A program made the translations under genes and the position numbers. Shown one piece after another: positions 1 through 64,000 of a stretch of 64,000 bases of DNA; the stretch's first letter is position 1, and the number at the start of each line of letters is the position of its first letter. The DNA is from Mesorhizobium sp. L-2-11 (GTDB lineage Bacteria > Pseudomonadota > Alphaproteobacteria > Rhizobiales > Rhizobiaceae): positions 3,364,001 to 3,428,000 of the forward strand of contig NZ_AP023257.1 of the NCBI RefSeq assembly GCF_016756595.1, read 5' to 3'. The notes beneath the pieces are model-generated. The model had not been told where the DNA came from. It was given only the letters and a program-made list of their open reading frames with translations, and ran no database searches.

Positions 1-233
1 AAAAAGGCCATGCCGGTGCGCAGGCGACGCTCGGCCACCTGCTCTTCCAGAGCGGCAAGATCGTTCGGGGGCTGGCGATGATGACCGCGGCGCTCGAACG
101 GGCCGCGCCTTCCGACCAGCCATGGATACGCGGCATGCAGGAAGAGGCGTTTGCCGCTGCGGGCGAGGCCGACCGCCGCACCGCGATTTCGCTGGCCGAC
201 GACATCCTCACCAAGGGCGGCGGCGACCGATAG
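1..233 (+). CDS. C-terminal end of a Sel1/TPR-repeat protein, probably ExoR (partial)
   Basis: Only the last 76 codons are inside the window, in the frame that starts at base 3 and ends at TAG 231-233. The helical repeat text (LGHLLFQSGK, LAMMTAALERA, EEAFAAAGEADRRTA) resembles the end of rhizobial ExoR, a periplasmic Sel1-repeat protein. ExoR binds and restrains the ExoS-ChvI two-component system that controls succinoglycan, motility and acid response. The assignment rests on remembered similarity of the C-terminus. The N-terminal signal peptide and main repeats lie outside the window, so a different Sel1 protein cannot be excluded. Confidence 0.6.
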   Translation, partial: KGHAGAQATLGHLLFQSGKIVRGLAMMTAALERAAPSDQPWIRGMQEEAFAAAGEADRRTAISLADDILTKGGGDR

Positions 234-301
234 TCGTGTAGCCAACAGCCAGGAAAGGGTGGTTAATAGTCAGGAAGGGTGGGATCTCGAAAAAGTCGAG
301 A

Positions 302-592
302 TCAATTCTCGGTCGGTTGCGTCTCGACGGGACCGGACTCCGGCGTTGAAACCGGCGTGGCCGGCGGCGCCAGCGTGGTTTTAGGACAATCGTCCTTGAT
401 CTTTGTCCATGACGTGTTGTTGAGCACCATGTCGCAGCGGGCGAGATGGCTCCGGCCGGAAAGCGTCAGGCAGGCGACCTGGCCGATCTGGAAGGATGTT
501 CTGTTGGCCAGGCATGCCGGGTCGGCCAACGCCGGCGTCGCCGCGAGGGCGAGCGCGGCGGCACATGGGCAAATCGCAAATCTGATCGTCAT
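302..592 (-). CDS. small secreted four-cysteine protein, unknown function
   Basis: The 96-aa product starts with a clear Sec signal peptide (MTIRFAICPCAAALALAA, cleavage probably after TPALA). The mature part has four cysteines (PACLANR, VACLTL, ARCDMV, DDCPKT) that could form two disulfides, and ends in a Pro/Thr-rich tail. The frame stays open for 22 codons upstream, but the ATG at 592 places the signal peptide correctly. It lies convergent to the probable exoR gene and has no partner. I do not recognise the family. Confidence 0.55.
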   Translation of the reverse strand: MTIRFAICPCAAALALAATPALADPACLANRTSFQIGQVACLTLSGRSHLARCDMVLNNTSWTKIKDDCPKTTLAPPATPVSTPESGPVETQPTEN

Positions 593-690
593 CCTGAACC
601 CCGGCCGAACCCGGATTGCAGCGGAAACCCCGATTGTGGCGATATGACGGTCTATCAACCGGGAATCCGGCGGTTCGGGCCCCGAAATGA

Positions 691-1485
691 TCAGATTGGC
701 GCAAAACCCAATTCGATGGCCACCGGCACGTGATCCGAGGGTTTTTCCCAGGCGCGCACGTGCTTTTCGATCGAGGCCGAGGAAAAGCGATTGGCGGCCT
801 CGGGCGAGAGCAGCAAGTGATCGATGCGGATGCCGTTGTTCTTCTGCCAGGCGCCGGCCTGATAGTCCCAGAACGTAAAAATGTCCGGCGAGTCGGTGAC
901 CGCGCGCACGGCTTCGGTGAAGCCGAGGTTCTTCAGCCGGCGGAACGCCTGCCTGGTCTGCGGCTGGAACAGCGCATCGCCGAGCCAGTTCTCCGGGAAT
1001 TTCGCATCAATCGGTTCGGGGATGACATTGTAGTCGCCGGCCAACACCAGGGCCTCTTCGAGCGCGAGCCTTTCCTCGGCCCAGCGCTCGAGCCGCGCCA
1101 TCCAGGAAAGCTTGTAGGAGAACTTCTTCTCGTCATCGATCGGGTTGCCGTTCGGCAAATAGAGCGAGGCAACGCGCAACGCGCCCTTGTCGGTCGAGAA
1201 CACGCCCTCGATGAAACGGGCCTGCTCATCCGTATCGTCGCCCGGCAAGCCTCTGATAACCTCGTCGAAGCGCAGCTTCGACAGGATGGCGACGCCGTTA
1301 AAACCCTTTTGGCCATAGATTTCGACGTTGTAGCCAAGCGCCTCGATCTCGGCCCGCGGAAACTGCTCATCGGCCGTCTTGATCTCCTGCAGGCAGGCGA
1401 TATCAGGCGCGCTTTCCGTCAGCCAATGGGTCAAATTGCCGATGCGGGCCCGAACGCCGTTGATGTTCCAGGTGACGATTTTCAT
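691..1485 (-). CDS. xthA: exodeoxyribonuclease III
   Basis: This 264-aa protein belongs to the exonuclease III / AP endonuclease family of base excision repair, which incises 5' of abasic sites and trims 3' ends. It begins with the hallmark MKIVTWNINGVRAR. Metal and catalytic motifs are present: LQEIKTAD (Glu34), LAGDYNVIP (Asp/Asn) and the C-terminal SDHVPVAIEL (Asp-His). Length is normal for the family. It lies 13 bases downstream of a VOC-family gene on the same strand and may be cotranscribed with it. Confidence 0.95.
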   Translation of the reverse strand: MKIVTWNINGVRARIGNLTHWLTESAPDIACLQEIKTADEQFPRAEIEALGYNVEIYGQKGFNGVAILSKLRFDEVIRGLPGDDTDEQARFIEGVFSTDKGALRVASLYLPNGNPIDDEKKFSYKLSWMARLERWAEERLALEEALVLAGDYNVIPEPIDAKFPENWLGDALFQPQTRQAFRRLKNLGFTEAVRAVTDSPDIFTFWDYQAGAWQKNNGIRIDHLLLSPEAANRFSSASIEKHVRAWEKPSDHVPVAIELGFAPI

Positions 1486-1498
1486 GACGGCCTCATTG

Positions 1499-1885
1499 CT
1501 ATTCAGGCGGATGGCGTTCGACGAGGCCGATCGTATTGCCTGCCGGATCCTTTAGGAAGGCCATCCATTCGCTTTCCCCCGCCGGCCCGAACAGGCCCTC
1601 GGTATCGCGGTGGACGAGCATCGGCGGCGCGGTGAAGGGGACACCGGCGGCTTTTGCCGAGGCGTAGAAATCGTCAAGGCCCGAAATGTCGAGATAGACG
1701 GTGCCGGCCGGCAGGCCGTCGGTGAACAGCAGACGCACGTCGCCGGCCATGATGAAGGCGATGCCGGGCGGATCGAAGCGCACGTGCACTGTCATGCCGA
1801 GCACGTCATGCCAGAACGCCAGCGTTGCATCGAGATCGCGTCCGGCTGAAAGCGCGACCTGACGGACCGCGCTAATGGTAGGCAT
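1499..1885 (-). CDS. VOC family protein (glyoxalase/bleomycin-resistance fold)
   Basis: The 128-aa product has the paired beta-alpha-beta-beta-beta modules of the vicinal oxygen chelate superfamily. Typical features are ATLAFWHDVLGMTVHVRFDPPG near residue 20-40, YLDISGLDDFYASAKAAG in the middle and the C-terminal signature FLKDPAGNTIGLVE, whose Glu is a usual metal ligand. The substrate cannot be told from sequence. It sits between erpA (3 bases upstream) and xthA on the same strand, which suggests one transcript. Confidence 0.85.
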   Translation of the reverse strand: MPTISAVRQVALSAGRDLDATLAFWHDVLGMTVHVRFDPPGIAFIMAGDVRLLFTDGLPAGTVYLDISGLDDFYASAKAAGVPFTAPPMLVHRDTEGLFGPAGESEWMAFLKDPAGNTIGLVERHPPE

Positions 1886-1888
1886 TCT

Positions 1889-2236
1889 CTAAATACTGAA
1901 GCTGGTGCCGCAGCCGCACGAGGCGACCGCATTCGGGTTCCTGATCTGGAACGACTGGCCCATCAGATCGTCGACGAAATCAATCACCGAGCCACCCATA
2001 TAGACCAGCGAGAGGTCATCGATCAGCACCGTGGCGCCGTCCTTCTCGATGGCGACGTCGTCATCGTTGCGGGTGTCGACCAGATCGAACTTGTAGGAAA
2101 AGCCGGAACAGCCGCCGCCCTCGACCGAAACGCGCAGCGCCGTCTTGCCGGTTTCGCCAGATACAATCTTGGCAATCCGCCTGGCGGCGGCGTCGGTCAT
2201 CTCGATTTTCATGGCGGTCTTGGCGTCAGCGCCCAT
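1889..2236 (-). CDS. erpA: iron-sulfur cluster insertion protein ErpA (A-type carrier)
   Basis: A 115-aa A-type Fe-S carrier. The three ligand cysteines are in place: GGGCSGFSY (Cys43) and the C-terminal SCGCGTSFS (Cys107, Cys109). The text VYMGGSVIDFVDDLMGQSF is typical of alphaproteobacterial ErpA/IscA proteins. The ATG at 2236 is chosen because AAGGTG lies 6 bases before it. The internal ATG at 2212 (107 aa) has no such site. The reading frame stays open far upstream across dgt, but only as an antisense shadow. It is divergent from dgt. Confidence 0.93.
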   Translation of the reverse strand: MGADAKTAMKIEMTDAAARRIAKIVSGETGKTALRVSVEGGGCSGFSYKFDLVDTRNDDDVAIEKDGATVLIDDLSLVYMGGSVIDFVDDLMGQSFQIRNPNAVASCGCGTSFSI

Positions 2237-2307
2237 GGGCGTCACCTTGCATTCGGTTTCACATGATAGGTATGAAGCTCGAGGGGGCAAGTCAACTGCG
2301 GCATAGA

Positions 2308-2345
2308 CCATGGAAATTGGTTGGGGCCATGGAAATTGGTTGGGG
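2308..2345. repeat. perfect 19-bp tandem duplication in the erpA-dgt intergenic region
   Basis: The unit CCATGGAAATTGGTTGGGG occurs twice in direct succession (2308-2326 and 2327-2345) and ends two bases before the dgt ATG. Each copy contains an ATG, neither in frame with dgt. The duplication extends the upstream region and creates an in-frame TTG at 2321 that could be mistaken for the start. Confidence 0.9.
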
Positions 2346-2347
2346 CG

Positions 2348-3562
2348 ATGACGAATGAGTTGGGCGACATCGGATTTGGTTATCGGCCGCGCGCCGCCTA
2401 TGCCTGCGATCCGGCAAAGTCGCGCGGGCGGCTGTTCGACGAGGTGGAGAGCCCGACCCGCACGCCGTTCCAGCGCGACCGCGACCGCATCATTCATTCG
2501 ACGGCCTTCCGCCGGCTGAAGCACAAGACGCAGGTGTTCGTCGCGCATGAGGGCGACCATTACCGCACCCGGCTGACGCATTCGATCGAGGTGGCGCAGA
2601 TCGCGCGCGCCCTGGCGCGGGCGCTGCGCGGCGACGAGGACCTGGCAGAGGCGGTGGCGCTGGTGCACGATTTCGGTCATACGCCCTTCGGCCATACCGG
2701 CGAGGACGCGCTGAACGAGAAGATGGCGGCCTGGGGCGGTTTCGACCACAATGCGCAATCGCTGCGCGTGGTGACGCGGCTGGAGAGCCGCTATGCCGAA
2801 TTCGATGGGCTGAACCTCACCTGGGAGACGCTGGAGGGGCTGGTCAAGCACAACGGACCGCTGACCGACGCCAGCGGAAACGGGCTGAAGGGGCCGGTGC
2901 CGCAAGCGATCCGCGACTATTCGGAGCTGCACGACCTCGAACTCGACCGCTTCGCCGGCATCGAGGCGCAGTGCGCGGCGATCGCCGACGACATAGCTTA
3001 CAACAGCCATGACATCGACGACGGCCTGAGGTCGGGCCTTCTGAAGCTCGACATGCTGGAAAAGGTCTCGCTGCCCGGCTCGATCCTCGACAGCGTGCGT
3101 CAGCGCTATCCGGCGCTGGACGATGTGAGGACAGGGCACGAACTGATGCGCCGGCAGATTACGATGATGGTCGAGGACGTCATCGTCTCCACCACCGCCA
3201 ATTTGGCCCGCATCAAGCCGGACAGCGCCGACGCGGTGAGGGCGGCAGGCGAGACGATGGTGACCTTTTCTGCCGAAATGGCCGCGTTCGAAAAGCAATT
3301 GAAGGCCTTTCTGTACAAGCATCTCTATCGCCACAGCGAAGTCATGCGCGTGCGTAACGAGGCCGAGCAGATCGTCAACGACCTGTTCGAGGTCTATTTC
3401 GCCGATCCGCGCGCCATGCCCGATGGCTGGCGCGAAGGGCTCGACCGGGCTGACGATCGCATCAAGGCGCGCAGCGTCGCCGATTTCCTGGCGGGCATGA
3501 CGGATACCTATGCTTTGAAAGAACACCGCCGTTTGTTTGACCATACGCCTGAATTAAGCTAG
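2348..3562 (+). CDS. dgt: dGTP triphosphohydrolase-like HD-domain protein
   Basis: A 404-aa metal-dependent HD phosphohydrolase of the Dgt family, which converts dNTPs to nucleoside and triphosphate. The HD signature is intact: [12 protein letters not shown] (His78), [12 protein letters not shown] (His107-Asp108, His111, His116), then FDHNAQSLR and the distal [13 protein letters not shown]. The start [15 protein letters not shown] matches rhizobial relatives. The TTG at 2321 would add nine residues that are translated from the 19-bp duplication, so it is rejected. No strong ribosome-binding site is seen. argS follows 67 bases downstream on the same strand. Confidence 0.93.
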
Positions 3563-3629
3563 GCGGGGCTCGATTTTGCCGGCCAATAGACCGGTTTCCC
3601 GCAAAGCCGTCAGAGCCAGAGCCACACCA

Positions 3630-5387
3630 ATGAACATCTTCGCCGATTTCAACGCGCGAATTATAAAGGCCGTCGAAGCGCTTGATTTGAAAGACAAAGA
3701 CGGCGGTTCGCTGGACTTGTCGCGCATCGCCGTCGAGCCGCCGCGCGACGCCAGCCATGGCGACCTCGCGACCAATGCGGCAATGGTGCTGGCCAAGCCG
3801 ACCGGCCAGCCGCCGCGCGCACTGGCTGAAAGGCTGGCGCAAGCGCTGCGCGCCGACCCGGACATCGCCGCTGCAGACGTTGCCGGCCCGGGCTTCGTCA
3901 ATCTCAGGCTCAAGGACGCGTTCTGGCAGGTGCACCTGACTGGGCTGCTCGGCGAAGGCCGCAATTACGGCCGCTCGACGGTCGGCGGCGGCAAGAAAGC
4001 CAACGTCGAATATGTCTCGGCCAACCCGACCGGACCGATGCATGTCGGCCATTGCCGCGGCGCCGTGGTGGGTGATGCGCTCGCCAATCTGATGGCCTTC
4101 GCCGGTTACGACGTGACCAAGGAATATGTCATCAACGACGCTGGTTCGCAGATCGACGTGCTCGGCCGCTCTGCCATGCTGCGTTACCGCGAGGCGCTGG
4201 GCGACGCCATCGGCGAGATTCCGGCCGGGCTCTATCCGGGCGACTATCTCGTGCCGGTCGGTCAGGCTCTGGCGAGCGAATTTGGCCGTTCCTTGCTGCT
4301 GATGCCGGACGAGGAAGCGCTTGCCATTGTCAAGGACCGGACCATCGACGCGATGATGGCGATGATCCGTGACGATCTGGCGCTGCTCAATGTGCATCAC
4401 GACGTCTTTTTCTCGGAGCGCACCCTGCACGCCGACCACGCCAGGAAAATCCGCTCGGCGATCAACGACCTGACGCTCAAGGGCCATATCTATAAGGGCA
4501 AGCTGCCGCCGCCCAAGGGCGAGAAGCCGGACGACTGGGAGGATCGCGAGCAGACGCTGTTCCGCTCGACGGCGGTCGGCGACGACATGGACCGGGCGCT
4601 GGTCAAGTCGGACGGCACCTTCACCTATTTTGCCGCTGATGTCGCCTATCTGAAAGACAAGGTCGATCGCGGTTTCGTCGAGCTGATCTATGTGCTTGGC
4701 GCCGATCATGGCGGCTATGTGAAGCGCCTGGAAGCGCTTGCCAGGGCGATTTCCGGCGACCAGGTGAAGCTTACCGTGCTGCTTTGCCAGTTGGTAAAAC
4801 TTTTTCGCGAGGGCGAGCCGGTGCGCATGTCCAAGCGGTCGGGCGATTTCGTAACGCTGCGCGAAGTGGTGGAGGAGGTCGGCCGCGACCCGATCCGCTT
4901 CATGATGCTCTACCGCAAGAACGATGCGCCGCTCGATTTCGACTTCGCCAAGGTGACCGAGCAGTCGAAGGACAATCCGGTGTTCTACGTGCAGTATGCC
5001 TCGGCGCGCTGCCATTCGGTGTTCCGGCAAGCGAGCGAACAGTTGGGCGAGGCCAATTTCGACCGCAATCGGTTGGCCGCGGCCACCGCTTCGCTGACCG
5101 ACGAAGGCGAGATCGGCCTGATCAGGAAGCTTGCCGAATATCCGCGGCTGATCGAATCCGCGGCACTTGCGCTCGAGCCGCACCGGCTGGCATTCTACCT
5201 CTACGATCTCGCCTCCAGCTTCCACGGACATTGGAACCGCGGTACCGAAAATCCCGACTTACGTTTTGTTAAGGTTAACGACCGACAATTGACCCATGCC
5301 AGACTAGGGCTGGTGCAGGCTGTTTCGGATGTTTTGACGTCCGGCCTGACGCTGATCGGAGCCGATGCGCCCACCGAAATGCGTTAG
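3630..5387 (+). CDS. argS: arginyl-tRNA synthetase
   Basis: The 585-aa product is the normal length for bacterial class Ia ArgRS. It has the HIGH-type motif in [17 protein letters not shown] (about residue 130-145), the KMSKS-type motif [14 protein letters not shown] (about residue 405) and the C-terminal DALR anticodon-binding domain. ATG 3630 ([11 protein letters not shown]) is preferred over the TTG 18 codons earlier because it matches family N-termini. The next gene, a SPOR protein, follows after about 100 bases, an arrangement common in rhizobia. Confidence 0.95.
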
Positions 5388-5491
5388 GTTTTGACTAAAA
5401 AACCTGTCACCTTTTGCCCACATTGCGCTGGTAAGGGCCAACCCTGCGCGACGTCCACGGCGTCCGAATGAGTGCGAGTTCGGGAACAATA

Positions 5492-8400
5492 ATGGCAGAC
5501 AGAACCCAGCTGAAAGCAGCCGCCCAAAACGATATCGCCGACGATGATCCGTTCGCGGAACTGACCAGGATCATGGGGTTCGACCCGCGCCAGCCGGTTA
5601 AGCCGCAGGCCCATTCGGCGCCGGCCGCAGCAAGTCAGCCGGCGGACGACGGCGATTTCGGCATCGACCTCGAGAAGGAGTTGATGGGCGAATTCGGCGC
5701 CGACGACAATGACGGCGCAACCGAACGTCGCGAGCCGGCTTTCGACCCGGCTGCCACTGACCCAATCGACGACGCGCTTGTCGCGTCGCTCGAACAGGAT
5801 CTCCTGCTGGACGACGATGCGGCAGACGAAACCGCCGATGCCGACGATGTACGCCCTGGCGTTGCCGGAGCATTCACGCCGGCTGTTGAAGCTGCTTTCG
5901 ACGACGATTTCGATGATGCGCTCGCCAGTTCGCTCGAAGACGTGTCGCCATTCGAAGACGATTTGCCGGTTAACGACGAGCCTGCCGCGTCGCTCGAACA
6001 GGATTTCCGACTGGACGACGATACGGCGGACGGGGCCGAACAGAATACTGCCGCGTCGGCCGCCGAACCCGCGTTCGACGATGAATTCGACGACGCCGTC
6101 GCAAGCTCGCTCGAAGACGAGCTGACGCTCGACGAGCACGTGCCGGTGGAGCAGGCGGCCGAAGCCGCCGACATCTCGGCGCCGGCCGCCGAACCCGCTT
6201 TCGACGATGAATTCGACAACGCCGTCGCAAGCTCGCTCGAAGACGACCTGATGCTCGACGAGCACGTGCCGGTGGAGCAGGCTGCCGAAGCCGCCGACGT
6301 CTCCGCGCCGGCCGCCGAACCAGCCTTCGACGATGAATTCGAAAGCGCCGTCGCAAGCTCGCTCGAAGACGATCTGATGCTCGACGAACTTGAGCCGATC
6401 GAGGCCGCTGTTGAAGCGCCTGCTGCGCCTGTTCGGGCCGTTTCGGACGAGTCCGATGAAGTCTTTGCCGACCACGACACCATGGCCGACGTCGCGATGG
6501 ATGATGACGTCGACGCGGATGACGTCGACTTGGATTTCGACATTCGCACGGCTGAACCGGTCGAAATCGACGAGCCAGAAATTGACGGACCGGAGGCTAT
6601 CGCCGCCACGGACGACGAGCCTTCCGCGGCGACCCCGGAACCTGCGTTCGACGACGATTTTGAACTGAGCTTCGACGACGCGCTTGCCGGGGAAGCCGAG
6701 GAGCCGGCTACGCAGGCCCCCGGCATTGCAGCCCAACCGACGGCGCCAGCCGCCGTGGCTCAGCCGGTAGCGCCAGCTCCCGTCGCTGAGGAGCGGAGCC
6801 TCGAAGACGAATTGAACGCGCTGTTGGGCACCATGAGCACACGGGCTGCCCCAGTGGCAGCGTCCGCGGCCGCCATGGTTCAGCAACCTGTAGTTGCGGC
6901 TGGAAAAGCCGCCGGCAAACCAGTGGATTCCACCGACGAACTGGTCTGGAGCCTTGACGAGCAAGACCCTTCGGAGCAGCCGAACGATGATGCGGTCCAG
7001 GCCGCCGACGCCGATCTCGATACCGTTCTCCTCGACGGGCTCGAGGGCCATGATTTCGGCGCTGAAGATGCTGCCGGACCGGCTGATATCGATTTCGACG
7101 AGGACGCATTGCACGCCGCCTTCGCCAAGGACATCGGTCTGGATCATGGCGACGGCGATGACGTTGCGGCCGCTTCACAACAGGATCGGAATGATTCGCT
7201 CAGCTGGATGGCGGCACCCTCCGTCGCGCCTGCGCCGGCCCGTTCGTGGAGCCGCGTAACGCCGGTCGCACAGCCGCAGCCTGCCTTTGCAGCCCAGCTA
7301 ACGGCTTCGGCGACCACAGAAACAACGACACCACCAGTGGCTGCGGCACCCTCCTATCAGAATGAGCCGGCCTATCAGGATGAGCCGGCCTATCGGAATG
7401 AGCCGGCCGAAGGCGATGCCGCCAATGCGGCACCTGCGCCGGCGCAAGGCGAACAGCCCTCTGCATATGACGAGATGCCTGATGTCGAGACGGTCGATGT
7501 GCCCGAGCGCGTCGTAGCGCTGGCCGACGACCTCGATATTCCGGAACTCGACTTCAATGAAGACGAACCGCCGGCGCCTGCCTATGACGATCTCGATACC
7601 GAGTTCGCCAGCCTTCTCTCGGAAATGAGTGCCGTGGATGTCGCTGCCGCCCCAGCGCGCAGCGCGGCGTATGACGACGAATCCTACAATGCCGGATTCA
7701 AGCCGGGGGCCGGATTTAAGCCAGGGGGCGGATATGAGCCGGGGGCAGGATTCGAGCCGGCGGCCGGACCCCAGCAGGGGGCAGGATTCCAGTCAGCGGC
7801 CGGGTTCCAGCCCGACCGTGTTGAAACGCGGACCTATGCGGCGAGACCGGCAACAGCGCCCGTCAGTGCGGCTTACGCCGATGCTGCCAACGGCTTCGAT
7901 CTGGGCGACTTGCCCAGCGGCCGGCCGGTTTCGCAAGCGCAAGCCAACGACTTTGCCCTGGACGAACTCGACTATGACCCCGAACTGGATGAGGCCATGT
8001 CGGTTGCAGGCCTGGCCGAGCAGAATGCCGCGAAGCCCCGGCGCCGCGGCCTGCTGGTCGCCGCAGTCGTCGGCGCCGTGGCGGTCGCCGGCGGTCTCGG
8101 CGCCTTCGCGCTGTCTTTCGGCGGCAACGGCGGCAGCGATGCGCCGGTGATCGTCAAGGCAGACAACGCACCGATCAAGGTCAGGCCGGAAAACCCGGGC
8201 GGCACCGTCGTGCCGAACCAGGACAACAAGGTTTACGACGCCGTGGCCAAGGGGGGCGCGAGGCCTGCCGAACCGGTCCAGGAAAAACTGGTTACCAACA
8301 CCGAAGAGCCGGTGGACGTGGCCGCCAAGGAGCCGCCGCAGAGCCGTGTGGTCGATCTTTCGCCCGACATCGACACGGCTGAAGCCGCCGATGCGGCCGG

Positions 8401-9280
8401 CGGCGACACGCAGGCGGCCGGCGACACGCAGGCGGCCGGCGACACGCAAGCGGTCGGCGACACGCAAGCGGTCGGGAATGCCGACGCCGCCGCGCCGGCA
8501 CCCAAGTCCGAGGATCGTATCGCCCAGGTTCTGCAAGAGGCCGAGCAGGGCACCGAGCCGGATGTCGTCGCGGTTGCGCCACGCAAGGTGAGAACCATGG
8601 TGGTGAAATCAGATGGTTCATTGGTTGCGCGCGAGGATCCGGCGCCTGCGGCATCGCAAGTGGCTGCCGTCGAGCCCGTCGATCCGGCGCCGCAGCTTGT
8701 GGCCCCGGCGGGTCAGGCCGGCGACGCGGCGCAGACCGGTACCGTACCGTCTGTTGCCGACCAGGCAAGTGGCGACCTGTTGGGCGGAACCCCAGTGGGC
8801 GACCCAGTGGCAGGCGACCGGGCCGAAACCGCCGCGCCGGGAGCCGCCACGCCGGAAGCAGCCAATCTGGCCGCCGTGCCCACGGCTGAGGCTGAAGCCC
8901 AAACCACCCAGCCCGCCAACACGCCGGACACGGTGCCGGTGGCGCCGCAGCGCCCGTCCGACCAGCCGGTCGACGTCGTCGGTGAGGTCAAGCCCGACCA
9001 GGTCGCGTCCATCAATGCGGCGGCCTCGACCGGCGGTGGCTCGTGGTCGATGCAGATCGCCTCGCAGCCGACCGTCGAAAGCGCCCAGTCGACCTATCAG
9101 GATCTGCAGCGTCGCTATGGCAGCGTGCTCTCCGGCCACACGGCCAACATCGTCAAGGCCGAGATCGCCGGCAAGGGGACGTTTTATCGCGTCCGCGTCC
9201 CGGCGAAGTCGCGCAACGATGCGATCAACTTGTGCACCAACTACAAGGCTGCCGGCGGCAATTGTTTCGTGTCGCGCTAA
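5492..9280 (+). CDS. large SPOR-domain envelope protein
   Basis: A 1262-aa protein with a long acidic, disordered cytoplasmic region (residues 1-850), one transmembrane segment (RRRGLLVAAVVGAVAVAGG, about 849-872), a Pro/Ala/Asp-rich periplasmic linker and a C-terminal SPOR domain (about 1185-1262) beginning SWSMQIASQPTVESAQ. SPOR domains bind denuded septal peptidoglycan, so a role at the division site or cell wall is likely. It carries several internal repeats: 42-aa units, hexapeptides around 7690-7810 and a six-residue GDTQAA/V repeat. The start MADRTQLK is chosen over an ATG eight codons earlier by similarity to relatives. Confidence 0.85.
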   Translation: MADRTQLKAAAQNDIADDDPFAELTRIMGFDPRQPVKPQAHSAPAAASQPADDGDFGIDLEKELMGEFGADDNDGATERREPAFDPAATDPIDDALVASLEQDLLLDDDAADETADADDVRPGVAGAFTPAVEAAFDDDFDDALASSLEDVSPFEDDLPVNDEPAASLEQDFRLDDDTADGAEQNTAASAAEPAFDDEFDDAVASSLEDELTLDEHVPVEQAAEAADISAPAAEPAFDDEFDNAVASSLEDDLMLDEHVPVEQAAEAADVSAPAAEPAFDDEFESAVASSLEDDLMLDELEPIEAAVEAPAAPVRAVSDESDEVFADHDTMADVAMDDDVDADDVDLDFDIRTAEPVEIDEPEIDGPEAIAATDDEPSAATPEPAFDDDFELSFDDALAGEAEEPATQAPGIAAQPTAPAAVAQPVAPAPVAEERSLEDELNALLGTMSTRAAPVAASAAAMVQQPVVAAGKAAGKPVDSTDELVWSLDEQDPSEQPNDDAVQAADADLDTVLLDGLEGHDFGAEDAAGPADIDFDEDALHAAFAKDIGLDHGDGDDVAAASQQDRNDSLSWMAAPSVAPAPARSWSRVTPVAQPQPAFAAQLTASATTETTTPPVAAAPSYQNEPAYQDEPAYRNEPAEGDAANAAPAPAQGEQPSAYDEMPDVETVDVPERVVALADDLDIPELDFNEDEPPAPAYDDLDTEFASLLSEMSAVDVAAAPARSAAYDDESYNAGFKPGAGFKPGGGYEPGAGFEPAAGPQQGAGFQSAAGFQPDRVETRTYAARPATAPVSAAYADAANGFDLGDLPSGRPVSQAQANDFALDELDYDPELDEAMSVAGLAEQNAAKPRRRGLLVAAVVGAVAVAGGLGAFALSFGGNGGSDAPVIVKADNAPIKVRPENPGGTVVPNQDNKVYDAVAKGGARPAEPVQEKLVTNTEEPVDVAAKEPPQSRVVDLSPDIDTAEAADAAGGDTQAAGDTQAAGDTQAVGDTQAVGNADAAAPAPKSEDRIAQVLQEAEQGTEPDVVAVAPRKVRTMVVKSDGSLVAREDPAPAASQVAAVEPVDPAPQLVAPAGQAGDAAQTGTVPSVADQASGDLLGGTPVGDPVAGDRAETAAPGAATPEAANLAAVPTAEAEAQTTQPANTPDTVPVAPQRPSDQPVDVVGEVKPDQVASINAAASTGGGSWSMQIASQPTVESAQSTYQDLQRRYGSVLSGHTANIVKAEIAGKGTFYRVRVPAKSRNDAINLCTNYKAAGGNCFVSR
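6065..6442 (+). repeat. three 126-bp (42-aa) tandem repeats inside the SPOR-protein gene
   Basis: Units begin at about 6065, 6191 and 6317 with EPAFDDEF and continue with AVASSLEDDLMLDE and then VPVEQAAEAAD. The first two are nearly identical and the third diverges at its end. The spacing is exactly 126 bases, so the frame is kept. They enlarge the acidic cytoplasmic tail. Shorter DEF/SLED variants upstream (about 5890-5960) look like older, eroded copies. Confidence 0.85.
8402..8473 (+). repeat. four 18-bp tandem repeats (GDTQAA/V) in the SPOR-protein gene
   Basis: The unit GGCGACACGCAGGCGGCC occurs at 8402, 8420, 8438 and 8456. The last two copies read GGCGACACGCAAGCGGTC. They add four hexapeptides to the periplasmic linker and probably vary in number between strains. 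Confidence 0.9.
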
Positions 9281-9313
9281 CCGTTTTCAAACCTCCCGCC
9301 CTTGGGCCGAAAG

Positions 9314-9344
9314 AACCGGCGCGTCTGTGACCGCGCCGGTTTTC
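9314..9344 (+). terminator. Rho-independent terminator after the SPOR-protein gene
   Basis: A nine-pair stem (ACCGGCGCG at 9315-9323 with CGCGCCGGT at 9332-9340) and an 8-base loop are followed by TTTCT, 34 bases after the stop codon. Confidence 0.75.
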
Positions 9345-9370
9345 TATGTTGGAACGAGTTCTTTGTGTGG

Positions 9371-9414
9371 AAGGGATTCCGGCTCGAGCGATTTGGCTCG
9401 ATGCGATTCCCTTT
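9371..9414. repeat. imperfect palindrome upstream of nagZ
   Basis: AAGGGATTC at the left and GATTCCCTT at the right enclose a second inverted pair, GAGC...GCTC. It looks like a small dispersed palindromic element or an operator. No second copy was found in this window, so the class is uncertain. Confidence 0.4.
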
Positions 9415-9442
9415 GTCTGCGTGACGCTCTAAACTCCCGCCC

Positions 9443-10462
9443 ATGACCGAATCAAAATCCATGATCCTTGGCTGCGCCGGGAAATCGCTCACACGCGAGG
9501 AAATCAATTTCTACCGCAACGAATGCCCGTGGGGATTCATCCTGTTTGCCCGCAACATCGGCGAGGCCGAGCAGATCCGCGATCTGGTCGCCGCGATGCG
9601 CGATTGTGTCGAGCGCCCGGACGCTCCGGTGTTCATCGACCAGGAAGGCGGCCGTGTGCAGCGCCTGCGGCCGCCGCTGGCACCGAATTATCCGGCCGGT
9701 GGCGCGCTCGGCGCCTTGTGGCGCAACGATCACGACGCCGGCAACCGCGCAGCATGGCTAATGGCGCGGCTGCATGCTTTCGACCTGCTGCGCTACGGCA
9801 TCACGGCTGATTGCCTGCCGGTGCTCGACGTGCCGATCGAGGGCGCCAGCGACGTCATCGGCGCGCGCGCCTATGGCAAAGAGCCCCGCGCCGTAATCGA
9901 ACTTGGCCGCGCCGCGGCGGAGGGCCTGATGTCGGGAGGCGTGCTGCCGGTGATGAAGCATATTCCCGGACATGGACGGGCCTTTGCCGACACGCATTTC
10001 GAACTGCCGACCGTCGATGCCTCGATGAGCGACTTGCAGCGGCATGATTTTGCCCCGTTCAGGGAACTCAATCATTTGCCGATGGCGATGACAGCACATG
10101 TCGTCTACAGCGCGATCGACCCGAAGAACCCGGCCACGATCTCCGGCAAGGTCATCGACGAGATCATCCGCGGCGAAATCGGCTTCGACGGGCTGCTGAT
10201 GAGCGACGACACCTCGATGAAGGCACTTTCTGGGGATTTCCCGACAAAGGCCGCGGCGATCCTTGCGGCGGGCTGCGATCTGGTCCTTCACTGCAACGGC
10301 GTTTTCGAGGAGATGGTTGGCATTGCGTCGCGCACAACGGGGCTTGAAGGCATGTCGCTGCAACGCGCGCAACGGGCACTGACCTATATCAAGAACCGCG
10401 ATCGGGCCGATGAAGCCGAGATACGCGCCGAATTCGCCACTTATTTCGATGCGGTGGCCTAG
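9443..10462 (+). CDS. nagZ: beta-N-acetylhexosaminidase NagZ (family GH3)
   Basis: A 339-aa cytoplasmic GH3 enzyme that removes GlcNAc from recycled anhydro-muropeptides. The substrate-binding text VFIDQEGGRVQRLR is near residue 70, the catalytic loop KHIPGHGRAFADTHFELP near 173-190 carries the Asp-His pair typical of NagZ, and the nucleophile-region Asp lies in LLMSDDTSMKAL. It has no signal peptide, as expected. It precedes scpAB, an order often seen in rhizobia, although a repeat element of about 70 bp lies between them. Confidence 0.93.
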   Translation: MTESKSMILGCAGKSLTREEINFYRNECPWGFILFARNIGEAEQIRDLVAAMRDCVERPDAPVFIDQEGGRVQRLRPPLAPNYPAGGALGALWRNDHDAGNRAAWLMARLHAFDLLRYGITADCLPVLDVPIEGASDVIGARAYGKEPRAVIELGRAAAEGLMSGGVLPVMKHIPGHGRAFADTHFELPTVDASMSDLQRHDFAPFRELNHLPMAMTAHVVYSAIDPKNPATISGKVIDEIIRGEIGFDGLLMSDDTSMKALSGDFPTKAAAILAAGCDLVLHCNGVFEEMVGIASRTTGLEGMSLQRAQRALTYIKNRDRADEAEIRAEFATYFDAVA

Positions 10463-10531
10463 ACCGTGATTCCAAACCGAAGGTCAGCGTAGCAAAAAGT
10501 GGGAGCCGGTTTTTCGGAACAGATCACGGTC
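10462..10531. repeat. 70-bp palindromic repeat element, copy 1
   Basis: The ends GACCGTGAT (10462) and ATCACGGTC (to 10531) are inverted repeats. The interior, read on the minus strand (CCGAAAAACCGGCTCCCACT, then GCTGACCTTCGG), matches the element at 19010-19080 in opposite orientation. It begins on the last base of the nagZ stop codon. It belongs to a dispersed rhizobial intergenic repeat family with copies also at 19010 and, degenerate, at 20036. Confidence 0.8.
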
Positions 10532-10567
10532 AAACAAGAAGATTAAAAGCAAAGGACGCGACAGGAA

Positions 10568-11410
10568 GTGGCGGAAACGTTGGACAGTAAGGCCGGCAAG
10601 GCCGCACCGATGGACCGTCTTTGGGCCGAGAACGACGATTCGCGGCTGACCGGCGATCCCGCGCTGGTCGTCGATGTCGACGGTTTCGAGGGCCCGCTCG
10701 ATCTTCTGCTGCATCTTGCCCGCAACCAGAAGGTCGATCTGTCGCGCATCTCGATCCTGGCGCTGGCCGAGCAATATCTGGCCTTTGTCGAAAAGGTGAG
10801 GGCGCTCAGGCTGGAGCTTGCCGCCGATTATCTGGTGATGGCGGCGTGGCTGGCGTTTCTCAAGTCGAAGCTTTTGATCCCCAAGCAACCCGGCGATGAC
10901 GGTGAAAGCGGCGAGGAACTGGCGGCGGTGCTGCAATTCCGGTTGAAGCGGCTGGAGGCGATGCGCGACGCGGCGGCACGCCTGGTCAACCGCAACCGGC
11001 TCGGACGCGACGTGTTCGCCCGCGGTATGCCGGAAATGGTCATCGTCGAGAAACGCAACGCCTATTCGGCCTCGCTCTACGATCTGCTGACCGCCTATGC
11101 GGCGCAACGCCAGAAGCAGGCGATCACCAATGTGACGATCGCCAGGCGCGGTGTGTGGTCGCTCAAGGATGCGCGCGACATCCTGAACAGGCTGATCGGC
11201 ACGCTTGCCGACTGGACGGCGCTGGACAGTTTCCTGGTCGAATATCTGACCGACCCGGACGAGCGGCGTACGGCGGTTGCCAGTTCGTTTGCGGCGACGC
11301 TGGAACTGGTGCGCGAAGGCAAAATGGAAATGCGGCAGGACGAGGTGTTCGCGCCGCTCTACCTGCGCGGTCGTGCGCAAGGCATCAGGGCAGTTGAGGT
11401 GGCATCATGA
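10568..11410 (+). CDS. scpA: segregation and condensation protein A (ScpA kleisin)
   Basis: A 280-aa kleisin subunit of the SMC-ScpAB chromosome condensation complex. The family signature FEGPLDLLLHLARNQKVDLSRI lies at residues 39-60, followed by YLVMAAWLAFLKSKLLIPK. The start is GTG 10568 with AAAGGA 11 bases upstream. An in-frame ATG 14 codons later is an alternative. The stop overlaps the scpB start (ATGA at 11407-11410), so the two are translationally coupled. Confidence 0.93.
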   Translation: MAETLDSKAGKAAPMDRLWAENDDSRLTGDPALVVDVDGFEGPLDLLLHLARNQKVDLSRISILALAEQYLAFVEKVRALRLELAADYLVMAAWLAFLKSKLLIPKQPGDDGESGEELAAVLQFRLKRLEAMRDAAARLVNRNRLGRDVFARGMPEMVIVEKRNAYSASLYDLLTAYAAQRQKQAITNVTIARRGVWSLKDARDILNRLIGTLADWTALDSFLVEYLTDPDERRTAVASSFAATLELVREGKMEMRQDEVFAPLYLRGRAQGIRAVEVAS

Positions 11411-12186
11411 GCGAGCGCGCCAACGCTTCGGTCATTCCGTTCAAGGTCGAAGACGAGACCGAAGACGACGTGCTCGCCGATGTGCCGGCAGAAAGCCAGG
11501 TCCAGAACCTGTCCCAGAATCCCGGCGAGCGGCTGCATATGGCGGAAGCCGTGCGCATGGCCGAGGCGATCGTTTTCGCCAGCGCCGAACCGGTCAGCGA
11601 AAAACAGCTTGCCGCGCGCCTGCCCGACGGCATCAATATTGCCGCGGCGATGGCTGAACTGCAGCAGATTTATGCGCGGCGTGGCGTCAATCTGGTGCGC
11701 GTTGGCGATGCCTGGGCGTTCCGCACCGCCGGCGATCTCGCTTTCCTGATGAGCCGCGACACGGTGCAGCAGAAGAAGCTTTCCCGTGCGGCGCTCGAAG
11801 TGCTGGCGATCATCGCCTACCACCAGCCGGTGACGCGCGCCGAGATCGAGGATATCAGAGGCGTCGAGACCTCGAAGGGCACGCTGGACACGCTGATGGA
11901 AACCGAATGGGTGAAGATGCGCGGCCGGCGCCGCACGCCCGGCCGTCCCGTCACCTACGGCACGTCAGACATCTTCCTCGACCATTTCGCGTTGGAGGAG
12001 ATCCGCGATCTCCCCGGCATGGAGGAATTGAAGGGTGCTGGGCTGCTTTCGGGCCGCATGCCGTCGAATTTTTCCATTCCGCTGCCGCCGGCCGACCCGG
12101 ATGCGCTGACCGACGACGAGGATCCGCTGACCGACATCGACCTTGAGGAACTCGGCCTGTTGACGCCGCGCGTCGAGGAAGATTGA
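11407..12186 (+). CDS. scpB: segregation and condensation protein B (ScpB)
   Basis: A 259-aa winged-helix partner of ScpA. The conserved ALEVLAIIAYHQPVTRAEIE and GRPVTYGTSDIFLDHF are present at about residues 120-195. The N-terminal 40 residues and the acidic C-terminus (DDEDPLTDIDLEELG) are extensions common in alphaproteobacteria. Its ATG overlaps the scpA stop by four bases. tatA starts 178 bases downstream, probably from its own promoter. Confidence 0.93.
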   Translation: MSERANASVIPFKVEDETEDDVLADVPAESQVQNLSQNPGERLHMAEAVRMAEAIVFASAEPVSEKQLAARLPDGINIAAAMAELQQIYARRGVNLVRVGDAWAFRTAGDLAFLMSRDTVQQKKLSRAALEVLAIIAYHQPVTRAEIEDIRGVETSKGTLDTLMETEWVKMRGRRRTPGRPVTYGTSDIFLDHFALEEIRDLPGMEELKGAGLLSGRMPSNFSIPLPPADPDALTDDEDPLTDIDLEELGLLTPRVEED

Positions 12187-12364
12187 TCGCAAAGACGTGC
12201 CGAAAGCGATTGGTGTTTAGCGGCTGCGCCGATAGGTAGCGGGCTGCGGCGCCGAAACTGCGTGACTTCGGCCACTCATTTATAAACTCTGTCGCGGTTA
12301 TGTTTGAATCCCGGCGCGAAAGCGCATAGATCATCGTCAGAGAAAACTTTCGAGAGAGATTGTT

Positions 12365-12586
12365 ATGGGTTCATTTTCGATTTGGCATTGGCTGATCGTG
12401 CTGGTGATCGTGCTGCTGGTGTTCGGTCGCGGCAAGATTCCCGAGCTGATGGGTGACATGGCCAAAGGTATCAAGAGCTTCAAGAAGGGCATGGCCGACG
12501 ACGACGTTGCCGAGGACAAGCGCACCGTCGAGCACCGTGCCGACGAAACCGTTTCGGCAGCGAAGGAAAAGGCCAGCAAGAGCTGA
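12365..12586 (+). CDS. tatA: Tat translocase subunit TatA
   Basis: A 73-aa single-pass protein of the twin-arginine translocase. It has a short N-terminal membrane helix ([16 protein letters not shown]), the hinge [17 protein letters not shown] and an amphipathic helix, then a charged tail. ATG 12365 follows TCGAGAGAG, an adequate ribosome-binding site. It leads the tatABC cluster, with 29 bases to tatB. Confidence 0.95.
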
Positions 12587-12615
12587 GCCCAAAACTTTAG
12601 TCGGAACGTATCGCC

Positions 12616-13293
12616 ATGTTCGACATCGGCTGGACCGAGATGCTGGTGATCGCGATCGTCATGATCGTGGTCGTCGGGCCCAAGGATTTGCCCAAGATGC
12701 TGCGCACTTTCGGCCGCACGACGGCGAAGATGCGCGGCATGGCAGCCGACTTCCAGAAACAGTTCAACGATGCGCTGAAGGAGGCCGAGCTTGACGACGT
12801 CAAGAAGTCGGTCGATTCACTCAGAAGCCTCAACCCGGCCGCCGAGATCAGGAAACAGCTCAACCCGTTCGAGCAGGCGGCGGCCGACGTCCGTTCAGGC
12901 GTCGACGCGGTGATGAAGCCGAAGCCGGCTGCAGACCCGGTCGCGCCGGCTGCTTCAACGCAGGATGCCGAGCTGAACAACGGCGCGACGGTGCTGCCGG
13001 GCGTCAAAGCCCCGGAAGCGGCGCCGGCGGCGCCGACCTTTCCGGCAATGACCGATGGTTCGGTGACACCGCCGGTCGCGACGGCGATGCCGGCCGCATC
13101 GCAAAAGACCTCGGCGGCGAAGACGAAGGGCGCGCCAGCGAAAGCGATGCCAGCCCCCAAGACCGCAGCGAAGCCAGCGCCAAAACCTGCTGTGACAAAG
13201 ACCGCGGCTAAAAAGGCCGAGCCGAAGCCTGCACCGGCAGCGGTGAAGAAGCCGGCTGCAGCCGCCAAAAAGACGGCGGGAGCCGCCAAGTGA
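12616..13293 (+). CDS. tatB: Tat translocase subunit TatB
   Basis: A 225-aa TatB. The N-terminus MFDIGWTEMLVIAIVMIVV and the hinge VGPKDLPKMLRTFGR are typical, with the conserved Glu in the membrane helix that contacts TatC. Beyond residue about 100 the tail becomes Ala/Pro/Lys-rich and low-complexity, longer than in enteric TatB but usual in rhizobia. The stop codon overlaps the GTG start of tatC. Confidence 0.93.
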   Translation: MFDIGWTEMLVIAIVMIVVVGPKDLPKMLRTFGRTTAKMRGMAADFQKQFNDALKEAELDDVKKSVDSLRSLNPAAEIRKQLNPFEQAAADVRSGVDAVMKPKPAADPVAPAASTQDAELNNGATVLPGVKAPEAAPAAPTFPAMTDGSVTPPVATAMPAASQKTSAAKTKGAPAKAMPAPKTAAKPAPKPAVTKTAAKKAEPKPAPAAVKKPAAAAKKTAGAAK

Positions 13294-14147
13294 GCATTTC
13301 GGAAAAGGACGAGATCGACAAGTCGGCGGCTCCGCTGATGGAACATCTGATCGAGTTGCGCCGGCGGCTGATGTGGTCGATCGGCGGGTTCTTCGTCGCC
13401 TTCCTGTTCTGCTTCTTCTTCGCCAAGCAGTTGTTCAACCTGTTGGTCATCCCATTCAAATGGGCGACGCAATGGGCAGGGCTCGACCCGCTCAAGGTCG
13501 AACTGATCTACACGGCGCCGCAGGAATTCTTCTTCACCCAGGTCAAGCTGGCGATGTTCGGTGGCATGGTGATCGCCTTTCCGCTGATCGCCACGCAGAT
13601 CTACAAATTCATCGCGCCCGGCCTCTACAAGAATGAACGCAACGCCTTCCTGCCGTTCCTGATCGCTTCGCCGATCCTGTTCCTGATGGGCGCGTCGTTG
13701 GTCTATTTCTTCTTCACGCCGATGGTGATGTGGTTCTTCCTCGCCATGCAGCAGACCGGCACCGACGACCAGGTGCAGATTTCGCTGCTGCCGAAAGTGT
13801 CGGAATATCTCAGCCTGATCATGACGCTGATCTTCTCCTTCGGGCTGGTGTTCCAGTTGCCGGTGGTGACCAGCCTGATGACGCGGGTGGGCATGCTGTC
13901 GTCCGAGGCGCTGGTCGAAAAGCGCAAATGGGCAATCGTCATCGCCTTCGTCGTCGCGGCTATCCTGACGCCGCCCGACCCGATAAGCCAGATCGGTCTG
14001 GCCGTTCCCACGATCCTTCTCTACGAGGTCTCGATCTGGTCGGCCCGGCTGATCGAGCGCAGCAAGGAACGGGAACGTCTGGCGCGCGAGAAGCGGGAGG
14101 CTGCGGAAGCGGCGGCCGAAAAGTCGGCGGACGCGTCGTCGACCTAG
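13290..14147 (+). CDS. tatC: Tat translocase subunit TatC
   Basis: A 285-aa polytopic receptor of the twin-arginine pathway with about six membrane helices. It has the conserved cytoplasmic N-terminal text MEHLIELRRRLMWS that binds the twin-arginine motif, and FLPFLIASPILFLMG in the loop region. Start is GTG 13290 inside the overlap GTGA with the tatB stop, which implies coupled translation. Confidence 0.95.
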   Translation: MSISEKDEIDKSAAPLMEHLIELRRRLMWSIGGFFVAFLFCFFFAKQLFNLLVIPFKWATQWAGLDPLKVELIYTAPQEFFFTQVKLAMFGGMVIAFPLIATQIYKFIAPGLYKNERNAFLPFLIASPILFLMGASLVYFFFTPMVMWFFLAMQQTGTDDQVQISLLPKVSEYLSLIMTLIFSFGLVFQLPVVTSLMTRVGMLSSEALVEKRKWAIVIAFVVAAILTPPDPISQIGLAVPTILLYEVSIWSARLIERSKERERLAREKREAAEAAAEKSADASST

Positions 14148-14184
14148 GCTGGCCTGAGGCCATTATTTTCAGGTTTGCGGGACA

Positions 14185-14343
14185 GCGCCCCCCTCTGTCC
14201 TGCCGGACATCTCCCCCACAAGGAGGGAGAATGGCAGCTTCGCCGACGGCTCACTTCTTGGATTCTGGAGATTGGCGAAAGTCGTGATGACAGCCGATCT
14301 CCCCACCCGTGGGGGAGATGTCCGGCAGGACAAAGGGGGGCGC
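14185..14343. repeat. MITE-like inverted-repeat element between tatC and serS
   Basis: Imperfect inverted arms of about 36 bases bound the element. The left arm starts GCGCCCCCCT followed by GTCCTGCCGGACATCTCCCC. The right arm is its complement, ending GGGGGGCGC at 14343. The interior of about 90 bases contains GATTCTGGAGATTGGCGAAA. Such GC-rich elements are dispersed in intergenic regions of Mesorhizobium genomes. It carries no gene and would fold into a long hairpin in the RNA. It makes the serS frame appear open further upstream. Confidence 0.75.
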
Positions 14344-14423
14344 GAGGGAACTCGATGTTCACATCTTGCATCGGTCAAGGATGCGGTTTACGCCCCTCTA
14401 GCCTACTTGAGGACGAAAAAACC

Positions 14424-15728
14424 ATGCTTGACATCAAATGGATTCGTGACAATCCGAAGGCCCTTGTCGAGGCGCTCCAGAAGCGCTCGTGGCCGGCTGC
14501 GGAGGCACAGTCCACTGTCGATGATCTGATCGCCAGGGACGAGGCGCGGCGCGAACATCTGACCGAACTGCAGACCAGGCAGGAGCGCCGCAATGCCGCC
14601 TCGAGAGAAATCGGCAACGCCATGCGCTCGGGCGATGCCGCCCTTGCCGAAAGACTGAAAGCTGAGGTTGGCGAGATCAAGGCCTTCATCCAGAACGGCG
14701 AGGCGCGCGAACGCGAGCTCGACAAGGCGCTGAACGACGCTTTGGCGGTGCTGCCCAACGTGCCGCTCGACGATGTGCCGGTCGGCAAGGACGAGCACGA
14801 CAACGTCGTCAAGCGCATCGTCGGCAATGTGCCGGCTCGCCCGAACTGGGTGAAGGAGCATTTCGAGATCGGCGAAGCGCTCGGCATGATGGATTTTGAG
14901 CGGGCGGTGAAACTGTCCGGTTCGCGGTTCACCGTGCTCAAGGGCGGACTGGCACGGATGGAGCGCGCGCTCGGCCAGTTCATGCTGGACCTGCATACGA
15001 CCGAGCATGGCTACCAGGAGATCCAGCCGCCGCTGATGGTGCGCGACGAAGCTCTTTTCGGTACCGGGCAACTGCCGAAGTTCGAGGAGGATCTGTTCTT
15101 CGCCTCGCGTGGAGATGGCAGGCTTGGCCTCATTCCCACCGCCGAAGTGCCGCTGACCAATCTTGTGCGCGAAGACATCACGCCGCATGAGAAACTGCCT
15201 CTGCGCTATACCGCGCTGACGCCGTGCTTCCGCTCGGAAGCGGGCTCGGCCGGGCGTGACACGCGTGGCATGCTGCGCCAGCACCAGTTCTACAAGGTCG
15301 AACTTGTGTCGATCACCGACCAGGACACCTCGCTTGCCGAGCACGAGCGGATGACCGAATGCGCCGAGGAAGTGCTGAAGCGGCTCGGCCTGCCGTTCCG
15401 CACGGTGACGCTGTGCACTGGTGACATGGGCTTTGGCGCGGGCAAGACCTATGACATCGAGGTCTGGCTGCCGGGCCAGAACGCCTATCGCGAGATTTCG
15501 TCCTGCTCGGTCTGTGGCGATTTCCAGGCGCGGCGCATGGATGCCCGCTACAAGGACAAGGACGGCAAGGGCAACCGCTTCGCCCACACGCTGAACGGTT
15601 CCGGCACCGCCGTCGGCCGCGCTCTTATTGCTGTCATCGAAAACTACCAGAATGAGGATGGCAGCGTAACCATTCCTGAAGCGCTTCGGCCTTACATGGG
15701 CGGTCTGGAAAAGATCGAATCGAGATAA
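14424..15728 (+). CDS. serS: seryl-tRNA synthetase
   Basis: A 434-aa class II synthetase. It has the N-terminal antiparallel coiled-coil arm (residues about 25-105), motif 2 in [23 protein letters not shown] and motif 3 in [22 protein letters not shown] 14424 ([14 protein letters not shown]) is preceded by GAGGAC at a fair distance. The open frame upstream runs through a MITE-like repeat and is not coding. Its TAA shares one base with the surE start. Confidence 0.95.
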
Positions 15729-16486
15729 TGCGCATCCTCCTAACCAATGATGACGGCATCCATGCCGAGGGCCTTGCATCGCTCGAACGCATCGCCCGCA
15801 CGCTGTCGGACGATGTCTGGGTGGTGGCGCCGGAGCAGGACCAGTCCGGCTACGCGCATTCGCTGTCGATCTCGGAGCCGCTGCGCCTGAGAAAGATCGG
15901 CGAAAAGCACTTTGCCGTGCGCGGCACGCCGACCGACTGCGTCATCATGGGCGTGAAAAAGATCCTGCCCGCAGCGCCAGACCTGATCCTTTCCGGGGTC
16001 AATTCCGGCGCCAACATCGCCGACGACGTCACCTATTCGGGCACCGTTGCCGGCGCCATGGAAGGCGCGCTGCTCGGCGTGCGATCGATCGCGCTCAGCC
16101 AGGCTTATTCCTATGTCGGCGAGGATCGCCTCGTCCCTTACGAAACCACCGAGGCGCTGGCGCCGGCGCTGCTCAAAAAGCTGGTCGCCATGCCGCTGCC
16201 GGATGGCGTGCTGCTCAACGTCAATTTTCCGAATTGCCTTCCCGAAGAGATCGCCGGCACGGTCGTCACCTCGCAAGGCAAGCTCGTCCACAGCCTGTGG
16301 GTCGACGAGCGCCGCGACGGCCGCGGGCTTCCCTATTACTGGCTGCGCTTCGGCCGCGAGCTGGTCGAGGGCAAGCAAGGCACTGATCTCCATGCCATGC
16401 GCAACCGGCAGGTGTCGGTGACACCGCTGCAGCTCGATCTCACAGCGCATGAAATTCGCGATCAACTGACCAAGGCGCTCGCATGA
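15728..16486 (+). CDS. surE: 5'/3'-nucleotidase SurE
   Basis: A 252-aa survival protein E, a metal-dependent nucleoside monophosphatase. The N-terminal metal site [16 protein letters not shown] (Asp-Asp), the Ser-loop [14 protein letters not shown] and the [25 protein letters not shown] motif are all present. ATG 15728 overlaps the serS stop by one base, and its own stop overlaps pcm (ATGA). serS-surE-pcm therefore form one transcript. Confidence 0.95.
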
Positions 16487-17148
16487 ACCTGAACCATGGT
16501 CCGACGGTCGATGACCGCGAAGGCTTCGCCGCTTTCCTGCTCCGCCTGCGTGGCAAGGGTGTGGTGCCGAAGGCGCTGATCGCCGCCTTCGAGGCGACGC
16601 CGCGGCGCGGCTTCCTGGCCGCACAGTTCCATCCGATCGCCTGGTCGGACCGCATGCTGCCGATCGAATGCGGCGAGGCGATCGAGGGCGCCGATCTGCA
16701 AGCCGCGGTGATCGCAGCACTTGCCATCGAACCGGGCAACCGGGTGCTCGAGATCGGCACCGGGTCAGGCTACACGGCAGCGGTGATGTCGCGGCTCGCC
16801 GCGCGCGTCGTCACCATCGACCGCTACAAGACGCTGGTCGAGCAGGCCAAACAGCGCTTCGAGGCGCTCGGCATCGGCAATGTCATCGTGCGCCAGGCGG
16901 ACGGCTCCAACGGACTGGCCAATGAAGCGCCGTTCGACCGTATCGTCGCATGGGCGGCCTTCGACAGCCTGCCGCGCTTCCTGCTTGATCAATTGTCGAG
17001 CGGCGGCATCGTCATCGCCCCGATCGGACCCGAGGAGGGCGAGCAGGTGCTGGCCAAACTGACCAAGGTCGGCAGCCGCTTCGAACGCGAGGACATCGGT
17101 CTGGTACGCCTGCAGCCGATCCTGCGCAGCGTAGCCGCCGTCATCTAG
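16483..17148 (+). CDS. pcm: protein-L-isoaspartate O-methyltransferase
   Basis: A 221-aa SAM-dependent enzyme that repairs isoaspartyl residues. Motif I reads [19 protein letters not shown] (about residues 88-106). The family-specific [15 protein letters not shown] region appears upstream in place of the usual ISQP text, and [18 protein letters not shown] forms the later motifs. It is translationally coupled to surE, a very common pairing. The LysM/M23 gene follows after a 198-base gap that contains possible regulatory sites. Confidence 0.92.
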
Positions 17149-17276
17149 GATCTGTCGATGTTCAGGTGATGCCCGCAACTCACCTGTCTGGTCGGTCTCC
17201 GGCTTACCTGAGCTGAATCACACCCGTTCGTGCAGCTTTAAATATTTTAAGAAAATTTGCGTCTGATTCTAGAGGT

Positions 17277-17307
17277 TTAACCGGCCGGTAACATTAACGC
17301 GCTTTAA
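17277..17307 (+). promoter_or_regulatory. TTAA-rich box, possible CtrA sites upstream of the NlpD-like gene
   Basis: TTAA (17277-17280), then CCGGCCG and GTAA (17288-17291) give a near match to the alphaproteobacterial CtrA consensus TTAA-N7-TTAA. A second pair, TTAA-N6-TTAA, lies at 17294-17307. CtrA control would fit a cell-division gene 40 bases downstream. The match is imperfect, so this is tentative. Confidence 0.35.
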
Positions 17308-17346
17308 TCACGGTCAGTCTGTACCGGGTATCTGCGGGTAAATGCG

Positions 17347-18852
17347 ATGCAATTCAGTATTTTGAAGGCAAACGGACGCAACCTGGCGCGGGGTATCGCC
17401 GTCCTGATGGTTGCGGGCACCGCGGCGGGATGCAGTTCCCAAGTCTCGCGGTTCAACAGCGTCGACGACGTCTTCACGTCGTCCACAAACAACCAGCGCG
17501 CCATCATCGACAAGCAGGATGCCGCCCAGCCATATCCCGGCGATGCCGCGGTTTCGGCTGCGCCGCTCGACGGCAGCCACACCCAGTCGGTAAGCCGTTC
17601 AAGCCTTGAACCGGTCACGACGCAGCAATTGCCGCCGGTCGATCAGGCGCAGCCAGCTACCGCGTCGGCGCCCGCCGCCCGTCCGGCTCGCACCGCTACG
17701 GCGCCAGCCGCTCCCCGGGTCGACCGGACTGCGACCGCAACCGTGGCAAAGCCGTTCAAAGAGTCACGGCCCGATGCTCCGCGCATGGCGACGGCGAGCG
17801 GCGAACCGCGTGCAGCCGAGATCATCGTCAAGGACGGCGAGACAATTTCCGGCCTGTCGCGGCGCTACGGCGTGCCCGCCGACGCGCTGATGAAGGTCAA
17901 TGGGCTAAGCGCGACCAACGGGCTGAAGACTGGCCAGAAGATTGTCATTCCGGCCTATGCCTATTCGGGCAAGAAACCGGCGCCGAAGCTTGCCGACGCC
18001 AAGCCCGCGAACGACACCAAACACGATTTGCCGGCCAAGGCGCCGGAGATGGTGGCCGTGCTGCCGCAGCAGCCCAAGCTCAAGGAGGGCAAGTCCGCCG
18101 CGCAGGTGGATGCATCGGCCGCGGCAAGCCAGCCGAAGGACGCCGCACCCAAGGCGGCTGGTGCCGGTGGGTCCTATACCGTCCAGCAGGGTGATACGCT
18201 GTCGGCCATCGCCAGGAAGACCGGCGTCGGCGTGGTTGCGTTGAAGCAGGCGAACGGCATGCAGGACGGTCTGCTCAAGATCGGCCAGACATTGAAGGTG
18301 CCGGCCGGCGGCACCGCGACAGTTGCCAGCGCCAGGCCGGCAAAGGTCGATCCGGTTACGACTGCCACCACCCCGCCTGCGCCAAAGACCACGCCGTCGG
18401 AGACGCTCGCCGCCTACACGCCGCCGAAGAAGGATGCGAAGCTCATCCAGCAGGCCGAGGACGACGACGCGGTCGCGCCAAATGCCACCGGTATCGGCAA
18501 GATGCGCTGGCCGGTGCGCGGCCGCGTGATCTCCAGCTTTGGCGGCGGCAAGGACGGTGTCGACATCGCCGTGCCGGAAGGAACGCCAGTCAAGGCGGCC
18601 GAGAACGGCGTCGTCATCTATGCCGGCGATGGCCTCAAGGAATTCGGCAACACGGTGCTGGTGCGCCACGAGAACGGTTTGGTCACAGTCTATGGCCACG
18701 CCCGTTCGATCGAGGTCCAGCGCGGCCAGAAGGTCAAGCGCGGCCAGGAAATCGCGCAGTCCGGCATGAGCGGCACCACCGACTCGCCGAAACTGCATTT
18801 CGAAGTGCGCAAGAATTCGGCGCCGGTCGATCCTTCGACCTATCTTGAATGA
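17347..18852 (+). CDS. NlpD/DipM-like LysM-LytM lipoprotein, apparently non-catalytic
   Basis: A 501-aa lipoprotein with lipobox TAAGC (Cys29), a Pro/Ala linker, two LysM peptidoglycan-binding domains (about 158-205 and 275-322) and a C-terminal LytM/M23 domain (about 386-500). The LytM zinc site is degenerate. The first histidine is missing (FGGGKDGVDIAVPEGTP) and the HxH motif reads KLHFEVR. NlpD and EnvC share this pattern and act as activators of cell-wall amidases rather than as hydrolases. A septal role is inferred. It lies downstream of surE-pcm, as in many proteobacteria. Confidence 0.88.
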   Translation: MQFSILKANGRNLARGIAVLMVAGTAAGCSSQVSRFNSVDDVFTSSTNNQRAIIDKQDAAQPYPGDAAVSAAPLDGSHTQSVSRSSLEPVTTQQLPPVDQAQPATASAPAARPARTATAPAAPRVDRTATATVAKPFKESRPDAPRMATASGEPRAAEIIVKDGETISGLSRRYGVPADALMKVNGLSATNGLKTGQKIVIPAYAYSGKKPAPKLADAKPANDTKHDLPAKAPEMVAVLPQQPKLKEGKSAAQVDASAAASQPKDAAPKAAGAGGSYTVQQGDTLSAIARKTGVGVVALKQANGMQDGLLKIGQTLKVPAGGTATVASARPAKVDPVTTATTPPAPKTTPSETLAAYTPPKKDAKLIQQAEDDDAVAPNATGIGKMRWPVRGRVISSFGGGKDGVDIAVPEGTPVKAAENGVVIYAGDGLKEFGNTVLVRHENGLVTVYGHARSIEVQRGQKVKRGQEIAQSGMSGTTDSPKLHFEVRKNSAPVDPSTYLE

Positions 18853-18915
18853 AGAAAGTCGATCCTTCGACCTACCTTGAGTAGGCAAGACGATCCTTCG
18901 ACCTATCTTGAATAG
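18826..18915 (+). repeat. three tandem copies of the gene's last codons
   Basis: The sequence CGATCCTTCGACCTATCTTGA, which encodes the C-terminal DPSTYLE plus stop, recurs after the stop codon at about 18858 and 18889, with periods of 32 and 31 bases. The two downstream copies are noncoding. Slippage has duplicated the end of the gene into its 3' untranslated region. Confidence 0.85.
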
Positions 18916-18967
18916 AACAAGAAAAGCGATTGCGGGCCGCCTGACCTCCAGTCCGGCCCGCCGGCTC

Positions 18968-18995
18968 AGCCCGCTCCGCAAGGGGCGGGCTTTTT
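18968..18995 (+). terminator. Rho-independent terminator after the NlpD-like gene
   Basis: AGCCCGC at 18968 pairs with GCGGGCT near 18985-18991, with a loop of about 10 bases, followed by TTTTT and C. The gene on the other side is convergent. Confidence 0.8.
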
Positions 18996-19009
18996 CAGTG
19001 GCTTTTCCG

Positions 19010-19080
19010 GACCATGATCTTCTCCGAAAAAACCGGGCTCCACTTTTTGCTGCGCTGACCTTCGGTTCGGGATCATGGTC
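19010..19080. repeat. 71-bp palindromic repeat element, copy 2
   Basis: It has perfect 10-bp terminal inverted repeats, GACCATGATC (19010) and GATCATGGTC (to 19080), around CCGAAAAAACCGGGCTCCAC and GCTGACCTTCGG. It is the reverse-oriented counterpart of 10462-10531. It ends on the first base of the complement of the DUF815 stop codon and lies between convergent genes. Confidence 0.85.
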
Positions 19081-19955
19081 TAATCCTGCAGCGACTTGCC
19101 GAGCCGGCCTGCCAGATCCTGGGTGTACTGCCAGGCGACGCGACCCGAACGGCTGCCGCGCGTCGTCGCCCATTCCAGCGCCTCGGCGCGCAGCGTCTCG
19201 GGATCGATGGCGAGTCCGTGATGGCGGACATATCCGTCGATCATGTCGAGATACTCGTCCTGCGAGCATTTGTGGAAGCCGAGCCATAGCCCGAAACGGT
19301 CGGAGAGCGAGACTTTTTCCTCGACCGCTTCCGACGGGTTGATGGCGGTCGAGCGCTCATTGTCGATCATGTCGCGCGGCAAAAGGTGGCGCCGGTTCGA
19401 CGTGGCGTAGAAGATCACATTGGCCGGGCGGCCCTCGACTCCGCCTTCGAGCGCCGCCTTCAGCGACTTGTAGGATGTGTCGTCGTGGTCGAAGGAGAGG
19501 TCGTCGCAAAACAGGATGAAACGGTAAGGCGCTGCCTTCAGCAGCGCCATCAGCTTCGGCAGCGTGTCGATGTCCTCGCGGTGGATCTCGATGAGCTTGA
19601 GTGGCAAATCCAGCTTTGCCGATGCGTTGACCGCCGCATGTACGGCCTTGACCAGCGAGGATTTTCCCATGCCGCGTGCGCCCCACAACAGCACGTTGTT
19701 GGCGGCGTAACCGGAGGCGAAACGCTCGGTGTTGTCGACCAGTATGTCGCGGACGCGGTCGACGCCGCGGATCAGGCCGATGTCGACCCGGTTGACCTTG
19801 CGCACCGGCTCCAGATAGCCGGGATCAGCCTGCCAGACGAAGCAGTCGGCCCGGCCGAGATCGGTTTCCGGCACCGGGGGCGGGGCGAGGCGGGCGACCG
19901 CCTCGATCAGGCGGTCGAGCTTCCTGTTCAGGGCTTCGATGGTGCTGTCGGTCAT
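19080..19955 (-). CDS. DUF815-family AAA+ ATPase
   Basis: A 291-aa P-loop ATPase of the DUF815 family. Walker A is WGARGMGKSSLV, Walker B is FILFCDDLSFD and the sensor region is FYATSNRRHLLP. The biochemical role of the family is unsettled. The first residues form a coiled coil (ALNRKLDRLIEAVARL). ATG 19955 (MTDSTIEALN) is chosen, and two in-frame ATGs lie up to ten codons upstream. Its stop codon touches a palindromic repeat. Confidence 0.85.
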   Translation of the reverse strand: MTDSTIEALNRKLDRLIEAVARLAPPPVPETDLGRADCFVWQADPGYLEPVRKVNRVDIGLIRGVDRVRDILVDNTERFASGYAANNVLLWGARGMGKSSLVKAVHAAVNASAKLDLPLKLIEIHREDIDTLPKLMALLKAAPYRFILFCDDLSFDHDDTSYKSLKAALEGGVEGRPANVIFYATSNRRHLLPRDMIDNERSTAINPSEAVEEKVSLSDRFGLWLGFHKCSQDEYLDMIDGYVRHHGLAIDPETLRAEALEWATTRGSRSGRVAWQYTQDLAGRLGKSLQD

Positions 19956-20035
19956 TCTTGTCTTTTGTTTTTGCATTAAGAGCAACGGAACCTATCGATT
20001 CCGGCGGTTTCGGAACCGGCTCCAACCTTTTGTTA

Positions 20036-20086
20036 GGGCACGATCTTTTTTGAGAACCGCGCTCCATCCTTCGGGACCATGCTCTA
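20036..20086. repeat. degenerate copy of the palindromic repeat family
   Basis: GGGCACGATC, then GAGAACCGCGCTCCA, then GGGACCATGCTC follow the plan of the elements at 10462 and 19010, but the central GCTGACCTTCGG section is missing. It lies upstream of yajC, between yajC and the divergent DUF815 gene. Confidence 0.6.
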
Positions 20087-20230
20087 ACACGGCTCAACCA
20101 GCCGGAAAAGCAGCTGAAATGCTCGGTCGCAGTTGCATTGGCAACTTTACCGACTATATTCCGGCCAAATTTCACGGGGCCGCCAAATTACCCGTTTGGC
20201 GGCTGTTTTTCAAAATTCAGGAGTACTTCG

Positions 20231-20569
20231 ATGTTCGTGACCCCGGCATATGCCCAAGGCGTCGGCACCTCCCCGGATATGTTCATCAGCATTTTGCCGT
20301 TTGTCCTGATTTTTGTGATCATGTATTTTCTGATCATCCGGCCGCAGCGCACGCAGTTGAAAAAGCGTGGCGAGATGCTGGCGGCGGTTCGCCGCGGCGA
20401 TACGGTCATCACCGGCGGCGGTTTCGTCGGCAAGGTGACCAAGGTCATCGACGACAACGAGCTCGAGATCGATCTCGGCGGTGGCACCAAGGTAACGGCG
20501 CTGCGTTCGACGATTGCCGATGTGCGCGTCAAGGGCGAGCCAGTGGCGAACCAGAACGCCAAGAAATAA
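20231..20569 (+). CDS. yajC: preprotein translocase accessory subunit YajC
   Basis: A 112-aa single-pass inner-membrane protein of the SecDF-YajC complex. It has the membrane helix ISILPFVLIFVIMYFLIIRPQ and the conserved TQLKKRGEMLAAVRRGDTVITGGG. ATG 20231 (MFVTPAYAQG) is preceded by AGGAG at the right distance. The frame stays open 31 codons further upstream without family similarity. secDF follows after an unusually long gap that contains a decayed duplication. Confidence 0.95.
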   Translation: MFVTPAYAQGVGTSPDMFISILPFVLIFVIMYFLIIRPQRTQLKKRGEMLAAVRRGDTVITGGGFVGKVTKVIDDNELEIDLGGGTKVTALRSTIADVRVKGEPVANQNAKK

Positions 20570-20760
20570 ACGGATTGTCGGCACAACGTTTCCCCAGGAT
20601 CGCCCCGTCCGGCAACGCCATTTGCTGTATTTTCGCGCTTCAGGACGACTCTGATCTGGCTGACCGCCGGTATCACGGGGCGCCAACGATCTCGTGATGC
20701 CATTGTGCGCTGGTCCCATGCCGGCAAGATTGACAATAGTTGAAGAAAGCCCGATGGCAG
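20545..20760 (+). pseudogene. decayed duplicate of the yajC 3' end and secD 5' end
   Basis: The segment from the last yajC codons (GCGAACCAGAACGCCAAGAA) onward is repeated at about 20820-21030, where the copy leads into intact secD. The clearest match is TTCGCGCTTCAGGACGACTC and CTGATCTGGCTGACCG at 20633-20666 against the intact secD text for FSRFKMILIWLAV at 20904-20943. Similarity fades after about 150 bases. The first copy has no secD start codon and several indels. It is an old tandem duplication whose 5' secD copy has eroded. Confidence 0.65.
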
Positions 20761-20895
20761 CATCAAAGTGAACTGCCTTGTGCTCGACATCAACCTATGT
20801 GCGGACCACGGCTCGCCAGGGCGAACCAGAGCGCCTAGAAATAACCCAATTCCAGGCGGAACGATCCGCCCGAACGCCGTGACGGACGACGCCTT

Positions 20896-23448
20896 ATGCT
20901 CTATTTCTCGCGCTTCAAGATGATCCTGATCTGGCTGGCCGTGGCCGCCACAGTGATCCTCGCTGCGCCCAATCTTTTTTCGGCAAGCACGCTCGCCAAG
21001 CTTCCCGACTGGGTGCCGAAGCGCCAGATGACGCTCGGCCTCGATCTGCAGGGCGGCTCGCATATCCTGCTCAGGATGGATCCGAACGATCTGATCAAGG
21101 ATCGGCTGGAGACGACGCGCGACGAAATCAGGACGCGGCTGCGCGATGCCAAGATCGGTTATACCGGCCTTGCCGGATCAGGCCGGGCCGTGCAGGTCCG
21201 CATCACCGACCCCGGTCAGGTCGAAGCTGCCAAGACGGCGCTGAAGACATTGACAGACCCGGTGGCCGCCGGCCTGTTCAGCGGCGGCTCCGTCCAGGAA
21301 ATGTCGTTGGATGATTCCGAGCCCGGCCTGCTCAAATTTGCCTTCACCGATGCCGGCATCAAGTATCGCACGTCGACGGCGCTGGCGCAGTCGCTCGAAG
21401 TCGTCGAGCGCCGCGTCAACGAACTCGGCACCACCGAGCCGATCGTGCAACGCCAAGGCGACGACCGCATTCTGGTCCAGGTGCCGGGCCTGCAGGATCC
21501 GCAACGGCTGAAGGATATTCTAGGCCAGACCGCCAAGCTGACTTTCCAGATGGTCGACCAGTCGATGCCGGTGCAGGACGCGCTCAACGGTCGTCCGCCG
21601 GCCGGATCCTCGGTGTTGTATTCCCAAGATGATCCGCCGGTTCCCTATCTGATCGAGAACCGCGTCATCGTTTCTGGCGAGAATCTCGTCGATGCGCAGG
21701 CGACGTACAATTCCCAGACCAATGAGCCGGTGGTTTCGTTCACCTTTGATTCCAAGGGGGCGGCGCGTTTCGGCCAGGCCACCTCGCAGAATGTCGGCAA
21801 GCTGTTTGCCATCATCCTCGACAATCAGGTGATTTCGGCGCCGCAGATCCGCGAACCGATCCTTGGCGGCAGCGGCCAGATCTCAGGCAATTTCACCGCC
21901 GAGAGTGCCAACGACCTCGCCGTGCTGTTGCGTGCCGGCGCGCTGCCGGCGACGCTGACGGTGATCGAAGAGCGCACGGTAGGCCCTGGGCTCGGCGAGG
22001 ATTCCATTCACGCCGGCAAGGTCGCCGGCGTGATCGGCTCCATACTCGTCGTCGTGTTCATGTTCGTGGCCTATGGCTTTCTCGGCTTCATTGCCAATAT
22101 CGCGCTGGCGGTGCATGTGGCGATGATCATCGCGTTGTTGTCGTTGCTTGGCGCGACACTGACATTGCCAGGCATCGCCGGCATCGTGCTGACCATCGGC
22201 ATGGCGGTCGATTCAAACGTCCTCATCTACGAGCGCATCCGCGAGGAGCGACGAAACGGTCGCTCGGTCATCCAGGCGATCGACACGGGCTTTTCCAAAG
22301 CGCTGGCGACGATCGTCGATTCGAACGTCACCTCGCTGATCGCAACCGTGGTGCTGTTCTGGCTGGGGACCGGGCCGGTCAAGGGCTTTGCCGTAACCTT
22401 CGCCATCGGCATTCTGACCACCGTCTTCACCGCCTTCACCTTCACCCGCCTGCTGGTGTCGATCTGGCTTCGCCGCGCCCGCCCGAAGGAGTTGCCGCGC
22501 GCGCCGGTGACCTTCGTCCCGGCGGGCACGCGAATTCCGTTCATGGGCATCCGCCGCTGGACATTCGCGCTGTCCAGCGTGCTGTCGATCCTGGCGGTCG
22601 TGCTGTTCATGACCGTCGACATCAACTACGGCATCGACTTCAAGGGCGGTTCGCTGATCGAGGTGCAGGCCAAGGATGGCACCGCCGACATTGCCGACAT
22701 CCGCGGCAGGCTTTCGGAACTCAACATCGGTGAAGTGCAGGTGCAGCAGTTCGGCGACCCGAACGACGTCTTGATCCGCGTCGGCACGCAGGAGGGCGGC
22801 GAGAACGCCGAACAGACCGTCATCGACAAGGTGCGCGGCGAGTTGCAGGACCATTACGATTTCCGCCGTGTCGAAGTGGTGGGGCCGACGGTTTCCGGCG
22901 AACTCGCCAAGCAAGGCACCATAGCCATGCTGATCGCGCTGCTCGGAATCCTGGTCTATGTCTGGTTCCGCTTCGAATGGCAGTTCGCGGTCGGCGCCAT
23001 TATCGCCACGGTCCACGATGTGGTCATGACGATCGGCTTCTTCGTCATCACCGGTCTCGAATTCAACCAATCGTCTCTTGCGGCGATACTCACCATCATC
23101 GGCTATTCGCTCAATGACACGATCGTCGTCTATGACCGTGTTCGCGAAGACTTGCGAAAATACAAGCGGATGCCGCTGCCGCAATTGTTGAACAACGCCA
23201 TCAACGAGACGCTGTCGCGAACGACGCTGACCTCGGTGACGACGATGCTGGCGCTGCTGGCGCTGGTGCTGTTCGGCGGCGAGGTGATCCGCTCGTTCAC
23301 CCTGGCAATGCTGTTCGGCGTCGTCTTCGGTACCTATTCGTCGATCTTCATCGCCGCGCCATTGCTCATCCTGTTCAAGCTTCGTCCGGAGACTGCGACG
23401 GCCGATGTGGAGAAGCCGGTGAGCGGCGGCAAAGCCATGGCAAGCTGA
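20896..23448 (+). CDS. secDF: fused protein translocase SecD-SecF
   Basis: An 850-aa natural fusion typical of Rhizobiales. SecD occupies about residues 1-535 (first helix FKMILIWLAVAATVILA, D1 motif LGLDLQGGSHILLRMD, then IVLTIGMAVDSNVLIYERIREE). SecF occupies about 545-835 (DINYGIDFKGGSLIEVQ, then IIGYSLNDTIVVYDRVRED). There are twelve membrane helices in total. It uses the proton-motive force to pull secreted proteins through SecYEG. Two homologues of complex I assembly factors follow closely (15 bases to the next gene). Confidence 0.95.
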   Translation: MLYFSRFKMILIWLAVAATVILAAPNLFSASTLAKLPDWVPKRQMTLGLDLQGGSHILLRMDPNDLIKDRLETTRDEIRTRLRDAKIGYTGLAGSGRAVQVRITDPGQVEAAKTALKTLTDPVAAGLFSGGSVQEMSLDDSEPGLLKFAFTDAGIKYRTSTALAQSLEVVERRVNELGTTEPIVQRQGDDRILVQVPGLQDPQRLKDILGQTAKLTFQMVDQSMPVQDALNGRPPAGSSVLYSQDDPPVPYLIENRVIVSGENLVDAQATYNSQTNEPVVSFTFDSKGAARFGQATSQNVGKLFAIILDNQVISAPQIREPILGGSGQISGNFTAESANDLAVLLRAGALPATLTVIEERTVGPGLGEDSIHAGKVAGVIGSILVVVFMFVAYGFLGFIANIALAVHVAMIIALLSLLGATLTLPGIAGIVLTIGMAVDSNVLIYERIREERRNGRSVIQAIDTGFSKALATIVDSNVTSLIATVVLFWLGTGPVKGFAVTFAIGILTTVFTAFTFTRLLVSIWLRRARPKELPRAPVTFVPAGTRIPFMGIRRWTFALSSVLSILAVVLFMTVDINYGIDFKGGSLIEVQAKDGTADIADIRGRLSELNIGEVQVQQFGDPNDVLIRVGTQEGGENAEQTVIDKVRGELQDHYDFRRVEVVGPTVSGELAKQGTIAMLIALLGILVYVWFRFEWQFAVGAIIATVHDVVMTIGFFVITGLEFNQSSLAAILTIIGYSLNDTIVVYDRVREDLRKYKRMPLPQLLNNAINETLSRTTLTSVTTMLALLALVLFGGEVIRSFTLAMLFGVVFGTYSSIFIAAPLLILFKLRPETATADVEKPVSGGKAMAS

Positions 23449-23463
23449 CGGGCGGCCAACGGG

Positions 23464-23853
23464 ATGACCAAAGGCATTGTCATCCGTGAAGCGCATTTCC
23501 CCGGCCGGGCGCCGATCGAGGCCTATGGCAATGGCGGGTTTCGCTTCGCCGACATGTCGCATCGCGGCTCGCTCCTGTGCCTGCCGTCGGGCATCTATGG
23601 CTGGGAGCCGGCCGATCCCCTGGCGCTGACGGCGGCGGATTTCGCCAAGCTGCTCAACGAGGCTGACAAGGTCGAGATCTTGCTGGTCGGCGCCGGCAAG
23701 GATCTCAGGCCGTTGCCGGCGGCGCTGCGTGCTGCGCTGAAGGCGGCGGGTGTTGCGGCCGATCCGATGTCGACTGGTGCTGCCGTGCGGACCTACAATG
23801 TTCTTCTGGCGGAAAACCGCGCGGTGGCCGCCGCGCTGATTGCCGTCGAGTGA
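23464..23853 (+). CDS. Mth938-domain protein, NDUFAF3 homologue
   Basis: A 129-aa Mth938/DUF498 protein with the core text EILLVGAGKDLRPLPAALR and MSTGAAVRTYNVLLAENR. The mitochondrial homologue NDUFAF3 is an assembly factor for respiratory complex I. The link between this family and secDF is conserved in alphaproteobacteria and was part of the original argument for the human gene's role. The bacterial function is inferred. The next gene starts one base after its stop. Confidence 0.85.
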   Translation: MTKGIVIREAHFPGRAPIEAYGNGGFRFADMSHRGSLLCLPSGIYGWEPADPLALTAADFAKLLNEADKVEILLVGAGKDLRPLPAALRAALKAAGVAADPMSTGAAVRTYNVLLAENRAVAAALIAVE

Positions 23854-23854
23854 C

Positions 23855-24706
23855 GTGAGCGAAAACGCCAAAATCGTCAGGGAAACGGTGCGCGCCGCCG
23901 ATCATGACCGCTATGTCTGCGCGCTCTATGCCCCCGAGGACAAGCGTGACGCGCTGTTTTCGCTCTATGCCTTCAATGCCGAGATATCAGGCATTCGCGA
24001 CCGTATCCGCGAGGCTCTGCCGGGGGAAGTGCGGCTGCAATGGTGGCGCGATGTCATCGCAGCCGGGGACACCGGGGCAGGCACCGGCCATCCCGTTGCC
24101 GACGCGTTGAAGGCGACGATTTCCGCCCACCGCCTGCCGAAACCCGCCTTCGAGAACATGCTCGAAGCCCGTATTTTCGATCTCTACGACGATCCCATGC
24201 CGTCGCGCACCGATCTGGAAGGCTATTGCGGCGAAACCGCAGCGGCGCTCATCCAGCTTGCAGCGATGGTGCTCGATCCCGTCGAAGCGCCGCGTTTCGC
24301 CGAGCTTGCGGGCAGGGCAGGATGTGCACAAGCGATGACCGGCCTTTTGCTGCTGCTGCCATTGCACCGCAAGCGCGGGCAGTGCTTTGTCCCGGCCGAC
24401 ATTCTCGCCGCGGCAGGGTCGTCGTCCGATGAGTTTGTTGCGGGCGATGACGGGCCTGGAGCGCAACGCGCCGTCGCCGCGATGATCGCGCTGGCGCAAG
24501 AACATCTTGCGGCATTCGAGCAGGGTGCATCGGCGTTGCCGGATTCGCTCAGACCAGCATTTTTGCCGCTGGCCTTGTCGCGCGCCTATCTCGGCAAGAT
24601 GGAAATTTCTCGTCAGTCACCTCTGAACGGCGTGGCGCGGCTCTCGGCCTGGCGCCTGCATTGGCTGCTGTTGCGCCGCGCAACGCGAGGCTGGCCGGTC
24701 GCCTGA
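23855..24706 (+). CDS. squalene/phytoene synthase-family protein, NDUFAF6 homologue
   Basis: A 283-aa all-helical isoprenoid synthase-fold protein (RYVCALYAPEDKRDALFSLYAF, then QWWRDVIAA). The Asp-rich DxxxD catalytic motifs of true squalene or phytoene synthases are not evident. DLYDDPMPSRTDLEGYCGET occupies the corresponding place. This matches the NDUFAF6 branch, a complex I assembly factor lacking prenyl synthase activity. GTG 23855 is chosen because the upstream TTG would overlap the previous gene. Pairing with the NDUFAF3 homologue supports a joint role. Confidence 0.75.
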   Translation: MSENAKIVRETVRAADHDRYVCALYAPEDKRDALFSLYAFNAEISGIRDRIREALPGEVRLQWWRDVIAAGDTGAGTGHPVADALKATISAHRLPKPAFENMLEARIFDLYDDPMPSRTDLEGYCGETAAALIQLAAMVLDPVEAPRFAELAGRAGCAQAMTGLLLLLPLHRKRGQCFVPADILAAAGSSSDEFVAGDDGPGAQRAVAAMIALAQEHLAAFEQGASALPDSLRPAFLPLALSRAYLGKMEISRQSPLNGVARLSAWRLHWLLLRRATRGWPVA

Positions 24707-24788
24707 AGGCTGACAAGTATGAAGGAACCTTAGAGATGGAAAACCGGGGCTCCCGCCGCGATCGTTGATCTGGGTGGGTAACTGTCCA

Positions 24789-25121
24789 TCATGATGGATC
24801 GCTCGATCCGCCATCGCGCATCAGCGTCTCATAGTCGCGACCGCCGTAGAAGATGTTCACAATGCGGACGAGATCGCCTTCGATGACGTAAGCGATGACG
24901 GCAGAATGCTCGAACGGAACTGTTCGCAATCCTGGCACGATGTCGTCGCGCCTGCGGCCACCGCGAGGGGCATTGCCGATGTTTTGGCAGCGGTCTTCGA
25001 TACGCAGAACGAATTTCAGTGCGATATCAGCACTTCCGCTAGCCTCGGCGATGTGTCTGAATATTGCTGCCAGATCACCGCTGGCGCTTTCGCGATACTC
25101 GACCTCAAGCCGCCGAATCAT
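24789..25121 (-). CDS. ParE/RelE-superfamily toxin
   Basis: A 110-aa toxin. It starts MIRRLEVEYRESASGDLAAIF, has the typical helix pair, a basic GNAPRGGRRR segment and the C-terminal strands LRTVPFEHSAVIAYVIEG and VRIVNIFYGGRDYETLM. ParE toxins poison DNA gyrase, while RelE relatives cleave mRNA; which applies here is not certain. Its ATG lies 17 bases inside the antitoxin gene, giving coupled translation. The gene is oriented away from trmFO. Confidence 0.85.
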   Translation of the reverse strand: MIRRLEVEYRESASGDLAAIFRHIAEASGSADIALKFVLRIEDRCQNIGNAPRGGRRRDDIVPGLRTVPFEHSAVIAYVIEGDLVRIVNIFYGGRDYETLMRDGGSSDPS

Positions 25122-25395
25122 CGGCGCGGCTCGAATACTGCGCGAAAAATCCCCTAAGACGGTCGCGAACCTCCTCGCCAGAAAGGTTCGGTCTCGTATC
25201 TTCAATCGAGGCCTTGACGCGCGCCCTGATCGACGCCATGCGCTCGGCATGCTCTTCCTCGTCGCGCTGGAAGGCGCGAAGTGCTGCGCGGATGACCTCG
25301 CTCGCCGATCCGAAGGAGCCGTCCTCGACCTTTTCGCGGATCATGCGCGCCATGGCTGGCGTGACGGTGACGGACAGTTTCTCGGCGGGCTCCAT
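25105..25395 (-). CDS. ParD-type antitoxin (ribbon-helix-helix)
   Basis: A 96-aa antitoxin. The N-terminal ribbon-helix-helix (KLSVTVTPAMARMIREKVED, then GSFGSASEVIRAALRAFQRDEEE) should bind DNA. The C-terminal half (residues about 55-96) is charged and would wrap the toxin. Its ATG has AGGGAG upstream. A perfect 17-bp palindrome 23 bases before the start is the likely autoregulatory operator. Confidence 0.88.
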   Translation of the reverse strand: MEPAEKLSVTVTPAMARMIREKVEDGSFGSASEVIRAALRAFQRDEEEHAERMASIRARVKASIEDTRPNLSGEEVRDRLRGFFAQYSSRADDSAA

Positions 25396-25417
25396 GGAAT
25401 TGCTCCCTGTGATGGAG

Positions 25418-25434
25418 GTAGGATAATATCCTAC
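25418..25434. promoter_or_regulatory. perfect palindrome, probable parDE operator
   Basis: GTAGGATA-A-TATCCTAC is an exact 8+1+8 inverted repeat immediately upstream of the antitoxin gene, where ParD-type proteins repress their own operon. Its ATAATAT core could overlap the -10 box. Confidence 0.7.
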
Positions 25435-25469
25435 TCTCCGATCAGCTGACCGACAAGTGCGGAAAAGGG

Positions 25470-26879
25470 CTACTCCGCTGCTTCAGCCCGCGAAGGCAGC
25501 CCCAGCCATTCCCGGCAATCAGCCAACGCACGCGATGTGATGGCACGCCGCCTGGCGACGGTCTTGTCTTTGCCGCGCAGGCGTTTTCCCTCGGCTTTCG
25601 GGGCTTCCACCGGAGGGAACAAGCCGAAATTGATGTTCATCGGCTGGAACGAGCGCTTTCCCGGCTCGTCGTCGGAAACGATGTGACCGCCGGTAATATG
25701 GTTGAGCAGCGCGCCAAAGGCTGTGGTCATCGGCGGCAGCGCCGGCGCGTGGCCCAACCGCTCGGCGGCGGCAAAGCGCCCGGCAAGCAGGCCGATGGCG
25801 GCACTTTCGACATAGCCCTCGCAGCCGGTGATCTGGCCGGCGAAGCGCAGGCCGGGCCGTGATTTCAACTGCAGCGAGTGGTCCAGCAGCGTCGGCGAAT
25901 TGATATAGGTGTTGCGGTGCAGGCCGCCGAGGCGGGCAAACTCGGCGTTTTCGAGGCCCGGGATGGTGCGGAACACGCGCACCTGCTCGGCGTGCTTCAG
26001 CTTGGTCTGGAAGCCGACCATGTTGTAGAGCGTGCCCAGCGCATTGTCCTGGCGAAGCTGGACGACGGCATAGGCCTTTACCGACGGATTGTGCGCATTG
26101 GTCAACCCCATCGGTTTCATCGGCCCATGACGCAGCGTCTCGACGCCGCGCTCGGCCATGATCTCGATCGGCAGGCAGCCGTCGAAATAGGGCGTGCCTT
26201 CCCATTGCTTGAATTCGGTCTTTTGGCCGTCGACAAGCGCCTGCACGAAGGCGAGATATTGCTCCTTGTCCATCGGACAGTTGATGTAATCCTTGCCGGT
26301 GCCGCCGGGCCCGACCTTGTCGTAGCGCGACTGGAACCAGCAGATGTCCATGTCGATCGTGTCGAAATGGACGATCGGCGCGATGGCATCGAAGAAGGCG
26401 AGCGCATCGGCGCCGGTCGCTTCCGCGATCGATTGGGCGAGCGAAGGTGCGGTCAGCGGGCCGGTGGCGATGATCGCCTGATCCCAATCCGCCGGCGGCA
26501 GGCCGGGCACTTCCTCGCGCTGGATGGTGATGAGCGGGTGCGCTTCGAGCTTTTCTGTCACCGCTCCGGAAAACCCGTCGCGGTCGACGGCCAGCGCACC
26601 GCCGGCCGGCACCTGGTGCGCGTCGCCGGCGCTCATGATCAGCGAACCGGCCAGCCGCATTTCGGCGTGCAGCAGGCCGACGGCGTTGGTCTGCGCATCG
26701 TCGGAGCGGAAGGAATTGGAACAGACGAGCTCGGCCAATCCATCCGTCTTGTGCGCATCGGTGCCGCGGATGGGACGCATTTCATCCAGCACGACGGGAA
26801 CGCCGGCTTCGGCCGCCTGCCAGGCGGCTTCAGAACCGGCCAGGCCACCGCCGATGACGTGAATGGGATTCTTGTTCAT
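25470..26879 (-). CDS. trmFO: methylenetetrahydrofolate-tRNA-(uracil-5)-methyltransferase TrmFO
   Basis: A 469-aa folate/FAD-dependent enzyme that makes m5U54 in the tRNA T-loop. The FAD-binding GxGxxG is [16 protein letters not shown] (residues 5-20). The family texts [44 protein letters not shown] and [20 protein letters not shown] are present. ATG 26879 (MNKNPIHVI) is chosen; an upstream in-frame start 12 codons earlier lacks family similarity. It is divergent from the next gene. Confidence 0.95.
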
Positions 26880-26972
26880 AAGCGCCGAAATAATCCTTTG
26901 TCGCTGCGATTGCAATTACACGATCCGGCGGCGTTGTTGCCGCCAAGTGCCGAAATTGTCTACTGTCGGAGA

Positions 26973-27581
26973 ATGGACGGGAAGCTCGGGATGTTTGCCA
27001 GATCGGCATTTCTGACAGTCGTGATCGCCGTGGGCGGATCAGCGGCCGCCGGCGACCTGGCCGCGACAGCTTCCAAGCGGATTCCCATCTGCCACGGCTA
27101 CAGTTGCAACTATCGCACGATGCTGGCGCTTGGCCCCGGTGACGGCGCGCGTTTCCGCTCTATCCTGCGTGCCGGCGCCGGTTCGCCGCAAGCCGAGCGT
27201 GCCGCTATTTCGAAGGCTGTTCGCTATTTCGAGCAGCGCATTCTCCGGGCCACCGGCATTCGCGATCTGCCGCAGTCGGAATTCGGTGCATCGCGCATCA
27301 GGGGCCAGATGGATTGTGTCGACGAATCGACCAATACCCATGCGCTGCTGGTCTATCTTGCCGAGCGAAAATTGCTCAGGTTCCACAAGGTCGAGGACAA
27401 GGCCTCGCGAGGCTTGCTTGTCGACGGGCGCTATCCCCACTGGACGGCGGTGATCAGCGACCGCAAGGGCACCGAGTGGGTGGTGGATTCCTGGTATGCG
27501 CCGATGGGTGGCGCACCGGACATTTTTCCGCTGAGCCAGTGGAAGAAGCGGGGCGTGCTGGAAAGCGGTGCGCTCGACTGA
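26973..27581 (+). CDS. secreted protein with a possible Cys-His-Asp triad, unknown function
   Basis: A 202-aa protein with an N-terminal signal peptide (SAFLTVVIAVGGSAAAGDLA). The mature part has Cys40 and Cys45 (IPICHGYSCNY), then QMDCVDESTNTHALLVYL (Cys115), PHWTAVI (His156) and VVDSWY (Asp172). The order and spacing of Cys115-His156-Asp172 resemble transglutaminase-like cysteine peptidases, but I do not recognise the family and activity is unproven. ATG 26973 is assumed; ATG 26991 is an alternative. Confidence 0.6.
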   Translation: MDGKLGMFARSAFLTVVIAVGGSAAAGDLAATASKRIPICHGYSCNYRTMLALGPGDGARFRSILRAGAGSPQAERAAISKAVRYFEQRILRATGIRDLPQSEFGASRIRGQMDCVDESTNTHALLVYLAERKLLRFHKVEDKASRGLLVDGRYPHWTAVISDRKGTEWVVDSWYAPMGGAPDIFPLSQWKKRGVLESGALD

Positions 27582-27649
27582 CGAAAGGGACTTCCTCGCC
27601 AGAACGATCCTCCCAGAACGATTCTCAGTGCTCGTCGATCCTGAAAACA

Positions 27650-27770
27650 ACAACACCCGCCGGGGGAGGAGGTCCGGCGGGTGTCGTTTTGCAGGTCGAT
27701 CCTCGGGAGGAGGTGAAGATCGACCGTATTCGCCATCGCCGGGGAGGAGGTCGGCTTTGACGAAATTCCT
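27650..27770 (-). ncRNA. cuckoo-type sRNA unit 2, three CCTCCTCCC hairpins
   Basis: On the minus strand, three stem-loops each display CCTCCTCCC (complements at 27742-27750, 27705-27713 and 27664-27672). The last has a perfect 11-bp stem (ACACCCGCCGG / CCGGCGGGTGT at 27653-27663 and 27674-27684) around a 10-base loop, and on the minus strand it is followed by a T-rich TGTTGTTTTC. The motif is the signature of alphaproteobacterial 'cuckoo' / CcsR sRNAs that occur downstream of DUF1127 genes. RNA ends are approximate. Confidence 0.75.
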
Positions 27771-27822
27771 TTCGCCTTATGAAGGGGGCGAAACCCCAGG
27801 ACGAAACGTGTTTCGTCCTTTA

Positions 27823-27943
27823 AACAGCGCCCGCCGCGGGAGGAGGTGCGGCGGGCGCCGTTTTTGTGGTCAACCCTCGGGAGGAGGTGAAGGCTGACCG
27901 TATCCGTCAGGGTCGGGGAGGAGGTCGACCCTGGCGAAATTCT
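27823..27943 (-). ncRNA. cuckoo-type sRNA unit 1, three CCTCCTCCC hairpins
   Basis: This is the unit next to the DUF1127 stop codon, with CCTCCTCCC complements at 27916-27924, 27879-27887 and 27838-27846. The internal spacings (37 and 41 bases) are identical to those of unit 2, so the units are tandem duplicates with a 174-base period. The third hairpin has a perfect 11-bp stem (GCGCCCGCCGC / GCGGCGGGCGC, 27827-27837 and 27848-27858). Between the units lies a 22-base palindrome (27798-27819), a possible processing or termination site. Confidence 0.75.
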
Positions 27944-27945
27944 GA

Positions 27946-28086
27946 CTAGATCGCCTTGCGGGCGATGCTCTTGATCTCTTCGCGGACGATGCCGAGATCA
28001 TGCAGCTGGCGGTTCGAAAGGCGGCCCAGCTCGGTAACCGTCGAGCGATAAACGCGCCAGTTACGATAGTTGCGGATCAGGTTCAT
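27946..28086 (-). CDS. DUF1127 microprotein (second copy)
   Basis: A 46-aa basic protein, MNLIRNYRNWRVYRSTVTEL and then GRLSNRQLHDLGIVREEI. It matches the DUF1127 pattern: an Arg-rich start, then LxxLSDxxLxDIGIxRxxI. Small arginine-rich DUF1127 proteins act in RNA turnover and in phosphate and carbon metabolism in alphaproteobacteria, and CcaF1 of Rhodobacter binds RNA. AGAGAAC precedes the ATG. Two anti-Shine-Dalgarno sRNA units begin just 3' of the stop. It is too short for most gene finders. Confidence 0.9.
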   Translation of the reverse strand: MNLIRNYRNWRVYRSTVTELGRLSNRQLHDLGIVREEIKSIARKAI

Positions 28087-28140
28087 TGTCGTTCTCTTTT
28101 CGAGTCAAACTGGTTCGGACCATTTGCGGTCCGAAGAGGA

Positions 28141-28281
28141 TTAGACCGCCTTGCGGGCGACGTAGTGGATGTCGCCGCGGCTGATGCCGAGGTCGGTCAG
28201 TTCACGGTTGCTCAGGCGGCTCAGCTCGGAAACGGTGTCCCGGTAGCGGCGCCAGTTGCGGTAGTTGCGGATCAGGTTCAT
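28141..28281 (-). CDS. DUF1127 microprotein (first copy)
   Basis: A 46-aa paralogue of the next gene with the same first ten residues (MNLIRNYRNW), then RRYRDTVSELSRLSNRELTD and LGISRGDI. It lies 54 bases upstream of the second copy on the same strand, so the pair and the downstream sRNAs probably form one transcript. The upstream 110 bases contain a perfect 17-bp dyad at 28392-28408. Confidence 0.9.
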   Translation of the reverse strand: MNLIRNYRNWRRYRDTVSELSRLSNRELTDLGISRGDIHYVARKAV

Positions 28282-28391
28282 GGTATTCTCGTTTCGTCTT
28301 TCTTTCGGATCATTCCGTCTTTGTGTACGCCCAGAAGATAGGTTGGGTCATATCGATTTAAAAGCGCTATTGGTGCATGGCAGCAATGCAA

Positions 28392-28408
28392 ATTGTGCAA
28401 TGCACAAT
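28392..28408. promoter_or_regulatory. perfect 17-bp dyad upstream of the DUF1127 genes
   Basis: ATTGTGCA-A-TGCACAAT is an exact inverted repeat, 111 bases before the first DUF1127 start codon and 110 bases before the divergent DUF2157 pseudogene. It looks like a dimeric repressor or activator site. The bound protein is unknown. Confidence 0.5.
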
Positions 28409-28517
28409 CACCAGCAATTCTCGTCTTCGACATAGATAGGCACGAATCGGAAAATGCCGTAGCGTCAACGGTTTGATCGGGTCGGCTGAAGAAACGACCA
28501 AGCTGGGGGAGAAAGGC

Positions 28518-29624
28518 ATGGCGAGCTATTCATCGCGGGTCAGGGCCGATATCGCACGATGGCTGCAGGCTGGCCTGATCGACGCCTCGACGGCCGAGGC
28601 GCTGACGCGTCGACGCCTATGAGCGCAGATCACTGAGCTTCGGCTCGATCCTGGCGATGATAGCGGCGTTGCTTTTTGGTGCGGCCGTGCTGATCTTCGT
28701 CGCCGCCAACTGGGAAGCCATTCCGCGGCTGGTGCGGGTGGCTGCGCTCTTCGCCATTATCATCGCCGGCTATGTCGGCGGCGCCGTGCTGAAGACACGC
28801 GACCATGCTGCAATCGGCGAGGCACTCTGGATCGTCGCCGCAGCGGCATTCGGCGGATCGATCGCGCTGATCAGCCAGATGTACCATTTGTCCGGCGACG
28901 AAGCGTCGGCCTTGATCACTTGGGGCGCGGGCACCGCCTTGGCGGCCATTGCGCTGCGCTCGAACCCGCTGACCGTCGCTTCTGTCGGCATTGCCGACGC
29001 GTGGCTGTTCCTGACAGGGTTCGATTATTTCAGGCGCACGAAATTTCCGCACCTCTTCGTCGTCATGGTGATCGTGTTGTTCGCCATTTCGTTCTGGACC
29101 CGCAGCCAGGCGGCGCGGCATCTGATCATCCTGTCGGTCATCTTCTATCTCGTGCTGCTGCTTACGGAATACGAAACGCTGCAGGTCGCCGTCCCGCTCA
29201 TTATCGTGTCGGCGCTGCTTTTCGCGGCTGCGATCTTCGCTGCCGGGCCCGTCGACCGGGTCAACTTGGCGGCCGGCTGCCCTTGCACGCGCTGATCGGG
29301 TTTCTCACCGGCCTGGCGATGGTCCAGTTCGAACTGGCCGGTGAAGGCAATAACAGCGGCTTTGGCATTGCCTCGGTCATTGCGCTTGCCGGCATTGTCG
29401 CGGCAATTGTGCTGGGCGGCCGCGAGAGCAGGGGCTTGCGCTGGGTTGCCTATGCCGGCTTCGCCTTCGAACTCGCCATCATCTATGTGGTGATGCTGCA
29501 GTCGATGCTCGACACCGCAGGCTTCTTCCTTGCAGCCGCTGTGCTTCTTGGCCTGCTCGCCCTTGTCATCCTCCGCGTGGAAAAGCGCATGAGGGTCTCG
29601 AGCGTGGAAGGAGCGGCGGCATGA
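28518..29624 (+). pseudogene. DUF2157 membrane protein gene broken by two frameshifts
   Basis: ATG 28518 starts MASYSSRVRADIARWLQAGL, a typical DUF2157 N-terminus, but the frame stops at 28622. Similarity continues in the next frame (YERRSLSFGSILAMIAALLF) from about 28610 to 29270, through several membrane helices. It then returns to the first frame (LPLHALIGFLTGLAMVQFEL) to a TGA at 29624. The second break looks like loss of one G near 29265 (AACTTGGCGGCC where GGG would be expected). The two shifts cancel over the whole length. It is either an inactive gene or carries two sequence errors. Confidence 0.8.
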
Positions 29625-30202
29625 TGACCGGCAAAAGACTGATCATTTCGGCGCTGGTGCTCGCGCTCGTCCAGATCGGCTTCCTGAGCTGGATCATCGC
29701 CGGCCGGGCTGCGATCCTGCGCGACGGCAAGCAGGTGCTGCTGAGGGTCGAGCCGATCGATCCGCGCGATCTGCTGCGCGGCGACTTTGTTCGCCTTGGC
29801 TACCAGATTTCGCGCCTGCCGGTGAAGCTGATCGCCAATGTCCCGGCCGGCAAGCTGACGAGCGACGATACGCCGATCGTGGTCAGGCTGAAGCAGGGCG
29901 CCGACGGCTATTGGGGCGCAACCACGGCCTGGTTCGGGCAAGCGCCGGCGCCGGCAGCATCCGACGAAGTCGATATCGTCGGGCATGTGTCGGAGGGGTG
30001 GGATCTCAGCGGAGCCGCGACGATCGCGCCGGATTACGGAATCGAGCGCTTCTATCTGCCGGAAGGCGAGGGGATGGCGATCCAGAACGACATGCGGGTG
30101 CGGCCGTTCGGCGTCCGCGTCGCAATCGCAGCCGATGGCGCCGCGCAGATCAAGGCGCTGATGGACGGCGACAAGATGCTGTTCGAGGAACCGCTCTATT
30201 AG
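29621..30202 (+). CDS. GDYXXLXY-domain protein
   Basis: A 193-aa membrane-anchored protein with one N-terminal helix (LIISALVLALVQIGFLSWII) and the family motif as GDFVRLGY (about residue 55), preceded by VEPIDPRDLLRG. These proteins are nearly always encoded next to DUF2157 proteins. Here the gene overlaps the end of the broken DUF2157 gene by four bases (ATGA). The function of the pair is unknown. If the partner is really inactive, this gene may be decaying too. Confidence 0.85.
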   Translation: MMTGKRLIISALVLALVQIGFLSWIIAGRAAILRDGKQVLLRVEPIDPRDLLRGDFVRLGYQISRLPVKLIANVPAGKLTSDDTPIVVRLKQGADGYWGATTAWFGQAPAPAASDEVDIVGHVSEGWDLSGAATIAPDYGIERFYLPEGEGMAIQNDMRVRPFGVRVAIAADGAAQIKALMDGDKMLFEEPLY

Positions 30203-30418
30203 AATTGGCCGGGATTGCATTGGGAAAGCGTGGCCGGCTCGGACAGCATCAAACATGCGATTTTCGTGACAACACGAGTTATTTGGACGGAGGAAGCACG
30301 CGCCGTCCGCTGCCTGAATGCCGCGATGGCGATTCTGGCCGTGATCGCCTCGCAGGTGGACTCGATCCCCCAACGCCTTCCGGTACTGGAACCTTAGTCC
30401 ACTGTTCGAGGGGAGCAG

Positions 30419-30501
30419 TGGTGCGGGTAGAGGGACTCGAACCCCCACGTTCTCACGCCAGAACCTAAATCTGGTGCGTCTACCAATTCCGCCATACCCG
30501 C
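30419..30501 (-). tRNA. tRNA-Leu (anticodon TAG)
   Basis: The minus strand reads GCGGGTATGGCGGAATTGG and forms the acceptor stem GCGGGTA / TACCCGC. The anticodon arm CCAGA-TTTAGGT-TCTGG has anticodon TAG. There is a long variable arm (CGTGAGAACGTG), the T-arm has GTTCGAGTC, and the CCA is encoded. All type II tRNA features of a leucine tRNA reading CTA are intact. Confidence 0.97.
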
Positions 30502-30550
30502 TGGCTTCGTGTCACCGTGACATGTCTATGTCACAACCCATGTCACAAGT

Positions 30551-30742
30551 TCAACACTTAGATTCTCGAGGTTTTTGGGCCTCGCGTTGGCGTCCGGCGG
30601 CCACGGCGCGGACTTTCTGTCGAAAGTAGGCGACGGCGGCGCGAACAAACTCGTCGGCGGCCGGGTCTTCCTGTCCAAGGATGTATTCAAATTCATTCAA
30701 ATTGATTCGGAATATTTTGCTAACCGTAAGGTATGATCGCAA
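30551..30742 (-). CDS. possible short basic protein, doubtful
   Basis: An open frame with TTG as the only nearby start gives 63 residues, with FRINLNEFEYILGQEDPAAD and then FVRAAVAYFRQKVRAVAAGR. The second half could be an amphipathic basic helix. There is no ATG start, no clear ribosome-binding site and no recognised family. It may be a gene remnant near the tRNA. Confidence 0.25.
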   Translation of the reverse strand: MRSYLTVSKIFRINLNEFEYILGQEDPAADEFVRAAVAYFRQKVRAVAAGRQREAQKPRESKC

Positions 30743-30845
30743 ACATTGTTTCGCATTAGTAATTCAAACACTCCCTGAATTCGTTATCGCTAATGTAGCA
30801 GGCTTTTAAACTGCTGCTGAGAGGTAACCACCAAAGGAGAGTGTC

Positions 30846-31730
30846 ATGGCAAACGTCGTTAAGAGTTTCGCCACAGCTTTGGCCTGTGGTGCACTTGTTT
30901 TATCTCTATCTTTTCCCTCCAGCGCAGGAGGCAATAGCGTCGGAGCCGGCGCATCGGTTGGCGGCCGGGCCGGTGTAAACGCCGGTCTCGGCGCCTCGAT
31001 CGGCGGCAGTGGCGGCGTGAATGCGGGAGTCGGCGCCTCGATCGGCGGTAGCAGCGGCGTGAATGCCGGCGCCGGTGCATCGATTGGCGGCAAAAAAAAG
31101 CGCATTACCGCAGGTCTCGGCGCCTCCATCGGCGGTAGAAACGGCGTGAATGCCGGCGCCGGTGCATCGGTTGGCGGCAGCAACCGCGTTACCGCTGGCC
31201 TCGGCGCCTCCATCGGCGGTAGAAACGGAGTGAGTGCCGGCGCCGGCGCATCGGTTGGCGGCGGCAAGTGCGTTACCGCTGGCCTCGGCGCCTCCATCGG
31301 CGGCAGCAGCGGGGTGAATGCCGGCGCCGGTGCATTGATTGGCGGCAGCAGGGGCGTTAGCGCTGGTGCCGGCGCCAATGTGGGCGGCACTCGTGGCGTG
31401 ACGGCTGGCCTGGGCGCCAATCTCGGCGGCACCGGTGGTATCACTGCCGGCGCAGGCGCAAATGCAGGCGACACCGGTGCTATTGCAGCGGGTGTGGGTG
31501 CCAATCTTGGTGCGGCGAGCGGCGCCGGCGTCGGCGGAATCCTTCCTGGAGGCACCCTTGGAGCATCCGGGACTCCTGGAACGCCCGGCACTCTCGCCAT
31601 GAGCGGGGTCGCGCAGATGTCCAGCAGCCAGTTGATGCGGATGAAGAAGCGCTGCGTCGACGTGCTCGGGAGCAGCGGCACATACGATCGCGACCTACGT
31701 GAGCTTTGCATGCTGATCGCACGCCGCTGA
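30846..31730 (+). CDS. secreted Gly-rich tandem-repeat protein
   Basis: A 294-aa protein with a signal peptide (MANVVKSFATALACGALVLS ending FPSSAGG) and about fifteen imperfect 14-residue repeats of the type VNAGLGASIGGSGG (residues about 30-235). A conserved-looking C-terminal segment follows (SSQLMRMKKRCVDVLGSSG, then LRELCMLIARR) with two cysteines. The repeat could form a regular beta structure or a flexible surface layer. AAAGGAG precedes the ATG. Similar proteins occur in Mesorhizobium, but the function is not known to me. Confidence 0.75.
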   Translation: MANVVKSFATALACGALVLSLSFPSSAGGNSVGAGASVGGRAGVNAGLGASIGGSGGVNAGVGASIGGSSGVNAGAGASIGGKKKRITAGLGASIGGRNGVNAGAGASVGGSNRVTAGLGASIGGRNGVSAGAGASVGGGKCVTAGLGASIGGSSGVNAGAGALIGGSRGVSAGAGANVGGTRGVTAGLGANLGGTGGITAGAGANAGDTGAIAAGVGANLGAASGAGVGGILPGGTLGASGTPGTPGTLAMSGVAQMSSSQLMRMKKRCVDVLGSSGTYDRDLRELCMLIARR

Positions 31731-31801
31731 GAAGACTGTTGCGCTAACGGAGTGTCGCATCGGCCGTGCAGGCTTTGACAACACTCTCCTGGCTTCGCGG
31801 C

Positions 31802-31829
31802 CGGCCCGCCACTCCTGAGGTGGCGGGCT
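31802..31829 (+). terminator. probable terminator after the Gly-rich repeat gene
   Basis: GCCCGCCAC pairs with GTGGCGGGC around the 7-base loop TCCTGAG, followed by TTCT. The T-run is short. Confidence 0.55.
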
Positions 31830-31899
31830 TCTCTGCATCAGGACCGCTGCGTTGAGAGGCTGCTTCGGGGTGGCTACACCAGCGGGAGCCAGGACGCAG

Positions 31900-31942
31900 T
31901 AGAACCCAAATCCAGCGCGTCCACCAATTCCGCCGCATCCGC
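31900..31942 (-). pseudogene. tRNA-Leu 5'-half relic
   Basis: The minus strand from 31942 reads GCGGATGCGGCGGAATTGGT and then GGACGCGCTGGATTTGGGTT, closely matching the first 43 bases of the intact tRNA-Leu at 30501. The anticodon stem no longer pairs and no T-arm or acceptor 3' strand follows. It is a truncated copy in the same orientation, 1.4 kb away. The rest of the 31731-32362 gap holds only a terminator, this relic and the tig leader. Confidence 0.7.
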
Positions 31943-32311
31943 GTTGCCGGCGATCCCAGGCAGCCATCATTCTGTCAATGTCGCGGTCAAAATAGCGGCC
32001 GTTCCCGAAAAACGAAAATCGGGATCCATGCGGCAAAATCAGGTGCTACAACATCCTTTGCGCGTCCAAGAGGACGCTCGGCGCTGTAGACGCGAAGATG
32101 GTTGAAAATTAGCCGCGCCTGTGACAAAAGGCGTGTCGAATGTGACGGGATGCGACGATCCACTTCTGCAGAATGTGATAAGAAGTCGGAAAAACAAAGA
32201 CTTATTCACATTTTGGAGCGTGTTTCTGGACGATTTGAGCCGCGTTGAGTGGGCAGATCGCCAAGTCCCGCACCAAAAGCCATTCCCGGCAAGATCATAC
32301 CGGCAGGCTGT

Positions 32312-32329
32312 AAACGGCAAGAGCCGTTT
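32312..32329 (+). promoter_or_regulatory. hairpin in the tig 5' leader
   Basis: AAACGGC-AAGA-GCCGTTT is a perfect 7-bp stem with a 4-base loop, extended by outer pairing AGGC...GCCT. It ends 33 bases before the tig start codon. It could be a transcriptional attenuator or an mRNA-stabilising structure. No T-run follows. Confidence 0.45.
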
Positions 32330-32362
32330 GGCTGCCTCATTGGTGGAAACAAAGGTTCTATG

Positions 32363-33835
32363 ATGCAGGTCACCGAAACGCTCAACTCCGGTCTCAAGCG
32401 CGAGATCAAGATCACCGTGCCGGCCGGTGACATGGAAGCCAAGCTGATGGCGCGGCTTTCCGATGCCAGGAGCAAGGTCCGCATCAACGGCTTTCGCCCC
32501 GGCAAGGTGCCGGTGCAGCACCTGCGCAAAGTCTATGGCAAGTCGTTCATGGCCGAAGTGGTCAACGAGATCCTCAACGATTCGACCCGTTCGATCATTA
32601 CCGGCCGTGGCGAAAAGGCTGCCATGCAGCCCGAAGTGATCATGACCGAGGACGAGAAGGAGGCCGAGAAGATCCTGGCCGGCGGCGCTGACTTCGAGTT
32701 CCGCCTGAACTACGAGATCATTCCGCCGATCGAGATCAAGGACTTCTCTGACATCAAGGTGACGCGTCAGGTGTTCGACGTGCCGGATTCGGAAATAGAC
32801 GAGCAGGTCAAGCGTGTCGCCGAATCGGCGCGCACCTACGAACCGAAGACCGGCAAGGCCGCCGAAGGCGACCGCGTAACGATCGACTATGTCGGTAAAA
32901 TCGACGGTGAAGCCTTCAGCGGCGGCGCCGGCACGGACCAGCCGCTGGTGCTCGGCTCGAAAGAATTCATTCCCGGCTTCGAGGATCAACTCATCGGCAG
33001 CAAGGCCGGCGACGAGAGGCAGGTCACGGTCACGTTCCCGGAAAACTACCAGGCGGCGCATCTGGCCGGCAAGGAAGCCACCTTCGACGTCACCGTCAAG
33101 GAAGTGTCCAAGCCCGGTGCGTTGGAGATCAACGACGAAATGGCCAAGAATCTTGGCCTGGAGTCGCTGGAGCGTTTGCGTGAAGTGGTGCGCGGCCAGA
33201 TCGAGAACCAGTTCGGCTCGATGACGCGCCAGAAGATCAAGCGCCAGCTGCTCGACCAGCTCGACGCCGCCTACGCGTTTGAGGCGCCGTCGAAGCTCGT
33301 CGAAGCCGAGTTCAACAACATCTGGAACCAGGTCAACCGCGATCTGAAAGCCGCCGGCCGCACCTTCGCCGACGAGGAGACGACGGAAGACGAGGCGCGC
33401 GCCGAATATATGCGGCTTGCCGAGCGCCGTGTGCGTCTCGGCCTGGTTCTCGCCGAAATCGGCGAGAAGGCCGGCGTCAGCGTGTCGGACGAGGAACTGC
33501 AGCGCGGCCTGCTCGAGCAGGTGCGCCGCTATCCGGCCAACCAGCAGCAGGAAGCCTTCGAATTCTATCGCAGCAATCCCGAAGCGCTGAACACGTTGCG
33601 CGCGCCGCTGTTCGAGGAGAAGGTGGTCGACCATCTGCTCAGCCAGATTTCGGTCACCGACGTCAAGGTCAGTAAGGAAGAACTGATGGCCGACGACGAA
33701 GACAGCGAGACGGCCAAGGCGAAGCCGGCGAAGAAAGCCGCAGCGAAGAAGGCCGACGCCAACAAGGCCGACGATGCGGAAGAGCCGAAAAAGAAAGCCG
33801 CGCCGAAGAAGAAGGCCGCCAAGGACGCCGAATAA
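32363..33835 (+). CDS. tig: trigger factor, ribosome-associated chaperone
   Basis: A 490-aa trigger factor. The ribosome-binding domain contains the signature [17 protein letters not shown] (about 45-61). The FKBP-type peptidyl-prolyl isomerase domain (about 150-245, [17 protein letters not shown]) follows, then the helical C-terminal domain. The tail after residue 435 is Lys/Ala-rich ([19 protein letters not shown]), as in rhizobia. ATG 32363 (MQVTETL) is used; the ATG immediately before it is equivalent. A terminator follows the stop. Confidence 0.95.
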
Positions 33836-33856
33836 CACGACATTTTGCTGGATGTG

Positions 33857-33883
33857 AAAGGCCGCCCTCGAGGCGGCCTTTTT
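33857..33883 (+). terminator. Rho-independent terminator of tig
   Basis: AAAGGCCGCC and GGCGGCCTTT form a perfect 10-bp stem with loop CTCGA, followed by TT and C. Its A-run and T-run make it usable in both directions. Confidence 0.85.
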
Positions 33884-33928
33884 CGATGTCGCCGACGTCG
33901 CAACACCGCTGCCGTCACGGCCACCGCC

Positions 33929-34255
33929 CTATTCGCGCGGCAATTGATTGACGAGGATCCGCATCACGGTGACTCGTTCGGGTAGCTCGATGAGAAACTC
34001 TTCGTCACGCGGCAGGTGATGTATCTTGTGCGGGTCACCGCCGGTGAAGCTCGCCATTGCTTCGACATCAGGCCAGAACGAGATCGTCACGAACTCTGTC
34101 TCTTCTTCGCGATCCTCGCGAAACAACTGCACGCCAAGTGCCTTCTCCTGAAGCGGCGGAATGCCTTCGGCGCGTAGATATGCCTCGTAGGCGTCCGCCA
34201 GATCACGGCGTGTCGTTCCCCGCCAGATACGGACGATTGTGGCGTTGTCGATCAT
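33929..34255 (-). CDS. antibiotic biosynthesis monooxygenase (ABM)-fold protein
   Basis: A 108-aa dimeric alpha-beta barrel protein. IVRIWRGTTRRDLADAYEAY at the start and EFVTISFWPDVEAMASFTGG in the middle are characteristic of ABM-like proteins that resemble quinol monooxygenases or heme-degrading enzymes. The substrate is unknown. GAGGAG lies well placed before ATG 34255. It follows the dehalogenase-like hydrolase gene on the same strand after 77 bases, probably in one transcript. Confidence 0.8.
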   Translation of the reverse strand: MIDNATIVRIWRGTTRRDLADAYEAYLRAEGIPPLQEKALGVQLFREDREEETEFVTISFWPDVEAMASFTGGDPHKIHHLPRDEEFLIELPERVTVMRILVNQLPRE

Positions 34256-34332
34256 GGAGTGCGCTCCTCTCGATGGGTTGTCATGAGGATGGCGCAGCGA
34301 TGGCGGAATCCGCTGCGGTGTTGTGCGGGCGA

Positions 34333-35220
34333 TTAACGCAGGAGCTTGCCGAGAAACCGTCGCACCAGTGGCAGGGCGACCTCGAAATGGGTCTCCAGCA
34401 GCCAGTGCCCTGCGTCGTTTAGCAGATGCAGCTCGGCCTCGGGGAGATCGCGCAGATAGGCGCGCGCTGCCGGCTCGGGCATGTATTCGTCCTTCGGTCC
34501 CCAAAGGATCATTGCCGGTGGCCGCTGCTCGCGCAGATATGCCTGGTAACGAGGGAACCAGTCGAGATTGGCCTTGAGCTTCTCCATCAGTCCGACCGAA
34601 AGCGCACGCCGCACAGGCGTATCCATCAGCGGCCAATGCAATTTCCACAGATCGGGAGGGACGCGTCGAGCGACGTCGTCATCGACTTCGCCTACGAACT
34701 CGGCGCGAAAGCCGTCTTCGCTCACCGCCTGTTCGAGCGGCGCACGGTTCGCTGGCGAAGGATCACGCCAGAAACGCCGGATCGTTTCATACTTCGGGCC
34801 AAGAGCATCGGCGTAGATGTCGCCATTCTGGATGATCAGGGCCCTGATCCGTGATGGCTGCGCTATGGCGTGGCGCAGGCCGATCTGCGAGCCGTAGTCG
34901 TGCAGCCATAGGGCGTAGCTGCCGAGTTCCAGAGCGTCGGTGAACCGCTCCAGGAACGTTGCATAAGCGTCAAAATCATAACCGAACCGTGCGGAATCGG
35001 GGGTTTCACTGTAGCCAAAGCCGGGGAAATCCGGCGCGATCGTCCGCCACCGATCGGCGAGCGCCGGCATCAGCCGGCGATATTGGAAAGATGAGCAGGG
35101 ATAGCCATGCGGAAGCAGCAACACCGGCGCGGTTTCAGGACCTGCTTCTCTGTAAAAGACGGTGTCGCCGTCGATCGTGCGGGTGCAGTGGCGCACCTCC
35201 AGGTCGCTCCTGTCGTTCAT
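34333..35220 (-). CDS. alpha/beta hydrolase, haloalkane dehalogenase / epoxide hydrolase type
   Basis: A 295-aa alpha/beta hydrolase. The oxyanion-hole motif is LLPHGYPCSS, the nucleophile elbow is WLHDYGSQIG (Asp108), the acid is GPKDEYMPE (about Asp244) and the base is NDAGHWLLE (His272). An Asp nucleophile after His in an HDYG context is typical of haloalkane dehalogenases and epoxide hydrolases rather than esterases. The actual substrate cannot be read from sequence. ATG 35220 has AGAGAAG upstream; the GTG two codons earlier is less likely. Confidence 0.88.
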   Translation of the reverse strand: MNDRSDLEVRHCTRTIDGDTVFYREAGPETAPVLLLPHGYPCSSFQYRRLMPALADRWRTIAPDFPGFGYSETPDSARFGYDFDAYATFLERFTDALELGSYALWLHDYGSQIGLRHAIAQPSRIRALIIQNGDIYADALGPKYETIRRFWRDPSPANRAPLEQAVSEDGFRAEFVGEVDDDVARRVPPDLWKLHWPLMDTPVRRALSVGLMEKLKANLDWFPRYQAYLREQRPPAMILWGPKDEYMPEPAARAYLRDLPEAELHLLNDAGHWLLETHFEVALPLVRRFLGKLLR

Positions 35221-35507
35221 AGACACTTCTCTGATTTTTGATCTTTCAGATGTTTAACCGTAGCTGGTCTAACGCCTCGACCCGGTATGCGTTCCGATTG
35301 CGCTCGACGTCGATCGGCCTGCCGCGCCCCTCTCGACCGGCAATCCTGCGGGTCGACTTCTTCTATCTGCCGGCCAGATTCTGTGGTATGGAGATGCCGC
35401 AATTCCATGCGGGAGACGCGGATATTCCGCTCTGTCGTGAAGGGGCGCCTGCCGTATCGGCACGCGCTGATCGTCCAAGGCAGATTTGGCGATCGGGAGG
35501 ATATGCC

Positions 35508-35888
35508 ATGCGTGCAATCGCGTTTTTCGCAGTCGTTTCCGTTGCGACCTTCGTCACAAGCCAATCCCAGGCACAGGATGCTGCCGCGGGTGAGAAGGTC
35601 TTCGCCAAATGCAAGGTCTGTCACGTCGTGGACAAGGACCAGAACAAGGTCGGTCCGTCGCTGAGCGGCGTCATCGGCCGGACGGCCGGCACGCATCCGG
35701 GCTTTCGCTATTCCAAAGCCATGACCGAGGCGGGTAAATCCGGCCTCAAATGGGACGACGCCACGCTGACGAATTATCTTCGCGATCCCAAGGCCATGAT
35801 CAAAGGTGGGAAGATGGCGTTTCCCGGTCTCAAGAAGGACGAGGATCTCGCCAACGTCATCGCCTATTTGAAGCAATTCTCCAAATGA
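35508..35888 (+). CDS. class I cytochrome c (c2-like), periplasmic
   Basis: A 126-aa precursor with a signal peptide (MRAIAFFAVVSVATFVTSQS, cleavage near QAQ-DA). The heme site CKVCH (Cys35, Cys38, His39) and the axial Met in GGKMAFPG (Met103) mark a soluble electron carrier. GGGAGG lies 8 bases before ATG 35508; the open frame extends 90 codons upstream without coding signs. It probably delivers electrons to the aa3-type oxidase encoded 3 kb downstream. The heme O synthase gene follows it. Confidence 0.92.
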   Translation: MRAIAFFAVVSVATFVTSQSQAQDAAAGEKVFAKCKVCHVVDKDQNKVGPSLSGVIGRTAGTHPGFRYSKAMTEAGKSGLKWDDATLTNYLRDPKAMIKGGKMAFPGLKKDEDLANVIAYLKQFSK

Positions 35889-35975
35889 CCTGGTTCTTCC
35901 GCCAGGAAGTAACCCGGCTCTTCCGTCGGCCGAAGGGCCGGCCAGATTGCGTGTGCCAATCGGTAGTCGCCTGAA

Positions 35976-36917
35976 ATGTCGGCTCAGGAAAGCGGCCTCA
36001 AGGATAGCGGTAGCGCAATTTCGGAAGCGACGGTCAGTGATTTCTTTGCGCTGCTGAAACCACGCGTGATGGCGCTTGCTGTTTTTACCGCTTTCGTCGG
36101 CCTGATGGTGGCGCCCGGGGCGATGAATCCGGTCATCGCCGTTATTGCAATCGGTGCAATTGCGGTTGGAGCGGGAGCGGCCGGGGCACTCAACATGTGG
36201 TACGATGCCGATATTGACGCGTTGATGTCGCGCACGTCAAAGCGGCCGGTCCCGTCAGGCCGGGTCACGCCAGGCGAAGCGCTCGGCTTCGGCCTGGTGC
36301 TTTCCGTACTTGCGATCATGACGCTCGGCGTGCTGGTGGGGTGGCTCGCCGCATCGCTGCTGGCCTTCACCATCTTCTTCTACGTCGTCATCTACACGAT
36401 GTGGCTGAAACGCTCGACGCCGCAGAACATCGTCATAGGCGGCGCCGCGGGTGCGCTTCCTCCGGTCATCGGGTGGGCGGCCGCCACCGGCGCCGTCGGA
36501 GTTGAAAGTCTCGTCCTGTTTATGGTCATTTTCCTCTGGACGCCGCCGCATTTCTGGGCGCTCGCGCTGTTCAAGATCGGCGACTATGCCGCGGCCGGCA
36601 TTCCGATGATGCCGAACGTGGCCGGCCAGGTTTCGACCAGAAAGCAAATCTTCGTCTATTCGCTGATCCTGGCACCAATCGGCGTGCTCCCCTGGGCTGT
36701 CGGATTCGCGAGCGGATTGTACGGGATTGTTTCGGCCGCTTTGGGTGCGGGTTTCATCTGGCATGCCTGGAAGCTTCTGGTCGACAAAAGATGGGCTGAA
36801 GAGATGAAACGCGCAAAGGCGCTGTTTGCCTATTCGATATTCTATCTTTTCGCGATCTTTGCCGTGCTGCTTGCCGACACCGTTGCAATGCGCGCGGTCA
36901 TGTCAGCCGGAAATTGA
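35976..36917 (+). CDS. ctaB: protoheme IX farnesyltransferase (heme O synthase)
   Basis: A 313-aa UbiA-family membrane prenyltransferase with nine predicted helices. The Asp-rich motif [20 protein letters not shown] (about 70-89) binds the farnesyl diphosphate magnesium. It makes heme O, the precursor of heme A for aa3 oxidases. It is not in the oxidase operon itself but 87 bases after the cytochrome c gene on the same strand, and most likely serves the oxidase downstream. Confidence 0.94.
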
Positions 36918-37016
36918 CGGCATCGTGGCTGCATTGAATCCTGATGTTCTTGGATTGGTTGCCGGGTTGAGAATCGGCGATTGCTGAACGAGGTGCGCCC
37001 CGAACCTGCTCAAAGC

Positions 37017-37097
37017 TCACGTTGGCAGTGCGCAGAATCCCAGCACCAGCAGAATAACTATGCCAAGGCCGAGTATAAGAACGGTCTTTCCATCCAT
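37017..37097 (-). CDS. putative 26-aa single-helix membrane peptide
   Basis: ATG 37097 is preceded by GAAGG at a good distance and encodes MDGKTVLILGLGIVILLVLG and then FCALPT, followed by TGA. It has a polar start and one continuous hydrophobic helix. It lies between ctaB and the DUF2189 gene, on the strand of the oxidase operon. Size and shape resemble small accessory subunits of membrane complexes, but no family is recognised. The rest of the 36918-37313 gap shows nothing else. Confidence 0.45.
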   Translation of the reverse strand: MDGKTVLILGLGIVILLVLGFCALPT

Positions 37098-37313
37098 GAC
37101 CTTCACCCTTCAACCCAGCTTTGAGACTAGCGAAGAAAGGCCGTTAGAGCTAGCGGGATCAACGGAGCCGTCCCGCAGATAAAGGGCCGCGACAAATGCC
37201 ATGCAAGAGCGTATGTTGATCTTGGTGCAGGTCGCGATTTTGCGTGGCCAATCACGCTGAACGGCAGCACCGTGAAATCGCGACCTTACCGGACCTGGTC
37301 TGGAGGAATGGTC

Positions 37314-38132
37314 ATGGCAAGTTTTCACGTGATTGCAGGCGCCAGCGAGACGCTGGAGCACACCAGAATTCGAAAGATCGGCGTTTCCGACCTGTTCGAT
37401 GCGCTCAAGCGTGGCGTCGACGATTTCATGGTCAAACCATCGCACATCGTTTTCCTCTGCCTGATCTATCCGCTTGTCGGCGTCGTGCTCGCTGTCTGGA
37501 CGTCGGGCAACAACGCGTTGCCGCTGTTGTTTCCGCTGGTGTCCGGTTTTGCGCTGATCGGTCCATTCGCGGCGCTCGGCCTTTATGAGATCAGCCGGCG
37601 GAGAGAGGCCGGGCTCGATGCCTCATGGAGCCACGCTTTCGAGGTCAGGAATTCTCCAGCGCTGCCGGCCATCGCGGCGGTCGGGATCATGCTGCTTGCG
37701 ATCTTCATCGCCTGGCTGTTGACCGCGCAGTTATTTTATCAGCAGGTGTTCGGTCCGGCCCCGCCGGAATCACTGTCCAGCTTCATCAGTGAAATATTCG
37801 CCACCGGACGCGGCTGGACGCTGATTATCGTTGGCCACGCGATCGGCTTCGTCTTCGCCGCGGTCGTGTTGTGCACCACGGTCGTCGCGTTCCCGTTGTT
37901 GCTCGATCGCGACGTCGGCGCCTACGAAGCCATCCACACCTCGGTGCGCGTGGTGCTGGCCAATCCGATCGTCATGGCTGTCTGGGGCCTGATTGTCGCC
38001 GTCGCGCTGATCATAGGCTCGCTGCCGGTGTTCGCCGGGCTGGCGGTGGTGCTGCCGATCCTCGGTCACGCCACCTGGCACGTCTATCGCAAAGTCGTGG
38101 AATCGCCGGCTTCCACGAAACCGGCGAGCTGA
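37314..38132 (+). CDS. DUF2189 integral membrane protein
   Basis: A 272-aa protein with about six membrane helices. Typical DUF2189 text includes SDLFDALKRGVDDFMVKPSH, FPLVSGFALIGPFAALGLYE, ISRRREAGLDASW and YEAIHTSVRVVLANP. The function is unknown; relatives are often annotated as cytochrome c oxidase-linked because of neighbours, as here. GGAGG lies 7 bases before ATG 37314, which is why the earlier ATG and GTG are not used. Confidence 0.85.
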   Translation: MASFHVIAGASETLEHTRIRKIGVSDLFDALKRGVDDFMVKPSHIVFLCLIYPLVGVVLAVWTSGNNALPLLFPLVSGFALIGPFAALGLYEISRRREAGLDASWSHAFEVRNSPALPAIAAVGIMLLAIFIAWLLTAQLFYQQVFGPAPPESLSSFISEIFATGRGWTLIIVGHAIGFVFAAVVLCTTVVAFPLLLDRDVGAYEAIHTSVRVVLANPIVMAVWGLIVAVALIIGSLPVFAGLAVVLPILGHATWHVYRKVVESPASTKPAS

Positions 38133-38145
38133 AAACATCCTGCCT

Positions 38146-38174
38146 TGCCGCACCAGCGAAAGGCCGGTGCGGCA
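38146..38174. terminator. hairpin between convergent DUF2189 and deacylase genes
   Basis: TGCCGCACC and GGTGCGGCA form a perfect 9-bp stem with an 11-base loop. Neither side has a strong T-run (GATGTTTTC on the minus side is best), so termination is only probable. Confidence 0.45.
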
Positions 38175-38189
38175 GGTCGGCAAGAGCGG

Positions 38190-38663
38190 TTAGTAAGCCG
38201 GGTAGCTAAAGCGGGCTTGCTGTGCGTCGCTGGTCAGGTTGCGGAAATCCTTGCCGCTGACATGCACGAGCGTCCTGTGGTCGCCGCCCTCGAAATAGAT
38301 ATCGCCGGCATTGCCGAGGCTTTCATCGACGATCACCGGCACATCGTAGGCCGCCCCGATCGGCGGGATGGCGCCGGTGTCGCAATCCTCGAAGAGCGAA
38401 ACCACCTCGTCCTCGGAGGCGAGCCCGATACGCTGGTGCATCACGTCCTGCAAGGTGCCGAGCTCGATCCTGTGCGTGCTGGGGACCACGGCCAGCGCAT
38501 AGCCACCGTCGTGGTGAACCACCACCGATTTGGCCATGATGCTGCCGGGCACATGCGCCGCTAAGGCGGACTGCCTGCTTGTCGACGTGCGGTGGTGCTC
38601 GACGGTATCGTAGGAAATTCCTTTCTCGTCGATAAAGTCCTTCAATCTGTTTGCGATCGTCAT
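38190..38663 (-). CDS. YbaK/ProX-type aminoacyl-tRNA deacylase
   Basis: A 157-aa YbaK-fold protein (TIANRLKDFIDEKGISYDTV, SIMAKSVVVHHDGGYALAVV, then DCDTGAIPPIGAAYDVPVIV). Members hydrolyse mischarged tRNAs such as Cys- or Ala-tRNA(Pro). The invariant Lys that helps catalysis is present in AKSVVV. GGGAGG lies before ATG 38663, so the upstream in-frame start is not used. It is convergent with the DUF2189 gene. Confidence 0.88.
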   Translation of the reverse strand: MTIANRLKDFIDEKGISYDTVEHHRTSTSRQSALAAHVPGSIMAKSVVVHHDGGYALAVVPSTHRIELGTLQDVMHQRIGLASEDEVVSLFEDCDTGAIPPIGAAYDVPVIVDESLGNAGDIYFEGGDHRTLVHVSGKDFRNLTSDAQQARFSYPAY

Positions 38664-38822
38664 CTTGAGCCTCCCTTCCTGGAGTTCGCGACGGAGAAAC
38701 GACAAAAATCGTTCTCCTTCTGTCGTTTTCCGGTGGTGACAAAAATGGGCCAGCTGTCGACCGTTTCAAGGCAAGGCAGCCGTGAACAACTCCTCCGGCA
38801 TCGACGGAACCCGGATTGCGCG

Positions 38823-39227
38823 TCAGGGCTCGGAACCAAAAAACAGCGTCCGGGTGAGAAGCGTGTACTCCGATTCGAAGACCATCATTGCCACGAAGAC
38901 CAGCACCAGGATCGGCGGCAATATGATCGCATAGGTCAGCGCCAGCCGTTCCCAGGCCATGTGCATGAAGACCGCGACGATCAGCCCGGCCTTGAGCATC
39001 ATGAAGATCAGGATCAGCGACCATCTGAGATAGCCCTGGAGGCCGACGTAATCGACCAGATAGGAGCAGGCGCTGAGGATGAACAGCCATACCCAGACCA
39101 CCAGATAGAGCTTGATCGGGTGCTCCTGATGAACCTCCGCAGGGGCGATGCCGGTTGCTGCCGCATCATGCGCTTGAACTCCATGCAGCGTATGTTGCCC
39201 CAGGCCATTTGCGGTTGCTTCAGCCAT
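38823..39227 (-). CDS. cytochrome c oxidase subunit IV-family protein
   Basis: A 134-aa protein with three membrane helices (LYLVVWVWLFILSACSYLVD, LRWSLILIFMMLKAGLIVAV and YAIILPPILVLVFVAMMVFE), the pattern of bacterial caa3/bo3-type subunit IV. It is last in the oxidase operon. Its start region lies in a local triplication, and a 15-codon mini-frame overlaps the ATG, so translation may be coupled to the preceding subunit III gene. Confidence 0.88.
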   Translation of the reverse strand: MAEATANGLGQHTLHGVQAHDAAATGIAPAEVHQEHPIKLYLVVWVWLFILSACSYLVDYVGLQGYLRWSLILIFMMLKAGLIVAVFMHMAWERLALTYAIILPPILVLVFVAMMVFESEYTLLTRTLFFGSEP

Positions 39228-39285
39228 ATCTGCCTCTCACCAAAGCCATGTCTCTCATCAAAGCCATGTCTGCCTCTCACCAAAG
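39224..39285 (-). repeat. triplicated translation-start segment between subunits III and IV
   Basis: On the minus strand CTTTGGTGAGAGGCAGACAT, followed by GG, is repeated as 22-, 18- and 22-base units (39264-39285, 39246-39263, 39224-39245). The first includes the subunit III stop and the last holds the subunit IV ribosome-binding site and ATG. The first copy's ATG opens a 15-codon frame that ends at TGA 39220-39222, overlapping the subunit IV start. Confidence 0.85.
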
Positions 39286-39999
39286 ATAGAAGAATGCGAA
39301 AATGAACACCCAGACCAGGTCGACGAAATGCCAGTAGAGCCCCATGATCTCGACGTGCTCGTAGCGGCCCCTGCGGCTGGTGAAGAACCCGGGCCGGCCG
39401 GTTTCGTAGTCTCCGCGCCAGACCTTTCGCGCCACGATGATCAGGAAGATCACCCCGAACGTCACATGGGTGCCGTGAAAGCCGGTGATCATGAAGAAGG
39501 ATGACCCGAACTGCGCCGCACCCCACGGATTGCCCCAGGGACGGACCCCTTCGGTGATCAGCTTGGTCCATTCGAAGGCCTGCATGCCGACGAAGGTGGC
39601 GCCGAGCGCTGCGGTCAGAAGCATGAGGATCGCCGTCTTGCGGCGGTCGTGGCGGTAGCCGAAATTCACCGCCATGGCCATCGTTCCGCTGCTCGAGATC
39701 AGCACGAAGGTCATGATCGCGATAAGGATCAGTGGAATGTTCGAGCCGCCAATGTGAAGGGCAAAGACCTCGCTCGGATTGGGCCACGGCACTCGGGTGG
39801 ACATGCGCGCGGTCATGTAGGAGAGCAGGAAGCAGCCGAAGACGAAGGTGTCGCTGAGCAGGAAGATCCACATCATGGCCTTGCCCCAGGACACGTTCTT
39901 GAAGGCGCGCTGATCCGAGGACCAATCGGCGGCGACGCCTTGCAAACCCGCTGGCCGCGGCTGTGCTTGGCCGGTATGCGTCAGTGTCGTGTCTGCCAT
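39277..39999 (-). CDS. coxP: cytochrome c oxidase subunit III (CoxP-like)
   Basis: A 240-aa heme-copper oxidase subunit III with about six helices: KAMMWIFLLSDTFVFGCFLL, IPLILIAIMTFVLISSSGTM and SFFMITGFHGTHVTFGVIFL, ending GLYWHFVDLVWVFIFAFFYL. The HxxH/E pattern ITGFHGTHVT is diagnostic. It is the second subunit III-type gene in the operon, matching the Bradyrhizobium coxMNOP order, hence the symbol. Confidence 0.88.
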   Translation of the reverse strand: MADTTLTHTGQAQPRPAGLQGVAADWSSDQRAFKNVSWGKAMMWIFLLSDTFVFGCFLLSYMTARMSTRVPWPNPSEVFALHIGGSNIPLILIAIMTFVLISSSGTMAMAVNFGYRHDRRKTAILMLLTAALGATFVGMQAFEWTKLITEGVRPWGNPWGAAQFGSSFFMITGFHGTHVTFGVIFLIIVARKVWRGDYETGRPGFFTSRRGRYEHVEIMGLYWHFVDLVWVFIFAFFYLW

Positions 40000-40012
40000 C
40001 CGTCCGGCCCTC

Positions 40013-40717
40013 CTAGATCAGCAGCTGTCGGCAAATCTCGATAAAAGTCGCGGCCCAGCCGGCCAGAAGTGCAAAAATGGCGAGCCAGACGAAAAGCAGG
40101 AAATGCCAGTACATGGCGCACAATTCGACGCTGAGGCGAAGCCGCTCCGGCCGTGCTCCGTTCCAGGCGCCGGCAGTTGTTCTGCCCAGGCCCACCAGCC
40201 CGCCCAGTATGTGCAGGCCATGCATCCCGGTTATCAGGTAGAAAAAACTGTTGGCCGGATTGGCGGTCAGCAAATAGCCGTCGGCGGTCAGTTCCCGCCA
40301 AGCCACAAGCTGTCCGCCCAGGAAGGCAAGCGCGGTGAGCCCAGCTGTGACGAGGCCGAGCCTGACCGCGTCGATCTCGCCCCGGCGCGCAGCGACCGAG
40401 GCGCATTGCAGGGCGATGCTGCTCAGGACCAGCACGCCGGTGTTGAACCAGAGCACGCGCGGCAGCGGCAGCGCCTGCCAGTCCGACAGCGCCATGCGCA
40501 TGAAATAGGCGCTGGTGAAAAGCGCAAACAGGCAGCCGACGACGGCGAGGAAGACGCCGAGGCCGATCTTGGCGGTCGGCAGCGGCGATCCTTCGAGGCC
40601 GATAGCATCCCCTATCAAACCTTGCTCGAGCCATGGCTTGGCCATCAGCCGCTGGTGGGAAAGCCACCATCCGGCAAAGCCGGCGATAACGAGGAGGAAC
40701 ACCAGAATGACGCTCAT
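40013..40717 (-). CDS. coxO: cytochrome c oxidase subunit III (CoxO-like)
   Basis: A 234-aa subunit III paralogue with helices VILVFLLVIAGFAGWWLSHQ, ALFTSAYFMRMALSDWQALP and SFFYLITGMHGLHILGGLVG, ending SVELCAMYWHFLLFVWLAIF. Its start overlaps the end of subunit I by four bases, and 13 bases separate it from coxP. Two subunit III genes side by side is the organisation of the alternative aa3 oxidase coxMNOP of Bradyrhizobium. Confidence 0.87.
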   Translation of the reverse strand: MSVILVFLLVIAGFAGWWLSHQRLMAKPWLEQGLIGDAIGLEGSPLPTAKIGLGVFLAVVGCLFALFTSAYFMRMALSDWQALPLPRVLWFNTGVLVLSSIALQCASVAARRGEIDAVRLGLVTAGLTALAFLGGQLVAWRELTADGYLLTANPANSFFYLITGMHGLHILGGLVGLGRTTAGAWNGARPERLRLSVELCAMYWHFLLFVWLAIFALLAGWAATFIEICRQLLI

Positions 40718-42483
40718 GCCGGCTCCCTGGAGGTTCCGAAGGAGCCCGGCATGTTTTGTGGGATAAAATCCTCCTTGGCGCCAGGCACGCTGTAGTCATA
40801 GGCCCAGCGATAGACGATCGGCAGTTCCTTGCCGAAATTGCCATGGGCGGGCGGTGTTTCCGGCGTCTGCCATTCAAGTGTCGTGGCGCGCCACGGATTG
40901 CCGCCAGCCTCGCGGCCGTGGCGAATGCTCCAGATCAGATTGAACAGGAACACGATTTGGGCAAAGCCGACGAGGAACGCCATTATGCTGATGAAGGCGT
41001 TCAGATCGTGGGCCGACTCGGTCATGACAGTCGTGGCGGTCAGTTCGTGGTAGCGGCGCGGCACGCCCATCAGGCCGATGTAGTGCATGGGAAAGAAAAT
41101 CAGATAGGCACCGAGGAAGGTGACCCAGAAATGGAACTGGCCCATCGCCTCGTTCAGCATCCGGCCAGTGACCTTCGGGTACCAGTGATAGATCGCCCCG
41201 AAGATCACCAGGATCGGGGCGACGCCCATGACCATATGGAAATGGGCAACGACGAACATCGTGTCCGATAGCGGAACGTCGACGACGACATTGCCGAGAA
41301 ACAATCCGGTCAGCCCGCCATTGACGAAGGTGACGATGAAGGCCAGGGCAAAAAGCATCGGAACGGTGAGGTGGATGTCGCCGCGCCACAGCGTCAGCAC
41401 CCAGTTGTAGACCTTGATCGCGGTCGGGACGGCAATGATCAAAGTCGTGGTGGCAAAGAAGAAGCCGAAATAGGGATGCATGCCGCTGACATACATGTGG
41501 TGCGCCCAGACCACGAAGCTCAACGCACCGATGCCAACGATGGCCCAGACCATCATCCGGTAGCCGAAGATGTTCTTGCGCGCATGGGTGCTGATCAGAT
41601 CGGACACGATGCCGAAGGCCGGCAGCGCCACGATGTAGACCTCGGGATGGCCGAAGAACCAGAACAGATGCTGGAACAGGATCGGGCTGCCGCCGCCGTG
41701 CTGCAGTTGTTCGCCCATCTCGACGATGGCTGGCATGAAGAAGCTGGTGCCGAGCGCACGGTCGAACAGCATCATGACGCAGGCGACAAACAACGCCGGG
41801 AAGGCGAGCAGCGCCATGACGGTCGCGGTGAAGATACCCCAGACGGTCAGCGGCAGGCGCATCAGCGTCATGCCGCGTGTGCGGGCCTGCAGCACTGTCA
41901 CGACGTAGTTCAAGCCGCCCATGGTGAAGCCGATGATGAACAGGATCAGCGAGACGAGCATCAGGATGATGCCCCAGTCCTGGCCGCCTGGTGTGCCGGA
42001 CATGATCGCCTGCGGCGGGTAGAGCGTCCAGCCGGCGCCGGTCGGTCCACCGGGCGCAAAGAAGCTCGACACCAAAACCAGCACGGCGAGCAGGTAGATC
42101 CAGTAGCTCAGCATGTTGACATAGGGAAAGACCATGTCGCGCGCGCCGACCATCAGCGGGATCAGGTAGTTGCCGAAGCCGCCCAGAAACAGTGCCGTGA
42201 GCAGGTAGATCACCATGATCATGCCATGCATGGTGATGAACTGGTAGTAGGCTTCGGGGCTGATGAAGTCGAACGTGCCGGGGAAGCCGAGCTGCAGCCG
42301 CATCAACCAGGACAGCACCAGCGCCACCAGGCCGATTGCCGTCGCCGTCGCCGAATACTGGATGGCGATGACCTTGGCGTCCTGCGAAAAGACGTATTTC
42401 GTCCACCAGCTGTGCGGATGATAGAGTTCCATCTCCGCGACTTCGGCCGGCGGTACCGCATCTGCAGGTGTGACATCGACCAT
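40714..42483 (-). CDS. coxN: cytochrome c oxidase subunit I (CoxN-like)
   Basis: A 589-aa heme-copper oxidase catalytic subunit with twelve core helices. Heme a ligand text is ITMHGMIMVIYLL. The copper-B/Tyr loop WFFGHPEVYIVALPAFG has the crosslinked His-Tyr and the Glu of an A-type D-channel. HHMYVSGMHPYFGF supplies the two CuB histidines, and VVAHFHMVMG gives the a and a3 heme histidines. It oxidises cytochrome c and pumps protons. Confidence 0.95.
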   Translation of the reverse strand: MVDVTPADAVPPAEVAEMELYHPHSWWTKYVFSQDAKVIAIQYSATATAIGLVALVLSWLMRLQLGFPGTFDFISPEAYYQFITMHGMIMVIYLLTALFLGGFGNYLIPLMVGARDMVFPYVNMLSYWIYLLAVLVLVSSFFAPGGPTGAGWTLYPPQAIMSGTPGGQDWGIILMLVSLILFIIGFTMGGLNYVVTVLQARTRGMTLMRLPLTVWGIFTATVMALLAFPALFVACVMMLFDRALGTSFFMPAIVEMGEQLQHGGGSPILFQHLFWFFGHPEVYIVALPAFGIVSDLISTHARKNIFGYRMMVWAIVGIGALSFVVWAHHMYVSGMHPYFGFFFATTTLIIAVPTAIKVYNWVLTLWRGDIHLTVPMLFALAFIVTFVNGGLTGLFLGNVVVDVPLSDTMFVVAHFHMVMGVAPILVIFGAIYHWYPKVTGRMLNEAMGQFHFWVTFLGAYLIFFPMHYIGLMGVPRRYHELTATTVMTESAHDLNAFISIMAFLVGFAQIVFLFNLIWSIRHGREAGGNPWRATTLEWQTPETPPAHGNFGKELPIVYRWAYDYSVPGAKEDFIPQNMPGSFGTSREPA

Positions 42484-42571
42484 ATAGGAACACCTCCGTG
42501 CCCTTTTCGGCCTGACTCGACAGTTTCGAGCCCTGCCGCAATTTCAACCCAAATCGCCGTCCTGCCGGCGT

Positions 42572-43387
42572 CTACTCTGCCGAGCCCACCTGCTGGGGGG
42601 CCGACAATTGCGCAAAAGTCTGCTGTTCGCCGAGCCACGCCAGATAATCTTCCGGCGTGTCGACCATCACCACGCCATTCATCAACGGGTGCCCCTGGCC
42701 ACAAAGTTCGGCGCACAGGACCTGGAAAGTTCCGGTCTTGGTCGGGGTGAACCAGAAATAGGTGACCGAGCCTGGGATCATGTCCATCTTGGCGCGGAAT
42801 TCCGGCACGTAGAAATCGTGCAGCACGTCGATCGAGCGGAGCAGCATCTTGATCGGTTTGCCGACCGGCAGATGCAGATCGGCGGCTTCGACCACGACAT
42901 CGTCCTGGCCGTTGGCGTCACCGGGGTTCACGCCGAGGGGATTTTCAGGGCTGACGTTGCGGGTGTCGGATGTGCCGAGCTTGCCGTCCTTGCCGGGCAA
43001 GCGGAAACTCCACTGCCATTGCTGGCCGACGACTTCGACCACTGTTGCGTCGCTTGGGACGCTGACGAACTGGTTCCAGACGAACAGGCCGGGAACCAGC
43101 ATGGCCGTGACGCCGATTGCGGTGACGATCGTCAGCCACCATTCGAGCCGCTTGTTCTCGGGTTCGTATGCCGCCTGGTTGCCTTCCCGATGACGGAAGC
43201 GGAAGACGCAATAAGCCATGAATAGGACGACGGCGGCGAAGACGACGCCGGTGATCCAAAAGGTGATGATGATGGTGTTGTCGATATAGTCCCAGTTAGA
43301 GGCAATCGGCGTCCACCACCATGGGCTCAGGAAGTGGAACAACACTGAGCCCACAACTACCAAAACGAGTACAAGCGCTATGGCCAT
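42572..43387 (-). CDS. coxM: cytochrome c oxidase subunit II (CoxM-like)
   Basis: A 271-aa subunit II with a signal-like first helix (MAIALVLVLVVVGSVLFHFL), two more membrane helices and a periplasmic cupredoxin domain. The binuclear CuA site is complete in VLCAELCGQGHPLMNG, with the upstream His in DVLHDFYVPEF, and QQWQWSF forms the electron-entry aromatic patch. There is no fused cytochrome c domain. GGAGG lies 8 bases before ATG 43387. It is first in the operon. Confidence 0.94.
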   Translation of the reverse strand: MAIALVLVLVVVGSVLFHFLSPWWWTPIASNWDYIDNTIIITFWITGVVFAAVVLFMAYCVFRFRHREGNQAAYEPENKRLEWWLTIVTAIGVTAMLVPGLFVWNQFVSVPSDATVVEVVGQQWQWSFRLPGKDGKLGTSDTRNVSPENPLGVNPGDANGQDDVVVEAADLHLPVGKPIKMLLRSIDVLHDFYVPEFRAKMDMIPGSVTYFWFTPTKTGTFQVLCAELCGQGHPLMNGVVMVDTPEDYLAWLGEQQTFAQLSAPQQVGSAE

Positions 43388-43815
43388 ATCCCGTTCCTCC
43401 CGGCATTCCAAGGGCGCGAAGCCGTCCCAGGAAATGCCAAATGCATCATAGCTCGATTTCCGGTCGAAATTCTAGTGCGGTGTTCCCGTCAGCCGAAAAC
43501 ACAATGGCGATGATGTGGAAGAACCCAAGAAGAAGAAGGCTGCGGCGAAGAAAAAACCTGCTCGGGCAACGAACAACACGGCTTGCTGCCGGATCGTGAA
43601 CGGGCGCCGCCTCGCGGGGAGGAGGCTGATTCGGGATGGTGCCGACGGGATCAGGCAGAGCAGACCGGCTTCTGCTGTGCTGGCGGTTCGGGTTGCTGTC
43701 GGGGCGAGGGGGGCCGATTTCAACCTAACCGGGGTTCAGCGAGGCGGTCGGCCGGATCGCCGCACCTGCAACGCCGAGTTGCCGTGATCGGATCAGCCGC
43801 CCTGACCGCTGCGCT
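43388..43815. other. intergenic stretch, no supportable gene
   Basis: 428 bases between the oxidase operon and the end of the LysR gene. A plus-strand open frame (GTG 43515, 90 codons) starts with a Lys-rich EEPKKKKAAAKKKPARATNN but soon becomes Arg-rich random-looking sequence with no ribosome-binding site. It may be a gene remnant. The oxidase promoter should lie near 43390-43500. Confidence 0.5.
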
Positions 43816-44724
43816 TTAAGGGATCCAGTGAGTTTTTCCAGCGCAAACGTCTCGAACGCAGCCGCGCAGCCAGCGGTGCGCCGGATCGGCATCCAGCCGC
43901 GGGTGCCACAAAAGTGAGACCGTGATTTCCGGCAGGGGAACCGGCAGAGGGAAGCAGAACATTCCATCGCGCAGGTTTCCCGTATAGCGTTCGGGAACGC
44001 TGGCGATCAGGTCCGAGGCACGCGCCAGGGCCAGAGCTTCCGAAAAGCCGCCGACGACCGTCACGATCTCCCGTTTCAACCCTAACGACTCAAGGGCGTC
44101 GTCGATCGGTCCCCTGTCGAGCCCGCGACGGGAGACGAGGATGTGCCGGCCGGCTGCGTAGCGGGCAGGGGTCATCGTGACCTCGCACAATGGATGCCCG
44201 ATCCGCACGACGCCGACGAAACGATCACGGAACAGCGCTTGCGCGCGCATCTCCGGTCCCGTGTCCTTGCCGACAACGCCGGTTTCCAGGTCTACGCTGC
44301 CGTCGCGCATGGGCGTGCTGTCCTTGTCCGGCTTCAATACAAAACGCAGCCGCACGCCCGGTGCCTGTTCGCCGACGCGCGCAATGAGATCCGGCCCGAA
44401 ATTCTCGACAAAGCCGTCCTGGTTTCTGAGCGTGAAGGTCCGCACAAGCCGTTTCAGGTCGAGCATCTCAACAGGGCGCAAAACGGCTTCGGCGTCCTGC
44501 ACAAGCCGACCGACGCGATCGCGGAGCTCGAGGGCCCGAGGTGTCGGAACGAGGCCGCGTCCGGCCCTGACCAGCAGCGGATCGCCCGTCGTCTCACGCA
44601 ATCGCGCCAGCGCCCGGCTCATCGCCGACGGGCTCAGCCGCAGCCTTTTGGCGGCGCGCGCCACGCTGCCTTCCGTCAGCAGCACGTCAAGCGTGACAAG
44701 CAGATTGAGATCGGGATGCGCCAT
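43816..44724 (-). CDS. LysR-family transcriptional regulator
   Basis: A 302-aa LysR regulator. The N-terminal winged helix (DLNLLVTLDVLLTEGSVARA, then AKRLRLSPSAMSRALARLR) is followed by a periplasmic-binding-protein-like effector domain. It is transcribed divergently from an MFS efflux gene, so it very likely controls that gene in response to the transported compound. The effector is unknown. Confidence 0.92.
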   Translation of the reverse strand: MAHPDLNLLVTLDVLLTEGSVARAAKRLRLSPSAMSRALARLRETTGDPLLVRAGRGLVPTPRALELRDRVGRLVQDAEAVLRPVEMLDLKRLVRTFTLRNQDGFVENFGPDLIARVGEQAPGVRLRFVLKPDKDSTPMRDGSVDLETGVVGKDTGPEMRAQALFRDRFVGVVRIGHPLCEVTMTPARYAAGRHILVSRRGLDRGPIDDALESLGLKREIVTVVGGFSEALALARASDLIASVPERYTGNLRDGMFCFPLPVPLPEITVSLLWHPRLDADPAHRWLRGCVRDVCAGKTHWIP

Positions 44725-44869
44725 CTGCTGATCGTAGCATGGGCGGCATGATTTGATATGGCGTCAAACGCAACGAATAAGTGCAAATGATGCAGCTACC
44801 GCCCTATCAAGCAAAGGACTACCTGTCTGCCAGCTCCGTGTGGGGGAGTCGGCCAGAAAACGGGAGTTC

Positions 44870-46321
44870 GTGTTGAAGCCAATCGATGCAGGACGGGCGG
44901 TCGCCGGAAATCCAGAACGGGCAGCTTCGGTTCGGTGGGCGCTCGCCAGCCTTGCGCTGTCGATGTTGCTGTCCTCGCTCGGCATCAGCATCGCCAATGT
45001 CGCGTTGCCAACGTTGACCCAGGCGTTCGACGCATCGTTCCAGGAGGTCCAGTGGATCGTGCTGGCTTACCTCCTCGCCATCACCATCCTGATCGTCAGC
45101 GTCGGGCGACTGGCCGACATCACCGGTCGCCGGCGGCTGCTGCTGGCCGGGCTGTTCCTGTTTACGGTGGCCTCGGTCCTGTGTGGCGTCGCGCCGACGC
45201 TCTGGCTGCTGATTGCAGCCCGGGCGGCTCAGGGCTTGGCGGCGGCCATCATGATGACCCTGACCATGGCTTTTGTCGGTGAGTCGGTACCGAAGGCAAG
45301 GACCGGCAGCGCCATGGGGCTGCTCGGCACGATGTCGGCGATCGGCACCGCGCTCGGACCCTCGCTCGGCGGTCTGCTGATTGCCGGAGCCGGTTGGCGG
45401 GCGATCTTCCTCGTCAACGTGCCACTGGGCTTGCTGGCATTTGGTCTCGCCTATCGCCATTTGCCGGCTGATCGCCGGGAGCCGAAGACGGATCGGGCCG
45501 GCTTCGACGTTGTCGGCACGCTGCTGCTTGCCCTGACGCTTGGTGCCTATGCGCTCGCGATGACGATCGGGCGCGGCAATTTTGGTCCGCTCAACCTGGC
45601 GCTGTTGGTGGCTGCAGTCCTGGCGGCCGGCTTTTTTGTGCTTGTCGAGGCGAGAGTGGCGTCGCCTTTGATCCGATTGGCCGCGTTCGGCAATACGATG
45701 CTGAGTGCGAGCCTCGCCACGAGCGCGCTCGTTGCGACGGTGATGATGGCGACACTGGTGGTCGGGCCGTTCTATCTGTCTCGTGCGCTCGGGCTCGATG
45801 CGGCTGTTGTTGGCATCGTCATGTCTGTCGGACCGCTGGTCGCGGCGCTGTCCGGTGTGCCGGCTGGTCGCTTAGCCGACCGTTTTGGCGCCGGGCGCAT
45901 GACCATCATTGGGCTTTTGGCGATAGCCGCCGGTTGCTTCATCCTATCCGTGATGCCGGCAATGTCAGGCATCCCTGGCTACATCGCCCCGATCGCCGTC
46001 ATCACATCTGGCTATGCGCTGTTCCAAACCGCAAACAACACCGCTGTCATGTCAGAGATCAGCCCTGACCAGCGCGGCGTCATTTCCAGCTTGCTCAATT
46101 TGTCGCGCAATCTCGGGCTCATCACCGGCGCATCCGTCATGGGCGCTGTGTTCGCATTCGCCTCAGAGGCCATCGACATCGCAACGGCGCAGCCCGACAC
46201 TGTCGCCACCGGTATGCGGATCACGTTTGCGGTCGCGGCAATACTGATCGTCGTCGCGCTCGCCATCGCGGTCGGAGGCCGCGCTGTCGCGGCACGTTCG
46301 TCGCTGCCTGGCGTGTCATGA
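44870..46321 (+). CDS. MFS drug transporter, DHA2 (14-helix) type
   Basis: A 483-aa major facilitator with about fourteen helices. Motif A reads GRLADITGRRRLLLAG, motif C-like glycines lie in MGLLGTMSAIGTALGPSLGG, and the N-terminal LGISIANVALPTLTQAFDAS is typical of QacA/EmrB-type proton antiporters. GTG 44870 or TTG 44873 is the likely start (GGGAG at 44862-44866); the open frame continues upstream to 44753 over the intergenic region. It is paired with a divergent LysR regulator. Confidence 0.88.
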   Translation: MLKPIDAGRAVAGNPERAASVRWALASLALSMLLSSLGISIANVALPTLTQAFDASFQEVQWIVLAYLLAITILIVSVGRLADITGRRRLLLAGLFLFTVASVLCGVAPTLWLLIAARAAQGLAAAIMMTLTMAFVGESVPKARTGSAMGLLGTMSAIGTALGPSLGGLLIAGAGWRAIFLVNVPLGLLAFGLAYRHLPADRREPKTDRAGFDVVGTLLLALTLGAYALAMTIGRGNFGPLNLALLVAAVLAAGFFVLVEARVASPLIRLAAFGNTMLSASLATSALVATVMMATLVVGPFYLSRALGLDAAVVGIVMSVGPLVAALSGVPAGRLADRFGAGRMTIIGLLAIAAGCFILSVMPAMSGIPGYIAPIAVITSGYALFQTANNTAVMSEISPDQRGVISSLLNLSRNLGLITGASVMGAVFAFASEAIDIATAQPDTVATGMRITFAVAAILIVVALAIAVGGRAVAARSSLPGVS

Positions 46322-46366
46322 CACGAGACGGGACGCTTTCGGGCCGCTGCTTGTCCAAACAGGGCG

Positions 46367-47122
46367 TCAGATCAGCAAGAGGCCCTTCATGCTGGCATGA
46401 CCCTTCTTGCCGATGATGATGTGATCGTGGACGGCGATGCCGAGCGGTTTGGCCGTCTCGATGACCAGCTTGGTCATTTCGATGTCGGCGCGCGACGGCG
46501 TCGGGTCGCCTGACGGATGGTTGTGCGCCAGTATGATCGCCGTGGCGGAGAGTTCGAGCGCGCGCTTGACCACTTCGCGCGGATAGACCGGCGTGTGGTC
46601 GACGGTGCCGACCTGCTGCACCTCGTCGGCGATCAGCGCGTTCTTCTTGTCGAGAAACAGGATACGGAATTGCTCGCGCTCCTCGAAGGCCATGACCGAC
46701 CGGCAGTATCCGAGAACCTGCGTCCAGGACGACAGGACCTCGCGGCCCTTGATCTCGCTACGCGCCGCGCGTTGCGCCGTGGCGGCAACGATCTTCAGCT
46801 CGAGCGCCACCGTCGGACCGATACCTCTGACTTCCTCGAGCCGTGCGACGGGCGCGCCAAGCACCTCCGCCAGCGTGCCGAAGCGTGCCAGCAATGCCTT
46901 GGCGAGGGGCTTGGTGTCGGCGCGGGGGATCAGGCGAAACAGCAAGAGCTCCAGCAATTCGTAATCGGGGAGGGCGTCGGAACCCGCGGCCGCAAACCGT
47001 TCGCGTAATCGGTCGCGATGACCGAGATAGTGCGGCTTTTCGTCCGATTTGGCTTTCGCGAGCGATTGCACCGGTCTTTCGGGAAAGAACCCCCGCTCGT
47101 CGTCGTCGCTGGTTGTCCCCAT
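46367..47122 (-). CDS. radC: RadC family JAB/MPN protein
   Basis: A 251-aa protein with a helix-hairpin-helix ([20 protein letters not shown], then [11 protein letters not shown]) and a JAMM metallopeptidase-like domain whose motif [19 protein letters not shown] is complete, plus an upstream Glu in FEEREQF. Despite the historical name, a role in DNA repair is not established. It is convergent with the MFS gene and 49 bases downstream of map on the same strand. Confidence 0.92.
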
Positions 47123-47171
47123 AAGCCGCCCGTATTTTCTTGACCGGAAAGATCCGGCCCTCGCACAAACA

Positions 47172-47999
47172 CTATGCCGGCAGGCCGGGGCGGTCGAGGT
47201 TTTTTGGCGACAGCGTGAAAATCTCGCATCCGGTCTCGGTGACGCCGATCGTGTGCTCGTACTGCGCCGACAGCGAGCGGTCGCGGGTCACCGCCGTCCA
47301 GCCATCCGACAGCACTTTTACGTGCGGCCGACCGAGATTGATCATCGGTTCGACGGTGAAGATCATGCCCGGCCGCATCTCGACGCCCTCGCTGGCGCTG
47401 CCATAGTGCAGGATGTTGGGCGCGTCGTGAAAGAGCTGGCCGACGCCGTGGCCACAGAAATCGCGCACCACCGAGCAGCGCTCGGCTTCGGCATAGGTCT
47501 GGATGGCGGCGCCGATGGCGCCGGTGCGGGCGCCGGGCCTGATCGCGGCGATGCCGCGCATCAGGCATTCATGCGTGACCTCGAGCAGGCGCTCGGCGGC
47601 GCGCTTGATCGTGCCCACCGGATACATGCGCGAGGAATCGCCATGCCAGCCATCGAGGATGTAAGTGACATCGATGTTGACGATGTCGCCATCCCTCAAC
47701 GGCTTGCCGTCAGGGATGCCATGGCAGACGACGTGGTTGATCGAGGTGCAGGACGACTTGGTGTAGCCGCGATAGTTGAGCGTCGCCGGCAGTGCGCCGT
47801 GATCCATGCCGAACTCGAAGACGAAGCGGTCGATGGTTTCGGTGGTGACGCCCGGCGCCACTATAGGCACCAGTTCGTCGAGGCAGCGCGCGGTGAGATC
47901 GCAGGCCTTGCGCATGCCGGCAAAGCCTTCTTCGCCATAGAGGCGGATCTGGCCGGTGTTTCTGAGCGGTGCCGTGGCGGCGTCGAGATAGGTGACCAT
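47172..47999 (-). CDS. map: type I methionine aminopeptidase
   Basis: A 275-aa enzyme that removes the N-terminal Met of nascent proteins. The five metal ligands are visible: [18 protein letters not shown] (two Asp), [15 protein letters not shown] (His), [10 protein letters not shown] (Glu) and QYEHTIGV (Glu). The substrate-binding His lies in [12 protein letters not shown] 47999 ([12 protein letters not shown]) gives the usual length; the open frame upstream shows no family similarity. Confidence 0.94.
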
Positions 48000-48291
48000 T
48001 GTGTCTGTCTTGCCGGATGAAAGGGCTTCTGATGAGCCCGTTAGAAAAAGTCTCCCAGATTTGGCACCGGACGGCGCCAGGTTCAAGGACGAACTGCCGG
48101 CGACCGGGCTCAAGCCGGTGATATTCACGCTTTGCGGCTTCCATCTTGTGCGTGTCCGGCCCATGCCGAGCGGTTCGTCCGCACTGACGACATATTTCTC
48201 AACAAGATGTGGGACCTGGGCGAGAAGCCGGTCAAAGCAACTTCTTGCGACGAGCGGCGTTGCTGCGGGAATGCGTACTGGAGAGACAGGA

Positions 48292-48588
48292 ATGGACAGA
48301 TTGCAATTCGAGGTGCCGGTGCGCATCACGATCGCGCCTGGCCTGCCGGTCGAGGAAATCTACAGCGTCGAACAGGCGCTGGATTTCCTGCAAGGCTGGC
48401 CGGCTCGCCGCCAGGGCGCGCTCTATCAGGCTGCGTTCAACGCCTGCTTCGGCGCCACCGTCGACCTGGTCGAGACCGAGGAGGCTTGCCGGGCGTTCAT
48501 GGCATTCTGCCGGGTGAGCCGCCTGCTGGCCAGGGATATGATGGTTCCGCGCAAGCGCGGAGGCGAGGCGAGGGGGCTTAGGGCTTAA
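48292..48588 (+). CDS. DUF982 small protein
   Basis: A 98-aa protein of the rhizobia-specific DUF982 family (VPVRITIAPGLPVEEIYSVE, then QALDFLQGWPARRQGALYQA and AFNACFGATVDLVETEEACR). The function is unknown. These genes are numerous in Mesorhizobium and on symbiotic plasmids. GGAGAG precedes ATG 48292. The longer open frame that starts near 47992 overlaps map in antisense and is not coding. Confidence 0.85.
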   Translation: MDRLQFEVPVRITIAPGLPVEEIYSVEQALDFLQGWPARRQGALYQAAFNACFGATVDLVETEEACRAFMAFCRVSRLLARDMMVPRKRGGEARGLRA

Positions 48589-48710
48589 CGGCCGAGCGGG
48601 CAAGTCCCAGAAAATTGCTTGATGTGTTCACGAGTGACAAATCTGCCATCGGTGGCAAAGCCTGTCGGTGATGCTGTGCCAGCCAGCCACGAATCGGCTA
48701 TGCGTCGCGC

Positions 48711-49370
48711 ATGCAGGAAACGTCTCTTTACATCCCGGTGAAGCGGTTTCTTGAGAGTCTGGACTTCACTGTCAAAGGCGAAGTTGGCGGCTGCGACGTC
48801 GTGGGACTGCGTGACGGCGAGCCGCCCGTGCTCGTCATCTGCGAATTGAAGCTGCAGTTCAACCTCGAGCTCATCCTTCAAGGTGTTGACCGTGCTGCGT
48901 CATGCGATGAGGTCTGGCTCGCGGCGAGGATGTCAAGTCGAGGCAAAGGCCGCGAGCATGATCGCCGGTTCCGTGCGCTGTGCAGGCGGCTCGGCTTCGG
49001 CCTGCTCGGGGTTGGCTCCGCCGGCAACGTCGAATTGCTGCTCAGTCCGGCCGCCTTGCCGCCCCGGCGAGACCCGAGGCGGAGATCGCGCCTGGTGGAC
49101 GAGCATCGGCGCCGGCGCGGCGACCCCGTGGTCGGCGGCGGCTCGCGTACGCCGATCATGACCGCTTACCGGCAGGACGCGCTTGCTTGCGCCGCTGCCA
49201 TGGTCGACGGGCCAAAACGCCCGCGCGACCTGAAAACCATTTCGCCACGCGCCGCCAACATCCTGCTTCACAATGTCTATGGCTGGTTCGCCAGGGCCGA
49301 GCGCGGCGTTTATGCGCTTACCGACGTTGGCCGTGCTGCGCTACAACGCTGGCCTCAATCGGCGCGATGA
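48711..49370 (+). CDS. DUF2161 protein, PD-(D/E)XK-like fold
   Basis: A 219-aa DUF2161 protein. The N-terminal half has a nuclease-like core: GEVGGCDVVGLRDGEPPVLV and then ICELKLQFN, i.e. Asp...Glu-x-Lys of the PD-(D/E)XK fold. The C-terminal half (TAYRQDALACAAAMVDGPKR, then FARAERGVYALTDVGRAALQ) looks like a winged helix. It may bind or cut DNA, but no activity is established for the family. No partner gene is evident. Confidence 0.8.
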   Translation: MQETSLYIPVKRFLESLDFTVKGEVGGCDVVGLRDGEPPVLVICELKLQFNLELILQGVDRAASCDEVWLAARMSSRGKGREHDRRFRALCRRLGFGLLGVGSAGNVELLLSPAALPPRRDPRRRSRLVDEHRRRRGDPVVGGGSRTPIMTAYRQDALACAAAMVDGPKRPRDLKTISPRAANILLHNVYGWFARAERGVYALTDVGRAALQRWPQSAR

Positions 49371-49428
49371 CGAAGCGGCACGAGTCGTTTGAGCGACTTG
49401 CGGCGGCAGGCAGACAACGAAGCCCTCG

Positions 49429-51117
49429 TCAAGCCACAGAAGAGGTGGAGCGGCTCGCGGTTGCCGGCCGCGGTACCTTGAGCAGGTTCGTCAGCCCCAG
49501 CGGCAACGACGGCTGGATGACGGGCTTCTCGCGCTCCGGTTTCTTTAGAATGTAGAGCGGCTTGGCTGTCCTCAACTGCTGCAATTGTCGCCGGGCCTTT
49601 GCGCGCAGGGCGGTTTCCGCCGGCGCGGGCGATCCATTCTCAAGGACCAGCGTGAAAGCCTGGGCCGCCTCATCCGTCCGCTGCAGGACGAGAAGGCTGC
49701 GGCCCAGGGCATAACGCGCCAGGTTGAGGCCTGGATCGAGGTCCGTGGCTCGCCCAAACGACTCGATGGCTGCGGAGTGGTCGTTTAGCGACTGCTGCGC
49801 AATGCCCAGGCAAAGCCAAGCGTTTACGGATTGCGGCGACTTGGCCGCAAGCGCGCCGAAGCATTCCGCAGCCTGGCGGTGATCGCCCTTCGTACCCAAA
49901 ACGTGACCGAGGCCGTATAGAGCCTGATCATGCGTCGGCTCGGTGTTCAGGATCTGGCGATAGACGTTCTCAGCCTGGATGATCCAACCCTTCTTGTGGA
50001 GGCGGTCCGCCTCCTGCAACGCGCCGACCAAGGATCGCCTTTCCAGCCGGTCGCCAAGGTTCCGGCCGGTTTTGGTTCGCACCTGTGTGCAATTGAGGAT
50101 GGTGTCGTGGGTGCCGAAGGAATATTTGTAAGGTTCGTTGCCGCGCAGGAAATCGTATGTCCGGAAACCGTTCTCGATCGCGCGGCGAATGCAATAACCA
50201 TGCAGGACCAGGCCCGACGGGAGCATGTCGGCCGTCTCGTCACGCCCGACCATGTGGAACAGCATGCTCTTCTTGACCGGATCGAGGAAGATCGCGAGAG
50301 CGCTCAAAGGCCGGTCGCCGTGCCAAAGCACCGGCATAAACAGCGTGCCGTTTTCGAAAGCCTTTCTGAACAGCAGTCGGTTGCTCTTGACCAGGCCGGG
50401 AACGAGGTTCCCCTTCCGCGGCGTCCACTTGATGCGCCAGAACTCGAGCAGGATTTCGATATCGCGCTCGATGGTCGAGGCGTCGGCATGCGTTATGCGA
50501 AACTCGTCAGAGTTCTCCAGCTTGCGGAGAAATCTCCGCATCTTTTGGCGGGTGTTGGCGCTGAGATTGTGCAGAAGATAATCTTCCCATGAGGACGGGA
50601 GGTCGATCGCCGGGCATATGCAGTTGTCAACATTGTCAACCTGGTTGACGCGCTTCATCCGACGCATCGTCAGCCGATTGTCGGAAAGCTGCTCCATCAG
50701 CCAGCCTATCCTGCGTTCCGACATCCGCAGGTTTTCCAAATGCAGGCTGGCCCAATGCATCGTCTTCAGATGCTTGGCGAAAACCGCGATTGCCCGGTAG
50801 GCGTATTCCGGCGCGCAGAGGATGCCGGTATAATCGGCTGCGTGGTTTCCCCCCATATATACTTCATGGTAGATTTCGCCGGTATTCTTCCTCATCCTGG
50901 TGCGCAGCCGGAGCGGCAGAAGCGCGACATAGGGAGAGCCCGGCGGCCCCCTGCGCGCCGCCAAAATGAACCATTCACCATCGAAGCGTCGAAGATAGTG
51001 GGACAGAAAATCCCACGACACGAAGAAATGCGCGTCGGGATCCCTGGCGTAGAGGTCGTCCCAGTTGTCGCGAAGCCCCTTCAGTTCTTCCGGGCGTGTT
51101 AAGACGTCGATCTGCAT
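49429..51117 (-). CDS. GNAT (BioF2/FemAB-like) acyltransferase fused to TPR repeats
   Basis: A 562-aa fusion. Residues about 1-345 form a double-GNAT fold of the BioF2-like type (YEDP-type start LRDNWDDLYARDPDAHFFVS, LSANTRQKMRRFLRKLENSD and GYCIRRAIENGFRTYDFLRG). Residues about 375-500 hold three to four TPR units (AENVYRQILNTEPTHDQALY, then LGIAQQSLNDHSAAIESFGR). It is the last gene of the type I secretion operon, 18 bases after the HlyD-type gene. An acyl- or aminoacyl-transfer modification of the exported proteins is inferred from position. Confidence 0.8.
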   Translation of the reverse strand: MQIDVLTRPEELKGLRDNWDDLYARDPDAHFFVSWDFLSHYLRRFDGEWFILAARRGPPGSPYVALLPLRLRTRMRKNTGEIYHEVYMGGNHAADYTGILCAPEYAYRAIAVFAKHLKTMHWASLHLENLRMSERRIGWLMEQLSDNRLTMRRMKRVNQVDNVDNCICPAIDLPSSWEDYLLHNLSANTRQKMRRFLRKLENSDEFRITHADASTIERDIEILLEFWRIKWTPRKGNLVPGLVKSNRLLFRKAFENGTLFMPVLWHGDRPLSALAIFLDPVKKSMLFHMVGRDETADMLPSGLVLHGYCIRRAIENGFRTYDFLRGNEPYKYSFGTHDTILNCTQVRTKTGRNLGDRLERRSLVGALQEADRLHKKGWIIQAENVYRQILNTEPTHDQALYGLGHVLGTKGDHRQAAECFGALAAKSPQSVNAWLCLGIAQQSLNDHSAAIESFGRATDLDPGLNLARYALGRSLLVLQRTDEAAQAFTLVLENGSPAPAETALRAKARRQLQQLRTAKPLYILKKPEREKPVIQPSLPLGLTNLLKVPRPATASRSTSSVA

Positions 51118-51135
51118 ATTACCCCCCGCCTACGA

Positions 51136-52473
51136 TCAGCGTTCCATAAATGCCCTGGCCATGCTGTCCTTGATCGGCTTGGACAGGTAGTTGAAAAAGG
51201 TCCGCTCCGCCGTCTGGATGAGAATTTCGGCAGGCATGCCAGGCGTCGGAGCAAATCCAGGCACGCGCGCCAGTTCGCTGACTGGCAGCTTGACGCGCGC
51301 CAGATAAACCTCCTTTGCGGTCGGACCGGAGGCGTCGGGGAGCGCGTCGGCCGAGACGTAGTAAACTTCGCCGTTCAGAACCGGCGTCGTGCGCGCGTTG
51401 AGCGCGACCAGCCGTACCGTCGCCTTTTGTCCGACCTTCACATTGTCGATCTCGGTGCGAGGCACCTGCGCTTCTATGATAAGCGGCACATTCGCCGGCA
51501 AGATCTCCATGATGCTCTTGCCGCTCTCGATCACGCCGCCGGACGTGTGGTAGAACAACCGCACGACAGTGCCCGAAACCGGCGCGTTGATCGTCGCCCG
51601 GCGCAGCACGTTTTGCGCCTCGCGGGACTGTTCGCGGATGCTGTCCAGTTCGGCTTCAACGCCCTCGAGCTCGTCGAGCGCCGCCTGGCGGTAGGCGTTT
51701 TCTGTCTGCCGCATCTCCTGTTCGTGCTTGACGACCTGGGCGCCGGTCTCGGATATCTCGGCCGAGAGCCGCCCCATCTGCCCTTCGGCATCTGCTATCG
51801 CGCGCTGAATCGCCTTGATTTCGGTCGCGCGGATCAACCCTTGGTCGAGCAGGGTCTTCTTGCCGTTGTATTCCTCGCGTAGAAGACCGAGCTGTATCGT
51901 AACCGCTTTCAGCAACTGCTCATAACCGCCCGCCCGGAACTTCAGGGCGCCGATGTTCTGGTCGAGCAATCGGATCTCACTGCTTAACTTGGTGCGCGAG
52001 CCCTCGAAGTTGAGGCGCTGGCTATGGACGATTGAAGCAATTTCCGGGTCGTCGCGATTTTCAGTTATTATCGCCGGGAACTGTATAGTCTCCGCCCCAT
52101 CCACCTCGGCGGTCAAGCGCGCCACGATCGCTTCAAGCCGCGCCTGTCGGAAGAACAACTGCCGTTCCTTTGCCCGCGCCGCCGTTTCGTCGAGCAGCAC
52201 CAAGGGCTGATTGGTCTCGACATGGTCGCCTTCGCTAACCAGAAGCTGCTTGATGATACCCCCTTCCAGGTGCTGGATGATCTTGTTCTGACCAGTGGCC
52301 ACGAAGCTCCCTTGCGCGATAATCGCGGCTGCGAGGGGTGCAGTGAATGCCCAGGTGCCAAATCCGCCGAAGGTGACGGCCATCAGCAGCAATCCAGCGG
52401 TCGTCTGCTTCCAAATGGAACGCGGAACGGCGCCATACCATTGAGCGTCTTCGATCTTGGCTATTTCCTTCAC
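51136..52473 (-). CDS. type I secretion membrane fusion protein, HlyD/PrtE type
   Basis: A 445-aa periplasmic adaptor with one N-terminal membrane helix (TAGLLLMAVTFGGFGTWAFT), a lipoyl half (HLEGGIIKQLLVSEGDHVET), a long coiled coil (residues about 90-285), the second lipoyl half (LRRATINAPVSGTVVRLFYH) and a beta-barrel domain. The C-terminal GMPAEILIQTAERTFFNYL with PIKDSMARAF is typical of the HlyD/PrtE signature. It bridges the ABC transporter to an outer-membrane TolC channel, which is not encoded here. Confidence 0.93.
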   Translation of the reverse strand: MKEIAKIEDAQWYGAVPRSIWKQTTAGLLLMAVTFGGFGTWAFTAPLAAAIIAQGSFVATGQNKIIQHLEGGIIKQLLVSEGDHVETNQPLVLLDETAARAKERQLFFRQARLEAIVARLTAEVDGAETIQFPAIITENRDDPEIASIVHSQRLNFEGSRTKLSSEIRLLDQNIGALKFRAGGYEQLLKAVTIQLGLLREEYNGKKTLLDQGLIRATEIKAIQRAIADAEGQMGRLSAEISETGAQVVKHEQEMRQTENAYRQAALDELEGVEAELDSIREQSREAQNVLRRATINAPVSGTVVRLFYHTSGGVIESGKSIMEILPANVPLIIEAQVPRTEIDNVKVGQKATVRLVALNARTTPVLNGEVYYVSADALPDASGPTAKEVYLARVKLPVSELARVPGFAPTPGMPAEILIQTAERTFFNYLSKPIKDSMARAFMER

Positions 52474-52485
52474 GGCAGATCTCTC

Positions 52486-55185
52486 TCATTTGACCTGAAT
52501 ATTGCCAAAATGGCCGCCATCGAGGCTCATGCCGCGCGCCGCCAAAGCCTGGAGCACGTCCTGCCGCATCCCGAAAAGAGCCACGGTGCCGTTGACGAGC
52601 ACCAGGATCTTATCCACGGTCTGCAGCAAAGCAGGCCGCTGCGTGATCGTCACCATCGTGATCTTTTGCTCTTTGGCTTGCTGTAGAGCACGCGACAAAG
52701 CCAACTCGCCAGTGGTGTCGAGGTTTGAATTCGGCTCATCGAGGACCACCAATTTCGGGCTGCCGAAAAAGGCGCGCGCCAAAGCTATCCGCTGCTTCTG
52801 CCCGCCAGAAAGCGGCGCGCCATCGGCGGCGACGAAGGTTTCGTAGCCATGCGGAAGCGAGGCGATCAGTTCGTGAACGTCGGCCAGCTTGGCGGCTTCG
52901 TAAATTGCGCCATCATCGACGTCCTCGCGCATTCTGGCGATGTTCGCCTTGATAGACCCCGGGAAAAGCTGCACGTCCTGGGGAAGATAGCCGATGCTTT
53001 CACCAAATTGCCGCTGATCCCAGTTCCGCAGGTCCATCAGGTCGAGCCGCACACTTCCCGAAGTTGGAAGGATCGAGCCGACGAGCATTTTGCCCAGGGT
53101 CGTTTTACCGGCGCCCGAATTGCCGATGATCGCAAGCGAGTCTCCGGCCTCCAGGCCAAAGCCGATGCCATTGAGCACGACACGTTTGGTTCCTTGCGGC
53201 ACGAACAGCAGCCGCTCGACATCGAGACGCCCTTCCGGACGCGGCAGCTTCAGGCGTTCGAAGTTCAGCGGGGATTCCTTCAGCAGCGCACTGATGCGGC
53301 CAAAGGCGGCGCGTGACTGCACAACCTGGTTCCACCCTTCAATCGCACCCTCGATCGGGCCAAGTGCGCGACCGGCAATGATAGACGCGGCGATGACCAT
53401 GCCGCCCGTGACCGTGCCTTCGATGGCCAGATAGGCGCCCCAGCCAAGCATGATGACTTGGGTCAGCAGCCGGACGCCCTTGGAAAGAGAAGCAAAGGCT
53501 ATGTTTCGGTCCTGAGCTATGACCTGCCATTTGAGCGAGTTGCCGGTATCCTTGCCCCAGATCCACACGGCTTCCGGGATCATCGCCAGCGCGTTGATGA
53601 TCTGCGAGTTGCGCGACATCGAATCGACGTGGAGGTTGGCTTTGGTTTGGCTTGTGTTGGCCTCGCCGAACGGCTTGGCGGTTGCGCGCTGGTTGGCGAG
53701 CGTGATGGCCAGCAGCAGCAGCGCCGTCGCCACGACGATAAAGCCGAGGTCGGGGTGGATCAGGAATATCGCCAGCATGAACAACGGGGCCATCGGCGCG
53801 TCGAGAAGAGACAGCAACGTGCCGGACACCAGGAACGTACGCAGCTGCTGAAGATCCCCCAGCGTCTGATATTCGCGCCCGTTGCTGTGCAGTGAAGCCC
53901 TGGCGGCTGCGCTGAGGATTGGTCCCCCCAATTGGGCGGCGACCTCGACCGCTGTGCGCATGAGGATGAAGCGCCGGATGGCGTCAAATATAGACTGCAG
54001 GATGACCGCGCCGACAATTACGACCGTCAGCATCACCAGGGTGTCGACCGAGCGGCTCGTCAGGACGCGATCCGAAATCTGGAAGAGGTAGACAGGTATC
54101 GCAAGCACCAGCACGTTGGTCGCGATCGTGAAGATCATCACCGCGATGAGGTTCTTCTTGACCGCGCGAAGGCCGGCCGTAAGGCTTGCCGAGAGATCGA
54201 CTGGGCCGAGACGCTTGTGGAACGCGCCGCCGCCGCCATTGCCGCCGCCACCGCCGCCGCCCTTGCCGGTTCCGGTTGGACCGCCTCCGCCAGGCACTTC
54301 CCGGGCAAGCAAGGGGCCGCGGTCGCCCTCGATTGTCACGCCGGGCAGAACCGGCTTGTTCTTCATCTCCTGCGTGGGCGGCTCTACTCGCGCGCTCGGC
54401 TGGTCCTGCTTGCCGGGCGCGTCCTTCGGCGCGTTCGGCGCCTTCCGTTCCAGTACTTCCGGCGCGGGCTTGCGCGCCGGTTCTTCCTTTGGTGATACGG
54501 CGCGCTGGGCCGGCTCGGGCATCCGAGGGCTCAGTGGCCGGATCTCCTGAGTGGGCGGCTCGCCTCCTCGCGCGCTCGGCTGGTCCCGCTTGGCGGGCGC
54601 GTCCTGCAGTGCGCTCGGCGTCTTCCGTTCCAATATTTCCGGCTCGGGCCTGCGCGCGGGTTCTTCCTTGGGGGACACGGCACGCTGGGCCGGCTCGGAG
54701 ATCCGAGGGCTCATTGGCCGGATGGGGTCGGGCTTTCCAATGCTGTCTGCGGCTGGAGCCGTGGGCGTGGCCGGCGGCGGAGCCGAAGGCGCTTTTGCTT
54801 GCGGGGAGGGTGGTTGCACCTCGCGTTGCTGAGCGCGGCTGTCACCAAGTAAAGGCGCGGTGGAAGGGCGCGCTTCTTTGGTGATCCTGACCAGTTCGGT
54901 GACCTTGGCTTGTTCGGTGAGCTTGGCTGGCCTCGCGTCGCGAAGCGATGGTGGCGCTTCGGCTGGCCGGGCGTCCACCAGGCGCCGCAATTCGGCAACG
55001 ACATCGTCCAGTTCTTCCACCGAACGATCGACCGCCTTGCTCTCACGAAACAAAGACTGTGAGATCGGCTCGGCGGCCTCGATCGACGCCTCGCTTCGCG
55101 CGACTGCTTCGCCGCCGTCATCGGGCCGATCCCATTCTGGTTCCTGGGCGAAAGCGCGCCCGGTTTGATCGTGATCTTCGGTCAT
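52486..55185 (-). CDS. type I secretion ABC transporter (PrtD/HlyB type) with long disordered N-terminus
   Basis: An 899-aa protein. Residues 1-320 are low-complexity Pro/Arg/Glu-rich and include two copies of a unit of about 56 residues (PAQRAVSPKEEPAR, then PPTQEI/M) and a Gly run. Six membrane helices occupy about 335-620. The ATPase follows: Walker A IGNSGAGKTTLGK (about 688), signature LSGGQKQRIALARA (about 793) and Walker B LVVLDEPNSNLD (about 813). It has no C39 peptidase domain. ATG 55185 (MTEDHDQTG) is chosen; the upstream open frame overlaps the preceding gene. Confidence 0.9.
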   Translation of the reverse strand: MTEDHDQTGRAFAQEPEWDRPDDGGEAVARSEASIEAAEPISQSLFRESKAVDRSVEELDDVVAELRRLVDARPAEAPPSLRDARPAKLTEQAKVTELVRITKEARPSTAPLLGDSRAQQREVQPPSPQAKAPSAPPPATPTAPAADSIGKPDPIRPMSPRISEPAQRAVSPKEEPARRPEPEILERKTPSALQDAPAKRDQPSARGGEPPTQEIRPLSPRMPEPAQRAVSPKEEPARKPAPEVLERKAPNAPKDAPGKQDQPSARVEPPTQEMKNKPVLPGVTIEGDRGPLLAREVPGGGGPTGTGKGGGGGGGNGGGGAFHKRLGPVDLSASLTAGLRAVKKNLIAVMIFTIATNVLVLAIPVYLFQISDRVLTSRSVDTLVMLTVVIVGAVILQSIFDAIRRFILMRTAVEVAAQLGGPILSAAARASLHSNGREYQTLGDLQQLRTFLVSGTLLSLLDAPMAPLFMLAIFLIHPDLGFIVVATALLLLAITLANQRATAKPFGEANTSQTKANLHVDSMSRNSQIINALAMIPEAVWIWGKDTGNSLKWQVIAQDRNIAFASLSKGVRLLTQVIMLGWGAYLAIEGTVTGGMVIAASIIAGRALGPIEGAIEGWNQVVQSRAAFGRISALLKESPLNFERLKLPRPEGRLDVERLLFVPQGTKRVVLNGIGFGLEAGDSLAIIGNSGAGKTTLGKMLVGSILPTSGSVRLDLMDLRNWDQRQFGESIGYLPQDVQLFPGSIKANIARMREDVDDGAIYEAAKLADVHELIASLPHGYETFVAADGAPLSGGQKQRIALARAFFGSPKLVVLDEPNSNLDTTGELALSRALQQAKEQKITMVTITQRPALLQTVDKILVLVNGTVALFGMRQDVLQALAARGMSLDGGHFGNIQVK

Positions 55186-55207
55186 TGCTGCCACCCCGGT
55201 TCGAAAA

Positions 55208-57217
55208 TCACGCGAGAACGCTTTGCATCGGATCGGAATAGGTCTGCTCAGGCACGAGCGAAGGATACGCCACGTTTTGAGAGGTTTCCGGCGCCAGCAT
55301 GTCGTCATCGAGGAAAGCGACCGCTTCATTCACCAGCACGTCGGGATTCTGGCCGCCAAGATCGGGGCCGGTGGAAATCAGCTCCGCCTGGATGAGGATC
55401 TCGTCCGAATAGATGCCGCCGCCGACATAGGTCTTGCCAGTGGAATCCACGTCGGCAATGTAGGCATAATTGACCAGTGAGTTGGTTCCCGTCGAAATTG
55501 TCCAGTCCGCCTCCGGATGCCCCAGCGCATTCATGGCGAGCGCCACCTGATCGCTGTCACCAAGAATGGTGGTCTGTTTGACGTATTGCAGATTGAGGAT
55601 GTCGCCGGAGATGTAGAGCACCCGAACCGCCCCGATGCCCGCGAATGGGCCATCGTTCAATATGTCGGAAAGGTCACCCTTGCCGTTCTGTAGGCTTTCA
55701 CACGCCTTGCGATAAGCTTCAGACATCGCCTCGAAGCGATCGCCGGCGCCGTAATTGACGATGTTGGCCTGGTTCCAAAGCAGATTGTCGCTGGTGGAGG
55801 CCGCGCCTTCGCCGGTTGTCTGGAAACCATCGACCGCGCCGATCAGGTCGTTGTCCAGGAGCACGTTCAGCTGGTGGATGATGTTGGCGTCATATATATT
55901 TCCGCCGACGACGATCAGGTCGTAATTGAAGCCCAGTTCGTCCAGCGAAATCTCGTTAGCCGCCGTGTTGGCGCCGGCTGTCACCAGCGTCTTGACTCCC
56001 GATGACGACAGGACGGAAACGTCATTGTCCATCATGAAGGCGTATTGCTGGATCCAGTTCATGATGAGCAGGTCGCCTTCGACCTCAGTGACGACCCAGT
56101 GCTTGGGAAAGTCACCCTGCTTGGCCTGCGACGCCGCAGCGTCCGCCGACGGATCGATGCGCTTGAACATCGCGATATTGAAGCCTTGGGTCGGATCGGT
56201 GGCGTTCAGGCCCCAACCGTTGATGGAGGAACTGACGAGGTCGCTGTCGCACGCGACATTGATCTGAATGATTGCGTTGAGCTCGACATGGTCGCCCATC
56301 ACCGCGCAAACCGGCGACTGCAGCCAATTGTTGGCCATCGCCACGCTGTTGACGAGGAGATTGCCGCCGGCTTCCAGCTCGACCGAAACATCGATGTTGA
56401 TGCTGCCGGACCCAGGCGTGTAGGAGGGTTGCTCGGGCTCTTCTTCCTCGTCCTCCTCCTCATCGGCTCGACGGTGCTGCTCCGGGAGGTGATCGTCGAG
56501 CTTGGGCGCCTCGTCGACGGATTGCCCATTGACGTAAGTGCCTTCGATGACGTCAGCCTTGACGACGAAAACCTCGGCCTCGCCATCCGTTTCCTCCGGA
56601 TAGCCGTTGAGCCGTTCGCCGGCTGTCTTGATGACAGCCACTATCTCCTCGGACGAACCCGGCATGTCCAGATCGTCGATGGGAGACAGATCCGCCGCCG
56701 CGTCCAGCAAGGTCGCCATTTCGGCAGCATGGTTCGCTGCTGCGGGCGTGAATTTCAGGCCATGTCCGCCAGCGCCTGTATAGTCGTTGTCGGAGAGCTG
56801 AAGCTCCTGATTGATAAGGACCGCCACCGAGCCAGGGGGCTCGATCTGCGGCAGGATCAGGCGCGAAGGCGCGCTCCCCATCGGCGGCGCGTCCGGGTGG
56901 AACAGGTAACCTGGATAGGCTACGTCCGGCTGCGGGATCGCGGGGATGTCTGGAGGAACGAATTGGAAATCCGACCAGGGTGTCGTCAGGACAAGTTTCG
57001 GTGCAACTGGCGAATACTCGATGGAGGGAACGAAATCCTCCAGATCGTATCCTGCGTCGACGTTGACCGTTTGACTGGCAAGCTCCGGCGTTTCTTCCTC
57101 GACCGCCTGGGCCGCCTTGAATTCGTCATAGGCTTTCCTGAGACGGGCTTGCTCCAGCGTGATTTCAAAGAGTCCCACAAAGTGGCTGATCGCCTCGGTG
57201 ATCTTGTCCATATACAC
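55208..57217 (-). CDS. 669-aa acidic protein of the type I secretion operon
   Basis: It has no signal peptide. The N-terminal helix (ITEAISHFVGLFEITLEQAR) is followed by Pro-rich text, an acidic stretch (DEEEDEEEEPEQP, about 255-268) and a C-terminal half made of beta-strand-like segments with repeated Asn/Asp text, for example LIVVGGNIYDANIIHQLNVL and VLYISGDILNLQYVKQTTIL. It lacks RTX nonapeptides. GTG 57217 is used because GGAGG lies 8 bases before it. Position and composition suggest a secreted substrate or a surface-assembly factor. I do not recognise the family. Confidence 0.7.
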   Translation of the reverse strand: MYMDKITEAISHFVGLFEITLEQARLRKAYDEFKAAQAVEEETPELASQTVNVDAGYDLEDFVPSIEYSPVAPKLVLTTPWSDFQFVPPDIPAIPQPDVAYPGYLFHPDAPPMGSAPSRLILPQIEPPGSVAVLINQELQLSDNDYTGAGGHGLKFTPAAANHAAEMATLLDAAADLSPIDDLDMPGSSEEIVAVIKTAGERLNGYPEETDGEAEVFVVKADVIEGTYVNGQSVDEAPKLDDHLPEQHRRADEEEDEEEEPEQPSYTPGSGSINIDVSVELEAGGNLLVNSVAMANNWLQSPVCAVMGDHVELNAIIQINVACDSDLVSSSINGWGLNATDPTQGFNIAMFKRIDPSADAAASQAKQGDFPKHWVVTEVEGDLLIMNWIQQYAFMMDNDVSVLSSSGVKTLVTAGANTAANEISLDELGFNYDLIVVGGNIYDANIIHQLNVLLDNDLIGAVDGFQTTGEGAASTSDNLLWNQANIVNYGAGDRFEAMSEAYRKACESLQNGKGDLSDILNDGPFAGIGAVRVLYISGDILNLQYVKQTTILGDSDQVALAMNALGHPEADWTISTGTNSLVNYAYIADVDSTGKTYVGGGIYSDEILIQAELISTGPDLGGQNPDVLVNEAVAFLDDDMLAPETSQNVAYPSLVPEQTYSDPMQSVLA

Positions 57218-57289
57218 GGAAGTTTCCTCCGGTTTTCGAGATCATCCGCGCCCTTGCCGGGTCGCGCTTCTCTTCTCTGGTTCGAAAGA

Positions 57290-57314
57290 CTGCGCGGGGT
57301 TTTCCCCCGCGCAG
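57290..57314 (-). terminator. intra-operon hairpin, probable attenuator
   Basis: CTGCGCGGGG and CCCCGCGCAG form a perfect 10-bp stem with a 5-base loop. On the minus strand it is followed by TCTTTC, and on the plus strand by CCTCTTTTTT. It lies between the Gly-rich protein gene and the 669-aa gene, so it may lower expression of the downstream secretion genes relative to the first gene. Confidence 0.6.
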
Positions 57315-57358
57315 CCTCTTTTTTGCAGATCTCGCCGTTGCGAGACCTGCCATGCCAG

Positions 57359-59452
<2,094 letters not shown>

Positions 59453-60032
59453 TGTCGTTCCCTTGGTTAGGGGCCGCGACAACCGAACCACATTCACTCT
59501 GACGTGGTCTTGGGCTGCTCGCGGCCGTTAAGTTTTCATGTGGTTGGTTTTGGATCGCCTGCGCCTAGGGGACTAAGGCCGGAGATCCGGTCATCGTCTG
59601 TTTGTACGGCGTTACCTCCCTTTGACGGGGAGCGAGGCATCCAGATTGCGCACGAGTTGTCGCTTGCGCCGCCCAACGGTGCGGTCGCTCGCTGCTCTCG
59701 TGAATCTCTGGATGTCCCCCAAACTCCCAATACGGAACATTGGAAGTCTGGGACCGTCAGCCGTAAATTGTAAGCTGATAGTTGGAGCTAGCCCGTTTGG
59801 GTCGATCTGCTCGCCATGAAGGGGTAAATCCTGGACGGAAGATCAGGTCCTTGGCAATCGTGAATGGCGGATAGTTGTGCGCCGCGCCGCTGCCGGCACA
59901 GGGTTGCCCAGGCAATGCCTAGCTCGTCAGGACTATATTTTTTTGCCTATTTTTGAGTTAGGAAGTCGTTAACGTGTGTCGTCCGGGTTAGGGGTTCCCG
60001 GCCTTTAGCGAGTGTTAGTAGCGGGGTGGGCC
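59453..60032. promoter_or_regulatory. divergent promoter region of the secretion operon and its LuxR-type regulator
   Basis: 580 bases without a gene. It is locally AT-rich (GACTATATTTTTTTGCC, then TATTTTTGAGTTAGG at 59930-59962), and a weak dyad CCGGG...CCCGG lies at 59983-60001 before the regulator. No consensus promoter is convincing. The length and divergent layout suggest that control of the secretion operon is exerted here. Confidence 0.5.
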
Positions 60033-60824
60033 ATGAATGGGGTGGATGGGGTAGGGGCGAGCGGACGAGTTCGACCCGATACAGCCGAAAGAGAATCCTG
60101 GGCCCGACGAACCTTGCTGTTCATCGCCCCTGACGACACGATCTCCGATAGCCTGGTGCATGCCGTCGAAAGGGAATTCCCGTGGATCGGGGCTGAGCGC
60201 GTTCGCGACCTGTCCGCCACCTGGACTGCGTTCGATTCTCCAGTTTCCCTCATTCTGATCGATGCTGTGTTTCTAAGCGAGATCGATTCCTGTTCCGCCC
60301 AGCTGGCTCGCTTCCACCCCGCGGCCATGACCGCTGTGATGCAGGACGATGGCAGGAGGCGGCTTTCCCCCGATGAGGTCTTTGCGTCGCGAGTGCTGCG
60401 CGGCGTGCTTCCCATGAACCTGAAGCTGGATGTTTGGCTTTCCGTGATCAGGCTCATGCTGCGCGGAGGCGAATATTTCCCCTTGGCCATGTTTCAGCCG
60501 TACCTGAATAACGGCATGCCCCATAGCGACGCGAAGGAACTGAAGCCCGCCATCAAACGGCAAGCCGCACTCGAGGAGTCTGGCCAACTGACATGTCGGG
60601 AGATTCAGATCCTGGAGATGGCGTCGCAGGGACTGCAGAACAAAACCATAGCCGCCGCACTTCGCCTTTCCGAACACACCGTCAAAATTCACATGCACAA
60701 CGTCATCAACAAGCTGGGCGCCCACAACAGGACTGAAGCCGCAGCCCTTTTTCATGCCCGACGGGTTGCGGCCGCTGGAATGGTTCCCAGTGCGGATCGC
60801 CCGGTGATCTCAACTCTCACGTGA
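60033..60824 (+). CDS. LuxR/NarL-type transcriptional regulator
   Basis: A 263-aa regulator. The N-terminal part (about 25-150) resembles a receiver-like fold (RTLLFIAPDDTISDSLVHAV, then SLILIDAVFLSEID), but the usual phosphorylation-site pattern is not convincing. The C-terminal helix-turn-helix is clear (LTCREIQILEMASQGLQNKT, then LSEHTVKIHMHNVINKLGAH). Its place, divergent from the secretion operon, makes it the likely regulator of that operon. ATG 60033 follows GGGGTGG. Confidence 0.85.
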   Translation: MNGVDGVGASGRVRPDTAERESWARRTLLFIAPDDTISDSLVHAVEREFPWIGAERVRDLSATWTAFDSPVSLILIDAVFLSEIDSCSAQLARFHPAAMTAVMQDDGRRRLSPDEVFASRVLRGVLPMNLKLDVWLSVIRLMLRGGEYFPLAMFQPYLNNGMPHSDAKELKPAIKRQAALEESGQLTCREIQILEMASQGLQNKTIAAALRLSEHTVKIHMHNVINKLGAHNRTEAAALFHARRVAAAGMVPSADRPVISTLT

Positions 60825-61315
60825 GCAGGTCGATGCCACGCTTCCAGGAGATTTTACTGCTTGTTGGTCAATTGAACTACACATGGACCAACACAGAGAG
60901 CTTGCTGATCTACCTGATTGCCGGTCTGGCGAAAGTAGACAAGGAGACGGCGATCGTCATTTTCCTGACGCTGAACACCACGCGTGCACGGATCGAGTTA
61001 GTCGAGCGGTTGGCGAAGATGGCGGGAACACCGGTTGAATGCCGACGCCAGGTTCTGGAGATTGCCAGCCAGCTTACCCGGCAGGGAAAGCTGCGCAACA
61101 AATACAGCCACTGCATCTATTCGTTCGACGAGACGGGAACGCACGCGAGCACGCAATTGATGCGCATCTTCGACAGCAAGGATGCAATCAAATATGGGAA
61201 GATCGAAGAGCTCGACGATTCCGAGATGAAGCGGATCAGCGCCTCCATCCAGGCGATCAGCGCAATCAACAAGGATATTTGGCGGGTCGTCGAAAACAAT
61301 TCCTTTCCGCATTGA
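60821..61315 (+). CDS. HEPN-like helical protein with Rx4H motif
   Basis: A 164-aa mostly helical protein. The segment TRQGKLRNKYSHCIYSFDE contains Arg92-x4-His97, the Rx4-6H motif of HEPN domains, many of which are ribonucleases or nucleotidyltransferase partners. GTG 60821 lies in the overlap GTGA with the regulator's stop, so the two are coupled; ATG 60833 is an alternative start. No antitoxin-like partner gene other than the LuxR-type regulator is adjacent. The role is unknown. Confidence 0.55.
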   Translation: MSRSMPRFQEILLLVGQLNYTWTNTESLLIYLIAGLAKVDKETAIVIFLTLNTTRARIELVERLAKMAGTPVECRRQVLEIASQLTRQGKLRNKYSHCIYSFDETGTHASTQLMRIFDSKDAIKYGKIEELDDSEMKRISASIQAISAINKDIWRVVENNSFPH

Positions 61316-61506
61316 ACGCTTGCCCTGTGCGGCGCGCATCGAGGTCGACGTAGGTCGCGATCGGCGCTGGGCCGCCGCTGTCTGGACGCATTATCGCGCA
61401 GAGCCGGTGACGGTCGCGGCCAACCGTCGGGCTGAGGACGTCAGATGGAAGGGAAGATGGTTTTGCGCTGCGGCGAAATCGCCGCTGGGCGATCAAGGCA
61501 CGGGTG

Positions 61507-62067
61507 TCAGGTTCTTATCCGCGTCCACTTACCGTTTTCGGACTGGGACTGCCGAGCAAAATAACGGTAAGACGTCCGTGACCAATTCCTGATCGCGCCC
61601 GTCCTGTTATCCAGCACCAGATCGCCCTTGCTGGTCCGCACCGTCAGGACCGTATGACCGGCGCCGCCAAGTGTCGCAACGGTCAGCAACAGGGCGGATG
61701 CCGGCCAGCCGCGTTTCAGCAACTCGGCTTTCTTGAGGATGGCGAAATCCTCGCAGTCGCCTTCGGCGGTCGGCAAGCCCCAAACGTCGGCTTGGCCTGC
61801 GGAGGATCTGTCGCCTCTCTCCCTGATGCGGCGATTGACCGAAATGTTCACGCTCGCAAGTTCCGCTTCCAGACTCGGCGTGAGGTCGACCGCTTTGACC
61901 TTGCCGCGAGTGCTGCAGAGCGCCGGATCGCTGGCGCAGAATTTGTAGAAGGCGGCCGGTGCAAAGGCGTAGCCTTGCGTGGCCATCTTCGTTGCTGTTC
62001 CGGTGGTTTGATTGTTGCAGCCGGCCAGCAAAATGGCCGCCGCGAGAAGCGCCGCTGAACGAATCAC
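61507..62067 (-). CDS. LapG-like transglutaminase-type cysteine peptidase (BTLCP), lipoprotein
   Basis: A 186-aa protein with a lipobox (LLAGC, Cys17) and the catalytic triad of bacterial transglutaminase-like cysteine peptidases: EGDCEDFAILKKAELL (Cys105), GGAGHTVLTV (His138) and LVLDNRTG (Asp153). The family includes LapG, which cleaves type I-secreted adhesins from the cell surface, and often lies near type I secretion genes, as here. GTG 62067 has AGGGG 7 bases upstream; ATG 62094 would add nine polar residues before the signal. Confidence 0.85.
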   Translation of the reverse strand: MIRSAALLAAAILLAGCNNQTTGTATKMATQGYAFAPAAFYKFCASDPALCSTRGKVKAVDLTPSLEAELASVNISVNRRIRERGDRSSAGQADVWGLPTAEGDCEDFAILKKAELLKRGWPASALLLTVATLGGAGHTVLTVRTSKGDLVLDNRTGAIRNWSRTSYRYFARQSQSENGKWTRIRT

Positions 62068-62173
62068 TAAGTGTCCCCTTTGGTGGATCGCCATAATCCT
62101 GAAGAGGTATGGTAAATCAACCCTGAGAATCGCGATTGCACGGGAACAAATTGTTTGCCATACTTAATAAAGT

Positions 62174-62192
62174 GTTACCGATGGTCGGTAAC
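62174..62192. promoter_or_regulatory. inverted repeat between the LapG-like and (Gly-Asp)n genes
   Basis: GTTACCGA-TGG-TCGGTAAC is a perfect 8-bp dyad with a 3-base spacer. It sits between divergent genes, 63 bases from the (Gly-Asp)n protein start and 107 from the peptidase start, an ideal site for shared control. Confidence 0.6.
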
Positions 62193-62254
62193 ATTGACCC
62201 TTCGCGCAACCAAAGGGGACGGGAGCGCCTTTTTTCCCTCAAAGGAGGAAGAAA

Positions 62255-62815
62255 ATGCACCTGTACCCTGACGTCTCGAGCACGATTCTAAGAATACTAC
62301 TCCTTTCATCCGCTGCCTTCACGGTGGCAATGATCACACCGGCAACTGCACAGCAGAGTCCGCGTCCGCGGCTTGCGGCTGCACAGTGCCAACCTCTCAC
62401 TGAAGCCAATTTCGCGGTTTGCTGTATTGCAGCCAACCGCACCAGCATTCTCTCCGCCGAGCAAATCGATATGTGCCCGCCGATTACCACGGCCCTTATT
62501 GCCGCCGTCTTGAACGATGGCGGCGATGGTGATGGCGACGGTGATGGTGACGGCGACGGCGACGGCGACGGCGATGGTGACGGTGATGGCGATGGCGACG
62601 GTGACGGCGATGGCGACGGTGACGGCGATGGCGACGGCGGTGGCGGTGGCGGCGGCGGCGGCGGTGGTGGCGGCGGCGGCGGCGGCACCGGTGGCAGCGG
62701 CGGCAGCGGCGGCAGCGGCGGCAGCGGCGGCAGTGGCGGCAGCGGCGGCAGTGGCGGCAGTGGCGGCAGCGGCGGTGGCGGCGGCAGTGGCGGCAGCGGC
62801 GGCAGCGGCGGCTAA
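62255..62815 (+). CDS. secreted protein with (Gly-Asp)n, poly-Gly and (Gly-Gly-Ser)n tracts
   Basis: A 186-aa precursor with a signal peptide (ILRILLLSSAAFTVAMITPA, cleavage near TAQ-Q). A short domain with four cysteines (AAQCQPL, AVCCIAANR, IDMCPPI) follows, then about twenty Gly-Asp dipeptides (residues 88-127), a Gly run and Gly-Gly-Ser triplets to the end. The Asp pattern resembles DxDxDG calcium loops. AAAGGAGGA before ATG 62255 is a near-perfect ribosome-binding site. Its place next to a LapG-like peptidase suggests a surface or matrix role. Confidence 0.75.
   Translation: MHLYPDVSSTILRILLLSSAAFTVAMITPATAQQSPRPRLAAAQCQPLTEANFAVCCIAANRTSILSAEQIDMCPPITTALIAAVLNDGGDGDGDGDGDGDGDGDGDGDGDGDGDGDGDGDGDGDGDGGGGGGGGGGGGGGGGGTGGSGGSGGSGGSGGSGGSGGSGGSGGSGGGGGSGGSGGSGG
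62519..62815 (+). repeat. 6-bp and 9-bp microsatellite coding Gly-Asp and Gly-Gly-Ser
   Basis: 62519-62637 is an array of GGCGAC/GGTGAT-type hexamers; 62638-62690 is GGC/GGT triplets; 62690-62812 is a GGCGGCAGC nonamer array with slight drift. Synonymous changes between units show some age, but copy number is likely variable. Confidence 0.9.
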
Positions 62816-62847
62816 CGACCCACCAGATATTTCGCTCGATAATCGTG

Positions 62848-62875
62848 AAGGTGAGCGTCTAAAGACGCTCACCTT
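62848..62875 (+). terminator. strong hairpin after the (Gly-Asp)n gene
   Basis: AAGGTGAGCGTC and GACGCTCACCTT form a perfect 12-bp stem around TAAA, 33 bases after the stop. No T-run follows (CCGCTTGG), so it could be a terminator, an RNA-stabilising 3' end or both. Confidence 0.55.
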
Positions 62876-63121
62876 CCGCTTGGAATACTGAACAGGAGGG
62901 CCGGCGCGAGGGTGGACTATCGGCCGCGAAACTATCCTCACCCGTGCCGGGCATCGTCGCACACCGGCCCTTCAATTGCAGCGACAAACCAGGATCTTCA
63001 CGGCTCTCTACGCTCATTTGGAGCCCGGCCCTGCAGCCGAGGCCGTTGCCGCCGCATGGATCGTGCCGTTACAGTCGGCAGTTGAAGAGCAGCCAAGAAC
63101 TCGATCAATCTCGGCGAAACC

Positions 63122-64000
63122 ATGTCCGCCCACCGGATTCAAACCTCCAAACGCCTCATGCCGAAGAAGAACTTTCATCGGCCCGAACGGTCTCCCGAAC
63201 GACCGACGATCGAGACGCTGCCGGAGGAGGTGGCAAGGATCCGAGATTTGGCGGAAGCCTGGATAATCCGCAATATTGGAAAAAAGGGCCTGTTTACCTA
63301 CAGTATCAATCCCTATACCGGCGAGAGATCTGAAAAAAACAATGAACTAAGACAGCTTATGTCATCGCGCACGTTAGCGGAAATGAGCGTCAAAGATCTC
63401 TCGCTTCGCCCTGTTCATCGCCGGAATTTGTCGTTCATCATGAATATCTGGTATAGGGAGGAGGGTGGTATTGGTTACATTGAATATGATGGCAAGTCAA
63501 AGCTCGGGGCGAATGCGATGCTGCTTCGCACATTCTCGGCAAGTCCTCACTTTGAACAGTTCCAGTTAAAGGCGAATGCAGCCGCGGATGGCATCCTTGC
63601 GCTCCAGAATGCAGACGGGTCCTTTCGACCTTGGCTAAAGGAGCCGAATTATTCTTTCGACGCGAAATACCTCTTAACATTTTACTCGGGGGAAGCATTA
63701 GTAGCTTTGCTTGAATATTATTTCCGGACTGGATTAACCCGGTATTTCGAAGAAGCGGCGCGCAGTGCAGAATTCTATTTAGAGGAATATGTCCGCAAGA
63801 TCGCCGATAACTTTTATCCGGCATACGTCCCTTGGCACACCATCGCATATCGGCATCTATTTGCGTTAACGAAAGCCGATAAATTCGCCGAGGCTGTGTT
63901 TACTCTGAACGACAAATTGCTTGAACTTCAGGACCGGTCACACAGGATTGGACGATTCTTCAATCCAGCAACCCCTCAGTACGGCCTCCCACACGCGTCC
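63122..64000 (+). CDS. start of an unrecognised protein, cut by the window end
   Basis: The frame from ATG 63122 (MSAHRIQTSKRLMPKKNFHR) stays open for 293 codons to the window edge. The sequence is helical with aromatic-rich segments (ADGILALQNADGSFRPWLKE, GEALVALLEYYFRTGLTRYF and PAYVPWHTIAYRHLFALTKA), which suggests an alpha/alpha-toroid like those of some glycosidases and terpene-cyclase-fold proteins. This is inference. ATG 63158 is an alternative start. Lower GC and AT-ending codons after 63250 (TTA, TAT, AAT) contrast with the rest of the window and hint at horizontal transfer. Nothing is seen in 62876-63121. Confidence 0.6.
   Translation, partial: MSAHRIQTSKRLMPKKNFHRPERSPERPTIETLPEEVARIRDLAEAWIIRNIGKKGLFTYSINPYTGERSEKNNELRQLMSSRTLAEMSVKDLSLRPVHRRNLSFIMNIWYREEGGIGYIEYDGKSKLGANAMLLRTFSASPHFEQFQLKANAAADGILALQNADGSFRPWLKEPNYSFDAKYLLTFYSGEALVALLEYYFRTGLTRYFEEAARSAEFYLEEYVRKIADNFYPAYVPWHTIAYRHLFALTKADKFAEAVFTLNDKLLELQDRSHRIGRFFNPATPQYGLPHAS

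Follow-up and report, generated by a model that had tools for sequence, protein, structure and literature searches.

Tandem αr14 RNA units behind a pair of DUF1127 microprotein genes and a candidate LsrB-type promoter box in Mesorhizobium

The CcsR or cuckoo RNAs of Rhodobacter are built from two hairpins per RNA. CcaF1 and CcsR1-4 have been described as co-transcribed into a single RNA that ends with a terminator (PMC10253847), an RpoHI/RpoHII promoter has been reported for the CcsR RNAs of Rhodobacter (PMC10253847), and their maturation has been attributed to RNase E together with CcaF1 (PMC8625941; for RNase E also PMC7866481). The occurrence of DUF1127 genes beside CcsR-like RNAs has already been published under the name "CIN1 locus" (cited in PMC10253847). 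For the DUF1127 proteins themselves, both binding to RNA (CcaF1) and binding to a protein (PhoR in Agrobacterium) have been reported, which has been called an "intriguing puzzle" (PMC12501420).

A second group of small RNAs, the αr14 RNAs, is reported to have three hairpins in common, in each of which the anti-Shine-Dalgarno motif CCUCCUCCC is ultraconserved, whereas the stems differ (PMC10746234, PMC7143759). For SmelA075, three hairpins with the same loop motif were noted as early as 2011 (PMC3927594). NfeR1 of Sinorhizobium meliloti is described as transcribed from its own sigma-70 promoter, to which LsrB binds and which contains a site of the form TGCA-N6-GCAT at -72 to -60 (PMC10746234). 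LsrB, also known as VtlR, is in turn connected with DUF1127 genes: VtlR is reported to activate three of them in Brucella (PMC12595884) and, in Agrobacterium, the small-protein gene atu1667, an orthologue of the Brucella DUF1127 genes, with GCAT-N3-TG-N3-T as the proposed VtlR box (PMC7486931). In our literature search, LsrB control of αr14 RNAs and LsrB control of DUF1127 genes were not joined, and a search on LsrB, NfeR1 and DUF1127 found NfeR1 and DUF1127 together in none of the papers listed; with central papers outside the reach of the search, both results are weak evidence for novelty.

Our own analysis concerned a window of 64,000 nt from Mesorhizobium sp. L-2-11, by which we mean the whole stretch of DNA analysed. 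The window contains eight copies of CCTCCTCCC, all of them on the minus strand, while in dinucleotide shuffles of the same stretch the motif occurred 0.60 times on average and three times at most, and none of 100 shuffles reached eight. Six of the copies (27664-27672, 27705-27713, 27742-27750, 27838-27846, 27879-27887 and 27916-27924) lie together within 27664..27924 on the minus strand; the remaining two are found at 43617 and 63456. The six form two units of three with a motif spacing of 37 and then 41 nt in both units and a unit period of 174 nt, just as the preliminary description had stated. Upon folding, each unit forms three hairpins with the motif inside a 10-nt loop (fold z of -8.92 for unit 1 and -6.53 for unit 2), and none of 200 shuffles was as stable. 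The six CCTCCTCCC hairpins noticed beforehand on the minus strand are therefore real and far beyond chance. The perfect 11-bp stems with 10-base loops that had been ascribed to all of them were found in part: the loops are indeed of 10 nt and the middle hairpin has a perfect 11-bp stem in both units, the sole one to do so, whereas the stem of the first hairpin is broken up into 8+4 bp in unit 1 and 7+4 bp in unit 2, and the stems of the third measure 16 and 15 bp.

Both unit 1 (27822..27942, minus strand) and unit 2 (27648..27768, minus strand), which follow the same plan with CCUCCUCCC in each loop, match the Rfam family RF02344 (ar14), whose cut-off is 58.8 bits, with scores of 96.3 and 88.0 bits, and are members of the αr14/NfeR1 family. 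The preliminary description had regarded the three-hairpin unit as an architecture of its own. The published αr14/NfeR1 RNAs have the same plan, and since this plan has also been described for SmelA075 and both units exceed the ar14 cut-off, it is not new. The spacer between the units (27769..27821, minus strand) holds a perfect additional hairpin, AGGACGAAA/UUUCGUCCU, without the motif, and its length differs between relatives. This hairpin was considered as a conserved processing site and dropped, because the unit-to-unit period varies from 130 to 226 nt across the genus.

Directly upstream of the units and on the same strand lie two genes for microproteins of 46 aa each, the first at 28141..28281 and the second at 27946..28086 (both minus strand), which match the DUF1127 domain PF06568 with 61.6 and 55.9 bits and so confirm the DUF1127 pair that had been named. 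The combination that characterizes the CIN1 locus, a short DUF1127 gene together with motif-hairpin RNAs, is thus what is found here, and the earlier view of tandem anti-Shine-Dalgarno RNA units behind a DUF1127 pair, related to cuckoo/CcsR RNAs, agrees with the Rfam and Pfam matches.

The genome of 7.4 Mb contains six αr14 matches, four of them outside the window, and the 3.1-kb loci around these four show no DUF1127 frame on the strand of the RNA. Three of the four are stand-alone copies in which ACTCCTCCC replaces CCTCCTCCC as the first motif, leaving two perfect motifs; the fourth, likewise stand-alone, has three perfect motifs and lies behind a gene whose product has, judged by eye, a phasin-like end.

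For the analysis of structure, 80 of 84 unit matches were aligned after identical ones had been dropped. They were taken from the window, from the best-scoring loci of the family search (L007-L035) and from 12 others, of which two (L106, L130) added none; 75 belong to the genus-type locus and five to other loci (L041, L059, L071, L119, L131). In 93.1% of the cells of the 80 units the two sides of the named structure pair, compared with 30.8-52.5% when the partner is slid, a comparison in which the structure is somewhat favoured over the slid controls because it was taken from the window's own unit. Of the 39 pairs, 26 changed on both sides, compared with 11.5 in shuffles, and in hairpin 2 all 11 pairs did so. 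The 9-nt motif is kept in the loops of nearly all 80 units while the stems vary, which is partly so by construction as the units were picked by this loop motif. The selection on structure that had been suspected is supported by this covariation, and the stems and motif loops are kept in homologous loci.

The locus is well conserved. Of 101 genomes searched, 74 had a family match with an E-value no higher than 0.001, and 62 had one above the cut-off; within the genus, all 61 genomes (our own and 60 others) had a family match. The genus set comprised 64 loci: 30 genomes contributed their best-scoring locus each and 30 others contributed 34 stretches, one genome with a single weak match (G023) being left out. 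Two DUF1127 genes precede the units in 59 of the 64 loci, which come from 59 of the 61 genomes; in one other (G050), the two stretches examined, of three matches, gave no DUF1127-linked copy. The arrangement with two DUF1127 genes was also found in the named Mesorhizobium records L057, L072, L085 and L099. As its copies in the genus are homologous to each other, their conservation does not constitute independent evidence. Linked loci contain one called unit (3 loci), two (38), three (17) or four (1). In the genome G005, four tandem αr14 units stand behind the DUF1127 pair, and the second and third of them score alike. In the 29 loci with at least two aligned units, the nearest neighbour of a first unit was another first unit in 29 of 29 cases, and that of a last unit another last unit in 29 of 29; this pattern marks the units at the two ends as old paralogues. 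DUF1127 genes in relatives were detected with a loose regular expression instead of an HMM, so that unrelated short frames may be included, mostly among the clusters with a distant DUF1127 frame described below.

Upstream of the first DUF1127 gene we found a candidate box of the LsrB/VtlR type, GCATTGCTGCCATGCA, at 28374..28389 (minus strand), which fits GCAT-N3-TG-N3-T, and overlapping with it, at 28386..28399 (minus strand), a TGCA-N6-GCAT sequence of the kind that LsrB binds at the NfeR1 promoter, so that the two forms together occupy 28374-28399. From a comparison of promoters, the TAT of a presumed -10 element would lie at 28338..28340 (minus strand), 49 nt after the start of the box; the corresponding distance is 48 nt in a weak consensus of 33 stand-alone αr14 promoters. 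A transcript start near 28328 is predicted from this arrangement. The 16-mer GCATTGCTGCCATGCA has one exact copy in the 7.4-Mb genome and three copies with one mismatch; with up to three mismatches there are 166 matches, compared with 27 for the backward control, so that only near-exact copies of the box mean much. Two of the one-mismatch boxes are not placed before a DUF1127 gene. The other lies 83 nt ahead of a further 46-aa DUF1127 gene (contig C1 of the same genome, near 1212961-1213190), and the DUF1127 strand of this 3-kb locus carries no CCTCCTCCC. A combined pattern of box, -10 element and ATG, run over 199 genomes of the order, proved too loose, as 117 of 199 matched.

The position of the box is a constant feature of the locus: it is found 454-475 nt before the first motif in all 59 DUF1127-linked genus loci. 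A scan of named genomes, which is neither a census nor a random sample, covered at least 120 stretches, which gave 117 clusters after removal of 3 duplicates and 111 after removal of 6 without 600 nt of upstream sequence. Among the matches listed, clusters without DUF1127 had a box at 60-90 nt in 25 of 67 cases and lacked it there in 42 of 67, clusters with a distant DUF1127 frame had it in 7 of 19, and directly linked clusters in 0 of 25. Two-DUF loci, in turn, had a box at 441-500 nt in 7 of 7 cases and one-DUF loci at 251-300 nt in 5 of 18, among the matches listed. In the other 13 of these 18 one-DUF loci the box was missing at 251-300 nt; among the matches listed, at least four of the 13 are Rhodobacterales, and others bear the names Martelella, Labrenzia and Brucella. 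Boxes outside these bins occurred in 6 clusters without DUF1127, in 1 one-DUF locus and, at 441-600 nt, in 6 clusters with a distant DUF1127 frame, while the reversed motif gave 1 hit and the complemented motif 4 when all bins and groups are counted (again among the matches listed).

These distances bear on the question of how the RNAs are transcribed. The αr14 units could be stand-alone small RNA genes with hidden promoters of their own inside the second DUF1127 gene or the spacer, in line with the four copies of this genome that have no DUF1127 frame on their strand and with the sigma-70 promoter described for NfeR1 (PMC10746234). We regard this as unlikely, since none of the 134 called units in the 59 linked genus loci has a box 60-90 nt upstream. 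The own-promoter trait reported for NfeR1, which is outside the structural definition of the family, is accordingly not seen here in the form of such a box, which precedes the DUF1127 genes instead; a promoter of some other type may lie within the second DUF1127 gene. Furthermore, a consensus promoter scan of 27600-28500 returned a single promoter-like site, which is on the opposite strand. Unit 1 begins 3 nt past the stop of the second DUF1127 gene, and in all 59 linked loci this stop precedes the first motif by 19-37 nt.

The transcript ends argue in the same direction. Unit 1 has no U-tract after its third hairpin, and the U-rich tail TTGTTGTTTT after unit 2 is likely to be the end of the transcript. 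Throughout the linked loci the 14 bases after the third hairpin contain 1.8 T in internal units (n=74) and 4.8 in last units (n=58), a difference with p=2e-17 when related loci are treated as independent, and one against which it works that some "last" units are not truly last, owing to an uncalled degenerate unit or a contig end. U-tracts are thus mostly missing from internal units, which again speaks against separate genes. A terminator scan with a loop limit of 8 found none on the minus strand, where the loops are of 10 nt, and four on the plus strand.

We therefore turn to a common transcript. A chain of RNAs that terminates only after its last member, as in CcaF1-CcsR, points to a processed precursor, and processing would be a departure from S. 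meliloti NfeR1 with its own promoter. In our model, LsrB (VtlR), a LysR-type regulator, would bind the box before the first DUF1127 gene, and a single transcript driven from there would encode both DUF1127 microproteins and contain both αr14 RNAs, which would themselves lack promoters. The αr14 RNAs would then be released from the 3' part by an RNase, probably RNase E, possibly aided by the DUF1127 proteins, as CcaF1 aids the maturation of CcsR. We consider it probable that DUF1127-DUF1127-(αr14)n is such an LsrB-driven transcript, cut into small RNAs in the manner of the Rhodobacter CcsR RNAs. In S. meliloti only one of six αr14 copies has been reported as detectable by northern blot (PMC7143759), and for this reason the copy in the window could be silent.

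Since the hairpins adjoin the genes, have very stable stems and end, in the last unit, with a terminator-like tail, they might also be read as a 3' UTR of the DUF1127 mRNA that acts in cis, by stabilising or terminating it or as a sink for the DUF1127 ribosome-binding sites, with no role in trans. This is very unlikely in our judgement: even in units selected by the motif, the change of the stems around a constant loop is opposed to it, αr14 copies without a DUF1127 gene exist, and NfeR1 is reported to act in trans (PMC10746234).

The regulator required by the model of a common transcript appears to be present. The genome has five matches to ar15 (the AbcR family), and the neighbours of two of them were inspected. 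A LysR gene lies about 0.9 kb from one of these, with one other frame between, and follows a frame that by eye resembles a thioredoxin reductase. Its product matches PDB 9HH1 at 2.7e-143, an entry that is reported to be the structure of Agrobacterium LsrB (PMC11975290), and by this similarity the LysR protein is an LsrB orthologue. An LsrB/VtlR-type box, GCATAGCTGCACTGCAC, was also seen about 61 nt before the best-scoring ar15 match, on contig C3 of the genome. The genome thus holds both a candidate promoter box at the locus and a protein of the LsrB type, from which we infer control of the DUF1127-αr14 operon by LsrB. These data suggest that one redox-linked regulator may turn on the microproteins and the RNAs jointly.

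Released αr14 RNAs would be expected to pair, through three redundant CCUCCUCCC loops per RNA, with the ribosome-binding sites of mRNAs, chiefly those for transport, and to block their translation. The preliminary description had put forward mRNAs with full GGGAGGAGG leaders as targets, for which the evidence is weak: GGGAGGAGG occurs 3-9 nt before an ATG at 3 sites in 7.4 Mb, compared with 3 for the reversed control, and perfect leaders were rejected as a target set. The eight-base sequence GGAGGAGG was found 3-10 nt before an ATG at 23 sites compared with 10 for the reversed control. Eleven of the 23 open frames of at least 200 aa, and of ten that were scanned with Pfam, five are parts of ABC transporters (two periplasmic binding proteins, two ATPases and one permease). 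A transporter bias has also been reported among the targets of NfeR1 (PMC7143759); the share of ABC-transport frames behind GGAGGAGG, which comes without a background rate, agrees with this bias and may serve as a lead only.

The missing enrichment of perfect GGGAGGAGG leaders could also indicate that the motif loops are decoys, which act on ribosomes or on an RNA-binding protein and not on individual mRNAs. The resemblance of CCUCCUCCC to the 3' end of 16S rRNA would fit such a function. With the excess of eight-base sites before ATG, and with NfeR1 reported to silence mRNAs via its three motifs (PMC10746234, PMC7143759), a decoy is hardly to be expected, and we keep to pairing with individual mRNAs.

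The RNA family and its association with DUF1127 genes were already known, and the feature is real and well conserved. The present analysis adds the position of the presumed LsrB-type promoter shared by genes and RNAs, the missing boxes of the units, the mostly missing internal U-tracts and the genus-wide conservation. LsrB control, if correct, would bring tandem αr14 RNAs into the LsrB regulon in a genus of legume symbionts. One may go further and suggest that, within this genus, DUF1127 microproteins and anti-Shine-Dalgarno RNAs, both already known as outputs of the LsrB regulon, have been fused into a single operon, the DUF1127 pair being a dedicated partner that matures or delivers αr14 RNAs, which act independently of Hfq in S. 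meliloti. We offer this only tentatively, as possible rather than probable; if it were true, a redox signal would fix the ratio of RNA to chaperone. With DUF1127 genes and a small RNA of known mechanism under one predicted promoter, and with 59 of the 61 genomes of the genus carrying it, the locus offers a clean test of whether the protein serves the RNA.

Compared with αr14/NfeR1 of S. meliloti, the units described here have the same three hairpins with CCUCCUCCC unpaired in each, variable and covarying stems, a length of about 123 nt and an LsrB-type site upstream, and both genomes have six αr14 copies. NfeR1 has its own promoter, whereas here the site precedes two DUF1127 genes and the tandem units are without a promoter box of their own and, apart from the last, without a U-tract. 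The locus also resembles the DUF1127 genes activated by VtlR/LsrB, three in Brucella and atu1667 in Agrobacterium, where a small DUF1127 gene likewise stands behind a box of the same type; the accessible text of the reports on these genes does not mention αr14 units behind them (PMC12595884, PMC7486931). Finally, it shares with the CcaF1-CcsR1-4 operon of Rhodobacter sphaeroides (CIN1, cuckoo RNAs) the order of a DUF1127 gene followed by tandem homologous small RNAs, and differs from it by three hairpins per RNA and a box of the LsrB type.
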